From: Methanomicrobiales archaeon
Lineage (GTDB): Archaea > Halobacteriota > Methanomicrobia > Methanomicrobiales > Methanospirillaceae
DNA: 64,000 bases
Reading direction: 5' to 3'
Assembly: GCA_012729535.1 (NCBI GenBank)
Contig: JAAYCY010000033.1
Location: 1 to 64,000 of the forward strand
In this document: positions 1 to 64,000 of the stretch, piece after piece
Layout of the letters: each line of letters begins with the position of its first letter
Numbering within the stretch: the stretch's first letter is position 1
Made by a program: the position numbers and the translations under genes
The notes under the pieces: model-generated
What the model was told of the DNA's origin: nothing
The model's database searches: none
What the model saw: the letters and a program-made list of their open reading frames with translations, nothing else

Positions 1-863
1 ACATCGATGAGAGCGTTGAGATTATTTTTTATCTCGTTAAAGTCACCACGATAATCTTCAGTGATTTTTGGAGGAATATCACCCTTGCTTATACGGTCAA
101 TATATTCTGCGGAAACATTAATTGGACTAATATAGGCATCCAAAATTTTATTCAGTCCAATAAACATATTACCATTATAACCTGGGTACTTCGTTGGATC
201 AGCCCTTGCATCAAGTATTCCTTCTTCTGCAGAACGGATAAGGGCATTTAAGTCTTCCCCTCGCAATTTCATTATTTTTGTTATTGTATTCAAATTCTGA
301 ATGATTTTTTTAAACTCCCCTTGGAATTGGGATTCATCATTCATGTCAGGAAGTTTTCCCTCGGCAAAATCTGCAACGGCCCCTGATAATACTTTTACCG
401 GGAAGGATATTGCTTCGATTCCCTTATCCATAGATTCGATGACTTCAGCAAAACCTCCTTTATATTTAGCAGAATCAACACGGAGGGTCAAGTCACCATT
501 ACTACAGGCAGTAGAAAACCGTGAGATATCTTTCTCCATCATTAAAAGAGATAACCTTAAATTATCAATACTTTCAGAAATGCTGGTTAATTTTCCAGGT
601 AGTGCAGGCACATCAGTTTCAAAATCCCCTTTCTGGATTTTATGTATGGATGATTCAACCAAGGTCAGGTTGCCTTGATATAAGTCTAGTACGTTGTTAA
701 ACAGGGTAGCAATTTTTTTCCCAGAATCAGATAACTGTGATAATTCTACTCTTGTATCTGACAACCCGGATTTATGAAATTCAATGGTTTTCAATATATC
801 AGATATGAGATCATCATCATTTTTTACATATTCATCATCATTTGTTCCCTGATTACCCATCAT
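1..863 (-). CDS. methyl-accepting chemotaxis-type protein, N-terminal part (runs off window)
   Basis: Reverse-strand frame open from the start codon at 863 to the window edge, 287 codons without a stop. No membrane segment is visible in the first 100 residues, so the receptor looks cytosolic. The sequence shows repeated amphipathic HAMP-like modules (stretches such as IQKGDFETDVPALPGKL, FAEGKLP and ISKGDIPPKI), the pattern of poly-HAMP soluble chemoreceptors. The signalling hairpin would lie beyond base 1. Two ATGs in tandem (863 and 860) follow a GAGGTGG ribosome site at 867-873; either could be used. It would feed the Che pathway whose CheW lies near 49.5 kb. The family call rests on HAMP repeats only. 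Confidence 0.75.
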   Translation of the reverse strand, partial: MMGNQGTNDDEYVKNDDDLISDILKTIEFHKSGLSDTRVELSQLSDSGKKIATLFNNVLDLYQGNLTLVESSIHKIQKGDFETDVPALPGKLTSISESIDNLRLSLLMMEKDISRFSTACSNGDLTLRVDSAKYKGGFAEVIESMDKGIEAISFPVKVLSGAVADFAEGKLPDMNDESQFQGEFKKIIQNLNTITKIMKLRGEDLNALIRSAEEGILDARADPTKYPGYNGNMFIGLNKILDAYISPINVSAEYIDRISKGDIPPKITEDYRGDFNEIKNNLNALID

Positions 864-918
864 AATCCACCTCGATATACAAGAAATTTGTTAGTTCCAG
901 AAAATATGTTATTATGCT

Positions 919-1015
919 ATTTAAAGTGGATTGAAAAAATTTTTGCATAACATCTAAAAAAAATATACATAGTGGATCGCCTTAAGAAAAAAAGATTAAC
1001 ATTATCAATCCACTT
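919..1015. promoter_or_regulatory. TATA box of the chemoreceptor gene with an overlapping 11-base inverted repeat
   Basis: Read on the minus strand, TTTAAATA at 919-926 is a good archaeal TATA box for the gene starting at 863. An AAGTGGATTGA arm at 924-934 overlaps it, and its exact reverse complement TCAATCCACTT lies at 1005-1015. A shorter direct copy, AGTGGAT, sits at 971-977. Repeat and TATA overlap are seen in the sequence; operator function is inference. Confidence 0.4.
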
Positions 1016-1042
1016 ATGAAAAATAGTTAAATTTTAAAAAAA

Positions 1043-1828
1043 TTATACTTCTGAAACATCTTCCGCAGGATCCATAATCGGATTGTTTTCAAGAGAATTA
1101 CTGACAAGGTAATTCTTTTCTTCATCCATGTTTATGGTCCAGTTTGCTTCAGGCATGTTCATCAGCTTTTCTTCTGTCTCCTCGGTCAGGGTTCCACTGG
1201 TCTTTTTACCAGTAAACGGACCCCATGTTCCATCTGAGTATGAGAATACACCTTCTAGTTCAGTATCATTAAGGAACGTTATCTCGATGACACCTAATGA
1301 ATACGGTGGCTGGAAAGAAGGTTCTTCGAACCAGATACCATCAGTCATTACTGGCAGAGTTTCATTTTCTGCACTGAAATTGCCCTGAATATATCCCTGG
1401 TGATCACCATTCTGGTAGGAACCGCGAATAATGTCATCTCCAGTGAGTTTAAGGTTCATTTCACCTAGGAGATCTACATCCCATACACCAGTCACATCTT
1501 CCATTTGTGATCCATTTGCAAAGAAGACATAACCACCGTAATTCCATACATTATAACCAAAAGCAGGACCCCAAAACCCTCCAATTCTAGGACCTGGTGG
1601 TGGAGCTGCCACTACAGGAACAGGGCCGGGTCCAGTACTAACCATGCTTTGCTGCTGGCTAAAACTCGATGATGAACCACACCGTGTCCCCATAAATGGA
1701 GAGTATGTACAGCCAGATGAAGACTGATACTGGGTAGATGAACTCCACGCTACCAGAGCGGATACACTCATTGTCAGAGAGAGAACCAGGAAAACAACCA
1801 ATACCATGAATACGGCTTTCCGCACCAT
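1043..1828 (-). CDS. secreted beta-rich protein of unknown function
   Basis: This 261-residue protein begins with a clear signal peptide (hydrophobic about residues 6-25, ending near VSALVAW), so it is exported. A Ser/Gln/Cys-rich linker follows, then from about residue 110 a beta-strand-rich domain. That domain repeats a pattern of G-W, L-x-L-x-G-x-x-I-x-G-x-Y and E-G-x-F, typical of small extracellular barrel domains. It ends in an acidic tail. It lies 50 bases downstream of the giant protease-like gene and belongs to the same secreted cluster. No ribosome site is obvious in front of the ATG. I do not recognise a named family. Confidence 0.7.
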   Translation of the reverse strand: MVRKAVFMVLVVFLVLSLTMSVSALVAWSSSTQYQSSSGCTYSPFMGTRCGSSSSFSQQQSMVSTGPGPVPVVAAPPPGPRIGGFWGPAFGYNVWNYGGYVFFANGSQMEDVTGVWDVDLLGEMNLKLTGDDIIRGSYQNGDHQGYIQGNFSAENETLPVMTDGIWFEEPSFQPPYSLGVIEITFLNDTELEGVFSYSDGTWGPFTGKKTSGTLTEETEEKLMNMPEANWTINMDEEKNYLVSNSLENNPIMDPAEDVSEV

Positions 1829-1878
1829 ACTTTTTGATAGTAACTATGTGTTAAAAATGTTGTGGATATTTTTTTCAA

Positions 1879-4800
1879 TTAGACGGATTGAGCATATGCC
1901 GTCTGTGCTTCTTCTGTCTTGCCCATCGCATTAAGTACTGCTCCTAAATTTTTCCATGCAGACGAATAACCAGGATCTATAGATACTGCTTTTTCTAAAG
2001 TTTCAACCGATTCAGGAAATTTTCCAGCTAAAAACAATGCGTATCCTTTATTATTTAAAACAAAAGTATTTCCAGGGTCAATTTCAAGAGCTTTGTTATA
2101 CATCATATCTGCATCGCTATAGTGGCCTGCGCGAGTGAGAATGTTCGCGGCTTTGTTCCATGCATCGGTGAGGGAGGGGTTGATATCTAAAGCTCTGTGG
2201 TATAAAGAGAGTGCAGTTTCAGTTTCTCCGGTTTTATCATATGCAAAAGCAATGTTTACCAGGGAATGAATATCCTGGTTGTCTATCTCAAGTGCTTTTT
2301 CAAAATAGGGTATCGATTCAGCATATTGTTCAAGATTTAACAGATAAATGTCCCCTATTGTTGACCATAATTCCGGATTGTCGGGATATACTTTCAGAAT
2401 AGCATTAAGTACCGAAAAAGCCTCATCATAACGTTTTAATTCTCTTAAACTTAACGCCTTGTCTCGCCAGGCCTGGTAATTAGTAGGGGACAGAGCAATT
2501 GCTCTATCATAAGCCATAATGGCTCCATCATAATCTGAACTGCCCATTAATATTTTACCTTCTGTTACCCAGTCATTCGCGGTTACCGGTTCAAATCCCA
2601 CACCAATATTTCTTAGATCTTCCGGAATTATCGACGGACCGGAATATTTCAGTGGATGTTCATCAATGTTTCCTGGCATCACAGAATAAGGAAGATCACA
2701 AATTCCATTACCATCCTGGTCCTGGCACATCTGAGAAAACCCTGAGCCTTTAGGATTTGTCCAGACATTCCCACCCAATATCGCACTACCAATTATGTTT
2801 GTACCTGGTGAAATTGATTCATTCCATATATAATTAGGATTTCCACCTTCCTGTAGGCGAACATTCTGATTGTTTTCAAAATAATTATCTGAAATCAGGT
2901 TTTGTTGATCTCTTCCAACTGCGTTTGTTATCAGGATACCTTCTGCGAGATTTCCTATAATAAGATTTTGAAGAATTTTGTTATGACCAGATGGTTGAAG
3001 CATTATACCAGTAACATCATTTCCAATAATTTCATTGTTTACCAGAGTGTTACGATCTGAATAGTAACAGTTAATTCCTCGAATATTTCTGATTAACCTG
3101 TTTTGGGAGATGATATTTTCAGAACTTTCATGAAGCAGAATACCTGATGGATTATTTAATTCACAGGTATTCAGATAAACGGTATTATTAAATGCAGAAT
3201 ACAGCGAAATGCCTCCATTTTTATTTTTAGCACAATAATTATCATCTATTCTAGAATTGGAAACACCATGATCCAGTTTTATTCCATCATAATGGTTCTC
3301 TGTTATGATGTTTTCAAGAACCTGGCACGATGAACTACCATCAAGAACAATCCCATACAGGCCGCTATGGACCGTATTCTTTTTAACAATCAAATCAGCA
3401 GTGTCTGCATCTGCTGTTACTGCAGCATAACCACTGCCTGAAATGGTATTTTCGTTAATGATACAATTGTGAACGTTGGATAAATCAATCCCCCGGGAAT
3501 TATAAGGGAGTTCACAATTACTGATAATCATATTATCCGCCTGTTTTACTGAAATACCAGCGTAAGTCCCGGTGATACAAAGATTATTCAGAGTGATATT
3601 TGATAGAATCTCATTTTCAGGTGACCATATAAGAATCCCGGTCTGCAGGATCGGAACTGATGTTCCAAATTGTATTGCAATTCCTGATATCGTATGACCC
3701 GAACCATCAAATTCAATATCTGAACTCGCGATGGTGATTATCGATTCTGAAAAATCTACAATATCTTCGCCAAGTAAATATCTTCCAGGTTTTGACAGTA
3801 CACATGATTCAGTAACAATGTATTCACTTGCAGGAGCAGGAGTTGCTGATGGAGTAATAACAAACCCGGGAGTTACATTGGTTTGGTTGCCTGGTGACAA
3901 ACCCGGGGAAATCCCTTTTTCTTCAAGGTATTTATACATCGACAAGGCATCTGCCAGACCATGGCCAGATACCGTATCCCACCCTTCTTCTCCAAGGTCG
4001 TGAGAACTACTAAAAAGAGCATTGCGGATTTCTTCGGTTGATAAATTAGGATAGAGACACCTGATAAGTGCCAATAGTCCCCCAATGTGTGGGGCAGCAG
4101 CACTGGTTCCGGTAAATTTTTTCATGAAATTTCCAGAACCAGTAACATCTACATTATCCACTCCCGTAATATCAGGTTTTTTACGAATGTCAAGTGCCGG
4201 ATTAGTTATTGTGACGTGACCCTGAGATGAAAATTTCTGAATATTCATGTTATCCGCAGAAATCGTAGCAACTGATATAACACCAGGTAATGCTGACCAT
4301 CCAAAAATTGAATCATCTGGTATCAGAAAACTTTCATTTACACTTGCCTTCTCTTTGTCAACCATAAACAGCAATTCAAGCAATACCGGGTTTTTTCCAC
4401 TTCCTTCTTTTGCTTTAACCCTGATTTCCGCCTTTTGTGTTTTATCACCAACATTCTGGTAATCTATCTTTTCAAACGGCTTTTCTTCACCAGTTTGTAC
4501 TTTATTGGAGAGACTGACATCAGAATTGCTTTGTAAATCATATAAGAAAAGATCAAAGTCATTCGTGGCAGCATGGAATGGATCATCCCATTGTAGTACA
4601 ACCTTTAATCGTGCTCCCGGATTTAGAATAACCGGAATTCCGGATGATCTATTAAAAGAATGAAAACCATCTCCTGAGTCATGAAACAAACCCTGATAAT
4701 GAACATCAGCAAAATTGCCTGCTGCACTGACAATGATTATTTCGGGATGATCTTTTATGATTTCTTGTATTTCTGACGCTAAGTTACCATCTTCAAAATA

Positions 4801-5253
4801 TGGAACTTCATAATTTCCTACATCTTCGACAATTATTGATGCCCCAGCCTTGATAAGATTTTGAAACGCTTCAATAAATTTATCATCTCTTCCACCTCCG
4901 AAATCATGATATACCAGGGTTGCATTTGGAACAATGTCATGAATAATCTCCATCATTGCAATTCCCTCGCTTCCCTTTCCATCCTTTAAAATTACTACAT
5001 CACCGGGTAAATCCCCTGATTTTTGCGCCTCTGAAAGACCTTTAGCCCCGTTAGATATAACACCTACAATAATTCCAGAACCATCTGCTTCTGTGAGAAT
5101 TCGTAATTCATCTGTTTTGAGAATTGCATCCCCGGCAGTAAGAACACTTCCCGCAGATGATACTGGATAACTACATAAAATAAAGAAAAATATCAGGAAA
5201 ATCGATATAATAATATAATTTCGGTTCTTAAAAAAAGTAATATCAGGTTTCAT
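1879..5253 (-). CDS. secreted subtilisin-like domain plus NosD-type beta-helix plus TPR protein
   Basis: A 1124-residue exported protein. A signal/anchor occupies about residues 10-35. Residues 60-440 form a peptidase S8-like domain: the Asn region reads SAAGN near 180 and the serine region GTSAAAPH near 384. The usual Asp motif reads ISNG and the usual HG motif reads SEG, so two catalytic positions differ from classical subtilisins. A right-handed beta-helix (CASH/NosD-like, Asn-rich short repeats) spans about 480-860, ending in a DQDGNGICD segment. At least five TPR motifs fill 920-1120. ATG at 5253 is preferred over an upstream TTG because GGGAGA lies six bases ahead. Protease activity is uncertain. 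Confidence 0.82.
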   Translation of the reverse strand: MKPDITFFKNRNYIIISIFLIFFFILCSYPVSSAGSVLTAGDAILKTDELRILTEADGSGIIVGVISNGAKGLSEAQKSGDLPGDVVILKDGKGSEGIAMMEIIHDIVPNATLVYHDFGGGRDDKFIEAFQNLIKAGASIIVEDVGNYEVPYFEDGNLASEIQEIIKDHPEIIIVSAAGNFADVHYQGLFHDSGDGFHSFNRSSGIPVILNPGARLKVVLQWDDPFHAATNDFDLFLYDLQSNSDVSLSNKVQTGEEKPFEKIDYQNVGDKTQKAEIRVKAKEGSGKNPVLLELLFMVDKEKASVNESFLIPDDSIFGWSALPGVISVATISADNMNIQKFSSQGHVTITNPALDIRKKPDITGVDNVDVTGSGNFMKKFTGTSAAAPHIGGLLALIRCLYPNLSTEEIRNALFSSSHDLGEEGWDTVSGHGLADALSMYKYLEEKGISPGLSPGNQTNVTPGFVITPSATPAPASEYIVTESCVLSKPGRYLLGEDIVDFSESIITIASSDIEFDGSGHTISGIAIQFGTSVPILQTGILIWSPENEILSNITLNNLCITGTYAGISVKQADNMIISNCELPYNSRGIDLSNVHNCIINENTISGSGYAAVTADADTADLIVKKNTVHSGLYGIVLDGSSSCQVLENIITENHYDGIKLDHGVSNSRIDDNYCAKNKNGGISLYSAFNNTVYLNTCELNNPSGILLHESSENIISQNRLIRNIRGINCYYSDRNTLVNNEIIGNDVTGIMLQPSGHNKILQNLIIGNLAEGILITNAVGRDQQNLISDNYFENNQNVRLQEGGNPNYIWNESISPGTNIIGSAILGGNVWTNPKGSGFSQMCQDQDGNGICDLPYSVMPGNIDEHPLKYSGPSIIPEDLRNIGVGFEPVTANDWVTEGKILMGSSDYDGAIMAYDRAIALSPTNYQAWRDKALSLRELKRYDEAFSVLNAILKVYPDNPELWSTIGDIYLLNLEQYAESIPYFEKALEIDNQDIHSLVNIAFAYDKTGETETALSLYHRALDINPSLTDAWNKAANILTRAGHYSDADMMYNKALEIDPGNTFVLNNKGYALFLAGKFPESVETLEKAVSIDPGYSSAWKNLGAVLNAMGKTEEAQTAYAQSV

Positions 5254-5259
5254 TTTCAA

Positions 5260-5438
5260 TCTCCCATGGTATCTCTATTCTCTATAATAAAGAACGTAAT
5301 TATTGGTATTTAAATCAAAAAATTAATCGATTATTTAATAAAATATATAATATTTTTTATGATATTAAAATTACAATCAAATGTTACTAAAAATTAATTG
5401 TAATGCAATTTATAAAAAAATAATAGCGATTTGTTTTT
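5260..5438. promoter_or_regulatory. AT-rich intergenic promoter region of the giant secreted protein
   Basis: The spacer between the two minus-strand genes is extremely AT-rich. On the minus strand a TATA-like GATTTAAAT around 5306-5315 lies about 55-60 bases ahead of the start at 5253. T-runs just after the stop at 5439 could serve as the terminator of the upstream operon. No RNA-like structure is seen. Confidence 0.35.
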
Positions 5439-6164
5439 TTAAAGCAATTCACCCAAAACATCACATTTTCCATCGTAATCACAATCTAAGCAGTATCCTT
5501 CATCACAATCTGGACAACTCAATACCGGGCATTCATATGGTAAGAAAGTACTTTGAGCGGTTTCATCTAGTCCTCCCGGACTTGGCACTGTCGATGTACT
5601 GCTTTGTGATACGGTAGATGCAATTATAGATGAAGAGCCTTGTGAAGGAGGAGGAGTGGGACTACTTATAGGAGAAACAGGAGAACCTGTTGACAAGGGA
5701 TTTGTCAACAGAATCTGGCCAGACAATATATCATAGAAATCACCAGTAAATGGATTATAATAATACTGATTATATGCAATATTACCGTAAAGATCTGGTT
5801 GGGATAATATTATCAAAAATAATCCGGAATTAGGGCTATAAAAGTGTTGAAGCATTCTGTCAAATAACCAGGCTGAATTTGTTACCGGATCAAAAAAGGT
5901 AGCAGTATTTACATCAAGTATCCATGTTGAGGGGATTTGAGATACTGATGCACCGGTCTGTACACCCTGAGCTGGCTGACCTTGGGAAGGAGATGATATC
6001 GTTGTAACCGATGTTTTTGAAATACCCTTTGAAGAATCAAATGAAAGGGAACTCGATGAAGAGTATCCCCCGGGGCTGACTGAGTATGCATACACTCCAG
6101 AAATCAGGAAACCAAAGGTTGCTGCACAAACAACAACCAGAAATATTAGTCTTTTATTATTCAT
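5439..6164 (-). CDS. secreted protein with WxxD module and C-terminal Cys/Asp motif
   Basis: An exported protein of about 241 residues. Its signal peptide is hydrophobic about residues 5-22 and is followed by a Ser/Gly-rich stretch. The middle carries a module with the core FFDPVTNSAWLFD, a YSPN-x-G-x-F-LI segment and a YNPFTGDFYDI segment. A Pro/Ser/Thr linker leads to a cysteine-rich tail with SCPDCDEGYCLDCDYDGKCD. It is a shorter paralogue of the next gene upstream and lies in the same operon. I place the start at ATG 6164, where GGTGA sits five bases ahead; GTG 6173 and ATG 6170 are possible. The function is unknown, probably at the cell surface. Confidence 0.68.
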   Translation of the reverse strand: MNNKRLIFLVVVCAATFGFLISGVYAYSVSPGGYSSSSSLSFDSSKGISKTSVTTISSPSQGQPAQGVQTGASVSQIPSTWILDVNTATFFDPVTNSAWLFDRMLQHFYSPNSGLFLIILSQPDLYGNIAYNQYYYNPFTGDFYDILSGQILLTNPLSTGSPVSPISSPTPPPSQGSSSIIASTVSQSSTSTVPSPGGLDETAQSTFLPYECPVLSCPDCDEGYCLDCDYDGKCDVLGELL

Positions 6165-6179
6165 TCTCATCACCTAATA

Positions 6180-7439
6180 CTAAATAACCGGGTTTAGACT
6201 GCTCGTATCCAGAGATAATGGTTCAATACCGGGTTCTAAACCCGACCATTCATCATTACAAATCCCATCCCTATCCGGATCATCACAATAATCAAATGTA
6301 ATGCAATTTTCACCTTCCGAGCAATTGGTTATTATTAATTTATCAATATCACAATATCCGTCATGATTGCAATCCAGACAATATGTGCATTCCATTGATT
6401 CATTACAGGTTATGAGGTGACAATCTGTATCAGAACATAATCCATCCTTATCTTCATCAATGCAATAAACACATAATTCAGAATCTGAACATTCTATTAC
6501 TTCAAATGGTCCTTTACCCGTTATATTAAGATAATAAATGGAAGCCTGTGCTTCTTCAGACAAACTTTCAGGAAGTGATCCACCAGAATGGTTTGACAGG
6601 ATACGGTCTCTTTGGACAAGATCCTGAGCTTTTTCACTGATCCCACCAGCCGAATCAGCGATAAGATTACCTTCATTCTCATCACAGATACCGTTATTGT
6701 TACAATCATTACACTGTCCTGACGGGCAAGACTGACAAGGAACAAGGCATCCCTGGTTTTGAGTGGGAGATGGGGTAATCCCCTGACCTGTTATTCCGCT
6801 TTGTTGACTTTGTGTACCCGTTGCAATCACCGGTACTGAAGGATTTGCAGATGGAACATGTGTCGGGATGGATGTTGGAAGAGTGACTCCTGCAATCCCA
6901 CCTGAATTTGTACCTCCACTTGCAGGGATCTCCTGTTGTCCTGTATTTATCACCGCTCCGGTCAGTGAATTATAAAGTCTCCTGCCAGCGATATCATAAT
7001 AATAGAATCCTTCAACTTGTCCTTGTTGATTTCCCTTAATTATTAAAAACCAGCCTGCATTCGGAGAGATATAAACCATTAAAACCGGATCATAGATCCA
7101 ACTCGTGGATGTTACCGGATCGAAGAAAACTCCTGATTGACTGGACCTGGTCCATTGAGGTGGTATTATCCTGTTACCATCATTTGCAATTGTTGCAACA
7201 ACAGGCGTTGGTACAGGTGTCGGACTAGTAGTTCCCCCGGTCATTATCAGGGTATCTGAACTAAATTTAATACTGCTCGAGGATCCAAAATCCGAAGACA
7301 TCGAACCCATTGACAGACCGTCAGTCATGCTCGTAAAGCCAATAATTCCAGGTAATGTGATATGGATTCCAGAAACAGTAAAACACAAACACAACATTAT
7401 CAAGGAAGTATATGCCAAAATTATCATATTTTTTTTCAT
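6180..7439 (-). CDS. secreted protein with WxxD module and four Cys/Asp-rich repeats
   Basis: A 419-residue exported protein with a signal peptide at about residues 4-24. Residues 100-175 carry the module also found in its neighbour: FFDPVTSTSWIYD, then YISPNAGWFLII, then YYYDIAGRRLYNSLTG. A Thr/Pro/Gln-rich linker follows. The C-terminal half has four related units, such as DCNNNGICDENEG, CIDEDKDGLCSDTDC, DCNHDGYCDID and DDPDRDGICND. Each has the D-x-[DN]-x-D-G spacing of a calcium-binding loop flanked by cysteines. The ATG is preceded by GAGGG. It starts a likely operon with the paralogue that begins 16 bases after its stop. The function is unknown. Confidence 0.72.
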   Translation of the reverse strand: MKKNMIILAYTSLIMLCLCFTVSGIHITLPGIIGFTSMTDGLSMGSMSSDFGSSSSIKFSSDTLIMTGGTTSPTPVPTPVVATIANDGNRIIPPQWTRSSQSGVFFDPVTSTSWIYDPVLMVYISPNAGWFLIIKGNQQGQVEGFYYYDIAGRRLYNSLTGAVINTGQQEIPASGGTNSGGIAGVTLPTSIPTHVPSANPSVPVIATGTQSQQSGITGQGITPSPTQNQGCLVPCQSCPSGQCNDCNNNGICDENEGNLIADSAGGISEKAQDLVQRDRILSNHSGGSLPESLSEEAQASIYYLNITGKGPFEVIECSDSELCVYCIDEDKDGLCSDTDCHLITCNESMECTYCLDCNHDGYCDIDKLIITNCSEGENCITFDYCDDPDRDGICNDEWSGLEPGIEPLSLDTSSLNPVI

Positions 7440-7495
7440 AATTTCCCTCTGTTTATTGGATAATTGGTTGATAAAAAATTATTGTTGAATATGAT

Positions 7496-7834
7496 TCAGC
7501 AGATTGTAATCAGAATTTTTTCAATGCATTCTCCAGCTTTGTCATTATCACCAGATATTGCGTATACTAAAAAATTTCCAGATAATGAATCATGAGTATC
7601 AAATAATATGGTCTGTTCACCGATTATATCAAGGGGAGAAAGCCCGTGATTTGCAGTTATATATCCATCTGAATATTTCCGAATGATATCTGAAAACACT
7701 ATATTTAAGGGTGCATTTCCCTGTAATGGAGTTATGTTGGTTCTATCTGTTACGGCACTAGTACTACCCCAGCACAATACGATAAATGCAAAAGAAATAA
7801 CCAGGATAATTAATCGATAAGGAGTTTTCTCCAT
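7496..7834 (-). CDS. small secreted protein of unknown function
   Basis: A 112-residue protein with an N-terminal signal peptide (about residues 8-28). A compact domain follows, with PLQGNAPLNIVFSDI near residue 40; that phrase resembles the opening of PKD-type Ig-like domains (PLxGxAPLxVxF). Two cysteines lie in the last fifteen residues. GGAGGG six bases ahead of the ATG supports the start. It heads the minus-strand run that continues into the Cys/Asp-repeat paralogues. The PKD resemblance is weak because the chain is short and the rest of the motif is missing. Confidence 0.6.
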   Translation of the reverse strand: MEKTPYRLIILVISFAFIVLCWGSTSAVTDRTNITPLQGNAPLNIVFSDIIRKYSDGYITANHGLSPLDIIGEQTILFDTHDSLSGNFLVYAISGDNDKAGECIEKILITIC

Positions 7835-7926
7835 TATCAGCCCTCCTTAATATCTGATATGGTCAATAAAGACTGGTGAGAACTTAAACCTGTTCCTAAG
7901 AAAGATATTAAAAATTTATTGAGAAA

Positions 7927-9045
7927 TCAAAACAATATTGAAGATTTTTCTTTCTTTTGTGCCCAGAGAGAAATAAAGTGCTGAAGGATAATTCCAACAA
8001 ATGCACAGATTAAGCCCCCCAATGCCCCCTGTATAATATAAGCAACACCTAGTTCCTGAGTAACTGGAAATTGCTGCAGTCCAAGGTTAGAGAGAGTATA
8101 ACTCATTCCACCAAAAGCTAGAACTCCAATTGCGCATATAAAATAGCAAAAAATTACTGCGCGTGAAAGACTTTCCCGTTCATAGAGAAAACTATCAATC
8201 ATGGATCCCAATGATGTTGTAATTGCAGCAAGAGTAAACCATGCTACCGCCCCCCAGAGAAAAATTATTGCCATCGGGAATATGCCGGTTCCATCCCAAT
8301 ATTTTGTTAATGTGTTAGTTCCTTCCATAACACCAATAATTGCAAAAATTAATCCGGCTATGTACGTAACAAAGGAGAATCGTCCACGGTATAAGGTAGA
8401 CCGAAGATCAATCACCTGAGTCCTGACAATATCATCGAGAGAAAAGCCCTTGTACAGGAGATATCCACCGATACAACCAGCAATAACCATCGTCGCAATT
8501 TCAGGCCGGTTTACTGCATAACTGATAGCATAAAGCATTAAGGTAAGACCGGGAAGGACCAGAACAATCTTTGAAATTTTTGGATCACTGACCAGTTTTT
8601 TTAAGATATAATATGTCCCTTCCAGGTTAGGCATCTGGGATACAACAACCCGTTGAACAGATGAAATAGTGATTTTCCCCTGGATAATAGGTAGAATATA
8701 CTCATCTTCACCTCCGTCGGTAACAAGAATACATTGGTCACATCCCGTACTGGCAATAACTTCATCCAGTAACCGAGCAATCTTTCTGTCACCTTCAATA
8801 AAACGGAAATGATTTCCACCTATCACGGCAACCTCGGCATCCTCACCATCTTTAAGAAGTTTATCATATGTTGAGATAGCCTGAAAAATTGCATTCAAAT
8901 CAGAGTCTTCTGGATCTGCCAGGGCTAGTGATATTGCTGCATTAAGACAGGCTTCTCTTCCAATAACAGGACTTTCAATAGATGATTTAAAACCTATATC
9001 ATCATCCCGGTCTATATTGAGAACTAAAGTCCGGACAAAACCCAT
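7927..9045 (-). CDS. DUF373 family membrane protein
   Basis: The N-terminus, FVRTLVLNIDRDDDIG, and the following GREACLNAAISLALADPEDSD match the archaeal DUF373 family. The first half (about 170 residues) is a soluble alpha/beta domain with a predicted nucleotide- or metal-binding character. The second half contains about six hydrophobic segments, so the protein is membrane embedded. Length (372) is normal for the family. I prefer ATG 9045 to TTG 9051. It ends in a short lysine-rich tail and follows the coiled-coil gene by about 70 bases in the same direction. The biochemical role of DUF373 is not known to me. Confidence 0.85.
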   Translation of the reverse strand: MGFVRTLVLNIDRDDDIGFKSSIESPVIGREACLNAAISLALADPEDSDLNAIFQAISTYDKLLKDGEDAEVAVIGGNHFRFIEGDRKIARLLDEVIASTGCDQCILVTDGGEDEYILPIIQGKITISSVQRVVVSQMPNLEGTYYILKKLVSDPKISKIVLVLPGLTLMLYAISYAVNRPEIATMVIAGCIGGYLLYKGFSLDDIVRTQVIDLRSTLYRGRFSFVTYIAGLIFAIIGVMEGTNTLTKYWDGTGIFPMAIIFLWGAVAWFTLAAITTSLGSMIDSFLYERESLSRAVIFCYFICAIGVLAFGGMSYTLSNLGLQQFPVTQELGVAYIIQGALGGLICAFVGIILQHFISLWAQKKEKSSILF

Positions 9046-9114
9046 TACCAAGGTATTAGTTTCATCCCTATAAATGACTTCTTTGAAAAGATAAAAAAAG
9101 AGAACTGATATGGA

Positions 9115-9975
9115 TTAAATAAGTTTAGAGCGCTGAAGGAGGAGCAGATCTTCAGTTGTAAGCTTCTCTCCTGCCTTAAACTGGGAGAAGATTTGTTCTG
9201 CTTCTTTTCTGACTTCCTTCTGCTCTTTTGTTGATCTAACCTTTTTGTTTTTCTTGCGAAGACCCCCAATTACCTTGTCATAGTCACGGAGTTCTTTCTG
9301 ACAGGATATGAAGAGTTTATGTTCGTTGTCAGCTGCTTCCTGCGCTTCAACAAATTTTTTATGAGATTCGTCTGCACTTTCTCTTGATGCATCAGCCTTT
9401 CGGTAGCATTCAACCATCAGGTCATGATGTTTTTGTGCATCCTCTGCAAGTTGGGTCACATGATCGTGGATCTCAGATGCCTGTCTTCGAAGATCTTTGG
9501 CTGCGGTAATTTTTTCTCTGATTTCCTTATTTTGCTCAATCTCAGCTTCCTGTTCCCGTAATTGTTCTTTCAGAGCTTTGATTTTTTCGATGAGTTCACG
9601 TTCCTTTTCAGTAGTAAACACTTCGGTTTGCTGACGGAATTCAAGATGTTCTATCTGCTTGTGCAGTTCCTTGATACTCCGGCTTTTTATACCTCCATGT
9701 TCTTTCTTAAAGGCGTCAATTTCACCAAACAGAACATTAGCCTGTTCATTGAGCTCGTTACGCTTGTCCTTTAATTCCTGAACTTCCTTATTGAACTGAT
9801 CACGAAGTTCCTTATGCTTTTGAGCTTCTTCAACACACTCACGGGTCTGGTTGTTTAAGGTATTACGCTCTCGTGCATACTGGCTGGCCTGAGCGTTATA
9901 CTCATTTCTTTTATTTTTATGATCTTCAGATCCTGAGATAGTCACTTTTCTTTTATCAATCAGTTCATTTAACAT
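9115..9975 (-). CDS. COG1340-type archaeal coiled-coil protein
   Basis: From ATG 9975 the product is 286 residues, almost wholly charged and helical with heptad-like spacing of Leu/Ile, as expected for one long coiled coil. It starts MLNELIDKRK, repeats N-E-x-N-x-x-A patterns, and ends in a shorter segment with FKAGEKLTTEDLLLLQRS. This is the conserved archaeal coiled-coil family sometimes mislabelled phosphoserine phosphatase; no phosphatase motif is present. The frame stays open upstream to 10068, but that extension is not helical and overlaps the promoter region, so the internal ATG (GAGG about 12 bases ahead) is chosen. Its position between DUF373 and ftsZ hints at a structural or chromosome role, which is inference. 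Confidence 0.82.
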   Translation of the reverse strand: MLNELIDKRKVTISGSEDHKNKRNEYNAQASQYARERNTLNNQTRECVEEAQKHKELRDQFNKEVQELKDKRNELNEQANVLFGEIDAFKKEHGGIKSRSIKELHKQIEHLEFRQQTEVFTTEKERELIEKIKALKEQLREQEAEIEQNKEIREKITAAKDLRRQASEIHDHVTQLAEDAQKHHDLMVECYRKADASRESADESHKKFVEAQEAADNEHKLFISCQKELRDYDKVIGGLRKKNKKVRSTKEQKEVRKEAEQIFSQFKAGEKLTTEDLLLLQRSKLI

Positions 9976-10385
9976 CGTTAACCAATCCTCGCATAAAAAG
10001 GCACGTCTGGTATCCCCTACCGGTGCGAGAGATGGGACATACGTAAAAATAATTCGTAAATTGTACAAAAGGACGTGTGAAAACGGGCAGAATCAGAGAT
10101 AGATATCGCTTCAGGATCCTCCCGGATACCTGCCACCCATGAGAGGTGGTATAACATTCATCTGTTCGACTACAGTTCTTGTTCGCTACACGATCCACGT
10201 ATGTTCGACTCCCAATACCAAAAGGCTCTGAAACAAGAGACCTCCGTTCATTAAATCACGAAGGGATCCTGTGTGACCTTCTACTATTAAGAAGATAGCA
10301 TTACGTTTAATAATTTCGCAGAAGAAGAAGAAGGGAAAAAATTATTGAAAGGTACTATGGCAGTTGTAAATGATATATTATGGAC
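9976..10385. other. non-coding region between ftsZ and the coiled-coil gene
   Basis: About 410 bases without a credible gene. On the minus strand AATTATTTTTA near 10045-10055 is a possible TATA box for the coiled-coil gene. The part from about 10100 to 10275 is richer in G and C than its surroundings. It holds a hairpin (CCACC and GGTGG around a seven-base loop, 10134-10150), three copies of GTTCG[A]CT at 10164, 10181 and 10203, and complementary CAGGATCC/GGATCCTG arms near 10111 and 10265. A GAA-repeat tract at 10320-10333 sits near the end of ftsZ. It could encode a small RNA, but no known RNA family was recognised. Confidence 0.35.
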
Positions 10386-11555
10386 TTACATCCACATGAT
10401 GTCAGGTCCGCTGGCATAATCAATTGCTGATGCAACCATCCTAGGTTTTATCCGTGCAATGTCCGGGGTTTTGGGATATCGGATCTGTTCTTCAATCCGA
10501 TCAAGTTTCTCCCTGTACGGCTGTTTTGGTTTGGCGATGCTGTCGCCATTTTTAACACCGGTCATGATTGCGAGAACCCTGACTTTTCCCTCCATGTCAT
10601 TACGGATGCGGGCTCCCCAGATAACATCGGCATGTGGATCAAGCTCATAGGTAAGAGAGGAAGCGATCTCTTCAGATTCTATAAGCGTGAGGTCACTACC
10701 GCCGGTAATGTGGATCAATGCCCCGGTAGCTCCGCGATAGTCAATGTCAAGCATTGGGTTTGAAAGACATTCACGGACAACACTTTCTGCTTTGTTCTGT
10801 TGCTTGGATTCTCCAACAAGCATAGTAGCTACTCCACCTTTGCTCATGATTGCACGAACATCAGCATAATCAATATTAATCAGTGATGCTTCTGTAATCG
10901 TTTCAGTAATACCCTTTACTGTCTCACCGATAAGCTGGTCCATTACAGAAAATGACTGTGCTAATGGAAGGTTTGGAACAAAACTTTTCAGCCGGTTATT
11001 ATCAAGCAGGATTACGGAATCACAAGCTTTTGACATTGCTTCAAGACCATCTTCTGCTCTGATGAGCCTTGCTTTTTCAACATCAAATGGATATGATACC
11101 ATACCAACAACAATTGCACCCTGTTCCTTGGCAATCTGAGCAACCGCGGGGGCTGATCCTGTACCGGTTCCTCCTCCCATTCCAGCCGTGATAAAGCAGA
11201 GATCAACAGACTCAAGAAGATTTTCAAGTGTCGGTCGTGCCATCTCAGCTGCCTTTCTGCCTATCTCAGGATAACCTCCTGCACCAAGCCCCTTTGTAAG
11301 GCTCTTTCCAATAAGAATTCTCTTATCAGCCTGTATCATGTCCAGATGCTGTTTATCCGTATTGATGGCAATTGTTTCAGCGCCGGATACACCCATGTGG
11401 TGAAGCCGGTTGATTGTATTGTTTCCCGCCCCACCACAACCAATGATGACAATACGTGGCTGACCATCCATATCGTCTTCAAAACATTGAGAATTGTTCT
11501 TGAGTTCTTTTTCTCGTTCCGCGTTAATGACTGCGGCATTGATGATACTCTGCAT
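10386..11555 (-). CDS. ftsZ: cell division protein FtsZ (archaeal FtsZ1 type)
   Basis: A tubulin-fold GTPase that builds the division ring at midcell. The 389-residue product has the first nucleotide loop GCGGAGNNT at about residues 39-47 and the tubulin signature [10 protein letters not shown] near 128-136. The T7-loop region follows, with [11 protein letters not shown]. The N-terminal extension [19 protein letters not shown] is typical of archaeal FtsZ. The frame is open further upstream to 11687, but that part overlaps the cdrS gene. ATG 11555, with GAGGGGG eight bases ahead, is the real start. The gene lies 19 bases after cdrS in the same direction, an operon. The short tail ends in DIMWM. 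Confidence 0.96.
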
Positions 11556-11574
11556 ACTTTTATCCCCCTCACGT

Positions 11575-11745
11575 CTAAAATGACAGTTGATCACTGTCGG
11601 CGAGCACTCTGTTTGCCCGCTTTTCGATGAGCATACGTACAGCATCCCTGATAGCCTCGGAGACGGTGGGAAATTCACCCGCCTCAACCATCTTCTCCAG
11701 CATCGTTATCTGCTGTTCAGGCAACCGGATGGTGATCCGCTTCAT
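11575..11745 (-). CDS. cdrS: CdrS-like ribbon-helix-helix regulator upstream of ftsZ
   Basis: A 56-residue gene. It starts [16 protein letters not shown], has [18 protein letters not shown] in the middle, and ends in DQLSF. The N-terminal beta strand (K-R-I-T-I-R-L-P) followed by two helices with an S-E-A-I-R-x-A-x-R pattern is the ribbon-helix-helix (CopG/MetJ) DNA-binding fold. In haloarchaea CdrS is such a protein and controls ftsZ2 and other division genes; homologues beside ftsZ in methanogens are established knowledge. The stop is 19 bases from the ftsZ start. GAGG lies about ten bases ahead of the ATG. The CdrS name is by fold, size and context. Confidence 0.85.
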
Positions 11746-11933
11746 AATTTGTCCTCATGATCTGACATTTGTCGGTCATCTGTCTGTCACACGTCTGACG
11801 TAGAGGTGACCAAAGTCAGACACAACGAGATACACAGAATACACATTAAGAATAAATAAAGTTTTCGATATATTTCTTGACAGATAGAAATTTTCAAACA
11901 CTCCGGTGAACATGAATAGGAAAGAGCTGATAG
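11746..11933. promoter_or_regulatory. divergent cdrS-ftsZ / cobD promoter region with TCTGAC repeats
   Basis: On the minus strand TTTATTTATT at 11851-11860 is a TATA candidate for cdrS-ftsZ. On the plus strand CGATATATTTC at 11867-11876 is one for cobD. Downstream of the cdrS TATA lies a cluster of related half-sites: TCTGACA 11761, GTCTGTCA 11783, GTCTGAC 11793-11799 and its exact inverse GTCAGAC 11815-11821. Ribbon-helix-helix dimers commonly bind such repeated short sites, so self-regulation by CdrS is plausible but untested. Confidence 0.5.
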
Positions 11934-12935
11934 ATGTATTACAAATCAGAACGACGTGCAGTCCATGGGGGAAGAGCTAAATATATTTCTCATAACGGTC
12001 AGAAAATTCTTGATTTCAGTGCGAGTATAAATCCATTTCCACCGAATATCAATCTTCAGGTTCCGGTTGACGCATTATACCAGTATCCTGACGATGACTA
12101 TTCCTTATTAAAACAGGTGATTGCCCGGCACCACGGATGTTCATCAGATAATGTTACCGTTGGAAACGGATCTGTTGAAGTTATCAGAACACTCTGTCAT
12201 ACGATTTTAAAACCCGGAAAAACATTTTTTGCATCTTCACAAACATTTGCCGAATATGAATTATCTGCACGACTTGCTGGTGCAGAACCATCAGAACTGG
12301 ACCAGGCAGATCTTGTCTTCATCTGCAATCCGGACAATCCATCAGGGAAACTTTTGACTCGAAATGAAATTGAAACTATTTGCATAGAAAGAACAAAAAA
12401 GGACAGTATTATTTGCATCGATGAAGCCTTCATCGACATGGCAGATCCAAATCAAACTGCTATTCCTCTTCAAAACTATGGAGTGTTTATCCTTCGTTCC
12501 CTAACGAAAAGTTTTGCAATACCAGGTATCAGGTTTGGATACGGCATTGGAAATCCTGAATTAATTGCATCAATGGAGGTGATGCGTCCACCCTGGACCG
12601 TAAATGCTCTTGCAGAATCAGTTACGATATCTGCTTTTTCTCATTATGATGAACTGAATTATTCACGATCACGGATAGAAGAGGAAAAGTCCAGATTAAT
12701 AAAAGAGATACAAAAAAGTGGCTGGACATGTGAACCGGGAAGTGCAAATTATCTCCTTATTGACACACAATGGGATGCGCGTATCATTACAGAACTCTTC
12801 ATGAAACAGAACATCCTGGTTCGTGACTGTACATCATTTAATTTGCCAAATTGTATACGAATTGCAATCAGAACTCCTGAAGAGAATAATCAATTAATCA
12901 AAGCCCTGGAGTCAGTCCATCAATGTATGCGCTGA
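11934..12935 (+). CDS. cobD: CobD-like PLP enzyme, probable L-threonine-O-3-phosphate decarboxylase
   Basis: A fold-type I PLP enzyme of 333 residues, in the histidinol-phosphate aminotransferase/CobD group. Visible landmarks are VHGG near residue 10, LDFSASINPFPP near 28, FICNPDNPSGK near 130, the cofactor Asp in IICIDEAFIDM, and the lysine region RSLTKSFAIPGIRFG near 190. Short length, the N-terminal HGG and the S-x-N-P-F/P motif favour CobD over HisC. CobD makes the aminopropanol-phosphate linker of cobamides. The next gene, overlapping by 13 bases, is cobY, which strongly supports this choice. A GGAAAG ribosome site precedes the ATG. Confidence 0.85.
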   Translation: MYYKSERRAVHGGRAKYISHNGQKILDFSASINPFPPNINLQVPVDALYQYPDDDYSLLKQVIARHHGCSSDNVTVGNGSVEVIRTLCHTILKPGKTFFASSQTFAEYELSARLAGAEPSELDQADLVFICNPDNPSGKLLTRNEIETICIERTKKDSIICIDEAFIDMADPNQTAIPLQNYGVFILRSLTKSFAIPGIRFGYGIGNPELIASMEVMRPPWTVNALAESVTISAFSHYDELNYSRSRIEEEKSRLIKEIQKSGWTCEPGSANYLLIDTQWDARIITELFMKQNILVRDCTSFNLPNCIRIAIRTPEENNQLIKALESVHQCMR

Positions 12936-13528
12936 TATTGGCCGGAGGTAAAGCATCTCGTCTTTGTATGGGAGAAAAAGCACTGGTTCGTCTTTTTAAT
13001 CGGCCTTTACTATCATACGTTATTGATTCAGTATTAAAAGCGAACCTTTCACCCTGTGTTGTTGTCACATCATATACACCATATACTACAAATTATTGCA
13101 GAATTCATGATATCCCCTGGATATGCACCGATGGAAAGGGCTATGTTGAAGATATCTGGCAGGCAGTTTTGGATATTTCGATATCAGGGCCTTTTCTAAC
13201 CATATGCGCAGATCTTCCAGGAATTACCGCGGAAAATATTACCTTTGTATTAGATGAATACAAAAGGGCAAAATCTTCTGCATGTTCCGTGTGGACTCCA
13301 TATATCCTGGACATCGAACACAATTGTATAAAAAAAATAGATGATAACAAGCAGGAATTGTTAGGAAAACCAGTAGGATTGAATATATTGCGAGGAGACC
13401 TTTACCAGGAGAATCAGGATGAAATTCAAATACTACTGGATGAGCCCTCCCTTACGCTCAATATCAATACCCAGGATGAACTAGTATTCGCTGAAAGGTT
13501 TTTTTCCAGTATTTTAAAAAATCCCTGA
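12923..13528 (+). CDS. cobY: CobY-type GTP:adenosylcobinamide-phosphate guanylyltransferase
   Basis: A nucleotidyltransferase of 201 residues that activates adenosylcobinamide phosphate with GTP in nucleotide-loop assembly; archaea use CobY in place of bacterial CobU. The N-terminal MYALILAGGKASRL is the nucleotide-binding loop of this fold. EKALV near residue 19 and ICADLPGI near 98 are the further substrate and metal motifs of the MobA/CobY group. MobA-type molybdenum cofactor synthesis is the main alternative. Overlap with cobD and the phosphate-cofactor context make CobY more likely. The protein is a typical length. Confidence 0.82.
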   Translation: MYALILAGGKASRLCMGEKALVRLFNRPLLSYVIDSVLKANLSPCVVVTSYTPYTTNYCRIHDIPWICTDGKGYVEDIWQAVLDISISGPFLTICADLPGITAENITFVLDEYKRAKSSACSVWTPYILDIEHNCIKKIDDNKQELLGKPVGLNILRGDLYQENQDEIQILLDEPSLTLNINTQDELVFAERFFSSILKNP

Positions 13529-13543
13529 CCTGCAACCAATCAT

Positions 13544-13549
13544 CTTATA
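13544..13549 (+). promoter_or_regulatory. TATA box giving a probable leaderless transcript
   Basis: CTTATA at 13544-13549 lies 24-29 bases ahead of the ATG at 13573, the usual archaeal distance from TATA box to transcription start. No Shine-Dalgarno sequence precedes that ATG, so the message is probably leaderless. This is read from spacing only. Confidence 0.45.
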
Positions 13550-13572
13550 GCCCAACGTCCAACGTTTCTTGT

Positions 13573-14808
13573 ATGAATGATTCCCGGGAAATAGAGCTTG
13601 TTGGGCATATCATTGACTCAGGGATCATGGAGCATGTCCTAGATTCCATCCTTGATATGGGTGGAGATTTTGAAATTTTGGAATTTAATGTTGGAAAAAA
13701 GAAAACTGATACAAGTTATGCACGAGTCCGGGTAAATGGGACGAATAGTGATAATCTTGATGCAATCATCAGTACATTGCACCGACATGGGGCACGGCTC
13801 ATTGATTCAGATGATGTAACACTGGTTCCGGCTGAAGGTAACCGTATTGTGCCTAAAGGTTTTTATTCTACCACTAATTATCCCACACAAGTACGCATCA
13901 ATAGCGAATGGATAAACGTTCAAAACATTGAGATGGATTGTCTGATTGTCGTATCTGCTGACAAAAAATCCGCTTGTGCTACTCCGATGTCAAAACTTGA
14001 AAGAGGTGATCTTGTTGTCATTAGCGAACATGGTGTAAAAATTCAACCTCCTGAACGCTCGCGATCACATGAAGAATTTGAATTCATGTGTGGATCTATC
14101 TCATCAGAGCGGCCAACCGTTACAACCATCAGAAAAATTGCAAAAGAGATACTTGATACTCATAAAAAAGGTCTGAAGATAGCTCTGGTGGGAGGTCCTG
14201 CTATTATTCACACCGGGGCTGATTCGGCAACTGCTTCAATGATCCGTGAAGGGTTTATTGACATTCTCTTTGCAGGGAATGCTCTTGCAACTCATGATGT
14301 AGAATATAATTTATATGGAACGTCTCTTGGAATGGATATCAGGACAGGAGAACTGGTATCAGCAGGTCATAAAAACCACCTGTATGCAATCAGTGAAATA
14401 ATGAGGGCGGGGTCTCTCAAAAAGGCAGTGGACAACGGAGTTCTGAAATCTGGGATTATGTATGAATGCGTGAAGAATGACATTCCCTATGTCCTTGCAG
14501 GATCAATCCGTGATGATGGACCTCTTCCTGATGTAATTACAGATAGTATTGTTGCACAGGATGAAATGAGAAGGTATATTCCGGAAATTGGAATGGTCTT
14601 AATGATTGCAACAATGCTCCACTCTATCGCAGTAGGCAATTGTCTGCCATCTTATGTCCTTACCGTCTGCGTTGATATCAATCCCTCAACACTAACCAAA
14701 TTAATGGATCGGGGAAGTTCACAGGCAATTGGGGTTGTCAGTGATGCCGGTGCATTCTTTCCCATGCTTCTTGACCAGGTACATATCCTACTAAAGAATT
14801 CAGAGTAG
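13573..14808 (+). CDS. LOR/SDH-type (TIGR00300) ornithine cyclodeaminase-like protein
   Basis: The N-terminal half begins with the family phrase REIELVGHIIDSGIM and a DILDMGG-like segment. The second half has GGPAIIHTGAD, GNALATHDVEYNLYGTSLG and VCVDINPSTLTKL, all typical of the archaeal TIGR00300/LOR-SDH conserved family. Members of this family, and the related C-terminal domain of cyanobacterial AgrE/ArgZ, convert ornithine to proline and ammonia with NAD; this is family knowledge and not shown here. Length (411) is normal. It stands alone, ending one base before the convergent archaeosine gene. A proline-synthesis role would suit a methanogen lacking ProABC, an inference. Confidence 0.8.
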   Translation: MNDSREIELVGHIIDSGIMEHVLDSILDMGGDFEILEFNVGKKKTDTSYARVRVNGTNSDNLDAIISTLHRHGARLIDSDDVTLVPAEGNRIVPKGFYSTTNYPTQVRINSEWINVQNIEMDCLIVVSADKKSACATPMSKLERGDLVVISEHGVKIQPPERSRSHEEFEFMCGSISSERPTVTTIRKIAKEILDTHKKGLKIALVGGPAIIHTGADSATASMIREGFIDILFAGNALATHDVEYNLYGTSLGMDIRTGELVSAGHKNHLYAISEIMRAGSLKKAVDNGVLKSGIMYECVKNDIPYVLAGSIRDDGPLPDVITDSIVAQDEMRRYIPEIGMVLMIATMLHSIAVGNCLPSYVLTVCVDINPSTLTKLMDRGSSQAIGVVSDAGAFFPMLLDQVHILLKNSE

Positions 14809-15798
14809 TCAATGGGTCAGGGGCATTGCCCAGGATATCTCTTCTTTCATGACATATTCCCATTCATTTTTACAGCCACAATTCATTTCAAGAACTGATT
14901 TCATAAGGTCCTGATCGGCACTAAGATTATAATCTCTGATAGCATCGAGGATGAGACCATCACATCTACCACAATTATGCGGGCCCCGTGTCTGTCCCCC
15001 ACCAATTGGGTCACAGGTTACATGTACTTGCGAATTCGAAAGAGTAGAGGCAACACTCCATAAATATGGCGGCCTATACACCTGTTTTTTCCACAGTGTC
15101 TCCAGATGTGTATTTCTCTGGACAGTACATGGATTCATCGAAATTAATTCTGTAAATGGGATTATATCCTTTATCGATTGCGTCATATCCTGATATGCTT
15201 CTGATTCGGTAAGATAAGGGGGTTTATGCAGAAGATATGTTTTTACTTTAGCTCCCGATTTATGAATAATTTCTGAGGTTTTGATAAAATCAGAAAATAA
15301 CAAACCTTTATCAATACACTTTTCTCTGATTCTATCAGATGTTGTTTCAAGTCCAATTGCTACATAAAAGTCAGCGGTCTCATTCCCATCCCGAAGACGT
15401 TCAACCATTTTTGATATCCTTTCTTCATCGATGTAATCACAACGGGATTCTACTATCAGGGTTTTTCCTTTAGATAACTCTATTACTTCATCTTGAATAC
15501 ATGTCGGAACTTCCTGAGGATCCAGAAAACTGCCGGATGTGTATAGTTTAATCACTTCAGGATTGTCTTTGCTGATTTTATCTTTTAACTTATGTAATTG
15601 TGCAGACATCAGCCTGATTAATTCAGGTTTTTCAATTCCTGAAAAACGTTCATGCCTGTACTGGCATATTTTACAACGGTTCCATGAACAACCTCCTGAC
15701 CGTATAATGGCAGTAACACTGGGATGAATGACACCCTCTATCCGATCACTGCCGTTCCACATTGCAAGAGGTTCTTCAGGTCTTTTAATTTGTTTCAT
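14809..15798 (-). CDS. raSEA: archaeosine synthase radical SAM subunit RaSEA
   Basis: A radical SAM enzyme of 329 residues that, with ArcS, completes archaeosine (G+) at position 15 of archaeal tRNA. The cluster motif is unusual: C-SWNR-C-KI-C at about residues 33-41, a C-x4-C-x2-C spacing. Family phrases that support RaSEA are SGSFLDPQEVP, VESRCDYI, AIGLETTSD, and NPCTVQRNTHLETLW with RPPYLWSV. A C-terminal pair of Cys-rich segments (HNCGRCDG and MNCGCKNEW) could bind metal. It is divergent from the secreted protein at 15.9 kb and convergent with the LOR/SDH gene. No partner for archaeosine synthesis is in the window. Confidence 0.88.
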   Translation of the reverse strand: MKQIKRPEEPLAMWNGSDRIEGVIHPSVTAIIRSGGCSWNRCKICQYRHERFSGIEKPELIRLMSAQLHKLKDKISKDNPEVIKLYTSGSFLDPQEVPTCIQDEVIELSKGKTLIVESRCDYIDEERISKMVERLRDGNETADFYVAIGLETTSDRIREKCIDKGLLFSDFIKTSEIIHKSGAKVKTYLLHKPPYLTESEAYQDMTQSIKDIIPFTELISMNPCTVQRNTHLETLWKKQVYRPPYLWSVASTLSNSQVHVTCDPIGGGQTRGPHNCGRCDGLILDAIRDYNLSADQDLMKSVLEMNCGCKNEWEYVMKEEISWAMPLTH

Positions 15799-15912
15799 GA
15801 GTTATGATCCTGTGACTTCAATTTTTTTTATTGCTATTCAATGCACAGACCAACAATATATTAGGTTGTTGAGTTCCACAATATTGACCATCCCATTCCG
15901 AGGACATTGCCC

Positions 15913-17154
15913 ATGAATAACCGATTTGTTCTATCTCTGATTATTTTTACTTTATTACTGTTATTTTGTATTCCTGTTGACGCATATTATCTTACAATTG
16001 ATGCGCCATCGCAGGTTAAGGTTGGTGAACCAATACTAGTATCTGGATCAACGAATACCCCTCCTCCGGATAAGATTGATGTTGTTTTTTCCCAATCTGT
16101 CAATATTCCTGTTGAGATAGACAGGCAATCAATCGAGATCACCGAGAAGGGAGATGTCTCATTTAATGTTACATTTCAGACCACCGGACTAGAGAAAGGC
16201 AATTATAAGATTGAGGGTCTTTCACAGTCAAAACGTGATTTTTCTGGAGGTTCGCGATCACTGCGTGTAATTAAATTAGTAGACCGATCTGATCTAATTA
16301 CTCTTCTCTCACCTACCTGGCAGGAATTTGAAAAAGAACTCAACATCGAGGCGAAAATAGCAGGATATACTGAGAATGCTATCCAAATGGAAATAAAGAA
16401 AGGAAATGAAACTCTTTTTGGTCCAGAGTCAGTACCCGTTTCTCATAGCGTCGTAAAATACCAACATCGAATCGTAGAACCTGGGTTATATGAAATATCT
16501 TTTTCAGATTACAATGGTTTTATTGGTACATATGAAATCGTAACAGAGGAAAAAGATCTGTATTCTCTGACCGGAGGCAAGTCGGTGATAATACCCACAG
16601 TAACTTCAGACTTGGCTATAAAACCTGCACTGGTTGGTGATGAAAAACCATCTGTTACCATGAAACCAGAAGTCTCTGATGACACCAAAGATATCGAAGA
16701 ACAACCTCGTGGAATTACAGGAGTATCTTCAGGCGCAGAAGTTTCCCGAGATTCACCTGCCTACTTTATGATAACTACAAATGAAACTCCAATACTTATC
16801 CAGACATCTAAAAATTCAGATTTTGTAATGGAATATAAAACTTCGCCTGATGCAGCGATAATTAAGGTTAATGATGAAATTGGAAATGCACCAGAAACGG
16901 TAAAAATTAGTGAATCGGTTTCGGAAATATATCTGAAAGTATATCCTTATAGCTATAAATCAACTGATATGGTTACCGTCACTGCAGATACTGCAGAATC
17001 AATTTCTTTATCAGATACTGCAGCAAAAGCCTTTGGTGTACCCCCCCGATATGGAAACGATAAGAAATCCGGGAACGAGACACCCCTGCCATCATGGATA
17101 ATTCTCGTAGCTCTCAGCGCTAGTATGATGGTGATTGCTGTAAAAAGAAGGTAA
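15913..17154 (+). CDS. cell-surface protein with C-terminal membrane anchor
   Basis: An exported protein of 413 residues. It has a signal peptide at about residues 5-23, then two or three beta-sandwich domains (IDAPSQVKVGEPILVSGS opens the first). A Glu/Lys-rich linker lies near 245-275, then a PEGA-like segment (TSPDAAIIKVNDEIGNAPET-like). One transmembrane helix precedes a terminal KRR, the layout of archaeal surface proteins anchored by a C-terminal helix. The start is ATG 15913: GAGG lies nine bases ahead, whereas the upstream TTG at 15907 is too close to it. No enzymatic motif is seen. Confidence 0.72.
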   Translation: MNNRFVLSLIIFTLLLLFCIPVDAYYLTIDAPSQVKVGEPILVSGSTNTPPPDKIDVVFSQSVNIPVEIDRQSIEITEKGDVSFNVTFQTTGLEKGNYKIEGLSQSKRDFSGGSRSLRVIKLVDRSDLITLLSPTWQEFEKELNIEAKIAGYTENAIQMEIKKGNETLFGPESVPVSHSVVKYQHRIVEPGLYEISFSDYNGFIGTYEIVTEEKDLYSLTGGKSVIIPTVTSDLAIKPALVGDEKPSVTMKPEVSDDTKDIEEQPRGITGVSSGAEVSRDSPAYFMITTNETPILIQTSKNSDFVMEYKTSPDAAIIKVNDEIGNAPETVKISESVSEIYLKVYPYSYKSTDMVTVTADTAESISLSDTAAKAFGVPPRYGNDKKSGNETPLPSWIILVALSASMMVIAVKRR

Positions 17155-17155
17155 A

Positions 17156-18151
17156 TTAACAGACACGGGGAACGGGATCTCCCACTGGTGGCTCAATAAA
17201 CCGTTCTCCTCCTGCTCTGGTTTCCATTATAACTCCTTTTCCTTCAACCACCTTTCCAATAATCATTGCATCACGACCATACCGGTGATTTCGAAGTGCC
17301 TGTAATACTGCTTCTGTATCACCTGGAGGAACACCCATTACACATTTCCCTTCATTAGCAACTTCAAGGGGATCAATACCAAGTAGTTGTGATGCTGCCC
17401 TGACAGACTGACGAATAGGAATATCCTCTTCGTTTATACGGATCATTACTCCAGATTTTTTTGCCATTTCATTGATTGCACAGGCAAACCCTCCCCTGGT
17501 CGGATCTTTCATGGCGTGTATTTCTCCCTTCTGCATGGCATTATGCACCATACCTGACAGAGGAGCAACATCTGATATAATCTGGTCCTCAAAATCAAAT
17601 TCTTCTCTGCTTGCAAGAACTGCAAACCCATGGTCCCCTAATGTTCCGGATACAATGATATTATCTCCAGGTCTTAACCCATTATCTCGGACAATAGTAT
17701 CAGCAACTCCAATTCCGGCAGTATTTATTGCAATTTTATCTAAAGCACCTTTTTCAAGAACCTTTGTATCTCCGGTAACAAGCGATACATTCTCTTCATT
17801 CAAAGCTTTGTCCATTGAATCGACTATAGTTGACAGAGTATTAAAATCAAATCCTTCTTCAATAATAAGTCCGCATGATAAAGCAAGTGGTTTTCCACCC
17901 ATCATTGCGATATCATTTATTGTTCCACAAACAGATATCCTTCCAATATCTCCTCCGGGGAAAAATAACGGACGAACAACATGTGAATCTGTAGTGAAAA
18001 CAACCTGTTTATCACCAATAGGAATAACCGCACCATCGTCAAGAGATTCAAGCCCGATTCCACCTGCATTAGTATTTGATATACGTAAAAAGAGGTCTAT
18101 TACCTCTCCCATTACTTCTCCACCGGCACCATGCATGAGAGATATCTTCAT
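17156..18151 (-). CDS. hypE: hydrogenase maturation protein HypE
   Basis: HypE dehydrates the thiocarbamate carried on its own C-terminal cysteine to make cyanide ligands for the NiFe site of hydrogenases. The 331-residue product has the PurM-like ATP-binding features GGIGLESLDDGAVI and DPTRGGFACAINEMAK. It ends in DPVPRVC, with the essential last cysteine. It follows hypA directly: the hypA stop TAA abuts this ATG, and GGAG inside hypA serves as ribosome site. Methanogen hydrogenases (Frh, Mvh, Eha/Ech type) would be the clients; none is encoded here. Confidence 0.96.
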   Translation of the reverse strand: MKISLMHGAGGEVMGEVIDLFLRISNTNAGGIGLESLDDGAVIPIGDKQVVFTTDSHVVRPLFFPGGDIGRISVCGTINDIAMMGGKPLALSCGLIIEEGFDFNTLSTIVDSMDKALNEENVSLVTGDTKVLEKGALDKIAINTAGIGVADTIVRDNGLRPGDNIIVSGTLGDHGFAVLASREEFDFEDQIISDVAPLSGMVHNAMQKGEIHAMKDPTRGGFACAINEMAKKSGVMIRINEEDIPIRQSVRAASQLLGIDPLEVANEGKCVMGVPPGDTEAVLQALRNHRYGRDAMIIGKVVEGKGVIMETRAGGERFIEPPVGDPVPRVC

Positions 18152-18487
18152 TTAATCAGTCTCCACTTCAATTCGAGTCACTACTATTTCTTTTCCTTTC
18201 TCAATCACTGGTAATTCTCCGCATTTCGGGCATACATAAATCTCGTTTCCCTCATAACCACATCTGCAACGGGTGAGGGGAGGCACAATAGTGCTAATTA
18301 ATTTGGTATTCTGAAATAACGGTTCATCTTCAATAATCGTGTCAAACAAAAATTCAACCTGTTCTGGATTGATTATTGACAATTCTCCAAAATCTACGTA
18401 AATACTACTAATATATTTTGCATTATTTTCAATTGCTGCTTTTTTTGCTGTAACAACAATATCATACGCTATACTATATTCATGCAT
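18152..18487 (-). CDS. hypA: hydrogenase nickel-insertion protein HypA
   Basis: A small nickel metallochaperone of 111 residues that delivers Ni to hydrogenase large subunits. It starts MHEYSIAYDIV: the N-terminal Met-His-Glu binds nickel. Its zinc site is formed by CRCG near residue 72 and CPKC near 87, the first being C-x-C rather than C-x2-C. Acidic residues surround the I-D-x-G-E-L segment near 33. It is the first gene of a tight hypA-hypE pair. Confidence 0.95.
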   Translation of the reverse strand: MHEYSIAYDIVVTAKKAAIENNAKYISSIYVDFGELSIINPEQVEFLFDTIIEDEPLFQNTKLISTIVPPLTRCRCGYEGNEIYVCPKCGELPVIEKGKEIVVTRIEVETD

Positions 18488-18580
18488 TACAAAAGAACTC
18501 CTATCAGACTGCAGTAATGTCCATCCAAGGTTTACCCGGAACCAAATTAAATGGTATGATATTATTGTCTGAATCTCTTC

Positions 18581-19297
18581 TTATCCACGCCGTCTTGTAC
18601 GGTGACGATAGAGTAAAAATGATATTACTGGGATTATTATCAGGAGGATAATTACTGCACCAAAAATGTACCATGCATTTACATCAAAATATTCATTAAG
18701 CGCATATACTGAGAACCCGATAAGAAAACTAGACAACAGTGAACCTATTGTAATAGAACCAAATATCTCTACTGACTTTAATCCAAGCATTTTACCTATG
18801 ATTGATCCAGACACCGATCCAGTACCCTGAAGTGGAAAAAAAACAAATAGAGCAAGTCCTACAACATATAAACGCTCCAGCCATTGATGTTTTCTGATTT
18901 GTGTTTCTCCTTTTTTCATAAGATATTGGATAAGGGTTCCAAGATAGGGAATGGAACACACCAGTTCAAAATTCCAGATCATAAACAGACAACATGCAAT
19001 GTCAACTAAAACAATTGAAAGGCATACCACCTCAAAGGGAAATCCAAGAGCTATTGCCGCAGGAATGATACTTTCTTTACCAGCCGGAGGAACAAAATAA
19101 AGCAATAGCAATCCCCCAAGTTCAAGAGCCGAGGAATTATCATATAAGGTAAAAAGAATGGCAATTAAACAGATAACAAGAAGGAAGGGGACGCATATCC
19201 GAAGTATTCGACTGATAAATGGTGAGAACCATATCAGTCCTCCGGTGATATAACATCCTATAGGTTTAAGGTCTATCAAACAGGACTCCTTTTCCAC
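18581..19297 (-). CDS. COG2426 small multidrug export family membrane protein
   Basis: An integral membrane protein of 232-238 residues with about five hydrophobic helices. It carries the COG2426 family core: KESIIPAAIALGFP, VYVVGLALFVFFPLQGTGS-like and GSIIGKMLGL. The family is called small multidrug export by homology only; transport has not been shown to my knowledge. GTG 19297 follows the stop of the GHMP gene directly, but an internal TTG at 19279 has AAGGAG six bases ahead and may be the true start. It is last in a four-gene minus-strand operon. Confidence 0.82.
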   Translation of the reverse strand: MEKESCLIDLKPIGCYITGGLIWFSPFISRILRICVPFLLVICLIAILFTLYDNSSALELGGLLLLYFVPPAGKESIIPAAIALGFPFEVVCLSIVLVDIACCLFMIWNFELVCSIPYLGTLIQYLMKKGETQIRKHQWLERLYVVGLALFVFFPLQGTGSVSGSIIGKMLGLKSVEIFGSITIGSLLSSFLIGFSVYALNEYFDVNAWYIFGAVIILLIIIPVISFLLYRHRTRRRG

Positions 19298-20365
19298 TTA
19301 TATATAGGTGATACCAGTGTTGTCCACATAGGTGCTTACTGCAATCTCAAGATTCAATGGACGTAATATTTGTGATAACCCCTCTTTTGAGAGATCAGTT
19401 ATTACTGCAATTGAAGGCCCTACAGAGCTCATTCCAACAAATTCAAGACCTGTTTTTCTAAGTTTGTGCATATACTGGTATATCTCAAAGGAATGGTGCT
19501 CAATTTCCGCTCTTTTTGAACCTCTAAATTCAATTTCCCACATCACATCTCCCATCTTTTTTATTTCATTTTTATCCAGTGCAGGGATAAAATCCATCAT
19601 GATAAGATATGCTTTTAGTTCTCTGTCACGATAATCCAGAGACCGTGCTTTATTCATAAGAAGGGAAAATTCCTCTTCACCCGCTGAAGATATTGATGAT
19701 GGAGGAATTACAATGTGTACATTTTTTCCTTCTGCGAATGAGTGCTGATGAACAATTGTAAGGCTATCGCCGAGAATGGCCATTCCTCCACGAGTGCTAA
19801 CAGCAGGACCTACCCCTGTTTCAAATCCATAGGCAATCAATCCTCCCTCAGTCTCTTCAACATAATTATTACCGATTAGAATTCTGAGTTGGTCAGGAGT
19901 GAGGGGATCTCCAAGAGAACGGTTTGCAGCATTTGCAAGAGCTGTGAGAATGGTACATGTTGAGCCAAGTCCAACATGTTTGTACTCATGATCTTTGGCT
20001 GTTACCTCAAATCCCCCGGTATATCCTACAGTCTTTGAAAAAACTTCTAGAAAATGCCTGATGATGGAGGGTCTTGAATAGTTAATTGTATAATTACCAG
20101 GTGTAGTTGATACTTCAACTTCTGCATATACCTTAATAGCAAATCCTATACCCCCTCCACCTGCACGTCCGGGAGCAAAACGGTTCATGTCAAGAACAGT
20201 TAGATGTATTCTTCCCGGTACTCTGGTTTTTACCGGTATATTCAATGGTAGTAATTTGTATTGTGCTTCAAATCCACAAGTATTAACAAATTCTCCTGGA
20301 TTGAATGAATTAAATTCATATTCAACGAAGTCAAGGTCTCCTCCACGAATTTTTAAAATCGCCAT
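19298..20365 (-). CDS. GHMP-superfamily enzyme, beta-RFAP synthase-like
   Basis: A GHMP-fold protein of 355 residues. The N-terminal part reads KTRVPGRIHLTVLDMN followed by GGGGIGFAI, and the phosphate-binding loop is VGLGSTCTILTALANAANR near residue 132. A C-terminal glycine motif reads GMSSVGPSIAV. This matches beta-ribofuranosylaminobenzene 5'-phosphate synthase-like proteins. RFAP synthase joins PRPP and p-hydroxybenzoate or p-aminobenzoate in methanopterin synthesis. Many methanogens carry more than one such paralogue, so the exact reaction is not certain. Its ATG shares one base with the stop of the DUF2148 gene. Confidence 0.75.
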   Translation of the reverse strand: MAILKIRGGDLDFVEYEFNSFNPGEFVNTCGFEAQYKLLPLNIPVKTRVPGRIHLTVLDMNRFAPGRAGGGGIGFAIKVYAEVEVSTTPGNYTINYSRPSIIRHFLEVFSKTVGYTGGFEVTAKDHEYKHVGLGSTCTILTALANAANRSLGDPLTPDQLRILIGNNYVEETEGGLIAYGFETGVGPAVSTRGGMAILGDSLTIVHQHSFAEGKNVHIVIPPSSISSAGEEEFSLLMNKARSLDYRDRELKAYLIMMDFIPALDKNEIKKMGDVMWEIEFRGSKRAEIEHHSFEIYQYMHKLRKTGLEFVGMSSVGPSIAVITDLSKEGLSQILRPLNLEIAVSTYVDNTGITYI

Positions 20366-20949
20366 CAGACATTCCTCCTGTCGAAAAAGATATTCTTACC
20401 CGTTACAGAAAGCGGAATACCATATGCACAAGTGCAATCAGGAAGCATCTGCAGAGACAGTGCTGCAACTCCTGCAGTAAACAATATCCGGTTATCAGCA
20501 TTATGAATTTGCGCTGTTTTTGCCGCTGATCCTACAGCAATCCCTAGATCAGCCATTCTGATGACACAATTTGGACCTGAATAAAGTGATTTTACCGGAT
20601 TATTATGAATTTTCTCTCGCATTTCCTTACAGGTAGAAAATCCACACCCCCCACAGTTAAGACCCAGATCTTCAGTTCCCCTGCATCCAATAAGAATACA
20701 CACATTACTGTCCCTGATATTTTGTGCATCGCGCGGAAATGGTGGAATCCCTGTTTTTTTCCCAATCTCAATCATCTCGTCAGCAAGACGATGAAGGTCT
20801 TCATTGGCAATTATCCGTGTTTCAATTGTGTCTAATCCTTTGCCCTTTGGCGCTGTACGAGCGGAAACTACCATGAGTGATGCAATCATCATCATGCCTT
20901 CCTGTTCAGGATCCATAACCAGAATGTCCGGGTGAGTATATATCTTCAC
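20365..20949 (-). CDS. DUF2148 (ferredoxin-domain) protein
   Basis: A 194-residue protein of the DUF2148 family. The first half has ASLMVVSARTAPKGKGLDTIE, the second GTEDLGLNCGGCGFSTC with three cysteines closely spaced, a candidate iron-sulfur or zinc site. A further conserved segment reads AVGSAAKTAQIHNADNRI, and cysteines recur near the end in PDCTCAYG. The role is unknown. It lies between an unknown gene (four bases away) and the GHMP gene (one-base overlap), so it is co-translated with a possible cofactor enzyme. Confidence 0.85.
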   Translation of the reverse strand: MKIYTHPDILVMDPEQEGMMMIASLMVVSARTAPKGKGLDTIETRIIANEDLHRLADEMIEIGKKTGIPPFPRDAQNIRDSNVCILIGCRGTEDLGLNCGGCGFSTCKEMREKIHNNPVKSLYSGPNCVIRMADLGIAVGSAAKTAQIHNADNRILFTAGVAALSLQMLPDCTCAYGIPLSVTGKNIFFDRRNV

Positions 20950-20953
20950 TGAT

Positions 20954-22078
20954 TTACCTGACCCTGGTATGATGATTTATGTATGCAAGGATAGAATTGT
21001 AAGCCATTTCCGATCCTTTATACGCTTCCTGCCTTGCAGGATCAGGTTCGGCCATAGAACGGGTCTTCATCTCTTCATATTCTTTTAGAATAAAATTCAT
21101 ATAGATGAATAAATCATCACTGTCATAGCCAAACCTTTCAAGAGCGAGACCGCATGCCCGGTCCCAACCTTGTTTGGCAAAGGATGAGAGATTATATTTT
21201 GTAGGCGAATGCTTCATTTCTATAAGCATTTCAAGCATTTCGTCCCGGCTGATAGCTCCTTTATGTTCACGGAATTGTGATGTGACTTTTTTAAAGAATT
21301 CACTCCATTCTTCAATCCATCTTTGCTGAATTTTTTTAGGATAATCTTCATCAGATTTTGGAATCCGTTTAACTAATATTTTGGATATTTCGTTTTCAAA
21401 TCCATCAATAACCTGTGGAAAGGAGAAACTAATCACAATTCTCTCGTTAGGATCAATATGACATGAATAAATTACCGAATAAGGAATAATAATATAATCT
21501 CCGGATTTAATTTTTACAATAAGCCTTTCACTAGTAGCATAAATCATGCAATTTTCATACGAATAATCATCAAACCAGATGTTCATTCGTTCCCGGGTCT
21601 TTACAATTTCAAATTCACCAAGACCCTCTTTTGAGCGCACCACCCCTTCAATAAGGAGAAGTTCATCTTCTTCATTCTGCATGGCATACTTTTTTCTTGC
21701 AATTTCTGACTGATAGTGACTTACCTGTTTGTTAATAAATTTTGTCCAGAATTTTACCCATTTTGGATCATCCAGAAGAGTAAGACCACCACCTTCCTTT
21801 CTTTTAAGACCATGCATATAAATTCTGACATACTCTTCTTTTTCATTAAAAAAACGCAAAGGAGTATTACACCTGATACACACGTACACCTGGTTTTCCT
21901 GGTAAATTTCATGAATCAGGTCATAATTTAATTTTATATACTGATTTTTCTGGTTTTTTATGACAATACGGTTGTTAGTTATATAAAATTTCGTGATATA
22001 CCGGATTTTTGGAGTAAAAAAAACTGCTCCTACTCCCTTTTTGAGCAATGTTTCTCCTTTTTCACAACCAGTGCTCAT
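20954..22078 (-). CDS. unknown protein with two PH-like segments
   Basis: A 374-residue soluble protein that I do not recognise by name. Two segments look alike: residues about 30-65 (FYITNNRIVIKNQKNQYIKL) and about 185-215 (YATSERLIVKIKSGDYIIIPY). Both have the strand order of bacterial PH-like/GRAM domains, in which a T-x-x-R-[LI]-[VI] strand is followed by an I-P-Y strand. A CIRC pair at about residue 68 breaks the first copy. The C-terminal half is helical and charged. It heads the operon with DUF2148, GHMP and COG2426, so a membrane-linked regulatory role is possible, as inference only. Confidence 0.62.
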   Translation of the reverse strand: MSTGCEKGETLLKKGVGAVFFTPKIRYITKFYITNNRIVIKNQKNQYIKLNYDLIHEIYQENQVYVCIRCNTPLRFFNEKEEYVRIYMHGLKRKEGGGLTLLDDPKWVKFWTKFINKQVSHYQSEIARKKYAMQNEEDELLLIEGVVRSKEGLGEFEIVKTRERMNIWFDDYSYENCMIYATSERLIVKIKSGDYIIIPYSVIYSCHIDPNERIVISFSFPQVIDGFENEISKILVKRIPKSDEDYPKKIQQRWIEEWSEFFKKVTSQFREHKGAISRDEMLEMLIEMKHSPTKYNLSSFAKQGWDRACGLALERFGYDSDDLFIYMNFILKEYEEMKTRSMAEPDPARQEAYKGSEMAYNSILAYINHHTRVR

Positions 22079-22159
22079 GCAATTATCCTACTCAGGGCTC
22101 CTTATTTTGTATATGCATCATCTGATATATTTTGGGAATCTAAAAAACCGTGAGAAGAG

Positions 22160-23605
22160 ATGTTTACCGGACTTGATATTGGGGGTACAAATACTGATAT
22201 TGCTATCATAGATTCTGAAATAAAGACACATAAAATACCAAATACTTCAGGACTCAGTACCGCTCTGAAAAAAGCAGGCTCAAGTGGGCGCCTTGTCGTG
22301 AGTACTTCACAGCCATTAAATGAGATTCTTACAGGTCCTCAGTTCAATATCCGCACTATTACCATACCCGGTCCAGGGCTGGTTTATTCCGGGGCAATAA
22401 AAGGGGCGGTATCTCACCGGGGAGATATAATTGAACCCATAGACACTGAAGAAGTAAAATCGCTTTTTAAGGGACCACATCCTTATGCTGTAGCCATATC
22501 AGGGAAATTTTCTGTTCGTAACAATTCTCTTGAAGAACAGGTCTGTGATGTGGTATCTGAATATCTCGATCCTGAACAAATAGCAGTCAGTTCCCATATT
22601 GGTGCACTCAATTTTCCTGCCAGAATCAAAACAACCCAGATAAATGCTCGTATTAAGCCAAAGGTAAATGCTCTAAACAACCTTATCCGTGAAGTGAATG
22701 CAGATTTTTTTTATGTAACTTCAACAGGAGGGCTTACATCTCCAGACAGAGCATTACAAAACCCTTCTCTCCTCTATCATTCCAGTCCGGCCACTGTAGC
22801 CAATGGTGCATATTACCTGACACGAAATGAGAATTGTCTGGTTTTAGATATTGGAGGTACGACGACTGAACTAATTCCAATTGCCCATGGAAAACCCATT
22901 TTTGAAGATGTAATTATTGATGGTTTTAAGACGCTGATAAAATCAGTAAAAACTGTAAGCATTCCATATGGAGGCGATTCCTGTATACGTGAGACATTGT
23001 GTCCATTCAGGGCAGGTAATGCCCGTTCTTTTGGAGGAGGAGAACCAACGCTTACCGATGCACTGAATGTTTCCGGAGCCCGGATTGGTGATGATGACCG
23101 ATCTCATGTAATTGATAAAAAAATTGCTGATAATATCGTTGAACAATATCTTATTACCGTCTCTTCAGCAGTTAAAAAGTTCAAACCAGGAATTATTATT
23201 GGAACCGGATATCTGGCACATTATCTTTTATCTGAAATATCTGAACGCGCGAAGACTACGGGGATTGTCCCCGAACACGCAGGATCTGCAAATGCAGTTG
23301 GTGCAGCGGTATCCAGGATAAGCATTTTGGGCTATTTCCATGTTGATACTGAAAAAAAACGCATGACTATGAATGGAAAAGAGTACCCTTACTATGCAAC
23401 CTCAGATGATGAAGAACTACTGGCACATGCCAAAAATATTATTCGTGATGTCGCGAGAGCAGATGGTGCTCCAGAAGAAGATGTTGAGGATGTGATGATC
23501 CAATTTTTTTCTTCATATGAGGTAGTTCGTGGCTGGAAGGTAGCAGCAAAAATTACCGACATTCTATTAAGCATTGCTCCAGGTATTTCAGTGGAGGCAG
23601 CATGA
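22160..23605 (+). CDS. hydantoinase/oxoprolinase (HyuA)-like ATPase
   Basis: A sugar-kinase-fold protein of 481 residues. It starts FTGLDIGGTNTDIAII, the phosphate-1 loop of the HyuA/acetone carboxylase group, and has a second DIGGTTTELIPI loop near residue 235. GIIIGTGYL near 355 and GSANAVGAAV near 380 complete the ATP site. Typical members act on hydantoins, 5-oxoproline or related lactams with ATP; the substrate here is unknown. The 3' end overlaps the next gene as ATGA. It is divergent from the 374-residue unknown gene, sharing an 81-base promoter interval. Confidence 0.8.
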   Translation: MFTGLDIGGTNTDIAIIDSEIKTHKIPNTSGLSTALKKAGSSGRLVVSTSQPLNEILTGPQFNIRTITIPGPGLVYSGAIKGAVSHRGDIIEPIDTEEVKSLFKGPHPYAVAISGKFSVRNNSLEEQVCDVVSEYLDPEQIAVSSHIGALNFPARIKTTQINARIKPKVNALNNLIREVNADFFYVTSTGGLTSPDRALQNPSLLYHSSPATVANGAYYLTRNENCLVLDIGGTTTELIPIAHGKPIFEDVIIDGFKTLIKSVKTVSIPYGGDSCIRETLCPFRAGNARSFGGGEPTLTDALNVSGARIGDDDRSHVIDKKIADNIVEQYLITVSSAVKKFKPGIIIGTGYLAHYLLSEISERAKTTGIVPEHAGSANAVGAAVSRISILGYFHVDTEKKRMTMNGKEYPYYATSDDEELLAHAKNIIRDVARADGAPEEDVEDVMIQFFSSYEVVRGWKVAAKITDILLSIAPGISVEAA

Positions 23606-24690
23606 CCAGCGGTATTATTTATGATCCTTCATACCTGATGCACGAGCAAAGTCCGACACACCCGGAAAGAAGAGAACGTCTTTCCTATACCTTGGACCAA
23701 CTTGAGGAAGAAGGGATTTTCGATATCCCTGAAATTAAGTTGATAAGACCTAAACCTGCACGAAGGGATGATGTACTTCTTGTACATTCATTAGAATATC
23801 TAAAGTTTCTTGAAGAGTCCTCAATAAACGGGGGTATTATTGACGCTGATACATATGTTCCAAAAAACCTCATACATGATGCATTGTTAGCAGCAGGTGG
23901 TGCGATATGTGCTGCTGATGCAGTTGTTAATCAGCAGGTGAAAAATGCCTTTGTTCTGTCTAGACCTCCCGGTCATCATGCTGGTCGATCAAACGGTGCG
24001 GGTTTTTGCTACCTTAATAACATTGCAATCATGACCAGATACCTTCAACGCCGGGGACTGAGGAGAATTATGATTGTGGATTGGGATGCTCATCATGGAA
24101 ATGGAACAGAGGAAATTTTTTATGATGATCCTACGGTTCTTTTCTGTTCAGTACATCAATATCCATTTTATCCGGGTTCTGGAAGAATTGAAGACATAGG
24201 GATCAGGGAGGGAAAAGGATACAACATAAATCTCCCTATTCCTGCTGGCAGTTCAGATAAAGTTTACCGATACCTTCTTGAAGAACTGATAATTCCTCTG
24301 GCTGAAGAATATATGCCTGATTTAATTGCTATCTCTGCAGGTCAGGATAACCATTTCAGTGATCCTCTCACCGGTCTCGCATTAACCGCGCAAGGATACG
24401 CACGGCTCATGCAGGAGATCTGCATTATCGCTGATTCAATTTGCTATGGAAGAATAATTGCAGTTTTGGAAGGAGGTTATAGTGTTGAGGGAGGTCTGCC
24501 ATATACCAATCTTGGCCTGATAGCAGCTATGGCCGGGATGGATATTTCAAATATTCGGGAACCAGAAGGTTATCAAAAATTGTTATTACAAAGTGTATCA
24601 GAAGATGCTTTTCCCAAAGTGGTAAAAATGGTGGCTGATTTAAAAGAGAAACTAACCAGTCATTGGTATTTTTTAAACCGCTCATATTAG
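23602..24690 (+). CDS. histone deacetylase/acetylpolyamine amidohydrolase family protein
   Basis: A zinc hydrolase of 362 residues in the class I/II deacetylase family. The residues visible are RPPGHHAG near 121 (the His pair), WDAHHGNGTEEIF near 158 (zinc Asp and His), VHQYPFYPGSG near 185 and the glycine-rich EGGY near 285 with its active-site tyrosine. Substrates could be acetyl-lysine on archaeal proteins such as histones or Alba, or acetylated small molecules; the sequence alone does not tell. Its ATG overlaps the hydantoinase-like stop by four bases, so the two are translated together. Confidence 0.88.
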   Translation: MTSGIIYDPSYLMHEQSPTHPERRERLSYTLDQLEEEGIFDIPEIKLIRPKPARRDDVLLVHSLEYLKFLEESSINGGIIDADTYVPKNLIHDALLAAGGAICAADAVVNQQVKNAFVLSRPPGHHAGRSNGAGFCYLNNIAIMTRYLQRRGLRRIMIVDWDAHHGNGTEEIFYDDPTVLFCSVHQYPFYPGSGRIEDIGIREGKGYNINLPIPAGSSDKVYRYLLEELIIPLAEEYMPDLIAISAGQDNHFSDPLTGLALTAQGYARLMQEICIIADSICYGRIIAVLEGGYSVEGGLPYTNLGLIAAMAGMDISNIREPEGYQKLLLQSVSEDAFPKVVKMVADLKEKLTSHWYFLNRSY

Positions 24691-24739
24691 TCTAATAATC
24701 CTGACCAGTTTATACCTGATAACATCTGATAAAGGTAGT

Positions 24740-25024
24740 ATGACACCCACACCCTTCCATGTTGATGGAACAGATAAAGGCACCGTGATGCTGTATGCAT
24801 TATCCACTTGTATTCATTGTAAGCAGACACGGAATTTGCTGGATGAACTTCATATAGCATATGACTACCTCTATGTAGACCAGTTAAGTCGCGAAGAAAT
24901 GGATGAAATTATGAGTGAAATGGAAAAATATAATCCAAATGGTTCTTTTCCAACACTTGTAATTAATAGTAAAAAGGTTATCATTGGAAGCAGACTTGAT
25001 GAAATTCGGGAGGCCCTGAAATAA
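24740..25024 (+). CDS. nrdH: NrdH-like glutaredoxin
   Basis: A thioredoxin-fold protein of 94 residues with the redox pair C-I-H-C at residues 24-27 and the cis-proline region SFPTLVIN near 75. The next gene, sharing the A of TAATG, is a ferredoxin:disulfide reductase. From what is known in Methanosarcina, such a reductase passes electrons from ferredoxin to NrdH, which reduces the class III ribonucleotide reductase. The pair found here therefore points to deoxynucleotide synthesis, although nrdD/nrdG are not in the window. GGTAG just ahead of the ATG may be the ribosome site. Confidence 0.78.
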   Translation: MTPTPFHVDGTDKGTVMLYALSTCIHCKQTRNLLDELHIAYDYLYVDQLSREEMDEIMSEMEKYNPNGSFPTLVINSKKVIIGSRLDEIREALK

Positions 25025-25527
25025 TGCCTGATGATAATTCTTCAGAAAAAATAAAGAAACGGTTTAAAGAACTGAACCAGGATGCGAAAAAAAACGGATA
25101 TTATTTAAACCCTGATGAATCCTTTACCATGGGACTGGTTGAAGGTCTGCTCAAAAATGCTGAAAGATATGGATATGAATCGTGCCCATGTAGATTATCC
25201 TTTGGAGAAAAGAAACATGACTTAGATATTATTTGTCCATGCGATTACCGTGATGATGATATTTCTGAATATGGTGCATGTTTCTGTGGTTTATACCTTT
25301 CAAAGACTAATGTTGAAAAAAAAATTACTGCACCTGTGATTCCTGATAGAAGACCATCATTGAAAGATAGATTGACTGAAAAGAATAATTCCTCGATTTC
25401 AAATAATCTTTCTTACCCGGTATACCGGTGTAAGGTATGCGGATACCTCTGCGCCAGGAACAATCCTCCTGATAAATGTCCGATTTGTAAAGCAGATCGG
25501 GAACGGTTTGAAATATTTATCAGGTAA
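25024..25527 (+). CDS. ferredoxin:disulfide reductase (FTR catalytic domain fused to rubredoxin-like domain)
   Basis: A 167-residue redox protein. The N-terminal domain has the three Cys pairs of ferredoxin:thioredoxin reductase catalytic chain: CPC at 54-56, CPC at 71-73 and CFC at 86-88. Plant and cyanobacterial enzymes have CHC at the last site, so His is replaced by Phe here. A linker leads to a rubredoxin-like zinc or iron knuckle (CKVCGY about 140, CPIC about 156). This fusion corresponds to the archaeal FDR of Methanosarcina. It starts on the last base of the glutaredoxin stop, so the pair is co-translated. Confidence 0.85.
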   Translation: MPDDNSSEKIKKRFKELNQDAKKNGYYLNPDESFTMGLVEGLLKNAERYGYESCPCRLSFGEKKHDLDIICPCDYRDDDISEYGACFCGLYLSKTNVEKKITAPVIPDRRPSLKDRLTEKNNSSISNNLSYPVYRCKVCGYLCARNNPPDKCPICKADRERFEIFIR

Positions 25528-25568
25528 AAAACAATACCCTCATATTCTTATCTGGAGTAATATCATTC

Positions 25569-25913
25569 GTGAAAACATCAGTTTCTGTTGAAATTGTCGG
25601 ATATTCATACTCCGAATGTTCTCCTTTTCCCTGCGATGATGACAGGACCTGTGGGCTTATTGCCTGTTCCCCATCAGGAAGTCTTATAAAGGCATATAAT
25701 GCTCTAAAAGAGGAGATCTCAAAAGAATTTGGAGATTGTATCAGTGTAACACTTACTCTCCTGGATGATGGTGTACCTGATAGAATCAAGGAAATATACT
25801 CGCGGGATCATCCTGCGATTCCAATGGTTCTTATTCAGGGTTCAATAATGCCAATTGGAAGAATCGCTTTGCAGCCAATTAGGGATGCAATATACAAGGT
25901 AATTAATACCTGA
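25569..25913 (+). CDS. small thioredoxin-fold-like protein, unknown
   Basis: A 114-residue protein starting at GTG 25569. It has a cysteine cluster near residues 16-30 (YSECSPFPCDDDRTCGLIAC) and a C-terminal part, HPAIPMVLIQGSIMPIGRIAL, that resembles the cis-proline end of a thioredoxin-like fold. It follows the FDR gene by 41 bases in the same direction and may be part of the same redox operon. I cannot name the family. GGAG about eleven bases ahead of the GTG supports the start weakly. Confidence 0.6.
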   Translation: MKTSVSVEIVGYSYSECSPFPCDDDRTCGLIACSPSGSLIKAYNALKEEISKEFGDCISVTLTLLDDGVPDRIKEIYSRDHPAIPMVLIQGSIMPIGRIALQPIRDAIYKVINT

Positions 25914-25970
25914 ATTGCTTACAACACACTTAAAAGTATAATGCATCTAAAATGAAATACCGGTTAGAAG

Positions 25971-27002
25971 ATGAACCTTAATACTTCAATAGGAGAACTC
26001 AGAAGCAATGCTCCTGTAATTGTTATAGAAAGAAATCCTGATGATCTTTGGAAAGTCAGGAATATTTCTCATAATCATAAATATCATGGGATTCTTTTGG
26101 ATTTTGATGGTAAAGAAACTAATTTTCTCCCGTTGGTTTTCATAGACGACCAGGATTTAATCTCAAGAAAACTGGGTGCCGCAATACTCCAGTCAAAACC
26201 CATGGTAACATTAAGGTACAGGCTTCATACAGGCTCTTTCTTGCGATGGATTGAAGAACAATGCATTCTTACCTATTCTGATTCTGGTTTGTTGCAGGAG
26301 GCATCAGGATACCTGTGGTTTAGTCCACTTCCAACGGAATGGGCTTTGCTTTCCAAAGGCTCTGAAACCTGGAATGCTTTAAACTCAAAAATCCGCCACG
26401 ATATTTTAAACCAACTAACTGCAATTTTAGGATATCTTGAATTATCAAGTGACCTGGTAACCGATCCCATGTTACAGGAATTTTGTAAGAAAGAGCAAAA
26501 TGCAGCAGAAAAAATACGTGACAGATTAATTTTCACTCGTGAATATCAAAAAATCGGGATGTATGAATTTTGCTGGTATACTCTGGAAGATATTATCAGG
26601 GAATCATTAAATGAGATAGTCCTCAATCCTATAAATTTAACAATAGAATCAGGTAAAGCAAACCTTTTCACAGATAAGAATTTTTGTCTGGCCATCGAGA
26701 AGATCCTGGAAAACATACCAGAACATGCAAAAGGAGTAACAAAAATCAAGATTTCCCTATTTTCTGATGAAAACATATCAAAATTGGTTATTGAAGATAA
26801 TGGTTGTGGGATCCCTGAACAACAGAAAAACCGGATATTTGACTTAGGTTTTGGTTTAGGAAAAGGATATGGCTTATTCCTAGCAGAACGAATACTATCA
26901 GTGTATGGCATATCGTTAGTAGAAAACGGAATTCCGGGACAGGGAACCCGGTTTGAACTGACCATTCCTCAATCTATTATCGATATACCTGGTGAGAATT
27001 AA
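25971..27002 (+). CDS. cytosolic histidine kinase with PAS-like input
   Basis: A 343-residue signalling kinase without membrane segments. The N-terminal 130 residues are PAS-like, with RNISHNHKYHGILLDFDG and a second fold end at GYLWFSP. The phosphoacceptor region is KIRHDILNQLTAILGYLEL, with His at about residue 144. The ATP-binding domain has EDNGCGIPEQQKNRIFDLGFG and GYGLFLAERIL, then GQGTRFEL. No receiver domain is attached. Its stop overlaps that of the convergent methyltransferase in the four bases TTAA. Confidence 0.85.
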   Translation: MNLNTSIGELRSNAPVIVIERNPDDLWKVRNISHNHKYHGILLDFDGKETNFLPLVFIDDQDLISRKLGAAILQSKPMVTLRYRLHTGSFLRWIEEQCILTYSDSGLLQEASGYLWFSPLPTEWALLSKGSETWNALNSKIRHDILNQLTAILGYLELSSDLVTDPMLQEFCKKEQNAAEKIRDRLIFTREYQKIGMYEFCWYTLEDIIRESLNEIVLNPINLTIESGKANLFTDKNFCLAIEKILENIPEHAKGVTKIKISLFSDENISKLVIEDNGCGIPEQQKNRIFDLGFGLGKGYGLFLAERILSVYGISLVENGIPGQGTRFELTIPQSIIDIPGEN

Positions 27003-28111
27003 ATCCTTTTTTCTGCAATAAGCATAGTGACCTGGAATCCTTTGATATAAGGATCATGAACAGGAATGATGGAGTGGATAGAAAAACCCTGTTTAATCAA
27101 TTCATTTTTATAATCCGGGGTCAAAAATTTTTTGTTTTTACTCCATGTGAATTTTGGTTCTAAAACCTCCTCAAACGTCCATAAATTCCATTCCAGTTCA
27201 TGTATGGGATCATAAGGAACGTCAGCATCACCTGGCTGGATACTCACAAAAAATCCCCCTGGGAGAAGTGCTTTAGAAATTTTTTCCAGCATTATCGGAT
27301 TTTTACCACTCGGATTGGATGATGAGAGAATAATGTCATATTCTGCACCAAACGAATCATAAAAAAAATTACCTCCAAGGGTATGTACCCTGGACTGCAT
27401 CTGATAATGACTAATATATTTTTCAGTTATATGAATTACACCAGGCATGTCAAAAATTGTTACAATCATATTTTTATTGAGGCATGCAAGAGCAATGCCA
27501 TACAGACCATGACCTCCACCGATATCCAGGCCTTTTTTCATCAGATTAAATGATGGAATTTTTGTAATTTCATAAATAACTTTTTGCAATCTGCCACTCA
27601 TTGCATTTTCTGCCATGGAAGGCAGAGAATATTCTGAATAAAAAGTATCCTCATGATATCGAACAGGACCTTCGAGGGTATTCTTTTTAAGGGGAATCCA
27701 GAGATCCTGAAGGTGGCGGATATTCTTTTCAAGAAAAGATCCTTGATAATATGGAGATACTGTAGAGAGATAAATCTGAGATAACAGACTGTTTTTTATC
27801 ATTCCTTCTTTTCTTTCAAGGAAACCTGAATGGACAAGACATTCGATTATTCCTCTGATAAAATCTGGATTTGGAAATTTTTCAGCAATATCATCGCTTA
27901 TTTGCCATGTTTCAAGTTCGTCAAAAATACCTAGCTGTATCGAGGATGAAATAAGACAGAGGAGTTTCGCGCTATAGGTGAGATCATGAATGGTATCAAA
28001 AAAAGTCTCTGCAGGAACTGTAGGGTATTCTACAAATGGCTGACAGAATTTTTTGTCTGAATTATGAATATTTTTCATTTTTATTCGATTAAACTGAGAT
28101 CTGTCACACAA
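26999..28111 (-). CDS. SAM-dependent O-methyltransferase-like protein
   Basis: A class I methyltransferase of 370 residues. An N-terminal dimerisation/winged-helix part (about residues 30-130) resembles plant-type O-methyltransferase family 2. The SAM site DIGGGHGLYGIALA lies near residue 192, with the acidic FDMPGVI strand near 217 and LPGGFFVSIQPGD near 283. Methanogens use such enzymes in cofactor or secondary pathways; the substrate is unknown. An internal ATG at 28078 is an alternative start, as neither has a clear ribosome site. It is divergent from the mat operon. Confidence 0.75.
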   Translation of the reverse strand: MCDRSQFNRIKMKNIHNSDKKFCQPFVEYPTVPAETFFDTIHDLTYSAKLLCLISSSIQLGIFDELETWQISDDIAEKFPNPDFIRGIIECLVHSGFLERKEGMIKNSLLSQIYLSTVSPYYQGSFLEKNIRHLQDLWIPLKKNTLEGPVRYHEDTFYSEYSLPSMAENAMSGRLQKVIYEITKIPSFNLMKKGLDIGGGHGLYGIALACLNKNMIVTIFDMPGVIHITEKYISHYQMQSRVHTLGGNFFYDSFGAEYDIILSSSNPSGKNPIMLEKISKALLPGGFFVSIQPGDADVPYDPIHELEWNLWTFEEVLEPKFTWSKNKKFLTPDYKNELIKQGFSIHSIIPVHDPYIKGFQVTMLIAEKRI

Positions 28112-28222
28112 TATTTTCTTGTCTACATTCCGGTAATCTCTTATTCATTTCTCACTGAATGTGTACAGTATTCTATACCTGTAATTGGTATATATTCCTG
28201 ATTAACTGTATAGAGGTCATTA

Positions 28223-29425
28223 ATGGGCAGAAATATTGTATTAGAGATGTTAAACCAGGTTCCGGTTCAGGATCAACAAATTGAACTCGTAGAGCGTAAA
28301 TGTCTGGGACACCCGGATAGTATTGCTGATGGGATTGCTGAATCAATCAGTCGTGCATTGTGTAATTCTTATATTGACCAGTTTGGAGGTGTTCTCCATC
28401 ACAATACAGATCAGGGGGAGATTGTTGCAGGTGAATCAAAACCCCAGTTTGGTGGAGGAAAGATAATAAAACCACTTTTTATTCTTCTTGATGGCAGGGC
28501 TACCAAGGAATTTAACGGGGAAAAGATTCCAGCAGACACTATCGCACTAAAAGCAGCAAAAGATTATATCAGAACAATTCTTCCAGAACTTGATTTAGAT
28601 AAAGATCTCATCATGGACTGCAGGCTTGGAACTGGTTCAACCGATCTTCGTGATGTTTTCAAACCGGAAGCCGGAAAAATCCCACGAGCCAATGATACTT
28701 CATTTGGCGTTTCTTATGCACCATTTTCGGACATTGAAAGATGTATCCGTGAAATCTCATCTTACATAGATAATACCCTTCGTCCAAAATTCCCGGTTTA
28801 TGGACAGGATATAAAAATCATGGGTCTTCGGCAGGGTAACAAAATTAATCTCACAATCTGTTGTGCTATGGTTGACCGGTATGTCTCATCACTATCAGAT
28901 TATGTAAATTATCGTGAAAAACTAGCTGATGAAGCACTTAAGATTGCTAAAACCTGTACTGACAAGCAGATTGAAATTCATGTCAATACCGCAGATTGCG
29001 ATGTTGAATGTAGTCTTTTCCTGACTGTTACCGGGACATCAGCTGAAATGGGAGACGATGGTTCTGTTGGACGTGGAAACAGGGCAAACGGACTTATCAC
29101 TCCCAACCGCCCAATGAGCATGGAAGCCACAAGCGGAAAGAATCCCATTAACCATATTGGAAAAATTTACAACCTTCTCTCAAATGAGCTTGCACATACC
29201 TGTGTTAATAAAGTAGAGGGTATTGCAGAAATTCAGGTCAGATTATTATCTCAAATTGGAATGCCGATTGACGAACCACTTGTTGCAAGTGCACAGATAA
29301 TTCCAAAGCCATCATTTTCGGTAAAAGATATCGAAAAGGATGTCATTGAAATATTTGATGCAGGTCTGGAGAATATCTCCTCGATTACAGATCGGGTTAT
29401 CAAAGGCGAACTAAATACCTTTTAA
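28223..29425 (+). CDS. mat: archaeal S-adenosylmethionine synthetase
   Basis: Makes S-adenosylmethionine from methionine and ATP. The archaeal type (about 400 residues) is only distantly related to bacterial MetK. Family landmarks are [18 protein letters not shown] near residue 25, [10 protein letters not shown] near 68, [16 protein letters not shown] near 132 and [19 protein letters not shown] near 283. GAGGT lies five bases ahead of the ATG, and a TATA-like TATATATT sits at 28189-28196. The stop shares the A of TAATG with hisG, so it leads a mat-hisG-hisA-hisB operon. Confidence 0.96.
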
Positions 29426-30327
29426 TGACAGATAAGAACAATCCGGATTCAGACCGGAAACAAATTTTTTCTATACGTATAGCAATTCCAAATAAAGGGA
29501 GAATTTCTGTTCCTATACGAGACCTGATTGAAAGGTCAGGCCTTGGTATCATCGATAATGGTGACAGGACTCTGATTGCCAGAACACGAGACCCCTATGT
29601 TGAAATTCTCTATGCAAGGCCTATTGATATTCCCGAATATGTAGCATCAGGAGTGGCAGACCTTGGAATAACCGGGCATGACATGGTCGTCGAAAGAGGA
29701 TCCTCAGTCACCGAATTACTTAATCTTGGGTTTGGGAATGCTTCAGTAGTCCTGGCTGTCCCGGATGATTCATCATGGACAAGTCCGAAGGATTTGGATG
29801 CGAAACGGGTATCAACAGAATTTCCAGCCATAACCAGGAAATATTTCAAAAAAATCGGAGTAAAACCTGTAATTGTTCCTGTTGGTGGAGCTTGTGAAGC
29901 TACACCTTCATTGGGAATATCTGACGCTATCGTTGATATCTCAAGTTCAGGAACTACTCTCAGGCAGAACCATTTAAAAATCATCGACACGGTTTTAAAA
30001 ACTAGTACTTATCTTATCGCAAACTCACAATCATGTATTGATAAAAAAGAAAAAATAAATGAAATTAATCTCGCTCTCGAGAGTGTAATCAACGCTCAGG
30101 GTAAATGTTACCTGATGATGAACGTTAAACGTACCTCAATAGATAATATCCGAACTATTATTCCAGGAATGGGTGGCCCGACCATCATGGAAGTTGCATC
30201 ATCTACCGATATGGTAGCAGTTCATGCTGTCGTTGACGAGGATAAGGTATACCAGCTTATTAACCGGTTAAAACTGGCAGGTGCCAGAGACATCCTGGTA
30301 ATGAATATTGAACGTCTGATTAGGTGA
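29425..30327 (+). CDS. hisG: ATP phosphoribosyltransferase HisG (long form)
   Basis: First step of histidine synthesis: PRPP and ATP give phosphoribosyl-ATP. The 300-residue chain is the long form with a C-terminal ACT-like regulatory domain. The catalytic part shows RIAIPNKGRISVPIRDL near residue 17, VASGVADLGITGHDMV near 73 and DAIVDISSSGTTLRQNHL near 170. The C-terminal domain ends GARDILVMNIERLI, as in histidine-feedback-sensitive enzymes. The start overlaps the mat stop, and hisA begins four bases after its stop. Confidence 0.95.
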   Translation: MTDKNNPDSDRKQIFSIRIAIPNKGRISVPIRDLIERSGLGIIDNGDRTLIARTRDPYVEILYARPIDIPEYVASGVADLGITGHDMVVERGSSVTELLNLGFGNASVVLAVPDDSSWTSPKDLDAKRVSTEFPAITRKYFKKIGVKPVIVPVGGACEATPSLGISDAIVDISSSGTTLRQNHLKIIDTVLKTSTYLIANSQSCIDKKEKINEINLALESVINAQGKCYLMMNVKRTSIDNIRTIIPGMGGPTIMEVASSTDMVAVHAVVDEDKVYQLINRLKLAGARDILVMNIERLIR

Positions 30328-30331
30328 AACA

Positions 30332-31042
30332 ATGATAGTCTTTCCAGCAGTTGACATACTTGGCGGAAAATGTGTTCAACTTGTTCAGGGAAAACGTGAA
30401 AGTGCAACTAGATATGGAAATCCTCTGACATGTGCTGAATCATGGATCAACCAGGGAGCCCAGGCAATTCATATAGTAAACCTTGACGGTGCTTTTGGTA
30501 CATCTTCCCTGAATGCTGAAAAAATCACAGAAATTATCACAAAGACAGGAGTAGAAACTCAGTTGGGCGGAGGGATACGTTCAATAGATGATGCCCGGTC
30601 ATGGCTTGATTGTGGAGTTGAACGAGTTATCATTTCTACATTTGCAGTTCAAAATTCAGATTGTCTGACTATTTTATCTGAAGAATATGGCAGTGATCGT
30701 ATTATGGCTGGCGTTGACGCAAAAGCTGGAGACTTGGTCATTAATGGCTGGGAACAGTCAGCTGGAAATTATCTTGATTGGTCTGATTTATTTATCCGAA
30801 AAGGTGCTGGTTCGCTTCTCTACACAAACGTGAGTGTTGAAGGACTCTGTAAAGGTATTGATCCTAAACCTATCCGTGATCTGCTGGGTAAAGTAAGCGT
30901 TCCCGTAATAATTGCCGGTGGTATCACAACTACGGAGGATATCCTAATGATTCGGGATACTGATGCAGCCGGTATTGTACTAGGGTCTGCCTTATATTCA
31001 GGAAAAATATCTCTTGAGCAGGCACTGGAGGTAGCAGAATGA
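30332..31042 (+). CDS. hisA: phosphoribosylformimino-AICAR-P isomerase HisA
   Basis: A TIM-barrel isomerase of histidine synthesis that opens ProFAR to PRFAR. It starts MIVFPAVDILGGKCVQLVQG, with the phosphate loop and first catalytic Asp (AVD). Further motifs are HIVNLDGAFG near residue 48, GGGIRSIDDA near 80, GVDAKAG near 125 (second catalytic Asp) and IAGGITTTED near 190. Its 3' end overlaps hisB by ATGA. It is 236 residues, as usual. Confidence 0.96.
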   Translation: MIVFPAVDILGGKCVQLVQGKRESATRYGNPLTCAESWINQGAQAIHIVNLDGAFGTSSLNAEKITEIITKTGVETQLGGGIRSIDDARSWLDCGVERVIISTFAVQNSDCLTILSEEYGSDRIMAGVDAKAGDLVINGWEQSAGNYLDWSDLFIRKGAGSLLYTNVSVEGLCKGIDPKPIRDLLGKVSVPVIIAGGITTTEDILMIRDTDAAGIVLGSALYSGKISLEQALEVAE

Positions 31043-31620
31043 GATCAGCAGAAATTACCCGAAAAACTAAAGAAACAGATATTTATGCAAATTTTGTAAT
31101 TGATGGAGGGGGACTTTCAACTATCAACACAGGCATTCCTTTTTTTGATCACATGCTGGATTCTTTTGTCAGACATGGTAGATTTGATCTGACTCTGACC
31201 GTAACTGGTGACCTGAATACCGGGCCCCATCACACCGTTGAGGATACCGGTATCGTTCTTGGGTTATCTTTTCTTAAAGCACTTGGTGATGGAAGAGGGA
31301 TAGAAAGGTTTTCTAACATATCAGTCCCGATGGATGAATCAAGAGCAGATGTTATTATCGACATAGGTGGACGCCCATATCTTGTATTTGATGGTTTTTT
31401 CAGCGGGCCTGTCGAAGGAGTCATTGATCCATGGCTGGTTCGTCATTTTTTTGAGAGTTTTGTTCAGAATGCAAAAATCACAGCCCATATGGAAGTAAAA
31501 GGATCTTCTGATCACCATAAATGCGAAGCCTTATTCAAATCCTTTGGAAGAGCTTTGCGATATGCTTCAGGATTAACAGATCAAAACGGAACAATTCCAA
31601 GTACAAAAGGTGTGCTATAA
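31039..31620 (+). CDS. hisB: imidazoleglycerol-phosphate dehydratase HisB
   Basis: A manganese enzyme of histidine synthesis. It has the duplicated metal-binding half-motifs: FFDHMLDSFVRHGRFDL near residue 36 with GPHHTVEDTGIVLG near 61, and HFFESFVQNAKITAH near 136 with SSDHHKCEALFKSFGRAL near 156. The 193-residue length is that of the monofunctional enzyme, without the bacterial phosphatase domain. It ends the mat-hisG-hisA-hisB operon. The genes run toward the histone gene. Confidence 0.96.
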   Translation: MRSAEITRKTKETDIYANFVIDGGGLSTINTGIPFFDHMLDSFVRHGRFDLTLTVTGDLNTGPHHTVEDTGIVLGLSFLKALGDGRGIERFSNISVPMDESRADVIIDIGGRPYLVFDGFFSGPVEGVIDPWLVRHFFESFVQNAKITAHMEVKGSSDHHKCEALFKSFGRALRYASGLTDQNGTIPSTKGVL

Positions 31621-31698
31621 CGAAACCCCATCCAAAGCACACAATTATTTTGAAAGTTCAGATTTGAAAAATATCAACTGTCAAAAGTGGAGAATGCT

Positions 31699-31905
31699 TT
31701 AGGCATTCTCTGCTGCCATTTTTACGTCTTCTTCCTTGATAGTCTTACGACCAGCGTGCTGTGCAAGACGATTTGCTTCCTTTGTTAAGTTAGCTATGTA
31801 ATCTTCTGCTTTCGATACAAGAGCTGCTGCTGCGTCGCTTCCCACACGCTCAGCCCCATTCTTCTTTGCAATTCTTACAACTGCTGCAATAGGTAAGTCT
31901 GCCAT
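31699..31905 (-). CDS. archaeal histone (HMf type)
   Basis: A 68-residue histone-fold protein that wraps DNA. It starts ADLPIAAVVRIAKKNGAERV, with the conserved proline and loop arginine, and ends in GRKTIKEEDVKMAAENA with the R-K-T and K-E-E-D-V segments of the last helix. It has no tail. GAGGTAGAGG lies just ahead of the ATG, and a TATA box sits at 31940-31952. It is isolated between the his operon (convergent) and mmp4. Histones are plausible substrates for the deacetylase-like protein at 23.6 kb, which is an inference. Confidence 0.96.
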   Translation of the reverse strand: MADLPIAAVVRIAKKNGAERVGSDAAAALVSKAEDYIANLTKEANRLAQHAGRKTIKEEDVKMAAENA

Positions 31906-31939
31906 AGTCCTCTACCTCAAAACAAAGTATATTGATATC

Positions 31940-31957
31940 TATTTAAATATTTCGAGA
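31940..31957 (-). promoter_or_regulatory. histone promoter (BRE/TATA)
   Basis: On the minus strand CGAAATATTTAAAT reads as a purine-rich BRE followed by a TATA box, some 35-50 bases ahead of the histone ATG at 31905. That places the transcription start near 31920, leaving a short leader that carries GAGGTAGAGG. This is one of the clearest archaeal promoters in the window. Confidence 0.55.
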
Positions 31958-32086
31958 TAATCTTGATATTTTCGATTTTCTGACATAATAAGTGAATATT
32001 TTTCATATTCATGCTATTAGGTTCAAGAGATGAACAATTGAACAGATTAGAGCAAAGAAATAAAAAAAAGTCTAAATATTCAGTAT

Positions 32087-32863
32087 TTAGAAAAATGATT
32101 CATCTGCCAGAGCACATGCAAGATTTAGCGCGAAATGGTAATCCGGGTTAACGCGCGAAGTATCTATGAATGTTTTCCGGATATTAATCACCGGTGCCCC
32201 ATGAGAACGCCCTCTCCCCAAAAAAAGGATAGTTCGAAATATCAGATTGCCGGATATTCCATCAGGGGCAATGATTAGACCTGAAGTCTGTACTGCATCT
32301 TCAATCAGGATACCCAGGTTCACTGCTCCTGTCAGGTTTGAAATAAGTGCTGCATCATCTAATGTCTTGTCAACTACTGGATGCCTGCCTTTGTCTGATA
32401 ACCTTCCACCAGATAATACTGAAACGGTATCTGGTAAACCAAATTTTTTACAAAGTCTTCGTCCTTTCTCGATAAAGGAAATTTTCTGATCGACTGACCA
32501 GCCCTCATCAATTCCTACAGGAGCCAGAAAAAATTTGTTTCCATTAATAGTTTCAAGAAGAACAATGCGTTCAAGTTCATCAACTCCTGCTATCGTTTTC
32601 AGTAGTCGCAGGGTCAGACCAGCTTCAAATGATCCTCTGACGGCGGCGTGAATGTTTCCTGAAAAAAGATCCGAAATAAGATGTTCTTCAGGATGATCCG
32701 ATCTCATGACTAAACCGGGATAATCTGCCGGAACCAGCAGATCATGACTTACATAGGGAACAATGGAACATGGTCCGGTAAAAGTCAGGATGTCAAGAAA
32801 GACCTTTTCCGGATTTTCATGTATTCCTATACCAACAATTTTTTTTTTAGGAATAGGATCCAA
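32087..32863 (-). CDS. mtxX: methanogenesis marker protein 4 (Mmp4/MtxX)
   Basis: A protein found almost only in methanogens, distantly related to phosphotransacetylase and long called MtxX. The sequence shows VGIGIHENPEKV near the start, ASFEAGLTLRLL-like repeats, GGRLSDKGRHPVVDKTLDDA and APDGISGNLIFRTILFLGRGRSHGAP-like end. Those are marker-4 family features. No ATG exists near the 5' end. A frame running to TTG 32896 is open, but TTG 32863 has GGAGGC nine bases ahead and is preferred. It overlaps the 3' end of mmp2 in either case, so the two are coupled. Confidence 0.8.
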   Translation of the reverse strand: MDPIPKKKIVGIGIHENPEKVFLDILTFTGPCSIVPYVSHDLLVPADYPGLVMRSDHPEEHLISDLFSGNIHAAVRGSFEAGLTLRLLKTIAGVDELERIVLLETINGNKFFLAPVGIDEGWSVDQKISFIEKGRRLCKKFGLPDTVSVLSGGRLSDKGRHPVVDKTLDDAALISNLTGAVNLGILIEDAVQTSGLIIAPDGISGNLIFRTILFLGRGRSHGAPVINIRKTFIDTSRVNPDYHFALNLACALADESFF

Positions 32864-33848
32864 GATGCATAACGCCTCCGTCTCCAGAAAAGTCAAAAAC
32901 GATTGATGAATTGTTCTGATAATGAATTGTCAGTTTATTTGAGTTATTTACTATTCCAATTTCCCGGGCGTTCATACCAGTTTTTTCGAATAATTCTTTA
33001 ACAATATCAACAAATTCCTTTTTAAGAGTTAATATAAAACCCATACCTGGATACATTCTTATCCATAAGTCAAAAGTAATCTTGTGATGTGCTAAATCCG
33101 GTCTGGGAATTTTATCAAGGTCTACATCAGCTCCTTTTCCTGAAACTTCTAGAAGCATTCCGAGAGTTCCAAGAATACCGGGATTTGAAATATCTTTTCC
33201 GGAGGTTACAAGTTTTCTTGTGCCAATTTCCTGCATTACAGCAATCTGGGCACGTACTTCATCGGAGGTCCGGAGTGTTGCCGAGTCCCAGTTCAGAAAA
33301 CATGAAGGGTGAACTCTCCCATACAGGTCAATGGCAACCAGAATTACATCACCTTCTTCTGCCCGGTTACTGTAAATCACACCATTAATAGGAGCTATTC
33401 CAAGAATTGCAACATCAATGACGCTGTAGGGAGTGTCCGGATGGAGATGCCCCCCGACAATCGGTACACCAAATTGACGTGAAGCATCCTGCATGCCCCG
33501 GATAACCTGGTCACGAACTTCTAGTTGTGAAATGGAAAAAACATCAACCATTGCAAGGGGTTTGCCCCCCATGGCAGCAATATCATGAATATTTACAAGA
33601 ACCGCACAATATCCTGCCCAATATGGATCAGCATCCATCAATTTGCTCCAGATTCCATCTGCGGCAAGTAGAAGAGCATCAGATTGATTTTTTATGACCG
33701 CAGCATCTTCTCCAAATGATGCAATGACATCCTGAGAGTCTATCCGTAGATCCCGAACCATTGCACCAATTTCGCTTTTCCTTTTCACTCCGTCATAAGA
33801 TCTGACGGCCTGTGCTATCTGTTCGGTTGAGCAGGTATATTCAGCCAT
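32847..33848 (-). CDS. methanogenesis marker protein 2 (PurM/HypE-like)
   Basis: A 333-residue protein of the AIR synthase/HypE fold, belonging to methanogenesis marker 2. Visible features are IASFGEDAAVI near 47, a GIWSKLMDADPYWAGYCAVLVNIHDIAAMGGKP-like core with Asp near 85, GGHLHPDTPYSV near 135, and SNPGILGTLGMLLEVSGKGADV-like end. The family is restricted to methanogens and probably handles an ATP-activated intermediate of an unknown cofactor step. ATG 33848 is preferred over GTG 33863. It overlaps mtxX by 17 bases, so both marker proteins are made together. Confidence 0.85.
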   Translation of the reverse strand: MAEYTCSTEQIAQAVRSYDGVKRKSEIGAMVRDLRIDSQDVIASFGEDAAVIKNQSDALLLAADGIWSKLMDADPYWAGYCAVLVNIHDIAAMGGKPLAMVDVFSISQLEVRDQVIRGMQDASRQFGVPIVGGHLHPDTPYSVIDVAILGIAPINGVIYSNRAEEGDVILVAIDLYGRVHPSCFLNWDSATLRTSDEVRAQIAVMQEIGTRKLVTSGKDISNPGILGTLGMLLEVSGKGADVDLDKIPRPDLAHHKITFDLWIRMYPGMGFILTLKKEFVDIVKELFEKTGMNAREIGIVNNSNKLTIHYQNNSSIVFDFSGDGGVMHLGSYS

Positions 33849-33983
33849 GGGAGAAAATCTCACTCTTTTTTTTTATTTCATAAGTCATAAAGGGTCTTGT
33901 TTTATACCGATTCTTCATGTAGATCCTGACTGAAAATACCATGTTGATGTTGTTTATCTGTCTTGCAGGTTAACCTAAGAGTA

Positions 33984-35438
33984 ATGAACTGGGCAGAAAA
34001 ATATCGTCCCCGACATCTCTCCGAATTGATTGGGAACCGGGAATCACTGCGCCAGATAAGTGAATGGGCCCGTAATTGGACTGTGGACACACCACCCCTG
34101 ATATTATATGGTAAACCCGGAATTGGCAAGACATCAAGCGCTTATGCACTGGCAAATGACATGGATTGGGAAGTTGTTGAACTCAATGCCAGTGATCAAC
34201 GGACAAAAGGGGTAATAGAGAAAGTAGCCGGAGGGAGCGCTAGTACAGGATCACTCACAGGTGCATCACGCAAACTCATCATCCTGGATGAAGCAGATAA
34301 CCTCCAGGGAAATGCAGACAGAGGAGGTGCCCGTGCTATTGCTGATGTTATCAGACAGTCTAAGCAACCGATCATCTTAATAGCCAATGATTTATACGGT
34401 CTTGACGCGACAATTCGAAATCTTTGTACAAAAATTCAATTTAAGGCTCTTCCGGCAAAATCCCTTGTTCCACGATTAAAAGAGATTTGTTCTAGGGAAG
34501 AAATTTCCTGTTCAATACCTGCATTGAATGAAATCGCTGAGCAGGCATCGGGTGATATCAGGTCAGCCGTTACTATGCTCTATGCCAGTGCAATCGGAAA
34601 AGATAAAGTTGGAGAAGATGATCTCTCTATATCTTCAAAGGACAGCAGAGCATCAATATTTGATCTTGTTTCTGCGACATTAGGATACCGACAGGTCCCA
34701 TCACTACTGGATCTCAATTTTTCAGTTGATGAAACTCCTGACACTGTTCTCCAGTGGGTTGAAGGCAACCTTGGTGTTCTTCCAGACCGGAAAAAAACCG
34801 CTGCTGCATACCAGGCTCTCTCACGTGCGGATATGTATCTGGGTTATACTTACAAAACCCAGTATTATACCCTATGGCGTTATGCAAATATCCTGATGCT
34901 TTATGGTGTTCACGATGTATTAAAGGGGCGTAATACCAGTTTTGCAAAAATAATGCCCCCTTCCCGTTGGAGACTGATGTCTTCTGCAAAACGATTGAAA
35001 AATTTACGTGAACAACTCTTATCAGACGTCGGCAGAACCATGCATATGTCAGCATCAACAGTCAGAAATTTCTATCTTTGCCCGGTATCTCTCCTAGCTA
35101 ATACAAAACCTGAATCATTTGTCCGGGGATATAATCTGGATGCAGATCAACTAAATATTTTAATAAATGATTTGGATTTAGCTAAAAATATTGTCAAAAC
35201 CATAGACCAGGAACGAAAACAACTTGAAAAGGAATTAAAGAAAAAGAAAAAAGAAGAAGAAATGCTTCTTAAAAAGCAACGAAAAGCCATAAAAATTAAT
35301 CCTTCAAATGAACCTGCAATACAGCCAGTTGATAATATAACCCATGCACATAAAAAAACAGATAAGTCAGATTCGGATACAGAAATTTCATCTGAAAAAG
35401 AAAAAAAATCATCACAATCAACCCTTTTTAATTTTTAA
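33984..35438 (+). CDS. rfcL: replication factor C large subunit
   Basis: Part of the clamp loader that opens PCNA onto DNA. The 484-residue product starts MNWAEKYRPRHLSELIGN, the classical RFC beginning, so ATG 33984 is chosen over the open frame upstream. Walker A is GKPGIGKT near residue 43-50, and Walker B is LIILDEAD near 100. The C-terminal 80 residues are Lys/Glu-rich. The chain ends in a PCNA-interacting box, QSTLFNF. Its last 11 bases overlap the convergent UPF0146 gene. The small subunit gene is not in the window. Confidence 0.95.
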   Translation: MNWAEKYRPRHLSELIGNRESLRQISEWARNWTVDTPPLILYGKPGIGKTSSAYALANDMDWEVVELNASDQRTKGVIEKVAGGSASTGSLTGASRKLIILDEADNLQGNADRGGARAIADVIRQSKQPIILIANDLYGLDATIRNLCTKIQFKALPAKSLVPRLKEICSREEISCSIPALNEIAEQASGDIRSAVTMLYASAIGKDKVGEDDLSISSKDSRASIFDLVSATLGYRQVPSLLDLNFSVDETPDTVLQWVEGNLGVLPDRKKTAAAYQALSRADMYLGYTYKTQYYTLWRYANILMLYGVHDVLKGRNTSFAKIMPPSRWRLMSSAKRLKNLREQLLSDVGRTMHMSASTVRNFYLCPVSLLANTKPESFVRGYNLDADQLNILINDLDLAKNIVKTIDQERKQLEKELKKKKKEEEMLLKKQRKAIKINPSNEPAIQPVDNITHAHKKTDKSDSDTEISSEKEKKSSQSTLFNF

Positions 35439-35829
35439 ATGTGACATAAAGATGGAGTGGGATCTCACACCCTTTTACAGGAAAAGGAGTATCAGTCCCT
35501 TCAAACCCAAGATGATAAATTAACAAATCTGAATGAACAGTTCTGGCAAGTCTGATTAGGGCAGGAATCATCTCTTCAGTAGGACGAATGGAGTAGATAC
35601 ATTCACATTTATAAAAGGAATAATCAGGAGATGTTACATCATCCATAACATACGGAACAGTGCAGAGTTCCCTGGGTATTGAAATATCGGTGCATCTGAT
35701 TAATATTCCTGATCTGAACAGAAGTCTTGCTGCGTGAAGATTTGAACCTGCACCGGTTTCAACAGCTGAGCAGTATCGACCAGCTATATATCTGGCAATA
35801 GCTGTCTCAATATGTTTATACCCGCTCAT
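35428..35829 (-). CDS. UPF0146 family protein
   Basis: A 133-residue archaeal protein of family UPF0146. It starts with KHIETAIARYIAG and has AVETGAGSNLHAARLL, which resembles a degenerate SAM-binding loop. A conserved YVMDDVTSPDYSFYK segment and IYSIRPTEEMIPAL follow, typical of UPF0146. It looks like a small Rossmann methyltransferase relic with unknown substrate. Its start codon is 17 bases from that of archaemetzincin on the other strand, so the two promoters must lie inside each other's coding sequence. AAAAAATAAGG on the minus strand (35855-35865) is a TATA candidate. Confidence 0.85.
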   Translation of the reverse strand: MSGYKHIETAIARYIAGRYCSAVETGAGSNLHAARLLFRSGILIRCTDISIPRELCTVPYVMDDVTSPDYSFYKCECIYSIRPTEEMIPALIRLARTVHSDLLIYHLGFEGTDTPFPVKGCEIPLHLYVTFKN

Positions 35830-35846
35830 TACCCAGACTATTGGAG

Positions 35847-36392
35847 ATGGATATCCTTATTTTTTGGGATCGTGGGGCCCCTGCAGGGCTTGAACTACCT
35901 GTTTCCCGAATAATTTCTCAAATTATGGATATTCCGGCAGATGTAAGAACCAGCCCTGTCTTGTATAACGGGTTTGATCGAAACCGCAATCAGTTTGATG
36001 CTACCTCAATTCTGACTTGTCTTGATGTTTTCTCCCGCCGGAATGAAGAGAACCGGTTTATCCTGCTGGTTACAGGAGATGACATTTTCAGACCTTCAAC
36101 CCGATACATATTTGGATTATCACGACCAAAAACCGGAACTGCTGTAATATCGTCAGCCAGACTGAAAAATGAATACTGGGGACTTCCCCCTGATGAGATG
36201 ATGCTTATTGACCGGTTAGTAAGAGAAGGTGCCCATGAAATTGGGCATCTTCTTTCTCTTGACCATTGTGATAATTCTTCATGTATTATGGCAAACCCAT
36301 CTTCACTTGATGATCTGGACAATAAAAAAGCAATGTTATGTCCATTATGTCAACAAAAACTAAACAAAAAGAAAATCAGTATTACAGTCTGA
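35847..36392 (+). CDS. amzA: archaemetzincin zinc metallopeptidase
   Basis: A small zinc peptidase of 181 residues. The metal site reads HEIGHLLSLDHC near 128-139, the pattern HExxHxx-x-xxHC of archaemetzincins. It is followed by CIM (methionine turn) and a CPLC pair that binds a second zinc. The archetype has Gly in the third-turn position where Ser stands here. ATG 35847 is preferred over TTG 35841. GTTTATA at 35815-35821 lies about 28 bases ahead and would give a leaderless message. Physiological substrates of archaemetzincins are not established. Confidence 0.88.
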   Translation: MDILIFWDRGAPAGLELPVSRIISQIMDIPADVRTSPVLYNGFDRNRNQFDATSILTCLDVFSRRNEENRFILLVTGDDIFRPSTRYIFGLSRPKTGTAVISSARLKNEYWGLPPDEMMLIDRLVREGAHEIGHLLSLDHCDNSSCIMANPSSLDDLDNKKAMLCPLCQQKLNKKKISITV

Positions 36393-36424
36393 CCATTGTT
36401 TACTAAAAATAGCGGTTTTTTAAT

Positions 36425-37267
36425 TTAAAAAAAACCCTTTTCTAATAATTTCATGTTTTCAGCTGCTATCGTATTATCTGGATTCAGGATTACCGCTTTT
36501 CTGTATGCCTCTTTGGATTCATTATATCTGCCAGTTGCATAAAGAACATTTCCAAGGTTATACCATCCCTGGTCAAAATCAGGTTCGGTCTGTGTAGCAT
36601 TTCTTAAGGAATTCATCGCTTCCAGATTATTTCCAATAAGATATTGTAACCTCCCAAGGTTGTTCCAGGCATATCCGTTAGTTACATCAAGACGTGTGGC
36701 ATTTTTGAGGGCGTTAATTGCTTTGTCATAATCCTGTAGTTCACCATATGCCCATCCCACATTATTCCAGGCATCAGAAAAATCAGGATCGATTTCTATT
36801 GCCCTATTAAGGGCCATAAGTGCATGATCGGAATCTCCAAGTCTGATAAAAGTATAACCCAAAGTACTCCATGCAAATTTATTCGCAGAATCAGCAATAG
36901 TAGCGTTAGTCAACGCAGTTTTCGCCTCTTCATACCTGCCAAGTTCATTTAATGCCCAACCGGTATTTGTCCACCCATAACTATGGTTTGGTTCAATTTG
37001 TGTAGCATTTACAAGTGGAGGTAACGCTTCTTCATACAATCCCAGATTATTATATGCAAATCCAATAGAGTTCCAAATATCAGGGTTATTATTATCATAA
37101 TATACCGATTCCAGTAATATTGAGAGACCATTTTCGTAAGATCCGTTTTCAATCAAGGCCAAACCCTGTTCACTATCCTGATTTGTACCCAGTGTTATTT
37201 CTGGAAAATAAATAAAACACAAAAAAAATACTGTCGCGGTGATATAAAAAAACAGATTTTTTTTCAT
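36425..37267 (-). CDS. secreted TPR-repeat protein
   Basis: A 280-residue protein with a signal peptide or N-terminal anchor (hydrophobic about residues 5-23). It has about seven tandem TPR motifs from residue 35 to the end, each with the pattern A-W-x-N-L-G-x-x-x-x-x-L-G. Neighbouring repeats are well conserved in the phrase W-N-N-[LV]-G. TPR arrays bind peptides or partners outside the cell. It is not joined to the adjacent operon and is flanked by convergent archaemetzincin and the M42 peptidase. Confidence 0.85.
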   Translation of the reverse strand: MKKNLFFYITATVFFLCFIYFPEITLGTNQDSEQGLALIENGSYENGLSILLESVYYDNNNPDIWNSIGFAYNNLGLYEEALPPLVNATQIEPNHSYGWTNTGWALNELGRYEEAKTALTNATIADSANKFAWSTLGYTFIRLGDSDHALMALNRAIEIDPDFSDAWNNVGWAYGELQDYDKAINALKNATRLDVTNGYAWNNLGRLQYLIGNNLEAMNSLRNATQTEPDFDQGWYNLGNVLYATGRYNESKEAYRKAVILNPDNTIAAENMKLLEKGFF

Positions 37268-37330
37268 GATACTTTCAGATTATCTCCATGATCTATAAAA
37301 GATTTGGGAAATAAGAAAATATCTAGAAGA

Positions 37331-38368
37331 TTACATTTTTGGTTTTTTCTTTAATACTTCAACAAGAATATCAATTGTTGCCTGAACATCTTTCATATCA
37401 ACAACTTCAACCGGTGAATGAATATACCTGGACGGAACGGAAAGAGGAATACTTGGAATACCATCACGAACAAGATTAATGATAGAAGCATCTGTATTAC
37501 CCCCATCACCTACTTCAAGTTGATAGGGTATGTTCTTTTTATCTCCTGCATTACGAATCCAGGATATAAGTCTGGCATCTGCCAGTAATCCTCTGCCAGA
37601 TGCACTGGCAAGAACAAGAACAGGGCCTTTTCCCATCTCTACTGACGCTTCCTTTTTTGTTACCCCGGGATGATCACCAGGGATAGTCACATCAGTAGCT
37701 ATGGCAATATCCGGATTTAATGCAAAAGCACTTACCTTTGCTCCTTTCAATCCTATCTCTTCCTGCACAGTAAATACTCCATAAATGGTCATAGGAGTAT
37801 TCATTCTGCGAAGTGTTTCTATGAGAACCAGAACTCCAACTCGGTTATCAAGTGCTTTTCCAGTCACCCGGTCATTTGTAAGTTTAATTAGGTCCTGTTC
37901 AATTGTTACCGGTGTCCCAATCTCTATTCCTGCTTTTTCTACGTCTTCTGCTGAAGTGGCACCGATGTCAATATAGAGATCTTCAATTTTTATTTCTTTT
38001 TTCCTGTCCTCAGGAGTCATAACATGGGGAGGTTTAGCACCGATAACTCCATGAACCGGGCCATTTTTCCCATGCAACACAACACGCTGGGTGTGAAGTG
38101 TAGGATTATACCAACCACCAATTCCAACAAATTTTATGAAACCTTTTTCATCGATATATTGCACCATCAGTCCAATTTCATCCATGTGAGATGCAATCAT
38201 AACAGAAGTGCCAGTTCCCCTTTTAACTGCTATCAGGTTACCCAGTTTGTCTTCAAATACTTCATCAACATATCCGTCCAGTTCTTTCCTAACTATTTCC
38301 TTAATATTTCCTTCAAATCCAGATAGTCCGTGAGCATCTGAAAGCTTTTTTAATAACTCATATACCAT
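37331..38368 (-). CDS. M42 family metallo-aminopeptidase (TET/glutamyl aminopeptidase type)
   Basis: A dizinc aminopeptidase of 345 residues that in archaea forms tetrahedral TET dodecamers. The metal ligands are visible in order: ASHMDEIG near residue 59, GKALDNRVG near 174, VQEEIGLKGA near 207, IATDVTIPG near 226 and SRYIHSPVE near 312. It degrades short peptides downstream of the proteasome, as known for the family. It lies three bases after aspC in a minus-strand run that begins with nbp35. Confidence 0.93.
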   Translation of the reverse strand: MVYELLKKLSDAHGLSGFEGNIKEIVRKELDGYVDEVFEDKLGNLIAVKRGTGTSVMIASHMDEIGLMVQYIDEKGFIKFVGIGGWYNPTLHTQRVVLHGKNGPVHGVIGAKPPHVMTPEDRKKEIKIEDLYIDIGATSAEDVEKAGIEIGTPVTIEQDLIKLTNDRVTGKALDNRVGVLVLIETLRRMNTPMTIYGVFTVQEEIGLKGAKVSAFALNPDIAIATDVTIPGDHPGVTKKEASVEMGKGPVLVLASASGRGLLADARLISWIRNAGDKKNIPYQLEVGDGGNTDASIINLVRDGIPSIPLSVPSRYIHSPVEVVDMKDVQATIDILVEVLKKKPKM

Positions 38369-38371
38369 GTA

Positions 38372-39475
38372 TTAATCCTCAAAAATTGGTTGCATCCGTT
38401 CAAGTGCCAACCTAATATTTTCCTGGGAAGTTGCATAACTAAACCGGGCATACTCATACCCAGCTTTTCCAAAAGCATCTCCCGGGACAACAATTACCCC
38501 TGCTTCCATAATTTTTTCTGTGTTCTCTTTTCCCAGTGGGGCAAATACGTAAAATGCACCCTCTGGAACAGGGATATTGATATTCATCTGTTTTAATCCG
38601 GAAACCAGAATATCTCTTCGTGCCCTATATTCATCACACATTTTTCCAACACAGGACTGGTCACCAGTATATGCAGCCAGACCGGCATACTGACTGATTG
38701 AAGTTGCACATGTCTGACAATACTGGTGAACTTTTAGACATTGTTCCATGTATTCAGAGGGACCTGCTAAAAAGCCAAGTCTCCAGCCGGTCATGGCATA
38801 GGTTTTACTGGCAGCATTAACCGTGATTACATCCTCGCCAAATGTTCCCGGACTGGCATGGACTGCATCATAAATAATGTGTTCATACACTTCATCGGCA
38901 AGAATAGTAACTCCTGCATCCATTGCAGATTCAACAATAGAACGGATACTATCCGGAGATTCAACAGTTCCGGTGGGGTTTGAAGGAGAATTTAAGATGA
39001 GCAGTTTAGATCTGGGTAATTTCTCCTCCATGATTTCATGGTTGATATGAAGATCTTTTTTCAGTGGGACAAAATCGGGAGTCCCTTGTGCTAGTCTTAC
39101 GCATGCTTCGTATGAAACAAACCCGGGGTCAGTTATTAAAACACGGTCTCCAGATTCAACAAGAGCCTGGATTGCTATGAAAAGAGCTTCTCCTGCTCCA
39201 GCAGTAACAATAATCTGGTTAGGATTATAGTCCAGAGAATTTTCATTTTTAAATTTATCAGATAGTGCTTCTCTTAATTCAGGAAGACCTGCATTAAAGG
39301 TATATCCTGTTTTTCCTTCTACTATTGCCCGGATAGCTGCATCTTTAACATGCTGGGGTGTATCAAAATCAGGTTGACCTAATGTCATATTTACCGAGTC
39401 AGGTTTAGCCGCCTGAAAAAATTTCCTGATTCCTGACATTTCGATATCCAGGGCGCGTTTTGATATCTTCTTCAT
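38372..39475 (-). CDS. aspC: class I/II aminotransferase (aspartate aminotransferase-like)
   Basis: A PLP aminotransferase of 367 residues. Landmarks are VNMTLGQPDFDTP near 28, LNSPSNPTGTVE near 158, ILADEVYEHIIYD near 193, and the cofactor lysine region VNAASKTYAMTGWRLGF near 220. This is the subgroup I-gamma AspC pattern used for aspartate, and sometimes aromatic or branched amino acids; the exact specificity is not clear. It sits six bases after hxlB and three before the M42 peptidase. Confidence 0.88.
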   Translation of the reverse strand: MKKISKRALDIEMSGIRKFFQAAKPDSVNMTLGQPDFDTPQHVKDAAIRAIVEGKTGYTFNAGLPELREALSDKFKNENSLDYNPNQIIVTAGAGEALFIAIQALVESGDRVLITDPGFVSYEACVRLAQGTPDFVPLKKDLHINHEIMEEKLPRSKLLILNSPSNPTGTVESPDSIRSIVESAMDAGVTILADEVYEHIIYDAVHASPGTFGEDVITVNAASKTYAMTGWRLGFLAGPSEYMEQCLKVHQYCQTCATSISQYAGLAAYTGDQSCVGKMCDEYRARRDILVSGLKQMNINIPVPEGAFYVFAPLGKENTEKIMEAGVIVVPGDAFGKAGYEYARFSYATSQENIRLALERMQPIFED

Positions 39476-39481
39476 AATTAA

Positions 39482-40081
39482 TTACTCAATATTTGCATGT
39501 CGGCCTTTCAGCTCAGATTCATCAGTCTTTGTAATCTCCATAAGTCGTGAGATAACAGCATCACAAAATGTCATTGCTGCAGTTTCAAACAGAGTTCCAA
39601 GAGGAGCAAAGGATCGGTGTTCGCCAAGCATCTGTCTGGTTTCATATTCCCGGCTTTCATCCTGAATATAGTCACGATGGTTTTCAATCATTACTGTCGA
39701 GACAGCAATTTTACCAATTGAAGACTCCGGATTAGAGGTGATTAGACATATCCTCCCTCCAATTTCCTTTGCAGTCTGAACAATTTCAATGATGGTTTTT
39801 GTTTTTCCAGAGCCGGAGAGAACAACAATAAGATCACCTTTCTGAAGTGCCGGGGTGATAGTCTCACCGACCACATAACTAGTCATTCCCAGGTGCATTA
39901 GTCGCATGGCAAATGCTTTTGCCACAAGTCCTGATCTTCCTGCACCCATCACATAAATCCGTTTTGCATTAAGAAGTTCAGAAATAAATGCAGATACTTC
40001 ATGGTCTGAAATATGATCAGCAATGGCATCAATACGAAATGCCATCATTTTCATCATATCCTGTACACGATGCTGGTTCAT
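39482..40081 (-). CDS. hxlB: 6-phospho-3-hexuloisomerase (HxlB)
   Basis: A SIS-domain isomerase of 199 residues that interconverts D-arabino-3-hexulose 6-phosphate and fructose 6-phosphate. In archaea the reverse ribulose monophosphate pathway uses it to make ribulose 5-phosphate and formaldehyde. The SIS core is IYVMGAGRSGLVAKAFAMRL near 43, VLSGSGKTKTII near 90, and FETAAMTFCDAVI near 168. It is preceded by a 45-base gap from the ACT-MBL gene. HxlA (3-hexulose-6-phosphate synthase) is not in the window. Confidence 0.92.
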   Translation of the reverse strand: MNQHRVQDMMKMMAFRIDAIADHISDHEVSAFISELLNAKRIYVMGAGRSGLVAKAFAMRLMHLGMTSYVVGETITPALQKGDLIVVLSGSGKTKTIIEIVQTAKEIGGRICLITSNPESSIGKIAVSTVMIENHRDYIQDESREYETRQMLGEHRSFAPLGTLFETAAMTFCDAVISRLMEITKTDESELKGRHANIE

Positions 40082-40126
40082 ACCTGTGTATACATTCCGG
40101 CCAATATGTCATCAGGATATCGAATC

Positions 40127-41659
40127 TTATGATGAACCAGTAACATGACGATACAATTCAGTTCTTGAAGCAGGGACCATTTCTTTCTCGTTAAAGACAG
40201 ATACAGGACCATGCCCGCAACAAAGAAGAAGACGCCTGTTTTTCTCTCTTAACCTGTTATCAAGAGTAATTGCGAGTTTTGTGAGTGCTTTTCGTTCACT
40301 TTTTACAAGATCTGGATCTACATTTACCGTAGTTACCAGATATACGGCGAAATTATTATAGTCACTCCTTTCTGGACTTAAATATTTCAGATTTAATATC
40401 GTGTCAGAAGTAAACAATAGTCCCGCTTCCTGACAAAGAACATATATAAGTCCATGTTGATGCCCACCATGTCCTTCCAGAATTTTAAAAGTAAACCCTC
40501 CGGCAGAAAAAGAGTCCAATACTGGAAAATCCCCATATTTTTCTGTTCCTGCAGGAGGAAATAATTCACATACAGAGGGCGGAGTCATATGTGCAAAGAG
40601 GTTGATCATAACCGTATAAACCTGTTCAAGGACCAGTTCCTGTGAAGAGGCACCCCATGCACGATTATTTGTTTCGATAATTTTCCATGTCCCTTCGTGT
40701 GTGTAGACCGGCGCATTGAAAAAACCTGCTGCACCACAATGATCGGTATCACCATGAGTCAGGATGATACGAGTAAAATCATCGATTCCACCCAGACCAT
40801 AATACTCAAACATTCTTAAGACGTCTTCATGATAAATACCGTAACCGGTGTCTACCATTATCCGTTCATCAGGAGTATTGATGACAAATATATTTCCTCC
40901 ACCAGGTAGTTGGAAACAATACAGAGTGAGGGTATCAGTAACGAAAATTTTTTGAACATCAGCGCAAAAATTTTTCCCGGTTGTTGATTTTAAGTGTAAT
41001 CCATTTTGAAGGATATGATCCAGCGCATCCTGATATTCTTTACCGTATTCAGTAAGTTGTTGTGCCAGGTGGCTGAACTGGTTTAATAAATTAAGAATAT
41101 GAGGATCTTCAGGATCTTCAGGATTTTGCAGAATGTCCCTGACTCTGGTGGCATATTTCACATAATAAAGACTTCCGTCCTCACAACTATCGCCGCAATC
41201 ATACCCATCTATTTCAACAGAATATGTATTTCGAATTTCATTAATCAGTTCTTCAATCATTACAGCATTTCTGACTCTTAACATCACATGCAGGCTATCA
41301 GGGTATCTACCACGGTTGTCAAACGAAATTAAACTGATTTCAGCCTGGAACTGATTTAATATTTTCAGAATATGGTGCAGAGTTCCGGGTATTTCAGGAA
41401 CAATAATGGTAAAACGAATGTTTTTTGGATAAGCAATAGTTGTCTGGAGGTACCCCATATCAAGTAGCGCCTGTGTACCATCTGTACATGCTTTTTCATC
41501 ACCAGATACTGAAAAAAATGCTGTATCAGGATCCAGAGACCTGTTATAATGACACCTCGTGATTGTCAGTCCGGTAGAAGCAATAACATGGACTGCCTCA
41601 AGAAGAGAACCGGTATCAGGAATCCTTATGATAAAAAATTCTTTTTTATCAGCGGACAT
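40127..41659 (-). CDS. ACT-ACT-metallo-beta-lactamase fusion protein
   Basis: A 510-residue fusion. Two ACT-like ligand-binding domains lie at about residues 5-75 and 80-165. The first starts FIIRIPDTGSLLEAVHVIASTG; the second has FTIIVPEIPGTLHHILKILNQF. A helical linker follows, then a metallo-beta-lactamase fold from about residue 245. The metal motif reads THGDTDHCG near 305: HxDxDH where HxHxDH is the classical form. Later ligands are VLEGHGGHQHG near 400 and the terminal CCGHGPVSV. ACT domains usually sense amino acids, so a regulated hydrolase is likely. Substrate and effector are unknown. Confidence 0.8.
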   Translation of the reverse strand: MSADKKEFFIIRIPDTGSLLEAVHVIASTGLTITRCHYNRSLDPDTAFFSVSGDEKACTDGTQALLDMGYLQTTIAYPKNIRFTIIVPEIPGTLHHILKILNQFQAEISLISFDNRGRYPDSLHVMLRVRNAVMIEELINEIRNTYSVEIDGYDCGDSCEDGSLYYVKYATRVRDILQNPEDPEDPHILNLLNQFSHLAQQLTEYGKEYQDALDHILQNGLHLKSTTGKNFCADVQKIFVTDTLTLYCFQLPGGGNIFVINTPDERIMVDTGYGIYHEDVLRMFEYYGLGGIDDFTRIILTHGDTDHCGAAGFFNAPVYTHEGTWKIIETNNRAWGASSQELVLEQVYTVMINLFAHMTPPSVCELFPPAGTEKYGDFPVLDSFSAGGFTFKILEGHGGHQHGLIYVLCQEAGLLFTSDTILNLKYLSPERSDYNNFAVYLVTTVNVDPDLVKSERKALTKLAITLDNRLREKNRRLLLCCGHGPVSVFNEKEMVPASRTELYRHVTGSS

Positions 41660-41665
41660 AATGTA

Positions 41666-41974
41666 TTACTCTGGAACAAAACTCTCGCGTTCGATAAACA
41701 ATCCACCAAAAATTGTTCGTTCTATCATCTCTGATACAAATCTCATTTTTTGTGCTTCTTCCATGTCATAGTTTCTATGAATCTCCGAATAAAGCTGAAG
41801 ACGTAACAGACCAAATCGTAATTTTTCAAGAACGGTTTCATTGAGGCCGATTGCTTGTCGGTAAATCGGTTCTATTAGATCCGGAAATTGTGTGATATCT
41901 TCAAGACATTTTATAATATCCATATAGATGGGAAGGTTTTCCTCATTCCCACATATGACACGTATATAATTCAT
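41666..41974 (-). CDS. small conserved-looking helical protein, unknown
   Basis: A 102-residue soluble protein, mainly helical, which starts MNYIRVICGNEENLPIYMDI and ends ERTIFGGLFIERESFVPE. It is placed two bases after nbp35 and six bases before the ACT-MBL gene, so it is part of their operon. No motif is recognised. Its placement suggests an accessory role in iron-sulfur or amino-acid-regulated metabolism, which is speculation. Confidence 0.6.
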   Translation of the reverse strand: MNYIRVICGNEENLPIYMDIIKCLEDITQFPDLIEPIYRQAIGLNETVLEKLRFGLLRLQLYSEIHRNYDMEEAQKMRFVSEMIERTIFGGLFIERESFVPE

Positions 41975-41976
41975 TT

Positions 41977-42852
41977 TTAGTTTTCTACGACGTTTACCAG
42001 GTGTTCCATTACATTATCCACAGCTTTCCACGTATCAGAATCTTTCTGCCGGATAATGAATGGTCTTCCCTCATCTCCCGCTTTTCTGACTTCAGGATCA
42101 AGGGGCAAACTACCCAGAAATGGAACATTATGCTCCTTTGCAATCCGTTCTCCTCCACCCTTTCCGAAAAGATCCACTGTTTCGCCACAATGCGGACAGA
42201 TAAATCCACTCATATTTTCAATTACACCAATCACTTTCATCCCTAGTTGTTCAATAAAAGTAATTGCTTTTGTTGAATCAAGTGTTGAGACTTCCTGTGG
42301 TGTCGTTACAACTACTGCTCCACGAAGATTTGGTGCCATTTGTGCGATAGTAAGCGCTTCATCCCCTGTGCCAGGAGGAAGGTCTACAACAAGATAGTCC
42401 AGGGAACCCCAGGCAGTGTCTTCAAGAAACTGTTTTATTGCTCCTGACTTCATCGCCCCACGCCAGATTACCGGAGCATGTTTTTCTGGGAGGAGAAATG
42501 CCATTGAGACAACCTGCAATGTTCCGGTCACCTTTACCGGGACAATTTTATTCTGATCTGCAAGAAGTTTGTGATCTTCTATACCGAGCATTTTGGGAAT
42601 ATTTGGTCCGTGAATATCCAGGTCGAGGAGACCTACATTTTTACCATGATTGGAAAGTGCATATGCCAGATTCACTGCTACGGTAGATTTTCCAACTCCT
42701 CCCTTCCCTGAGAGAACAAGTATTACATGCTTAACATCGATATTTGCCTTTGGCGGGAGTTTGCCTCCTGCGGATGGGCAGGTTGCCCCGGAAGGACAGG
42801 ATGAACAATTATTATCACACGTTTCAGGATCTGGTTTATTACTTTCTGTCAT
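41977..42852 (-). CDS. Mrp/NBP35-type iron-sulfur cluster carrier ATPase
   Basis: A P-loop ATPase of 291 residues that assembles and passes on [4Fe-4S] clusters. An N-terminal cysteine cluster (CDNNCSSCPSGATC, residues about 9-25) is like eukaryotic Nbp35. The deviant Walker A is SGKGGVGKST near 48, Walker B is LDLDIHGPNIPKML near 74, and GFICPHCGE near 214 is the bridging cluster motif. In methanogens it serves the many iron-sulfur enzymes. It heads the operon that runs through the ACT-MBL and hxlB genes to the M42 peptidase. Confidence 0.93.
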   Translation of the reverse strand: MTESNKPDPETCDNNCSSCPSGATCPSAGGKLPPKANIDVKHVILVLSGKGGVGKSTVAVNLAYALSNHGKNVGLLDLDIHGPNIPKMLGIEDHKLLADQNKIVPVKVTGTLQVVSMAFLLPEKHAPVIWRGAMKSGAIKQFLEDTAWGSLDYLVVDLPPGTGDEALTIAQMAPNLRGAVVVTTPQEVSTLDSTKAITFIEQLGMKVIGVIENMSGFICPHCGETVDLFGKGGGERIAKEHNVPFLGSLPLDPEVRKAGDEGRPFIIRQKDSDTWKAVDNVMEHLVNVVEN

Positions 42853-43011
42853 TATTCTTCTTTCCTCATCAGTGATTCCATATTATTCGCCTCTCTTTAT
42901 CATAAATCATATGATAATACTCTATGGGAATCAGGGATTTTGTTTCCCAGATTCTGGACTTCAGGATATAAATATCTCATTAACCCAAGTTTATCAGATG
43001 AGGGGTACTTA

Positions 43012-43659
43012 ATGGAAAAGAGGGATTTCGTTGTTATTTTCGCAGCAATAATTATCGTTTTAATTATGGCGGTGGTCGTAAAGCCGATCATTACCGGACA
43101 GCCTGTGGTTTTTTTACCTGAATCACCTGCGCCGATAGAAGAAGTCATTTCTGAAAGTAATACTGGAACTATTCTTTCAACCCCGGTTGATACAGAGATA
43201 ATAATAACCCCTGAACCTACACTCGTTCAGGAAACCCAGGAACCAACAATACCCTCACAGAGCACGGTGAGTGTAACTCCATCAATTACACCAATGACCT
43301 GGCAACCAGATTCAGACAACCCTATGCCAGCTATACAGATGACTAATTATGCTGAAATTGTTGGAAAATATACCGGTTCAACTGTACCATTCAGAATACC
43401 TACACCATATTGGGAACTTCATTACCATGTAACTCCAATGGGTACAGATGGAACATTTTCAATGGACGTGAAGGAAAAATCTGATGCAGGAGAGAAAACA
43501 GTTAGAACTATTACCTGGCGTGATGGGAATGCTCCTGACCCACGTGAATACAGATTTTTTGAAGGGGGAAAAGATTACTATTTGATTATTAATGCAAATC
43601 AATTAAAAGAATACAGAATAAATATCCAGATACCTTTAAAGTACATCCGCGATACATAA
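43012..43659 (+). CDS. membrane-anchored secreted domain protein (paralogue 1)
   Basis: From ATG 43012 the product is 215 residues. GAGGGG lies six to seven bases ahead, and the upstream open frame is discarded. The N-terminus MEKRDFVVIFAAIIIVLIMAVVV is an uncleaved anchor followed by KP-I-I-TG. A Thr/Pro/Glu linker leads to an extracellular domain with FRIPTPYWELHYHV near 145 and EYRINIQIPLKYI at the end. The next gene is a larger paralogue with the same opening and closing motifs. The function is unknown; export by an N-terminal signal anchor is clear. Confidence 0.75.
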   Translation: MEKRDFVVIFAAIIIVLIMAVVVKPIITGQPVVFLPESPAPIEEVISESNTGTILSTPVDTEIIITPEPTLVQETQEPTIPSQSTVSVTPSITPMTWQPDSDNPMPAIQMTNYAEIVGKYTGSTVPFRIPTPYWELHYHVTPMGTDGTFSMDVKEKSDAGEKTVRTITWRDGNAPDPREYRFFEGGKDYYLIINANQLKEYRINIQIPLKYIRDT

Positions 43660-43666
43660 GTGCAAT

Positions 43667-44995
43667 ATGGAAAAACGGGATATCATTGTCATAGTTGTTG
43701 CGATATTTATCGTACTCATTATGGCAATGTACATAAAACCTCTGGTTACCGGGAAAGAGGCTAAACTTATCCCGGATGAAATATCAAATCTTTTTAAAAA
43801 AGACAATCTCTCCAACATTAGCGACGATGATAAAGATCATCTAGTGAAAAGTGAGGAACACATTTATTCTAAACCTGCAATAATATCAATATCGCCTAAC
43901 GACACGAAACCTAATTCAACATCTATAATAGAAATAGAGGGGAAAAATTTTAAAGAATCAATGGAAATAATGGTTTTCTCTGATTCTCATAATCAAACCT
44001 TCAATACAACTTTTGAAAAAAATAAATTAATCGGAAAAAATGTTGTTTTATCTGAAGGAGACTGGATTGTAAAAATATATGATCCTGAATTGAATATTAC
44101 TTATAATACACAGCATGTGATTCATGCGATTCCTACTCATGAATCCACGGACATTAATTCAAATCTAATAAAAGAAGAATCTTTATCTCCTATTCCTACC
44201 CCACTTCGTACTTCCATATATACTATTCCGATAAAAGAAACAAATGAGACTAAATTAATTATTTTTAAGGAAATTGAAGGTTCTAATTCAAAAGTAATAG
44301 GGCCAGTATATATTCCTACCGGATATTGGGATCTTAGATATACTATAAATTTTCAAACAAATCTTGCGACTCCAAAAACTGATAATATATTTGAATTTAA
44401 TAAGCAATATAAAGAAGCATTGATATCTTATGAAGTAGGCCCAAATAACAAAAATATTACAGTTATATATGATAAAGACGGTCGGGCTATTGGTATGGAG
44501 TCCGACAGAAGTGAGAATAAAAGCGATATTGAATTCATCAGAAGTTCTGATAAAATTATTATTAAAAAGCCTAAAGAGGGTGATTGGGAAGCTGGATTAG
44601 ATGAATTACCTTTTGATATCACCGAAGGAACAGCATCAGGCAGTTTGGTTGAATCAGTCTCTTATGGAGTTCCAGACATTACAATTACTGTAAAAGACTT
44701 AGATTACAAAAAAAGAGACATAACTATAAAGCCAGATGGTGGAATTGATCCCTTGCAATGGAATTAACAATTACATAGAAAGAAAGCAGAAGAAGATTTA
44801 AAACAAAAAGGTAAAAGCGATTTAATTTCATCTACTTTATATACAACAGAATGGGAAAAAAAATGGAAAGAAATTAAAGATCCTCGCCCTTGGACAGAAA
44901 GAATTTTTGGGCCTGGAAATTACTCAATTTACATTAATCCAAACAATATCGAATCATATAAAATTGATATTCTTGTTCCGGTAAAAAAAGAATAA
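43667..44995 (+). pseudogene. membrane-anchored secreted protein (paralogue 2) interrupted by in-frame TAA
   Basis: The first frame, 43667-44767, encodes 366 residues starting MEKRDIIVIVVAIFIVLIM and then KPLVTG, like its upstream neighbour. An IPT/TIG-like beta domain follows near residues 65-150, then VYIPTGYWDLRYTI. TAA at 44765-44767 ends it. The same frame then stays open for 75 codons to TAA at 44993-44995. That extension ends in a part (YSIYINPNNIESYKIDILVP) matching the C-terminus of paralogue 1. The gene therefore appears broken by a nonsense change, or the base is a sequencing error. TAA is not the pyrrolysine codon. Confidence 0.75.
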
Positions 44996-45004
44996 TGTAT
45001 AAGA

Positions 45005-45388
45005 TTATAGGAAATCGATCTTTCTTTTTTCCATGGAATAGATATACATCGTTTCCTTTCCCGCCTCTATTCTACCAATAACATCATCACTAACCGTAAC
45101 CTCAAAATTTTCAAAACTTTCAAGATCCATCATCTGAACAACATTTCCGGCAATCGATATTACCTGTGCATTTCTCCTTTCAACGATGGGTGCGTATACT
45201 TTAGCGGACACCGGTTGCACCACAGAACGTTTTACCCCGTCAAATATCCCCATAACATCGAGACGGGCTTTTGCTGCTCCATGTTTCCCAGGTTTGGATA
45301 TAGAAATGGAGAGGATCTTACACGGTTCATCTTCGATTATAACATATTTGCCTTCTTTCAGTTTGCCTACTTCAGTCTGTTCTTTCAT
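45005..45388 (-). CDS. translation initiation factor aIF5A
   Basis: The archaeal homologue of eIF5A/EF-P, which relieves ribosome stalling. The 127-residue chain has the hypusination loop SKPGKHGAAKARLD near residue 31, with the modified lysine in GKHG. The C-terminal OB-fold part is VVQMMDLESFENFEV. AAGGTG just ahead of the ATG supports the start, and a TATA-like GTATTTATG lies near 45431-45442 on the minus strand. It is alone, back to back with the phosphatase gene. Confidence 0.96.
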   Translation of the reverse strand: MKEQTEVGKLKEGKYVIIEDEPCKILSISISKPGKHGAAKARLDVMGIFDGVKRSVVQPVSAKVYAPIVERRNAQVISIAGNVVQMMDLESFENFEVTVSDDVIGRIEAGKETMYIYSMEKRKIDFL

Positions 45389-45471
45389 AAAACACCTTGG
45401 GAAAAGCTGACTATATTTACGTTACTCCCTTACATAAATACACCGCAACAAAACAGTGACCGGGGGCCGTA

Positions 45472-46248
45472 ATGGACTTCTATTCAGTAAGCAATAATAT
45501 TTTTTCTTCAATACGCTCTGCAATTACTCCTCTTGTAGGAACCAAAACCGGAGGTTCTACCACTGGATTAGGAGCAGATGGAACGCCTACCAAATATATC
45601 GACAAGATTGCGGAAGATATTGCAATTAATTATATAAAACAGAATAACCTCTGTCATCTCCTCATTAGTGAAGAAGCAGGAAAAGTAGAAATTGGTGGCG
45701 AAAAGGGTACCATCTTTTTAGACCCCGTAGACGGAACCTATAATGCCATAATGGATATCCCTTTTTTTGCCGTATCGCTGGCTTATGCAGAACAGGGCAA
45801 AATTATTCATGGTTTTGTAGGAAATCTTTCAAACGGAGACATTTTTACTGCTTCAAAAGGAAAAGGCGCCTTTTTAAATAATAATCCGATTCATGTTTCT
45901 GATACTGCTGATCTACATACAAGCGCCATGAGCATCTATGGAAAGCATTTCCAATATGACCAGGTGATAAATCTCATGCGAAAAATTCGTAGATTTCGAC
46001 AATTTGGTGCATCGGCACTGGAACTTTCATATGTTGGTGCCGGTAAAATTGACGGGTTTGTCGATCTCAGACAGACTCTTCGCGCAACCGATGCTGCTGC
46101 CGGGGTATTAATTCTCGAAGAAGCCGGAGGTGTTGTTACCGATCGTGATGGGAAGTGTCTCTTGCTTCCTGATGATCTCAATATCGGAAATTGCCTGGTA
46201 GGAACCAATAAACAGTTGCATGGGAAAGTAATTGAATATTTACGGTGA
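45472..46248 (+). CDS. suhB: inositol-monophosphatase family phosphatase (archaeal IMPase/FBPase)
   Basis: A magnesium-dependent sugar phosphatase of 258 residues. The metal motifs are LISEEAGKVEIGG near 65, FLDPVDGTYNAI near 82 and LRATDAAAGVLILEEAGG near 203. Archaeal members often act on both inositol 1-phosphate and fructose 1,6-bisphosphate, so both roles are possible. The NAD kinase gene starts four bases after its stop. In some archaea the two activities are found together, which makes this pairing familiar. Confidence 0.9.
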   Translation: MDFYSVSNNIFSSIRSAITPLVGTKTGGSTTGLGADGTPTKYIDKIAEDIAINYIKQNNLCHLLISEEAGKVEIGGEKGTIFLDPVDGTYNAIMDIPFFAVSLAYAEQGKIIHGFVGNLSNGDIFTASKGKGAFLNNNPIHVSDTADLHTSAMSIYGKHFQYDQVINLMRKIRRFRQFGASALELSYVGAGKIDGFVDLRQTLRATDAAAGVLILEEAGGVVTDRDGKCLLLPDDLNIGNCLVGTNKQLHGKVIEYLR

Positions 46249-46252
46249 ATCA

Positions 46253-47074
46253 ATGCCCGGTTTCATGAACATCCTTATCCTTTCCAGATATTCTGATGTC
46301 AGAGCAGGTGAATTTTCTGAAATATTACAGGATAAACTATTGAATCACGGATTTTTTGTAAGTATTTGCAACAGGGATCTGTTACATGCTGATACTTCCC
46401 TCTTTAATCTGGAAAATAAACCGGATATGATTGTTGTTGTGGGCGGAGACGGGACAATCCTGTTAGCTACTCAGCGAATGCCGGTTCAAATACCAATTCT
46501 TGGGATAAATTACGGGGAAGTTGGTTTTCTCGCAGATGTCGATCCTGACGAGGCATTTTCATTCATCACCAGTCTTGCCCTTCCTCTTCCCGTTGAACCC
46601 CGAATGCGTATTGAATTACGGTTAAATGGAAAGTTATTAGGAACCTCTCTGAATGAAGCATTGATTGTAACTGACAGACCTTCTAAAATGCTTAAATTCC
46701 TGATAAATATTGATGGAAATATTGCTGAAAGATTCAGGGCCGATGGTCTGATAATAAGCACTCCCACTGGATCAACAGCATATGCTATGAGCGCAGGGGG
46801 TCCCATTGTTGATCCCAGAATTGAAGGATTCCTCATGGTTCCGCTAGCTCCTTTTATGCTTTCAAACCGCCCTCACCTGATTGATTCGGCAAGAAAAGTT
46901 AGTGTAACCCTTGAAGCTGCAAAGCCAGTCAAATTAGTAATTGATGGACAAACAGAGATTCACCTTGAAGAAAGTTGTAAGATTGATTTATTAAAAAGTC
47001 AGGACCCTGCCCAGTTCCTTGATGCGGGACAGAATTTTTTTGAAAAGATTAATCGTAAACTTCGCCATCTTTGA
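46253..47074 (+). CDS. nadK: NAD kinase
   Basis: Phosphorylates NAD to NADP. The start is ATG 46253, with GGTGA four bases ahead; the frame is open to TTG 46232, inside suhB. The 273-residue product has the conserved VVVGGDGTILLATQRM near 60, INYGEVGFLADVDP near 84 and the second motif ADGLIISTPTGSTAYAMSAGGP near 165. An IDGQTEIHL segment lies near the end. It is the second gene of a suhB-nadK operon. Confidence 0.93.
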   Translation: MPGFMNILILSRYSDVRAGEFSEILQDKLLNHGFFVSICNRDLLHADTSLFNLENKPDMIVVVGGDGTILLATQRMPVQIPILGINYGEVGFLADVDPDEAFSFITSLALPLPVEPRMRIELRLNGKLLGTSLNEALIVTDRPSKMLKFLINIDGNIAERFRADGLIISTPTGSTAYAMSAGGPIVDPRIEGFLMVPLAPFMLSNRPHLIDSARKVSVTLEAAKPVKLVIDGQTEIHLEESCKIDLLKSQDPAQFLDAGQNFFEKINRKLRHL

Positions 47075-47214
47075 TAATAATTGACATATAAAGACCCAAA
47101 GAACTCCATGAAAAAACACAAGTTAGTAAGGCCAATAATAAAATATTTAAATGCGATGTCTGTAATGAGAAGAATCTTAACAAAGGCTGAATACAGATAC
47201 ATACGAGTATCAGG
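47075..47214. promoter_or_regulatory. promoter interval of the TPR gene at 47.2 kb
   Basis: The 140-base AT-rich interval holds a TATA box, ATATTTAAAT, around 47140-47149, about 70 bases ahead of the ATG at 47215. A 37-codon frame at 47109-47222 crosses the promoter and is not counted as a gene. Confidence 0.4.
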
Positions 47215-47736
47215 ATGCTAAAAAAAATAACGATCCTAATTTTGATACCCATGCTCATATTGGGGACATCTGCGTCTCCAATGCAGAATGGTGAGGATTT
47301 GTTTGAGATCGGCAACAATCATTATGCCAACGGATCATTAGAGAATGCCATTGAATTATGGATTCAGGCAAAAAACATAGATCCAACCCTCTCAGCAAAT
47401 GCTTGGTATAATATCGGTCTTGCTTATGCTGGACTGAAACAATATGATAAGGCAATAATGGCATGGGAAGAAACAGTAGCACTTGTACCTAATTCCTCAA
47501 TGGCTTATGACAATATGGGAACTGCATATGGTCTTCTTGGAATGTACAAAGAAGCAGAACAGGCATATGATATGGCCATAGCAATTGACCCCGATGTTGT
47601 AAAATATAAGATAGACAAGGAACTGCTTACAAAAAGTTCTTTGAAGGAAGAAACCCCAATGTCTCCCTGGTCTGCCTTCCTGGCATTAATTACCGTTCTG
47701 GGTATCATCTACCGACATTCCGAAGAAAAGATATAA
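47215..47736 (+). CDS. small TPR protein with N-terminal signal and C-terminal helix
   Basis: A 173-residue exported protein. The signal peptide covers about residues 4-20. Three TPR motifs fill residues 25-130, for example GNNHYANGSLENAIELW, WYNIGLAYAGLKQYDKAI and YDNMGTAYGLLGMYKEAEQAY. A hydrophobic helix near 152-166 (WSAFLALITVLGII) and a short basic tail end the chain, so it may be anchored. It is 41 bases ahead of a secreted CARDB protein, likely its partner. Confidence 0.72.
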   Translation: MLKKITILILIPMLILGTSASPMQNGEDLFEIGNNHYANGSLENAIELWIQAKNIDPTLSANAWYNIGLAYAGLKQYDKAIMAWEETVALVPNSSMAYDNMGTAYGLLGMYKEAEQAYDMAIAIDPDVVKYKIDKELLTKSSLKEETPMSPWSAFLALITVLGIIYRHSEEKI

Positions 47737-47777
47737 TCTCCCAAAAGGCTTTGTAAAGACAGCATATATCCTGATAT

Positions 47778-49448
47778 ATGAAAACCAGGTTACTATTTAT
47801 TCTCTTAATTTTTGGTTCGTTAAGTTTTTGTCAGATATTTGCTAGTACTGACATGGATGGCAGTAATACCGTTCCGTTTCTATGTAAACCAGTTCATGCT
47901 GTTTCAATAGAAATACCCGATATATATGGAATTAAGATGGAAATTCCCTCTTCAGTTCATGCCGGGACATATGTTCGAATCGTTGACACGGTGATGAATC
48001 GAGAACCATATTCAACAGGTCAGTTTTTCCTGGACTATTATCTGGTGAATAGTTCTTCTGACTATCCGGACACCAGGATTAGTTCTCATATGATTGAAAA
48101 TCTCCTCCCCAGGGGTCAGAAAACTTTGAATTTCACTGCTTCAATTCCTCCTGAATTAACTCCCGGTATGTATGTAGTAAGGAGAAGTTACCGGTCCTCT
48201 GATAACGAATTACCTTCAGGATCAGAGTCATTCATATCTGGAATTGAATCTGACATTGAAGTCTTCTCACATTCTGATGAAATTCTGACTGGTTTTTTTC
48301 CTTATCATGAAAAAATCCTCAATTCCGGAGAAAATACAATAAATGCAATAATTACTAATAATAATATCGTAGAACCTGTTCAGACCAGATTATCATATTA
48401 TCTTTCACAAACCGGTGATATTGGCAATGAACTGATTTTTGTCGGAGAAAGTGAGGATATCTATCTTCAACCCGGCGAGGAAACCGAAATTACTACCATT
48501 GTGAATACCCAAGGAGATATTTCCTCTGGTAATTACTACCTTATTGGTTCTTTTATTCCGTTTGATAATTATAATGGAGATTCAGGTTTGTATTGGGTGT
48601 CCGATGTGGCAGTTATGAACCAGGAATCTGAATATAAGGAGCAGATTGTTAAGCAGGAAAATATCCAGCCAAGTGTTACCGGACCAGATCTTACTACTTC
48701 AAAAATTAATTATCCTGACATTATGTTTATCGGAGAGAGCATTAAAATTTCCGACTCTGTTCAGAATATCGGAGATTCAACGGCGGGAATAGTCCGCAAC
48801 GAATATTTACTCTCTCCATATGAAGATGGATCACAAGGGATGCATCTGGACTGGTGGACTATTCATAACGTCAAATCAGGAGAAATTCGTTCATCACAGG
48901 AAACACTGGGGATTCCTGATCGGATAAAACCGGGCATTTACTATTTTTCTAAGAAAATAACCGTTACTTCCAATCCTGCAGAAACTAATATCATGAATAA
49001 TGCATGGATCGGAAACAAGCCAGTGCGTGTGGAATATAGTCCGACAGCAAAAATTCCTGATCTCGCTCATGTAAAAACAATATTCCCCTGTAAAGATCCT
49101 GGAGAGGTTGTCGAAATTATTGATACAATAACGAATATTGGAAATGCCTGTGCTGAAGATGTATCGGTAACATATTATATCTCACCATACCCGGAGTTTG
49201 ATCCATCAACAGCGACATATATTGGTATCTGCAATATTCCAAGAATTTGTGTGGGTGAACAAGTTGTCCAATCCACAACTGTGACCATCCCACCAGAATT
49301 AAAAATTGGGAAATATTTTTGGTATTCTGTAATTGATCCCTGCTCCTTTATGCCTTATTGCGGTGAGGAGATGCCTGAACTTGATAAATCTAATAATATC
49401 AATATCGGTAGATTATACATCGGGCCATGTGTTTTTTGCAGGTGTTAG
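47778..49448 (+). CDS. secreted CARDB-repeat protein
   Basis: A 556-residue exported protein with a signal at about residues 3-20. It has about four Ig-like CARDB modules. Each opens with a G-x-x-V-x-I-x-D-x-[IV]-x-N phrase (VRIVDTVMNREPYSTGQFFL, IKISDSVQNIGDSTAGIV, VEIIDTITNIGNACAEDV) and has a Y-Y-[IL]-S strand. Six cysteines cluster in the last 120 residues, with a terminal CVFCRC. Such repeats occur in archaeal surface adhesins. The function is unknown. It shares a probable operon with the TPR gene upstream. Confidence 0.78.
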   Translation: MKTRLLFILLIFGSLSFCQIFASTDMDGSNTVPFLCKPVHAVSIEIPDIYGIKMEIPSSVHAGTYVRIVDTVMNREPYSTGQFFLDYYLVNSSSDYPDTRISSHMIENLLPRGQKTLNFTASIPPELTPGMYVVRRSYRSSDNELPSGSESFISGIESDIEVFSHSDEILTGFFPYHEKILNSGENTINAIITNNNIVEPVQTRLSYYLSQTGDIGNELIFVGESEDIYLQPGEETEITTIVNTQGDISSGNYYLIGSFIPFDNYNGDSGLYWVSDVAVMNQESEYKEQIVKQENIQPSVTGPDLTTSKINYPDIMFIGESIKISDSVQNIGDSTAGIVRNEYLLSPYEDGSQGMHLDWWTIHNVKSGEIRSSQETLGIPDRIKPGIYYFSKKITVTSNPAETNIMNNAWIGNKPVRVEYSPTAKIPDLAHVKTIFPCKDPGEVVEIIDTITNIGNACAEDVSVTYYISPYPEFDPSTATYIGICNIPRICVGEQVVQSTTVTIPPELKIGKYFWYSVIDPCSFMPYCGEEMPELDKSNNINIGRLYIGPCVFCRC

Positions 49449-49500
49449 AAATTTTTTTTCTAAGACATTTTTTTCAACCTTAACAGTCAAATAGTAAATT

Positions 49501-50067
49501 ATGGCAGTCAGTCTTTCCGGTTCCTCCCCAACACTTCATTCTGAAAAAATAGGGGAACTAAATATTAAAACCAAAAAAAGATCATCAGAAGAATCGACAG
49601 AAGAATCATTTCAGGTGGTGGAATTTTTATTAGGAAATGAACATTTTGCAATAGATCTGTTTGATGTTAAAGAAGTTGTCGAGTATAAACGAATTACAAA
49701 ACTTCCTAACAGTCCAATATATATTAAAGGAATCATTGATTTGCGAGGAGAAATTACAACAATAATCGATCTCAAACAACAATTAGCAATAACCTCCAGT
49801 AGTGTTGCCAGTGAAGAGGAGACACGGATAATTGTTCTGGACGATCGTCTTACTCATGCGAAAATCGGTATTATGGTAGATGATGTCCTTACCGTTTCAA
49901 CATATTATGGAAGCCAGATAGATGAAACCGCTACATCAGGAGATGAATCTTCACATATCCTTGGTATTATCAAGAAGAAAATTAAGGATAAAGATAAAGA
50001 AACAACAGACCTTGTCATCTGGATAGATGTTAAGATTCTCCTTGGTAATATTGACCAGATAAGTTAA
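49501..50067 (+). CDS. cheW: chemotaxis coupling protein CheW
   Basis: An SH3-like adaptor of 188 residues that links chemoreceptors to the CheA kinase. A Ser/Glu/Lys-rich N-terminal extension of about 38 residues precedes the CheW fold. The fold has QVVEFLLGNEHFAIDLFDVKEVV and the signature LPNSPIYIKGIIDLRGEITTIIDLK. The extension is longer than usual. It stands alone, with no cheA nearby. The stop shares the four bases TTAA with the convergent PhoU-like gene. Confidence 0.92.
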   Translation: MAVSLSGSSPTLHSEKIGELNIKTKKRSSEESTEESFQVVEFLLGNEHFAIDLFDVKEVVEYKRITKLPNSPIYIKGIIDLRGEITTIIDLKQQLAITSSSVASEEETRIIVLDDRLTHAKIGIMVDDVLTVSTYYGSQIDETATSGDESSHILGIIKKKIKDKDKETTDLVIWIDVKILLGNIDQIS

Positions 50068-51080
50068 ATAGAATTATTTTCTCTCATCATTTCATAATTT
50101 ATCACATTTTCTGCGATATCTGCTGAATATTCACCAGATCTTCTGATACTATCGGTGATATTTCTGACTGAAACCGCAAGATTAACCGGTAATGAGAGTA
50201 TTTTTGTGTTTATCAGTGAATATGTCTCTTCCATCTGATGCATGTATTCAATAGTCTTATTTGCCTTTTTCAGGTCATGAGTGAAAAATGATTCAATACT
50301 CTTTTCAAAAGCGGTTAGTGCCCCTTCTGAAGCAGAACGTATTTGATCATTAATTTCATCCGGAATTATACTGGTTGAAATTTTTCCGGCATTTTTTGCA
50401 ATTCTTACACTATGGTCTCCAACGCGCTCAATGATTCTTGCTACCTGAAAATGAGGAAGCATCTCTGAAATATTTACATTCATTTTCTTTGATAGATGAA
50501 CATTATGCAGTATCATATTTGTCTGACGTGCAACCAACCAGAAAAGACGGTCAACATCGTTATCCCGTTCTATAACATCAGAAATTAAATCCGAATTGTG
50601 CGCGATGAATCCTTCAATGGCATCGGTATGCATTCCTCTAACGATAACAAACATCCTTTTCAGAGAATTCTGAATAGGCATTTCCAGAGGATTTAAGAGA
50701 TCTTTGATGAGAACACTGGATTCTGTTTCTTCAACAAATTCCGGGCCAATAACCATGTTTGAAAATTCACGAAGCTTCATTCGGACAGGACCTGTCACCC
50801 GGTCTTTCGTGGTTATGTGGATGGCATTATATCCCGCGATATAAATTCCAATCAGGTTTCTTAGAAAAAAGTCAGGGTCAATATCTGAAGTTATTTCCAA
50901 GTTTTTTATTCTTTGAATCTGGTCCCCGGTAGTATTTTTGGTAATGAGTAATGTTCCGTCAGGTTGAACGATTACTCCAAGAGGATCATTTTTTTTGATG
51001 TGAACAGATTCCACCCAGTCTTTTGGAAGTGTGATAACATAAGACGACCCACCTGTCATCTGAACTCTTCGTATTTCCAT
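50064..51080 (-). CDS. PhoU-like phosphate regulator with AbrB domain
   Basis: A 338-residue archaeal fusion. The first 50 residues are an AbrB/SpoVT-type DNA-binding strand set: RRVQMTGGSSYVITLPKDWVE. From about residue 110 the chain is helical with the PhoU repeat pattern. Archaeal proteins of this type are thought to regulate phosphate uptake genes, since a DNA-binding head replaces the bacterial PhoR partner. ATG 51080 is preferred over TTG 51086. The window also has polyphosphate kinase at 57.5 kb, so phosphate handling is a local theme. Confidence 0.85.
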   Translation of the reverse strand: MEIRRVQMTGGSSYVITLPKDWVESVHIKKNDPLGVIVQPDGTLLITKNTTGDQIQRIKNLEITSDIDPDFFLRNLIGIYIAGYNAIHITTKDRVTGPVRMKLREFSNMVIGPEFVEETESSVLIKDLLNPLEMPIQNSLKRMFVIVRGMHTDAIEGFIAHNSDLISDVIERDNDVDRLFWLVARQTNMILHNVHLSKKMNVNISEMLPHFQVARIIERVGDHSVRIAKNAGKISTSIIPDEINDQIRSASEGALTAFEKSIESFFTHDLKKANKTIEYMHQMEETYSLINTKILSLPVNLAVSVRNITDSIRRSGEYSADIAENVINYEMMRENNSI

Positions 51081-51184
51081 TTTCAATAGCTTATAAGTAT
51101 AGTCAATAGGAAATATATATGTTGGATTTTTAATATAGAGAAGTATATTATTTCATACAACTTATTTAATTTTTTTAAGAGATT

Positions 51185-51628
51185 ATGAAACCTGAAACAA
51201 ATAACATAGTTTTTTCTCCTGTAACCAGGTGGGAGACAAACTCTATTCTCAATCTCTACAAGGATGCAGGATGGTGGAAGGATGAATATGATCCTGATGA
51301 AATTCCACGGATAATTGTGTCCAGCTACCTGTTTATAGTTGGGTTCCTGGAAAAAAGTGACAAAACTATAGCTATGGGGAGAATACTATCAGACGGATTT
51401 AATGGAATTATTCAGGACATGTGTGTTCTTTCTGATTACCGGAGAAAAGGAATCGGAATAAAGCTGCTTGATTTTCTGGTAAGTTCGGCTATTAACAGAG
51501 GATTACGACAAATTACACTTGTTGCTGAACCAGGTACCATACAATTTTACAAAAAATCTGGTTTTATTGCTCATGAAAAACAGATATTTTACTTATATTC
51601 AACAGGAATGATTCATGAAATTATATGA
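51185..51628 (+). CDS. GNAT family N-acetyltransferase
   Basis: An acetyltransferase of 147 residues with the GNAT fold. The core motif is MCVLSDYRRKGIGIKLLDFL near residue 82, with the Q/R-x-x-G-x-G/A pyrophosphate loop, followed by VAEPGTIQFYKKSGF near 121. The substrate is unknown. Its end overlaps the start of a DUF2156 gene by 14 bases. Both have acyl-transferase-like folds, so they may act on one substrate. Confidence 0.86.
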   Translation: MKPETNNIVFSPVTRWETNSILNLYKDAGWWKDEYDPDEIPRIIVSSYLFIVGFLEKSDKTIAMGRILSDGFNGIIQDMCVLSDYRRKGIGIKLLDFLVSSAINRGLRQITLVAEPGTIQFYKKSGFIAHEKQIFYLYSTGMIHEII

Positions 51629-52514
51629 AGACGATTTTCACCCAATCACTCTGGAAGATAAGAAAATTTTTGACAGGACGTATCAACTAAACCCGATCAA
51701 ACATTCAGAAAATACCTTTGCAACATTATATTGCTGGCGGAAATATGGACATTACTCAATTTGTGAACATGATAAATCTCTAATCATCAAAGGTGAAACA
51801 GAAAATTATCGTTCATATCGTTTTCCCTTGGGACCTGTTAACTATGATATTATCCAGGCAACAATAAACCTGGCATTGGATCTTGGAGAAAATGCACCAC
51901 TTATCATACTGGAACCCTGGCAATATGAATGGATGAAACAAAACCGACCTGATTTAACTCTCAAACCTGACCGTGATTTTTTTGATTATGTATATCGCAC
52001 CGATGTGCTTTCATCTCTTCCGGGTCAAAACTACCTAACGATAAGAAAGCATCTGAATAAATTCAGAAAAAAATGTCCCTCTACGATTGAACATATATCT
52101 GATTCTAACATGGATGATGTGCTTGAATTTTTAATAAAATGGTGTCAGCACCGTGAATGTGATAAATACACCATCCTAAAACATGAGAAAGAGGCCATCC
52201 GGGAAGCTGTTTCTAATTTCCATGAGATTGGGCTTTCAGGAATTACCGTAAACCCAAAAGGGGTTATCGGAGCCATATCAATTTTCGAAGAATTAAACCC
52301 TTCTACCGCCGTTGTTCATTATGAAAAAGCTCTTCCTGATTGTGAAGGGATATACAAAGAGATTAATCTTCAGACTGCTCTTTATCTTCAAAATAAATAT
52401 CATTACATCAATCGGGAGAGTGATACGGGAATTCCCGGTCTGCGGGAGTCAAAAGAACGATATCACCCCGATCACATGGTAAAATTATATTATCTGGATA
52501 TATGCTCGAATTGA
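51615..52514 (+). CDS. DUF2156 (lysyltransferase-like GNAT-fold) protein
   Basis: A 299-residue protein of the DUF2156 family, related to the C-terminal aminoacyl-tRNA-dependent transferase domain of phosphatidylglycerol lysyltransferase. Visible features are TFATLYCWRKYGHYSI near residue 31, NYLTIRKHLNKFRKKCP near 138, and NRESDTGIPGLRESKERYHPDHMVKLYY near the end, in which the last strand closes the GNAT-like fold. No membrane segment is present. Biochemical function in archaea is not established. Confidence 0.85.
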   Translation: MKLYEDDFHPITLEDKKIFDRTYQLNPIKHSENTFATLYCWRKYGHYSICEHDKSLIIKGETENYRSYRFPLGPVNYDIIQATINLALDLGENAPLIILEPWQYEWMKQNRPDLTLKPDRDFFDYVYRTDVLSSLPGQNYLTIRKHLNKFRKKCPSTIEHISDSNMDDVLEFLIKWCQHRECDKYTILKHEKEAIREAVSNFHEIGLSGITVNPKGVIGAISIFEELNPSTAVVHYEKALPDCEGIYKEINLQTALYLQNKYHYINRESDTGIPGLRESKERYHPDHMVKLYYLDICSN

Positions 52515-52622
52515 TACTACCATATTAGGCAATTAAAAAAAACCTGAATTTTCAATAAGGAAATCAGTTGGCATTTATCCAACTAATTTTATAGTACTTA
52601 CATCAATACTTCAATTGCGATA

Positions 52623-54047
52623 ATGTACGGTATACCGAAAGGTTTGTTCTGTCTCCTATTATGTATCTTAGTTACCGGCTTTCCTGGCTCAATATCTTTG
52701 GCAGATTATTCTATTGGTACGATAATTGAAACAACTGGAAGTGTGCATGAAAAATTTTCAGGAACATGGAACATGGATGATGGGAATGGAATCAATGTTT
52801 CCGGAATATATTCTGATTCAGAGATAACAAATGGAGGGAATTTCAATCTGAAAAAACAACTAGGCATGAGAGAAAGTTCTTCCTCACAAAATGTTTTGGA
52901 TACTCAAAAGACCATGAGTTATTCGTCTGGGCATAGTGGAGGGCACCTGATGGCAGAAGAATTTATGAGTTTTGCTGATGAAAGGAGATTTAATAATACT
53001 GCAGCTTCGATATGCTTTTCAGATCCCTACAATGAATCATCGAATGGTTTTCATGAGCAAACAGCATCATTTTCTATAAATAATGCCAAACAGGTTAGCC
53101 TTTCTTCAAGTGGCAGATATTCGGCTGGCAGCCTGGACTACTCAATTAATACAGGAGAGCCAGGAAATAGATCCTCTATTGGATTGGATGGAACATTAAA
53201 GACTCAATTTGAGGGTAAAACAATTACAAATGGTCATGAAACAAGATTATATGACAGAACATTGATATCCGGAATAATTGAATCATTCAGTAGGATCTAT
53301 CATGGAGGGGAGACACAGGAATTATCTGGAATTTCATCCAGTACCGGTTCCATGATGGAGAAGACGCTGGTCACTACGCAGTTTATCAATAATAATACCA
53401 TTCCCGGTTCCATAATCCAGGGAGATTCAGTATATTCTGCAGACATGATGAGTAATGGTGGCAGAACCATGGTAACTAGACAGGTAACTGGTGGAGAAAA
53501 AATTTCCGCTGAACGAATCATTACTTACAAATCAGAAGGCAATCGATCTATTCAGGCATCTGAACATGCATTCACTTCCAGATTCCAGCTACCTGAAACA
53601 GGATTTAATAACCCGGTATGTGTTTTTGCAGGTCCTCCATTAGAACCGGATAATTCTCAATATGCTCCATACAAAGAAGCATCTGCTAAGACCGGCGTTG
53701 CCGGAGTAAGCTCAGCTCAAATTAGCAGCTCAACTATTCTGGGAGATATTTCTGATTCTTATCTGCCAAACCTTGAATACCGTGCAAAAATTGAAGTTCC
53801 TATTGGTTTTGATGCTTCCTTAGTCGAAAGAATGCAGGATACAGACGAAGACGGGAGATTTGAAGATTTAAACGGAAATGGAAATCTGGATATGCAGGAC
53901 CTCGTGTTATTATTCCAGAATTTCCGATGGATAGGTGAAAGCAATATTTCTGCCCGAATAGATTTCAACCAGAATGGAAGGGCAGATTACGCCGATATCG
54001 TGACAATATTTCAGGCAATGAACCGGAACAGTGCTGACATCAGTTAG
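52623..54047 (+). CDS. secreted protein with C-terminal dockerin-like domain
   Basis: A 474-residue exported protein. The signal peptide spans about residues 5-25. The long middle is low in hydrophobic residues and rich in Ser, Asn, Gly and Thr, like an extended surface segment. The C-terminus carries two EF-hand-like units about 30 residues apart, DTDEDGRFEDLNGNGNLDMQDL and DFNQNGRADYADI, the pattern of a type I dockerin. In cellulosomes dockerins bind cohesins; no cohesin is seen here. The stop overlaps that of the convergent CAP gene. Confidence 0.78.
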   Translation: MYGIPKGLFCLLLCILVTGFPGSISLADYSIGTIIETTGSVHEKFSGTWNMDDGNGINVSGIYSDSEITNGGNFNLKKQLGMRESSSSQNVLDTQKTMSYSSGHSGGHLMAEEFMSFADERRFNNTAASICFSDPYNESSNGFHEQTASFSINNAKQVSLSSSGRYSAGSLDYSINTGEPGNRSSIGLDGTLKTQFEGKTITNGHETRLYDRTLISGIIESFSRIYHGGETQELSGISSSTGSMMEKTLVTTQFINNNTIPGSIIQGDSVYSADMMSNGGRTMVTRQVTGGEKISAERIITYKSEGNRSIQASEHAFTSRFQLPETGFNNPVCVFAGPPLEPDNSQYAPYKEASAKTGVAGVSSAQISSSTILGDISDSYLPNLEYRAKIEVPIGFDASLVERMQDTDEDGRFEDLNGNGNLDMQDLVLLFQNFRWIGESNISARIDFNQNGRADYADIVTIFQAMNRNSADIS

Positions 54048-55384
54048 AAGAAATTCTGAGTGGCATAAAAAAATTCCCCGTCAAACCTTGTTCCAATACC
54101 GATTTTTTCTATTTCAGGATTTATCAGGTTTTTATTATGTTCGGGACTGTTTATCCATTCTATCATGATGATATCTGCAATTTCTTCTGGTAATGTCGGG
54201 TCTACGAATCCGGAATACGTTTTTCCAATGTTATAACCGGCAGCAATGCGAATAATATTTTCAGCTATTCCACTCCTGATAGTGCCATCATCCATCTTTT
54301 TTGAACTTTCATAACCGGCAATATCAGCTCTTCCTTTAGGATCCAGCCCCTCCGGAGTATAGTGAGAAAAATAATTCCTTTTGATCATGTCAACAGTATG
54401 GGCATCTGCAATAGAACTAAGAAAAGAGTCTAAATTCAATTCATTAAGCCCTTTATACTGCCGATATTTATTTGTTTTTAAATATAACAGTCCGGTTACC
54501 TGGCTTACTATTTCATTCAGATTGGGTTTTTCTGTTGATGAAACCAGAATTGACTTATTAGATATGAAAAAATTATCTGATTCATCCACCTCTGGAATCA
54601 TACCGGTGTAATCAATAACTGCTACCAGATAATATTCACCATCAGGAATATTTTCAGGTAAGAGATCGAGAGATGTGTGTTCTTCATTCATGAGTCCATT
54701 AACAGAAAATGAGGTGATATCGCGAAACAAAATATCACGGGAAGATAACGTGTTATCCTGTGTAAGGAAGAATCCGATATGGTATGTTCCTGCACTATGA
54801 TCATTAAGATTTCGTACGGTATAGGTGATTGCAAGAGGGGATCCAGGCGCAACTATGTGTCTATCTATATTATCTATCGATACTACCAGGTTAGGATGTT
54901 CTCCTTTCCATCTCCCGGATTCATGTATTCTAACAGGATGTTCGGATGAGATGGTGTTGTCTGCAACAAATAAATCATATTCATCTGATGTAATCGTGGC
55001 TTCCACAGTATATTCTCCTTCTCTGATACCTTCAGGAACAAGAAATTGAAATGGAACCTTCCCTTTTAATCCTGGTTGCATTTCATGAGTAGTTTTTTCT
55101 GGTAGCCAGTATACAATCGAAGATGTTGAACCATTTTTTATCAATACAAATGTTGTTTCTACATTTGTTGCTGGAACAGGCCCTGTATTCGCGACAATTA
55201 CTGAACCGGTAAGGTCTGTATTTGTGAAAACGTTATCCGAAACGATTAAGGAAGACAAAGATAAATCCGGTGTTATCGCGGAGTATTCTTCTAAACCGGG
55301 TATGAGGTCTGATAAACCGGATACGGGGATGAAAGTGGAGGAACATATGAGGGAAATAATGATGAATATCGCAGTTTTAAACAT
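54044..55384 (-). CDS. secreted CARDB plus CAP (SCP/PR1) domain protein
   Basis: A 446-residue exported protein with a signal at about residues 4-22. Two CARDB-like beta domains lie in about 35-290. A C-terminal CAP domain begins with NKYRQYKGLNELNLDSFLSSIADAHTVDMI near 305, contains NYFSHYTPEG and the IAENII segment, and ends in WINSPEHNKNLINPEIEKIGIG. The two histidines and glutamate of the CAP cavity are present. CAP proteins have varied lytic or binding roles, so none is assigned. The gene is convergent with the dockerin-like gene. Confidence 0.85.
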   Translation of the reverse strand: MFKTAIFIIISLICSSTFIPVSGLSDLIPGLEEYSAITPDLSLSSLIVSDNVFTNTDLTGSVIVANTGPVPATNVETTFVLIKNGSTSSIVYWLPEKTTHEMQPGLKGKVPFQFLVPEGIREGEYTVEATITSDEYDLFVADNTISSEHPVRIHESGRWKGEHPNLVVSIDNIDRHIVAPGSPLAITYTVRNLNDHSAGTYHIGFFLTQDNTLSSRDILFRDITSFSVNGLMNEEHTSLDLLPENIPDGEYYLVAVIDYTGMIPEVDESDNFFISNKSILVSSTEKPNLNEIVSQVTGLLYLKTNKYRQYKGLNELNLDSFLSSIADAHTVDMIKRNYFSHYTPEGLDPKGRADIAGYESSKKMDDGTIRSGIAENIIRIAAGYNIGKTYSGFVDPTLPEEIADIIMIEWINSPEHNKNLINPEIEKIGIGTRFDGEFFYATQNFF

Positions 55385-55426
55385 GATTATATAAGTATTA
55401 AATCTTATTCGGATTTTGAATGATTA

Positions 55427-56446
55427 TTACTGTTCGAGAAAAGGTGAGAGAGTTCCTGATGAAAAATCACCTAAATGCTCTTTTCCTGCGCTGGTAATAA
55501 CTCTCCCCTGGGGAGTTCGTTTAATAAAACCTATCTGTATGAGATATGGCTCATATACATCTTCTATTGTTCTGGGCTCTTCACCAACTGATATTGAAAT
55601 GGTTTTCAGCCCTACGGGGCCTCCATCAAAGTCTATGGCAATAACTTCCAATATTCTCCGGTCTAATATATCAAGACCTCTTTTATCAACTCCCAGGGCA
55701 ATGAGAGCCAGATCAGCAATATCCTTATCGATACATCCTGAACCCCTGACAATTGCATAATCATATACTCTTCTCAATAACCGGTTGGCAATCCTTGGTG
55801 TCCCTCTGGATCTACAGGCAATTTCATGTGCTCCTTCATCGGTAATGGGAATACGAAGTATTGATGCGGAACGTGTTATGATAACCTTGAGATCAGCAGA
55901 GTCATAGAGATCTAACCGGAGAATAATTCCAAATCTGTCACGAAAAGGAGAGCCCAAAAGACCCAGTCGCGTTGTTGCTCCTACCAGAGTAAATTTCTCC
56001 AAGGGTAACTGAATGGTCCGGGCCGATGGTCCTTCACCAATTAGAAGATCAATGGTATAATCTTCCATAGCAGGATAAAGAATCTCTTCAATAACCGGAG
56101 AAATACGATGAATCTCATCAATGAAGAGAATGTCTTTATCTTTAAGAGGAGTTAGAAGTGCAGCAAGATCACCCGGGCGGTCAAGAATAGGTCCACTGGT
56201 TGTCTCAATCCCTGCTTGCATCTCTTTGGCAATAATGTGGGCAAGGGTGGTTTTCCCTAATCCTGGCGGCCCTGAAAAAAGGACATGATCAAGCGGGCGG
56301 TTCCTTTTACATGCAGAAGAGATTGCAACCAATAATGCATCTTTTATTACATCCTGTCCGATAAAATCACTGAGTAAACCCGGACGGATAGATGGCTCAT
56401 CATGTTCGTTTTCCTGTATTTGCGGGCTTGTAAACTTGGATTGCAT
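55427..56446 (-). CDS. ruvB: Holliday junction branch-migration ATPase RuvB
   Basis: A ring AAA+ motor of 339 residues. Landmarks are SIRPGLLSDFIGQDVIKDAL near 19, Walker A FSGPPGLGKTTLAHIIA near 58, Walker B ILFIDEIHRI near 106, sensor 1 VGATTRLGLLGSPFRDRFG near 153, and the C-terminal winged helix ending in EPYLIQIGFIKRTPQGRVIT. The gene is bacterial in type: most archaea resolve junctions with Hjc and have no RuvB. It is 11 bases from ruvA in the order ruvC-ruvA-ruvB. Confidence 0.96.
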   Translation of the reverse strand: MQSKFTSPQIQENEHDEPSIRPGLLSDFIGQDVIKDALLVAISSACKRNRPLDHVLFSGPPGLGKTTLAHIIAKEMQAGIETTSGPILDRPGDLAALLTPLKDKDILFIDEIHRISPVIEEILYPAMEDYTIDLLIGEGPSARTIQLPLEKFTLVGATTRLGLLGSPFRDRFGIILRLDLYDSADLKVIITRSASILRIPITDEGAHEIACRSRGTPRIANRLLRRVYDYAIVRGSGCIDKDIADLALIALGVDKRGLDILDRRILEVIAIDFDGGPVGLKTISISVGEEPRTIEDVYEPYLIQIGFIKRTPQGRVITSAGKEHLGDFSSGTLSPFLEQ

Positions 56447-56457
56447 GTATAACCTGG

Positions 56458-57045
56458 TTATTTCTTTCTTAAGTGAACTAATGCTTCTTTTACGAGATCA
56501 GAAGAACCTTTAAGAGTTTTCTCTTTTTGAACTTTAAGTAAAACACTGCTTGCTTCATCTGAGTTATAACCCAGAGACTTTAAAGCCAGTAATGCATCAG
56601 AAAATGAAGTAGATTCTTCTAATATGTAATCTGTTTCAATTGTGCTGTCGGATATTTTATTTTTTAGTTCCAGTATTATACGCTCAGCACCTTTTTTGCC
56701 AAGTCCCGGTACTTTTGAAAGAATTTCCGGTTTCTGATATTTAATTGCATAATGAATTTCTTTTATCGTAAGTGAACTTAACAATGCAATTCCAGTCTGC
56801 GGACCAATATGTGATACAGAAATCAAAAGCCGGAACAGATCTGCTTCTATTGTTGTTAAAAATCCATATAATTGAAGTAGATCCTGCCTAATTATTAATT
56901 CGGTATGCAGAATAATTTCCTGGCCTGGATTTGACTGTGTCAGAACATTTTCAGGAACACGAATTTTATACCCGATTCCTCCGGATTCAATGATGAGTGT
57001 TCCATCACATATTTGAATCAGTTCCCCGCGAATTCTTGCAATCAT
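56458..57045 (-). CDS. ruvA: Holliday junction DNA-binding protein RuvA
   Basis: A tetrameric junction-binding protein of 195 residues. It starts MIARIRGELIQI, the regular RuvA opening, at ATG 57045, which overlaps the ruvC stop as ATGA. The frame is open to 57075, but that is inside ruvC. The OB-fold part has GIGYKIRVP; the helix-hairpin-helix pair is HIGPQTGIALLSS and VPGLGKKGAERIILELK. A C-terminal RuvB-binding domain (ALLALKSLGYNSDEAS) completes the chain. Confidence 0.95.
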   Translation of the reverse strand: MIARIRGELIQICDGTLIIESGGIGYKIRVPENVLTQSNPGQEIILHTELIIRQDLLQLYGFLTTIEADLFRLLISVSHIGPQTGIALLSSLTIKEIHYAIKYQKPEILSKVPGLGKKGAERIILELKNKISDSTIETDYILEESTSFSDALLALKSLGYNSDEASSVLLKVQKEKTLKGSSDLVKEALVHLRKK

Positions 57046-57539
57046 GGTAAAATCCTCATCCAGTTCAGATGACATAAGGCTAGCGACAAACCATCTGCTG
57101 CGTCATCCGGTTTGGGAATATCTGATAAATGCAATAACCGTGCGATCATCATCTGCATCTGTTTTTTATCTGCATTGCCAGATCCTGTTATTGCAAGTTT
57201 AACCTGTTTTGGTGTATATTCATAAACCGGTACCATGTTTTTTGCGGCAGCTAGGAGTATTACCCCTCTTGCTTCACTGACCTGCAGGGCAGTTGTAGTA
57301 TTGCGGGAAAAATATAATTTCTCAATAGCCATACAGGATGGATTGAAATTCTTAATAATTAGTTCGATATTTTGAAATATTTCAAAAAGTCTTGTCGGAG
57401 TATCACCGGTTTTTGGAGTTGTTTTAATGCACCCCCAAGATCGGGATACGGCTATATTTCCTCTTTTCTCAACAATGCCAAAACCACAGCACGCATACCC
57501 GGGATCGATTCCAAGGATGCATTGATTATCTGTATTCAC
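57042..57539 (-). CDS. ruvC: Holliday junction resolvase RuvC
   Basis: A dimeric endonuclease of 165 residues that cuts junctions held by RuvAB. The RNase H-like acidic residues are in ILGIDPGYACCGFGIVE near 8, AIEKLYFSRNTTTALQVSEARG near 72 and DAADGLSLALCH near 146. The start is GTG 57539. It is the first gene of ruvC-ruvA-ruvB and starts 11 bases after the end of ppk, so all four may be one transcript. Archaea normally use Hjc, so the set is a probable bacterial acquisition. Confidence 0.94.
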   Translation of the reverse strand: MNTDNQCILGIDPGYACCGFGIVEKRGNIAVSRSWGCIKTTPKTGDTPTRLFEIFQNIELIIKNFNPSCMAIEKLYFSRNTTTALQVSEARGVILLAAAKNMVPVYEYTPKQVKLAITGSGNADKKQMQMMIARLLHLSDIPKPDDAADGLSLALCHLNWMRILP

Positions 57540-57549
57540 AAAAAACCTG

Positions 57550-59718
57550 TTAAATATCTATTATTAGGTTTGAATTCTTAATTTTTTTCTCAACCAGATC
57601 TTCATTCCAGATACCACGGTGCTCAATAAGCCACTCATGAGCATTAATCTGATCCTTTTCTTTTTCGGAGGTTGCCATGCAATATCTTCCATCCGGTTGC
57701 AGAATCCTCTTTTTCCTGTTGTCTTTTAGATGTACAGGTAGAATGGTTGAGATAATCTGATTCCGGATTCCTTTGTCCAGAACTGGAAATAAAATTTCAA
57801 TCCTCCGGTTCAGGTTTCTGGGCATCAGGTCGGCACTACCCATGAGAACAATCTCATCTCCCCCATTATGGAAATAATAAATCCGGGAATGCTCAAGAAA
57901 CCTTCCTACTATGGATGTAACAGTAATATTTTCTGACACCCCGGGAATGCCAGGACGTAGACAGCATATTCCACGTATCTGGAGATCAATAGTTACTCCT
58001 GCCTGTGATGCCTGGTATAATCCCTGGATCATTTCTACATCCTGAAGGGCATTGAGTTTAAAAATAATATGACCATCCCCATGATCCTTATGGCGTTTAA
58101 TTTCTTTGTAAATAAGCGAGAGAATTCCCCTTCGAATATATTTGGGAGAAACCATGAGGTGGTTGTACGCCATGTAGTTTGAATAACCGGTAAGAGCATT
58201 AAACAGGTTTGAAACATCAGATGCAATTTCAGGATCGGCAGTGAATAATCCAATGTCCGTGTATATTCTGGCAGTTATTGCATTATAATTACCAGAACTC
58301 ATATGAACGTACCTGGTAATTCCATCACGTTCACGCCTGACGATAAGACAGACTTTTGCATGAACTTTCAAACCCATGATGCCATAAATTACATGAACTC
58401 CTGCATGTTCTAATGCTTTGGCCCATCCAATATTATTTTCCTCATCAAATCGTGCTTTTAATTCTACTACCACCGAAACGGCTTTTCCATTTTCACGGGC
58501 ATCAAGTAATGCCTTTATTATTGGTGATTTTGCTCCAGATCGATAGAGGGTAATTTTTATTGCGAGGACATCCGGGTCATGAGCTGCTTGCGTTAAAAAA
58601 TTAATAACTGGTTGGAAACTATCATAGGGATGAAAGAGAAAAAGGTCTCGCTTTTTTATCTTTTCAAATATCTGGTTATCATTTTCAATTCGCTTTGGAA
58701 CACTCGGAATAAATGGCGTATCTTTTAAATCCGGGCGATCCAATTCCAAAAGACACATCAGATCTGCCATTCCTATCGGCCCGTTAAAACGATAGAACAT
58801 GTGAGGATATCCTGCCATTTTTTCAGCCATCATCGCACAAACAGACTGATCCATCCAGGAAGAAACTTCGATCCGGACAGACTTACCCACCCATCTTCTG
58901 CCGATTGATTCTTCAACTGCAGTCAGGAGATCATCGGCTTCGTCCTCTTCTATTTCAACATCAGCATCCCTTGTTACCCTGAAAGGATACGCTGCCTTGA
59001 CATCCATTCCAGGAAAGAGCAGATCAAGGTTTTCAGAAATGATATCCTCAAGAAAAATTAATTCGGTACGTCCTTGATCAGTATTATTACTATCATCCAG
59101 AATTGTAATAAGCCTGGGAAAAAGCCGGTTTGGTATTTTTATTCTTGCGAAGAGATCATCTTTTTGTCCCCGCTCCCGAATTATTACCGCCAGATTTAAA
59201 GCAAGGTTCGAAATAAATGGGAACGGATGTGATTTATCAAATGCCAATGGTGTTAAAACGGGAAATATTTCCCTGATAAAAAAATTTCTTAAATATCTTT
59301 TTTGGTTTTCCTGCAATGAATCATACGTATGAATAATAATTCCAGCATTTTTCAGTTCCGGTATAATTTCATCATACCATATGGTTACTGATTCCTGTAG
59401 TAGAGGCTGAAGACTCTTATATATTTCATCAAGCTGTTGCAGGGGTGTCAGTCCATCGGGAGGAAATTTTAACACTCCTTTGCTTAGTTGCTGGTGAAGA
59501 CCAGACACCCGTATCATGAAGAATTCATCAAGATTATTAGCAAATATTGAAAGAAATTTTACTCTTTCAAGAAGTGGATGTGTTTTATCTTTTGCTTCAT
59601 TCAGGACATGATGATTAAACTGAATCCAGGACAGTTCCCGATTAATATAGAGTGATGTATCTGAAAACACTAGTTCCTTATTATATTTATTAATAAATAT
59701 ATTTGAGTCTGGATTCAT
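57550..59718 (-). CDS. ppk1: polyphosphate kinase PPK1
   Basis: Makes polyphosphate from ATP, or the reverse. At 722 residues it has full length. The N-terminal domain starts NRELSWIQFNHHVLNEA near 27 and has NNLDEFFMIRVSGLHQQL near 61. The catalytic core includes ITLYRSGAKSPI near 390, ELKARFDEENNIGWA near 415, GIMGLKVHAKVCLI near 443 with the phosphorylated His, and YTDIGLFT near 485. The second His lies in FLEHSRIYYFHN near 600. In Methanospirillum polyphosphate granules are known from microscopy. Confidence 0.96.
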   Translation of the reverse strand: MNPDSNIFINKYNKELVFSDTSLYINRELSWIQFNHHVLNEAKDKTHPLLERVKFLSIFANNLDEFFMIRVSGLHQQLSKGVLKFPPDGLTPLQQLDEIYKSLQPLLQESVTIWYDEIIPELKNAGIIIHTYDSLQENQKRYLRNFFIREIFPVLTPLAFDKSHPFPFISNLALNLAVIIRERGQKDDLFARIKIPNRLFPRLITILDDSNNTDQGRTELIFLEDIISENLDLLFPGMDVKAAYPFRVTRDADVEIEEDEADDLLTAVEESIGRRWVGKSVRIEVSSWMDQSVCAMMAEKMAGYPHMFYRFNGPIGMADLMCLLELDRPDLKDTPFIPSVPKRIENDNQIFEKIKKRDLFLFHPYDSFQPVINFLTQAAHDPDVLAIKITLYRSGAKSPIIKALLDARENGKAVSVVVELKARFDEENNIGWAKALEHAGVHVIYGIMGLKVHAKVCLIVRRERDGITRYVHMSSGNYNAITARIYTDIGLFTADPEIASDVSNLFNALTGYSNYMAYNHLMVSPKYIRRGILSLIYKEIKRHKDHGDGHIIFKLNALQDVEMIQGLYQASQAGVTIDLQIRGICCLRPGIPGVSENITVTSIVGRFLEHSRIYYFHNGGDEIVLMGSADLMPRNLNRRIEILFPVLDKGIRNQIISTILPVHLKDNRKKRILQPDGRYCMATSEKEKDQINAHEWLIEHRGIWNEDLVEKKIKNSNLIIDI

Positions 59719-59771
59719 ACATTTTTCAAGAATAATATTGAGAAAAGGGAATAAGTAATTGGTGGTAGTAT

Positions 59772-60149
59772 TCAGATATCTATACTGCTTTCGTAATGAA
59801 AGGATTTCATAAAACTTTTAATAAATCCACTGACAGCACTCTTATCTGAAAATGACATAGCCACAGATGGTGAGTGGTTGTCTCCTTCAGCTTCTAAAGA
59901 GGAGCCTGAAAAACCTGTCCGGATTCCTCCGACATCTGCATAACCCTCTCCTGATAGTCCATAATTTATCCCTTCTAATATTCCTTCTTTATCTGATGGG
60001 TACTCAATCGTTGAATTAAGTGCTGTGATATTATCTGATGTCAGGTTAGCAATATCTGTTTCATTAGCATTTTCAGCAATTGCATGGGAAACAAAGAAAA
60101 GGCATCCAATTATAATTATTGTAAGTATACGGGTTACATTTGCATTCAT
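59772..60149 (-). CDS. small secreted protein of unknown function
   Basis: ATG 60149 gives a product of about 125 residues: the signal peptide (about 8-25) comes right at the start and AAGGA lies nine bases ahead. The frame is open upstream to 60233 as non-signal sequence. The mature part is acidic, rich in Asn, Ser, Glu and Gly, and holds DKEGILEGINYGLSGEGYAD. It ends in a helical FIKSFMKSFHYE. No family is recognised. It lies downstream of cheB. Confidence 0.6.
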   Translation of the reverse strand: MNANVTRILTIIIIGCLFFVSHAIAENANETDIANLTSDNITALNSTIEYPSDKEGILEGINYGLSGEGYADVGGIRTGFSGSSLEAEGDNHSPSVAMSFSDKSAVSGFIKSFMKSFHYESSIDI

Positions 60150-60233
60150 AGTATTATTCCTTTTCAATGTAATCGTAATAGGTATTGAACCTTCGTTATT
60201 GAATTGTTTGTGGTTATTCACCTGGTTTTTCAA

Positions 60234-60788
60234 TTATTGACCAAACAAGATCATCTTCTCACGTATCAGTTCAGGTACCAGGATGTAATCAACTTCTCCG
60301 GTTTCAATCGCTGCTTGTGGCATACTTTTAATCGGAGCAGTTAATGGATCCTGTGCAATGGTTGTGCCTCCAATACGGTGAAGATAGCATAATCCGTCTG
60401 CTCCATCTCTTCCCATACCGGTAAGAATAATTCCCATTATGCTATCTTCGGATCTTTTTTTGATGGAAAGTAAAGTCAGGTCAACAGCCGGTCGGACTCC
60501 ATGAACTTTTTCACCAGAATCAAGTCTGAATACCCGGTTATTTTCAACACGAAGATGGTACCCGGCAGCAGCGATATAAACATTTCTTTCAGATAACCGG
60601 GTATGATCATCAATTATGAAAACCCCCATTTTGGTAAGGGAAGCAATATGAGAATTGAAACTCTTGTTAAATGCAGGTGGAAGATGTTGCACTATTACTA
60701 TTGCAACCTTTAAGATGGGAAAATCTTTCAGGATATTTTCCAGAATATAGGGTCCACCAGTAGAAGAACCAATTATGATTATCTTCAT
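60234..60788 (-). CDS. cheB: stand-alone CheB-type methylesterase domain
   Basis: A 184-residue protein made only of the CheB catalytic domain. The receiver domain of classical CheB is absent. The catalytic triad residues are visible: Ser in IIGSSTGGP near 8, His in IVQHLPPAF near 34 and Asp in LTGMGRDGADGL near 127. It removes methyl groups from chemoreceptor glutamates, or acts on other methyl-glutamyl targets. It lies seven bases after a response regulator gene, so that separate receiver may control it. No cheR is in the window. Confidence 0.88.
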   Translation of the reverse strand: MKIIIIGSSTGGPYILENILKDFPILKVAIVIVQHLPPAFNKSFNSHIASLTKMGVFIIDDHTRLSERNVYIAAAGYHLRVENNRVFRLDSGEKVHGVRPAVDLTLLSIKKRSEDSIMGIILTGMGRDGADGLCYLHRIGGTTIAQDPLTAPIKSMPQAAIETGEVDYILVPELIREKMILFGQ

Positions 60789-60795
60789 GAAGGTT

Positions 60796-61197
60796 TTACC
60801 CGTTATCAGAATCCGAAAGATAATACCGAGAAAAAAAATTCACTCTTTCGATAAGTTCTTCATTATCAAAGGGTTTTGTCATGTAATCTATCACGTACTC
60901 CTGGAGTCCTATCATTTTTGCATCAGGATTGTCTTTTGCTGTCAGCATGATAATTACCACCTCTTTTTCCATTTTTTGATCTAATATTGCCGAAATGGTG
61001 TCCCATCCATCCATATCCGGCATCATAACATCGAGTATTATAATACCGGAAAACCCTTCTTTTATAAACTGAATACATTCCTCTCCACCGGAGGCAGTAG
61101 TAATATTAAACCCGGCATCAGACAAAACGGTCTTTACAGCAATTCTCACATGGGCATCATCATCAACAATCATCACATTAGTTTTTTTACCAGACAT
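60796..61197 (-). CDS. single-domain response regulator
   Basis: A receiver-only protein of 133 residues. The phosphoacceptor Asp is in IIILDVMMPDMDGWDT near 55; the acidic pair is VMIVDDDAHV near 9; the switch Thr is in IMLTAKDN near 83 and Lys in YMTKPFDNEEL near 105. It has no output domain. The start is taken at ATG 61197, where GGTGA lies five bases ahead; ATG 61209 is possible. It is between the sensor kinase (stop at 61213) and cheB, a coherent three-gene operon. Confidence 0.92.
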   Translation of the reverse strand: MSGKKTNVMIVDDDAHVRIAVKTVLSDAGFNITTASGGEECIQFIKEGFSGIIILDVMMPDMDGWDTISAILDQKMEKEVVIIMLTAKDNPDAKMIGLQEYVIDYMTKPFDNEELIERVNFFSRYYLSDSDNG

Positions 61198-61212
61198 GGT
61201 ATTCACCATTAA

Positions 61213-63408
61213 TTAATCATCATTCAGGCCTGTTTTTTTCTTCATGTGAATATCAGGATTTTTCTTTAATTGAATCTGGAAAGTAGTTCCTTTTCCTGTT
61301 CCTTCACTACTGACGGTAATGTTACCTAAGTACATCTCCACTACCCGTTTTACTATTGCAAGTCCAAGACCATGAGATCCTCTTTCATGACGTGAGTTAT
61401 CAGCACGATAAAACTCTTCAAATATCCGGTTTATGTGTTCTTTTTCAATTCCTATACCAAAGTCCTGAATACTCATAAGAATATTATCTTTGAAATCTTT
61501 TGCCTGGATAATAACCTTACCATCAATATATGAATATTTTATTGCATTACCAATCAGATTACCTGCAATAGTTTCAAAATGCATCGGAGACATCATCAAG
61601 GATAATTCTTCTGATATATTGGTGGATATTTCAAGACTCTTCTGATGTATAAGATATGCATGATCACTGATAATGTGATCAATCATGTCTTTGACATATA
61701 ATTCCTGAATGTCAGATACCATGTACAAACTATTCATTTTAGCCAGTTCAAGGATTGTAGTTACCAGTTTTCTAATTGTTCCAACATCTTCTATAGAATT
61801 ATCCAGTAATTCTCCGATTTCAGGATCACTAATTTTTTTCCGGATATGCGGAAGTATTGCAACAAGTGGTGTTAATGGAGTCTTTAAATCATGTCCTATA
61901 ATTTGAATAAATTCATCTTTTTGTCTGAGTAATTCTTCAATTTGTAATGTTCTTCGTCTAACCCGAATATCAAGCTCACGATTCATATCCAAGAGTTGTG
62001 TTCTCATTGCATCGAGTTCCAGGGTTTTTTGCTCGAGTTCAGCAGCATATTTCATCAGGTGTTTTTCCACATCCTTTCTTTCAGTAATATCCTGCAATAT
62101 TCCAAATGAACCCTGAATAATTCCTTTTTTCATTAATGGCTTTCCCTTTATCCGAAGAAATCTAAATCTATTATCTTCCAACTGAATTCGGAATTCAAAA
62201 TCAAAATCTGAACCTTTTTCCAGGGCATGAGAAAAAAATTCTTGGATTTTTTCAGTATCCTGGGGAAATGATCGGTTAACAAAATCTTCGTACATTATTA
62301 CATTCTGCTCTGAAGGAATACCCAGCAGGGAAAATATTTCAGGTGATGCTCTAAATCTCCTTAAAGAAGTATCATATGACCATACACCCATCCGGGCTAT
62401 TTTCTGAGCCTGTTCCAGTTTCCATTCCATATCAGAAAGGAGATCTCCATACTGTTTCCTCCTTGAAATGTCCCTGATTACACCTTCTATACCCTGTAAT
62501 AATCCTTCTTCATCATATATCAGTCTGCAACTGATTGATGAATATAAAATCCTTTTATCAATTGAAATCAGTTGGATCTCATAATCTTTTACACCTTCAC
62601 TACTGATGATATCAGACAGGAATATTGGCCAGTATTCATGCGAATGTAGAATATTTTCAAATGATGTTCCCTCTAGTTCTCTACATGATTCATAACCCAG
62701 AGCCCTGACCATAGATGAACTAACGGTTATTAAAATTCCTGATTTGTCAGTCATGAAGTACATATCGCCAATTTGGTCAATCAGACTTTGAAATTTCTTT
62801 TTACTGCTTTTTAACACATCTTCGATTTTTTTTCTTGAAATACCTGTTTCAATAATTCCGGCAAGAATCATAAGAGTAGTAATCTCGGCCTGAATCCAGT
62901 TTCGATTAACTGATTGATCAAAAAATGCCAGAATACCGATAAGAGAACCTTTATTGATCAGAGGAACCATTACCATGGAACCTGACTGGCGATCATTCAT
63001 TAACTCGTGAAAAAAACCCTCAGCTTCATTAATTTTAACTATTACCTGCTGGTTTTTTACCAAAGTAGATGAAACAGTATGGTAAAAAGAATCATTTTTA
63101 AGATTTTCAAAGTCTGTTCCGATTAGATACCCGTACCTGTTGGACCAGAGGTACCTTTCACAAAATTTTACCTTGTCCGTATCAGAAGTAATTTCAATAA
63201 AAGAAGAATATTGAATATTCATAACCTTTCCAACACGACTGATTATCTGTTGAATTCGTTCCTCGGGATCATGATCAAGAAGATGAGACCGGGTAATCTC
63301 CTGAATCAACCAGAGAAGAGATGAAATTCTTGAATTTTCATTATTAATCTTGTTTTCAATCATTGAAAAATCAGTAGACTTTTCCTTGGTGGGTTCGGGT
63401 TTATTCAT
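61213..63408 (-). CDS. soluble GAF-PAS-PAS sensor histidine kinase
   Basis: A 731-residue kinase with no membrane segments. A GAF-like domain at about 30-200 has SIMVMVPLINKGSLIGILAFF-like text. Two PAS domains lie at about 205-325 and 335-450; the second follows with a PAC-type segment, ILQDITERKDVEK. A coiled coil leads to the His region IQIIGHDLKTPLTPLVAILP near 500. The ATPase domain has GNLIGNAIKYSYIDGK, IQDFGIGIEKEHINRIFEEFYR and GSHGLGLAIVKRVVEMY. GGAGA ahead of the ATG supports the start. The kinase probably phosphorylates the receiver four to sixteen bases downstream. Confidence 0.93.
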   Translation of the reverse strand: MNKPEPTKEKSTDFSMIENKINNENSRISSLLWLIQEITRSHLLDHDPEERIQQIISRVGKVMNIQYSSFIEITSDTDKVKFCERYLWSNRYGYLIGTDFENLKNDSFYHTVSSTLVKNQQVIVKINEAEGFFHELMNDRQSGSMVMVPLINKGSLIGILAFFDQSVNRNWIQAEITTLMILAGIIETGISRKKIEDVLKSSKKKFQSLIDQIGDMYFMTDKSGILITVSSSMVRALGYESCRELEGTSFENILHSHEYWPIFLSDIISSEGVKDYEIQLISIDKRILYSSISCRLIYDEEGLLQGIEGVIRDISRRKQYGDLLSDMEWKLEQAQKIARMGVWSYDTSLRRFRASPEIFSLLGIPSEQNVIMYEDFVNRSFPQDTEKIQEFFSHALEKGSDFDFEFRIQLEDNRFRFLRIKGKPLMKKGIIQGSFGILQDITERKDVEKHLMKYAAELEQKTLELDAMRTQLLDMNRELDIRVRRRTLQIEELLRQKDEFIQIIGHDLKTPLTPLVAILPHIRKKISDPEIGELLDNSIEDVGTIRKLVTTILELAKMNSLYMVSDIQELYVKDMIDHIISDHAYLIHQKSLEISTNISEELSLMMSPMHFETIAGNLIGNAIKYSYIDGKVIIQAKDFKDNILMSIQDFGIGIEKEHINRIFEEFYRADNSRHERGSHGLGLAIVKRVVEMYLGNITVSSEGTGKGTTFQIQLKKNPDIHMKKKTGLNDD

Positions 63409-63529
63409 GATTATTTCTCCGAATATTCTTCTGCCAGTGCCTGCTTTCTCTAATAATCCAATTGCTAGGTATTTTAGTTATTCTCGTTACAGGTAAATGG
63501 TTGAACTACTAATTATTAAGGTATCCCGC

Positions 63530-64000
63530 ATGAAAAAACCAAACCAAAAAAAACCTGCAATATCTCCAGTAACAGTAACGATATCCATTGAAAGAGATTT
63601 TTTACCTGCTGAAATACGAGTTATTCATGCATTGAATAACATGTTTCATCCTCGGGAAATATCTCTTGTTTCAAATGGCCATTATCTTCATGCGAATTTA
63701 TATACATTTGATCCTGAAGAGTTTTCCTCAGGCATTAAATCTTGCATGCAAAATGAAGATTTAATTGGCCTCTACAAAATATCAGAAGAGAATCCATTTG
63801 ATCTTTTGTTGAGTAAAATTCTTTCAATTGGCAGTTATGGAATCAGGTATGGAAAACGAATTTATGCAGGATATGCAGATGAACGAAAAGTAATTGGAAG
63901 AAAAGAAAAAATTTCAAATCGGGGTTCCTTTTTTTATGCACAGCAAAATGGTTTTAAAAATATTGAAAATTCTGTGCCTTCTGAATGTATAAACCAGATC
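63530..64000 (+). CDS. unrecognised protein, 5' part only
   Basis: An open frame of 157 codons from ATG 63530 to the window edge, no stop. It starts MKKPNQKKPAISPVTVTISI, a lysine-rich lead without a signal peptide. It continues with VIHALNNMFHPREISLVSNG and SYGIRYGKRIYAGYADERK. It looks soluble and mixed alpha/beta. I do not recognise the family. AAGG about eight bases ahead of the ATG may be a ribosome site. It is divergent from the sensor kinase operon, with 121 bases between their starts. Confidence 0.6.
   Translation, partial: MKKPNQKKPAISPVTVTISIERDFLPAEIRVIHALNNMFHPREISLVSNGHYLHANLYTFDPEEFSSGIKSCMQNEDLIGLYKISEENPFDLLLSKILSIGSYGIRYGKRIYAGYADERKVIGRKEKISNRGSFFYAQQNGFKNIENSVPSECINQI

Follow-up and report, generated by a model that had tools for sequence, protein, structure and literature searches.

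In plant viruses, a stop codon in a CARYYA context is prone to readthrough. The same context promotes readthrough in some metazoan genes (PMC4132726), whereas a review of archaeal recoding counts selenocysteine and pyrrolysine as the only demonstrated cases of readthrough in archaea (PMC8211752). In-frame stops have also been described in prokaryotic genes, where their position is often common to orthologues and dN/dS is below 1 (PMC7918605). Here, we analyzed a stretch of 64,000 nucleotides (the window) in which the gene for a large membrane-anchored protein is interrupted by an in-frame TAA. The locus belongs to a Methanospirillum species and is located on C19, one of the 86 contigs of a draft genome of 3.09 Mb. 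The interrupted gene looks like a case of ordinary erosion of a gene end and reveals no new decoding. A search of the literature on the large anchored protein in Methanospirillum found nothing; the S-layer protein of M. hungatei (Mhun_2263, with DUF3821 and PGF-CTERM; PMC11641113) is a different protein.

Gene neighborhood and orthologues

The gene order at the locus, from left to right, is an Mrp-type ATPase gene (−), a small paralogue (+), the large gene (+), the aIF5A gene (−), and an inositol monophosphatase family gene (+). Four of these features are as follows.

41977..42852, − strand: Mrp/Nbp35-type iron-transfer P-loop ATPase, the conserved left neighbor (Pfam PF10609, E = 3e-103; equivalent position in orthologous loci)
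43012..43656, + strand: small paralogue, intact, 215 aa, with an N-terminal anchor as in the large gene and one sandwich domain (co-located orthologues in Methanospirillum relatives, 54–72% identity)
43667..44767, + strand: interrupted gene, 366 codons up to the premature TAA (open reading frame; orthologues have 572–578 aa)
45005..45388, − strand: aIF5A, the convergent and conserved right neighbor (Pfam PF21485, E = 4e-17; co-located in relatives at 78–94% identity)

The comparisons cover one genome of the window species, and the relatives are other Methanospirillum genomes. All named relatives at the matching locus belong to this genus, and the arrangement around the large gene is identical in them as far as their contigs extend. 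Like its counterparts, the interrupted gene is located between the small paralogue and the aIF5A gene, downstream of the divergent Mrp gene, and its anchor, TIG-like domain, and sandwich sequence show 43–52% identity to the orthologues. On the basis of this synteny, the gene was identified as the orthologue of the large anchored protein of Methanospirillum.

The large gene is intact, with 572–578 aa, in five Methanospirillum genomes (G001, G004, G006, G008, and G011; sequences L003 to L007), and a sixth close orthologue (G002) is intact but split over two contigs. Shorter or divergent intact forms are present in G003 and G010, and G009 contributed the 3′ part. No internal stop was found in any Methanospirillum orthologue of the large gene examined. 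The proteins of G003 and G010 (L010 and L011) are 419 and 436 aa long and are devoid of the TIG-like domain; therefore, domains have been gained or lost repeatedly at this locus. G009 and G003 have nearly identical small paralogues (L016 versus L010), yet the 3′ part of the large gene in G009 (L101:1-810) is very different, possibly because the large gene has been replaced between closely related genomes or because the contig comes from another strain.

The premature TAA and the open tail

The open reading frame at 43667–44767 encodes 366 aa and is closed by the TAA at 44765–44767. As the initial annotation had reported, 75 further codons stay open in the same frame, up to a second TAA at 44993–44995.

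44765..44767, + strand: premature TAA (the alignment column is Glu in 6 of 6 close orthologues)
44768..44992, + strand: open in-frame tail of 75 codons, covering the helical insertion and, by homology, the last three sandwich strands, with the KDPRPW motif retained (open reading frame, orthologue alignment, and the L003 model)

The tail (44768–44992) contains no in-frame ATG, GTG, TTG, or CTG, which agrees with the earlier view that it has no start of its own. When the tail sequence was modeled as an order-1 Markov chain, 75 codons stayed open in 0.5% of trials, and among the same-frame extensions without a start codon that follow the 58 larger open reading frames of the window, the tail is the longest (75 codons; the runner-up has 42). 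The reported resemblance of its end to the C-terminus of the upstream paralogue (43468–43641) was reproduced at 39% identity (E = 5e-4), and orthologues from other species matched the tail much better, with 50–54% identity and E values down to 4e-23.

The TAA column is occupied by a glutamate codon in all six close orthologues, just after a common GGIDPLQW(N/D), and the alignment continues without gaps through the conserved KDPRPW to the VP with which the sandwich domain ends. The glutamate column and the gapless tail identify the TAA as a nonsense mutation, one of the original proposals, that interrupts a formerly continuous frame encoding a membrane-anchored protein. Its position is a sense codon in the intact orthologues, as in a nonsense-truncated gene or pseudogene. 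TAA terminates 37 of the 57 other large open reading frames of the window, and it is therefore an ordinary stop in this DNA. TAG-linked pyrrolysine, as had already been pointed out, has no bearing on a TAA.

Domain architecture and the missing C-terminal domain

The intact orthologue L003 was modeled with AlphaFold2 from 14 sequences. Since the mean pLDDT was 65 and the pTM 0.34, only local features of the model were used. These consist of a membrane helix at residues 3–28, the TIG-like domain at about 66–153, sandwich strands at 198–348, a helical insertion at 356–395, strands at 403–432 completing the sandwich, and an alpha/beta domain at the C-terminus that starts at residue 444. The corresponding parts of the interrupted gene, with its 3′ end, are listed below.

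43673..43750, + strand: N-terminal membrane helix, residues 3–28, motif MEKRD...KPLVTG (AlphaFold2 helix 3–28 in L003; conservation throughout the family)
43865..44131, + strand: TIG-like Ig domain, residues 67–155, evolving at a normal rate in the window lineage (sub-threshold Pfam TIG; L003 strands 69–153, pLDDT about 85–90; rate test)
44303..44764, + strand: first part of the central beta-sandwich, residues 213–366, about 4× accelerated in the window lineage (L003 model; rate test)
44981..44995, + strand: last four codons (VKKE) and stop, without a counterpart in the orthologues; likely the deletion junction for the C-terminal domain (orthologue alignment; comparison of the downstream sequence)

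The match to Pfam TIG (PF01833) scored 18.1 bits, below the curated cut-off of 20.9, and the modeled domain compared with the TIG domain of EBF1 at a TM of 0.78 by target, which suggests a fold similar to TIG. A fold search with the whole L003 model (pTM 0.34) returned generic Ig-like matches only, plus a match of about 115 columns to PBP2a. The matching region might possibly be an NTF2-like domain, and this match was not relied on. The TAA maps to residue 361 of L003; therefore, a 366-aa product would keep the anchor and the TIG-like domain and would be short of the last three sandwich strands.

The gene carries a second, larger lesion that had escaped the initial annotation. Beyond the VP, the orthologues run for about 130 more residues, whereas the window has four unrelated codons and then the stop. 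In each complete orthologue, these residues make up a domain of their own, which was present in all nine other copies of the genus that could be read to the 3′ end. In the window species, a search for it across the genome gave no significant match (best E = 0.12). The stops of the interrupted gene and of the convergent aIF5A gene are spaced 9 bases apart, and the sequence 3′ of the second stop resembles the intergenic stretch that precedes aIF5A in the relatives. The initial annotation had taken a frame of 441 codons for the intact gene, and the length of the orthologues, 572–578 codons, corrects this estimate. Because locus and sequence are orthologous while this domain, which otherwise marks the orthologous group, is absent, the gene was classified as a damaged orthologue rather than an intact member.

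Evolutionary rates

The tail shares 49–54% identity with the orthologues, near the 43–52% of the gene body, a similarity that had given the break its recent appearance. Among orthologues of comparable depth, tail identity is 65–75%, and the tail has therefore evolved about five times faster in the window lineage. On a tree of the upstream part of the gene itself, a fit to the tail required a 5- to 6-fold longer window branch (2dlnL 34.5 with six sequences and 31.7 with seven). No other lineage showed tail acceleration, and the next-largest signal elsewhere was a slowing in L006.

A second reference tree was built from the neighboring Mrp and small paralogue genes, with weak support at two internal branches. 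On this tree, the anchor (0.75–1×) and the TIG-like domain (0.5×) of the window lineage evolved at or below expectation. In the same lineage, the first part of the sandwich reached 4× (2dlnL 50) and the tail 12×, the highest value on the grid tested (2dlnL 67); the linker reached 8× on an uncertain alignment. The sandwich of G002 was also at 2× (2dlnL 24), so there is some rate noise in this domain. Among positions invariant in the six orthologues, 11 of 49 in the sandwich and 7 of 35 in the tail differ in the window, compared with 0–5 and 0–4, respectively, in leave-one-out controls. Together, the regional acceleration and the changes at invariant sites suggest a loss or change of constraint that affected the sandwich and the tail and spared the N-terminal part.

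Origin of the interruption

We consider it likely that the gene is a damaged orthologue of a membrane-anchored extracytoplasmic protein of Methanospirillum that is eroding from its 3′ end by an ordinary process. The ancestral protein would have comprised an N-terminal helix, a TIG-like domain, a central beta-sandwich, and a C-terminal alpha/beta domain. The last of these would have been deleted as far as the convergent aIF5A gene, the central sandwich may have come under relaxed constraint, and a nonsense substitution would have put TAA in place of the conserved glutamate. The nonsense change probably came late, after the onset of relaxation; in the simplest order, translation of the tail would have continued through much of the branch while constraint on it was weakened, with the stop arising afterwards. 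Constraint at the 3′ end was probably weakening already, so the TAA did not strike a healthy gene as a single new lesion. We infer that translation ends at the TAA and that the 366-aa product has no function left beyond, at best, that of the TIG-like domain on its anchor; the present gene would be a truncated gene that still works or a pseudogene at an early stage.

One set of features counts against erosion. The tail keeps its frame and a KDPRPW...GNYS motif with no second stop or indel, and it therefore fits a sequence translated until recently or even still. When the extra divergence of the tail was simulated under neutrality, the frame stayed free of stops in only about 13% of cases (P about 0.13), with indels uncounted, and this simulation alone leaves drift after the stop compatible with the data. 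The retained frame and motif, with a codon-position bias in the tail (GC of 37/32/16% at the three positions), would also suit a nonsense mutation of very recent date, or a strain polymorphism, in a gene whose 441-aa product, its lost C-terminal domain aside, was in full working order. Such a history is unlikely, because the tail and the central sandwich are already 4–12× faster than expected, which places the loss or change of constraint earlier. For the same reason, and because the C-terminal domain is missing, the original argument from the kept frame to a simply recent break finds no support. An assembly error had been proposed as well, and the draft state of the genome leaves room for such an error, or one of base calling, at a single base. 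However, synteny is unbroken at both flanks, and an error would leave the lost domain (an independent lesion) and the regional acceleration, which indicate true decay, unexplained; we regard it as very unlikely.

Readthrough of the TAA into a minor 441-aa product would be in keeping with the open tail and with the sequence at 44765–44773, TAA CAA TTA, which matches the CARYYA context. Against this, CARYYA is expected here about once per 409 bases and a single match is therefore weak; it followed none of the 57 other stops examined. The archaeal cases reviewed to date are of a different kind, the tail is the fastest-evolving part of the gene (5–12× accelerated, yet with frame and motif kept), and the stop, whose position would be expected to be conserved among relatives under programmed readthrough, occurs at the TAA column in none of the orthologues. 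A UUA anticodon was absent among the typed tRNAs in an incomplete set of 42 tRNA genes, one of them untyped (Rfam tRNA search and ARAGORN), and a loose DNA-pattern search for a suppressor tRNA gave no excess over a reversed control. A minor readthrough product is thus highly improbable, and the narrower proposal that low-level readthrough, aided by CAA UUA, yields short and long membrane-anchored forms is even more doubtful; if true, it would mean that an archaeon reads through an ordinary stop with neither Sec nor Pyl involved. The tRNA set also includes a gene of 92 bases (L090, G000:C31:25285-25374) whose anticodon was unreadable by ARAGORN and which is perhaps an intron-bearing tRNA. Phase or antigenic variation, another suggestion of the initial annotation, would suit a predicted extracytoplasmic protein with an adjoining paralogue. 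Nevertheless, no repeat tract or inverted repeat was noticed at the TAA on reading the sequence, the change is a codon substitution and not one of homopolymer length, and the genome holds just one other, distant copy of the gene's family (35% in the shared part), which means no donor cassettes. This explanation has almost no probability left.

If erosion from the 3′ end is the correct reading, the gene has been caught shedding its 3′ domains, with the N-terminal anchored part constrained, the central part drifting, the last domain gone, and a stop gained. Such a natural truncation could be useful for asking what the TIG-like part does alone in an uncharacterized Methanospirillum protein.

Comparison with known systems

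The closest counterparts are the Methanospirillum orthologues, which share with the window copy the locus, the neighbors, the N-terminal anchor, the sandwich, and the DPRPW motif; the TIG-like domain is shared with the six close orthologues. They differ in having no stop and in keeping the C-terminal domain. The small paralogue (43012–43656) and similar short family members such as L018, L020, and L021 resemble the window copy in the anchor motif, a single sandwich, and a similar C-terminus, whereas they are intact and have neither the TIG-like nor the C-terminal domain. The in-frame stops described in prokaryotic genes (PMC7918605) likewise lie within a frame that stays open; unlike them, the TAA of the window was found in one genome only.
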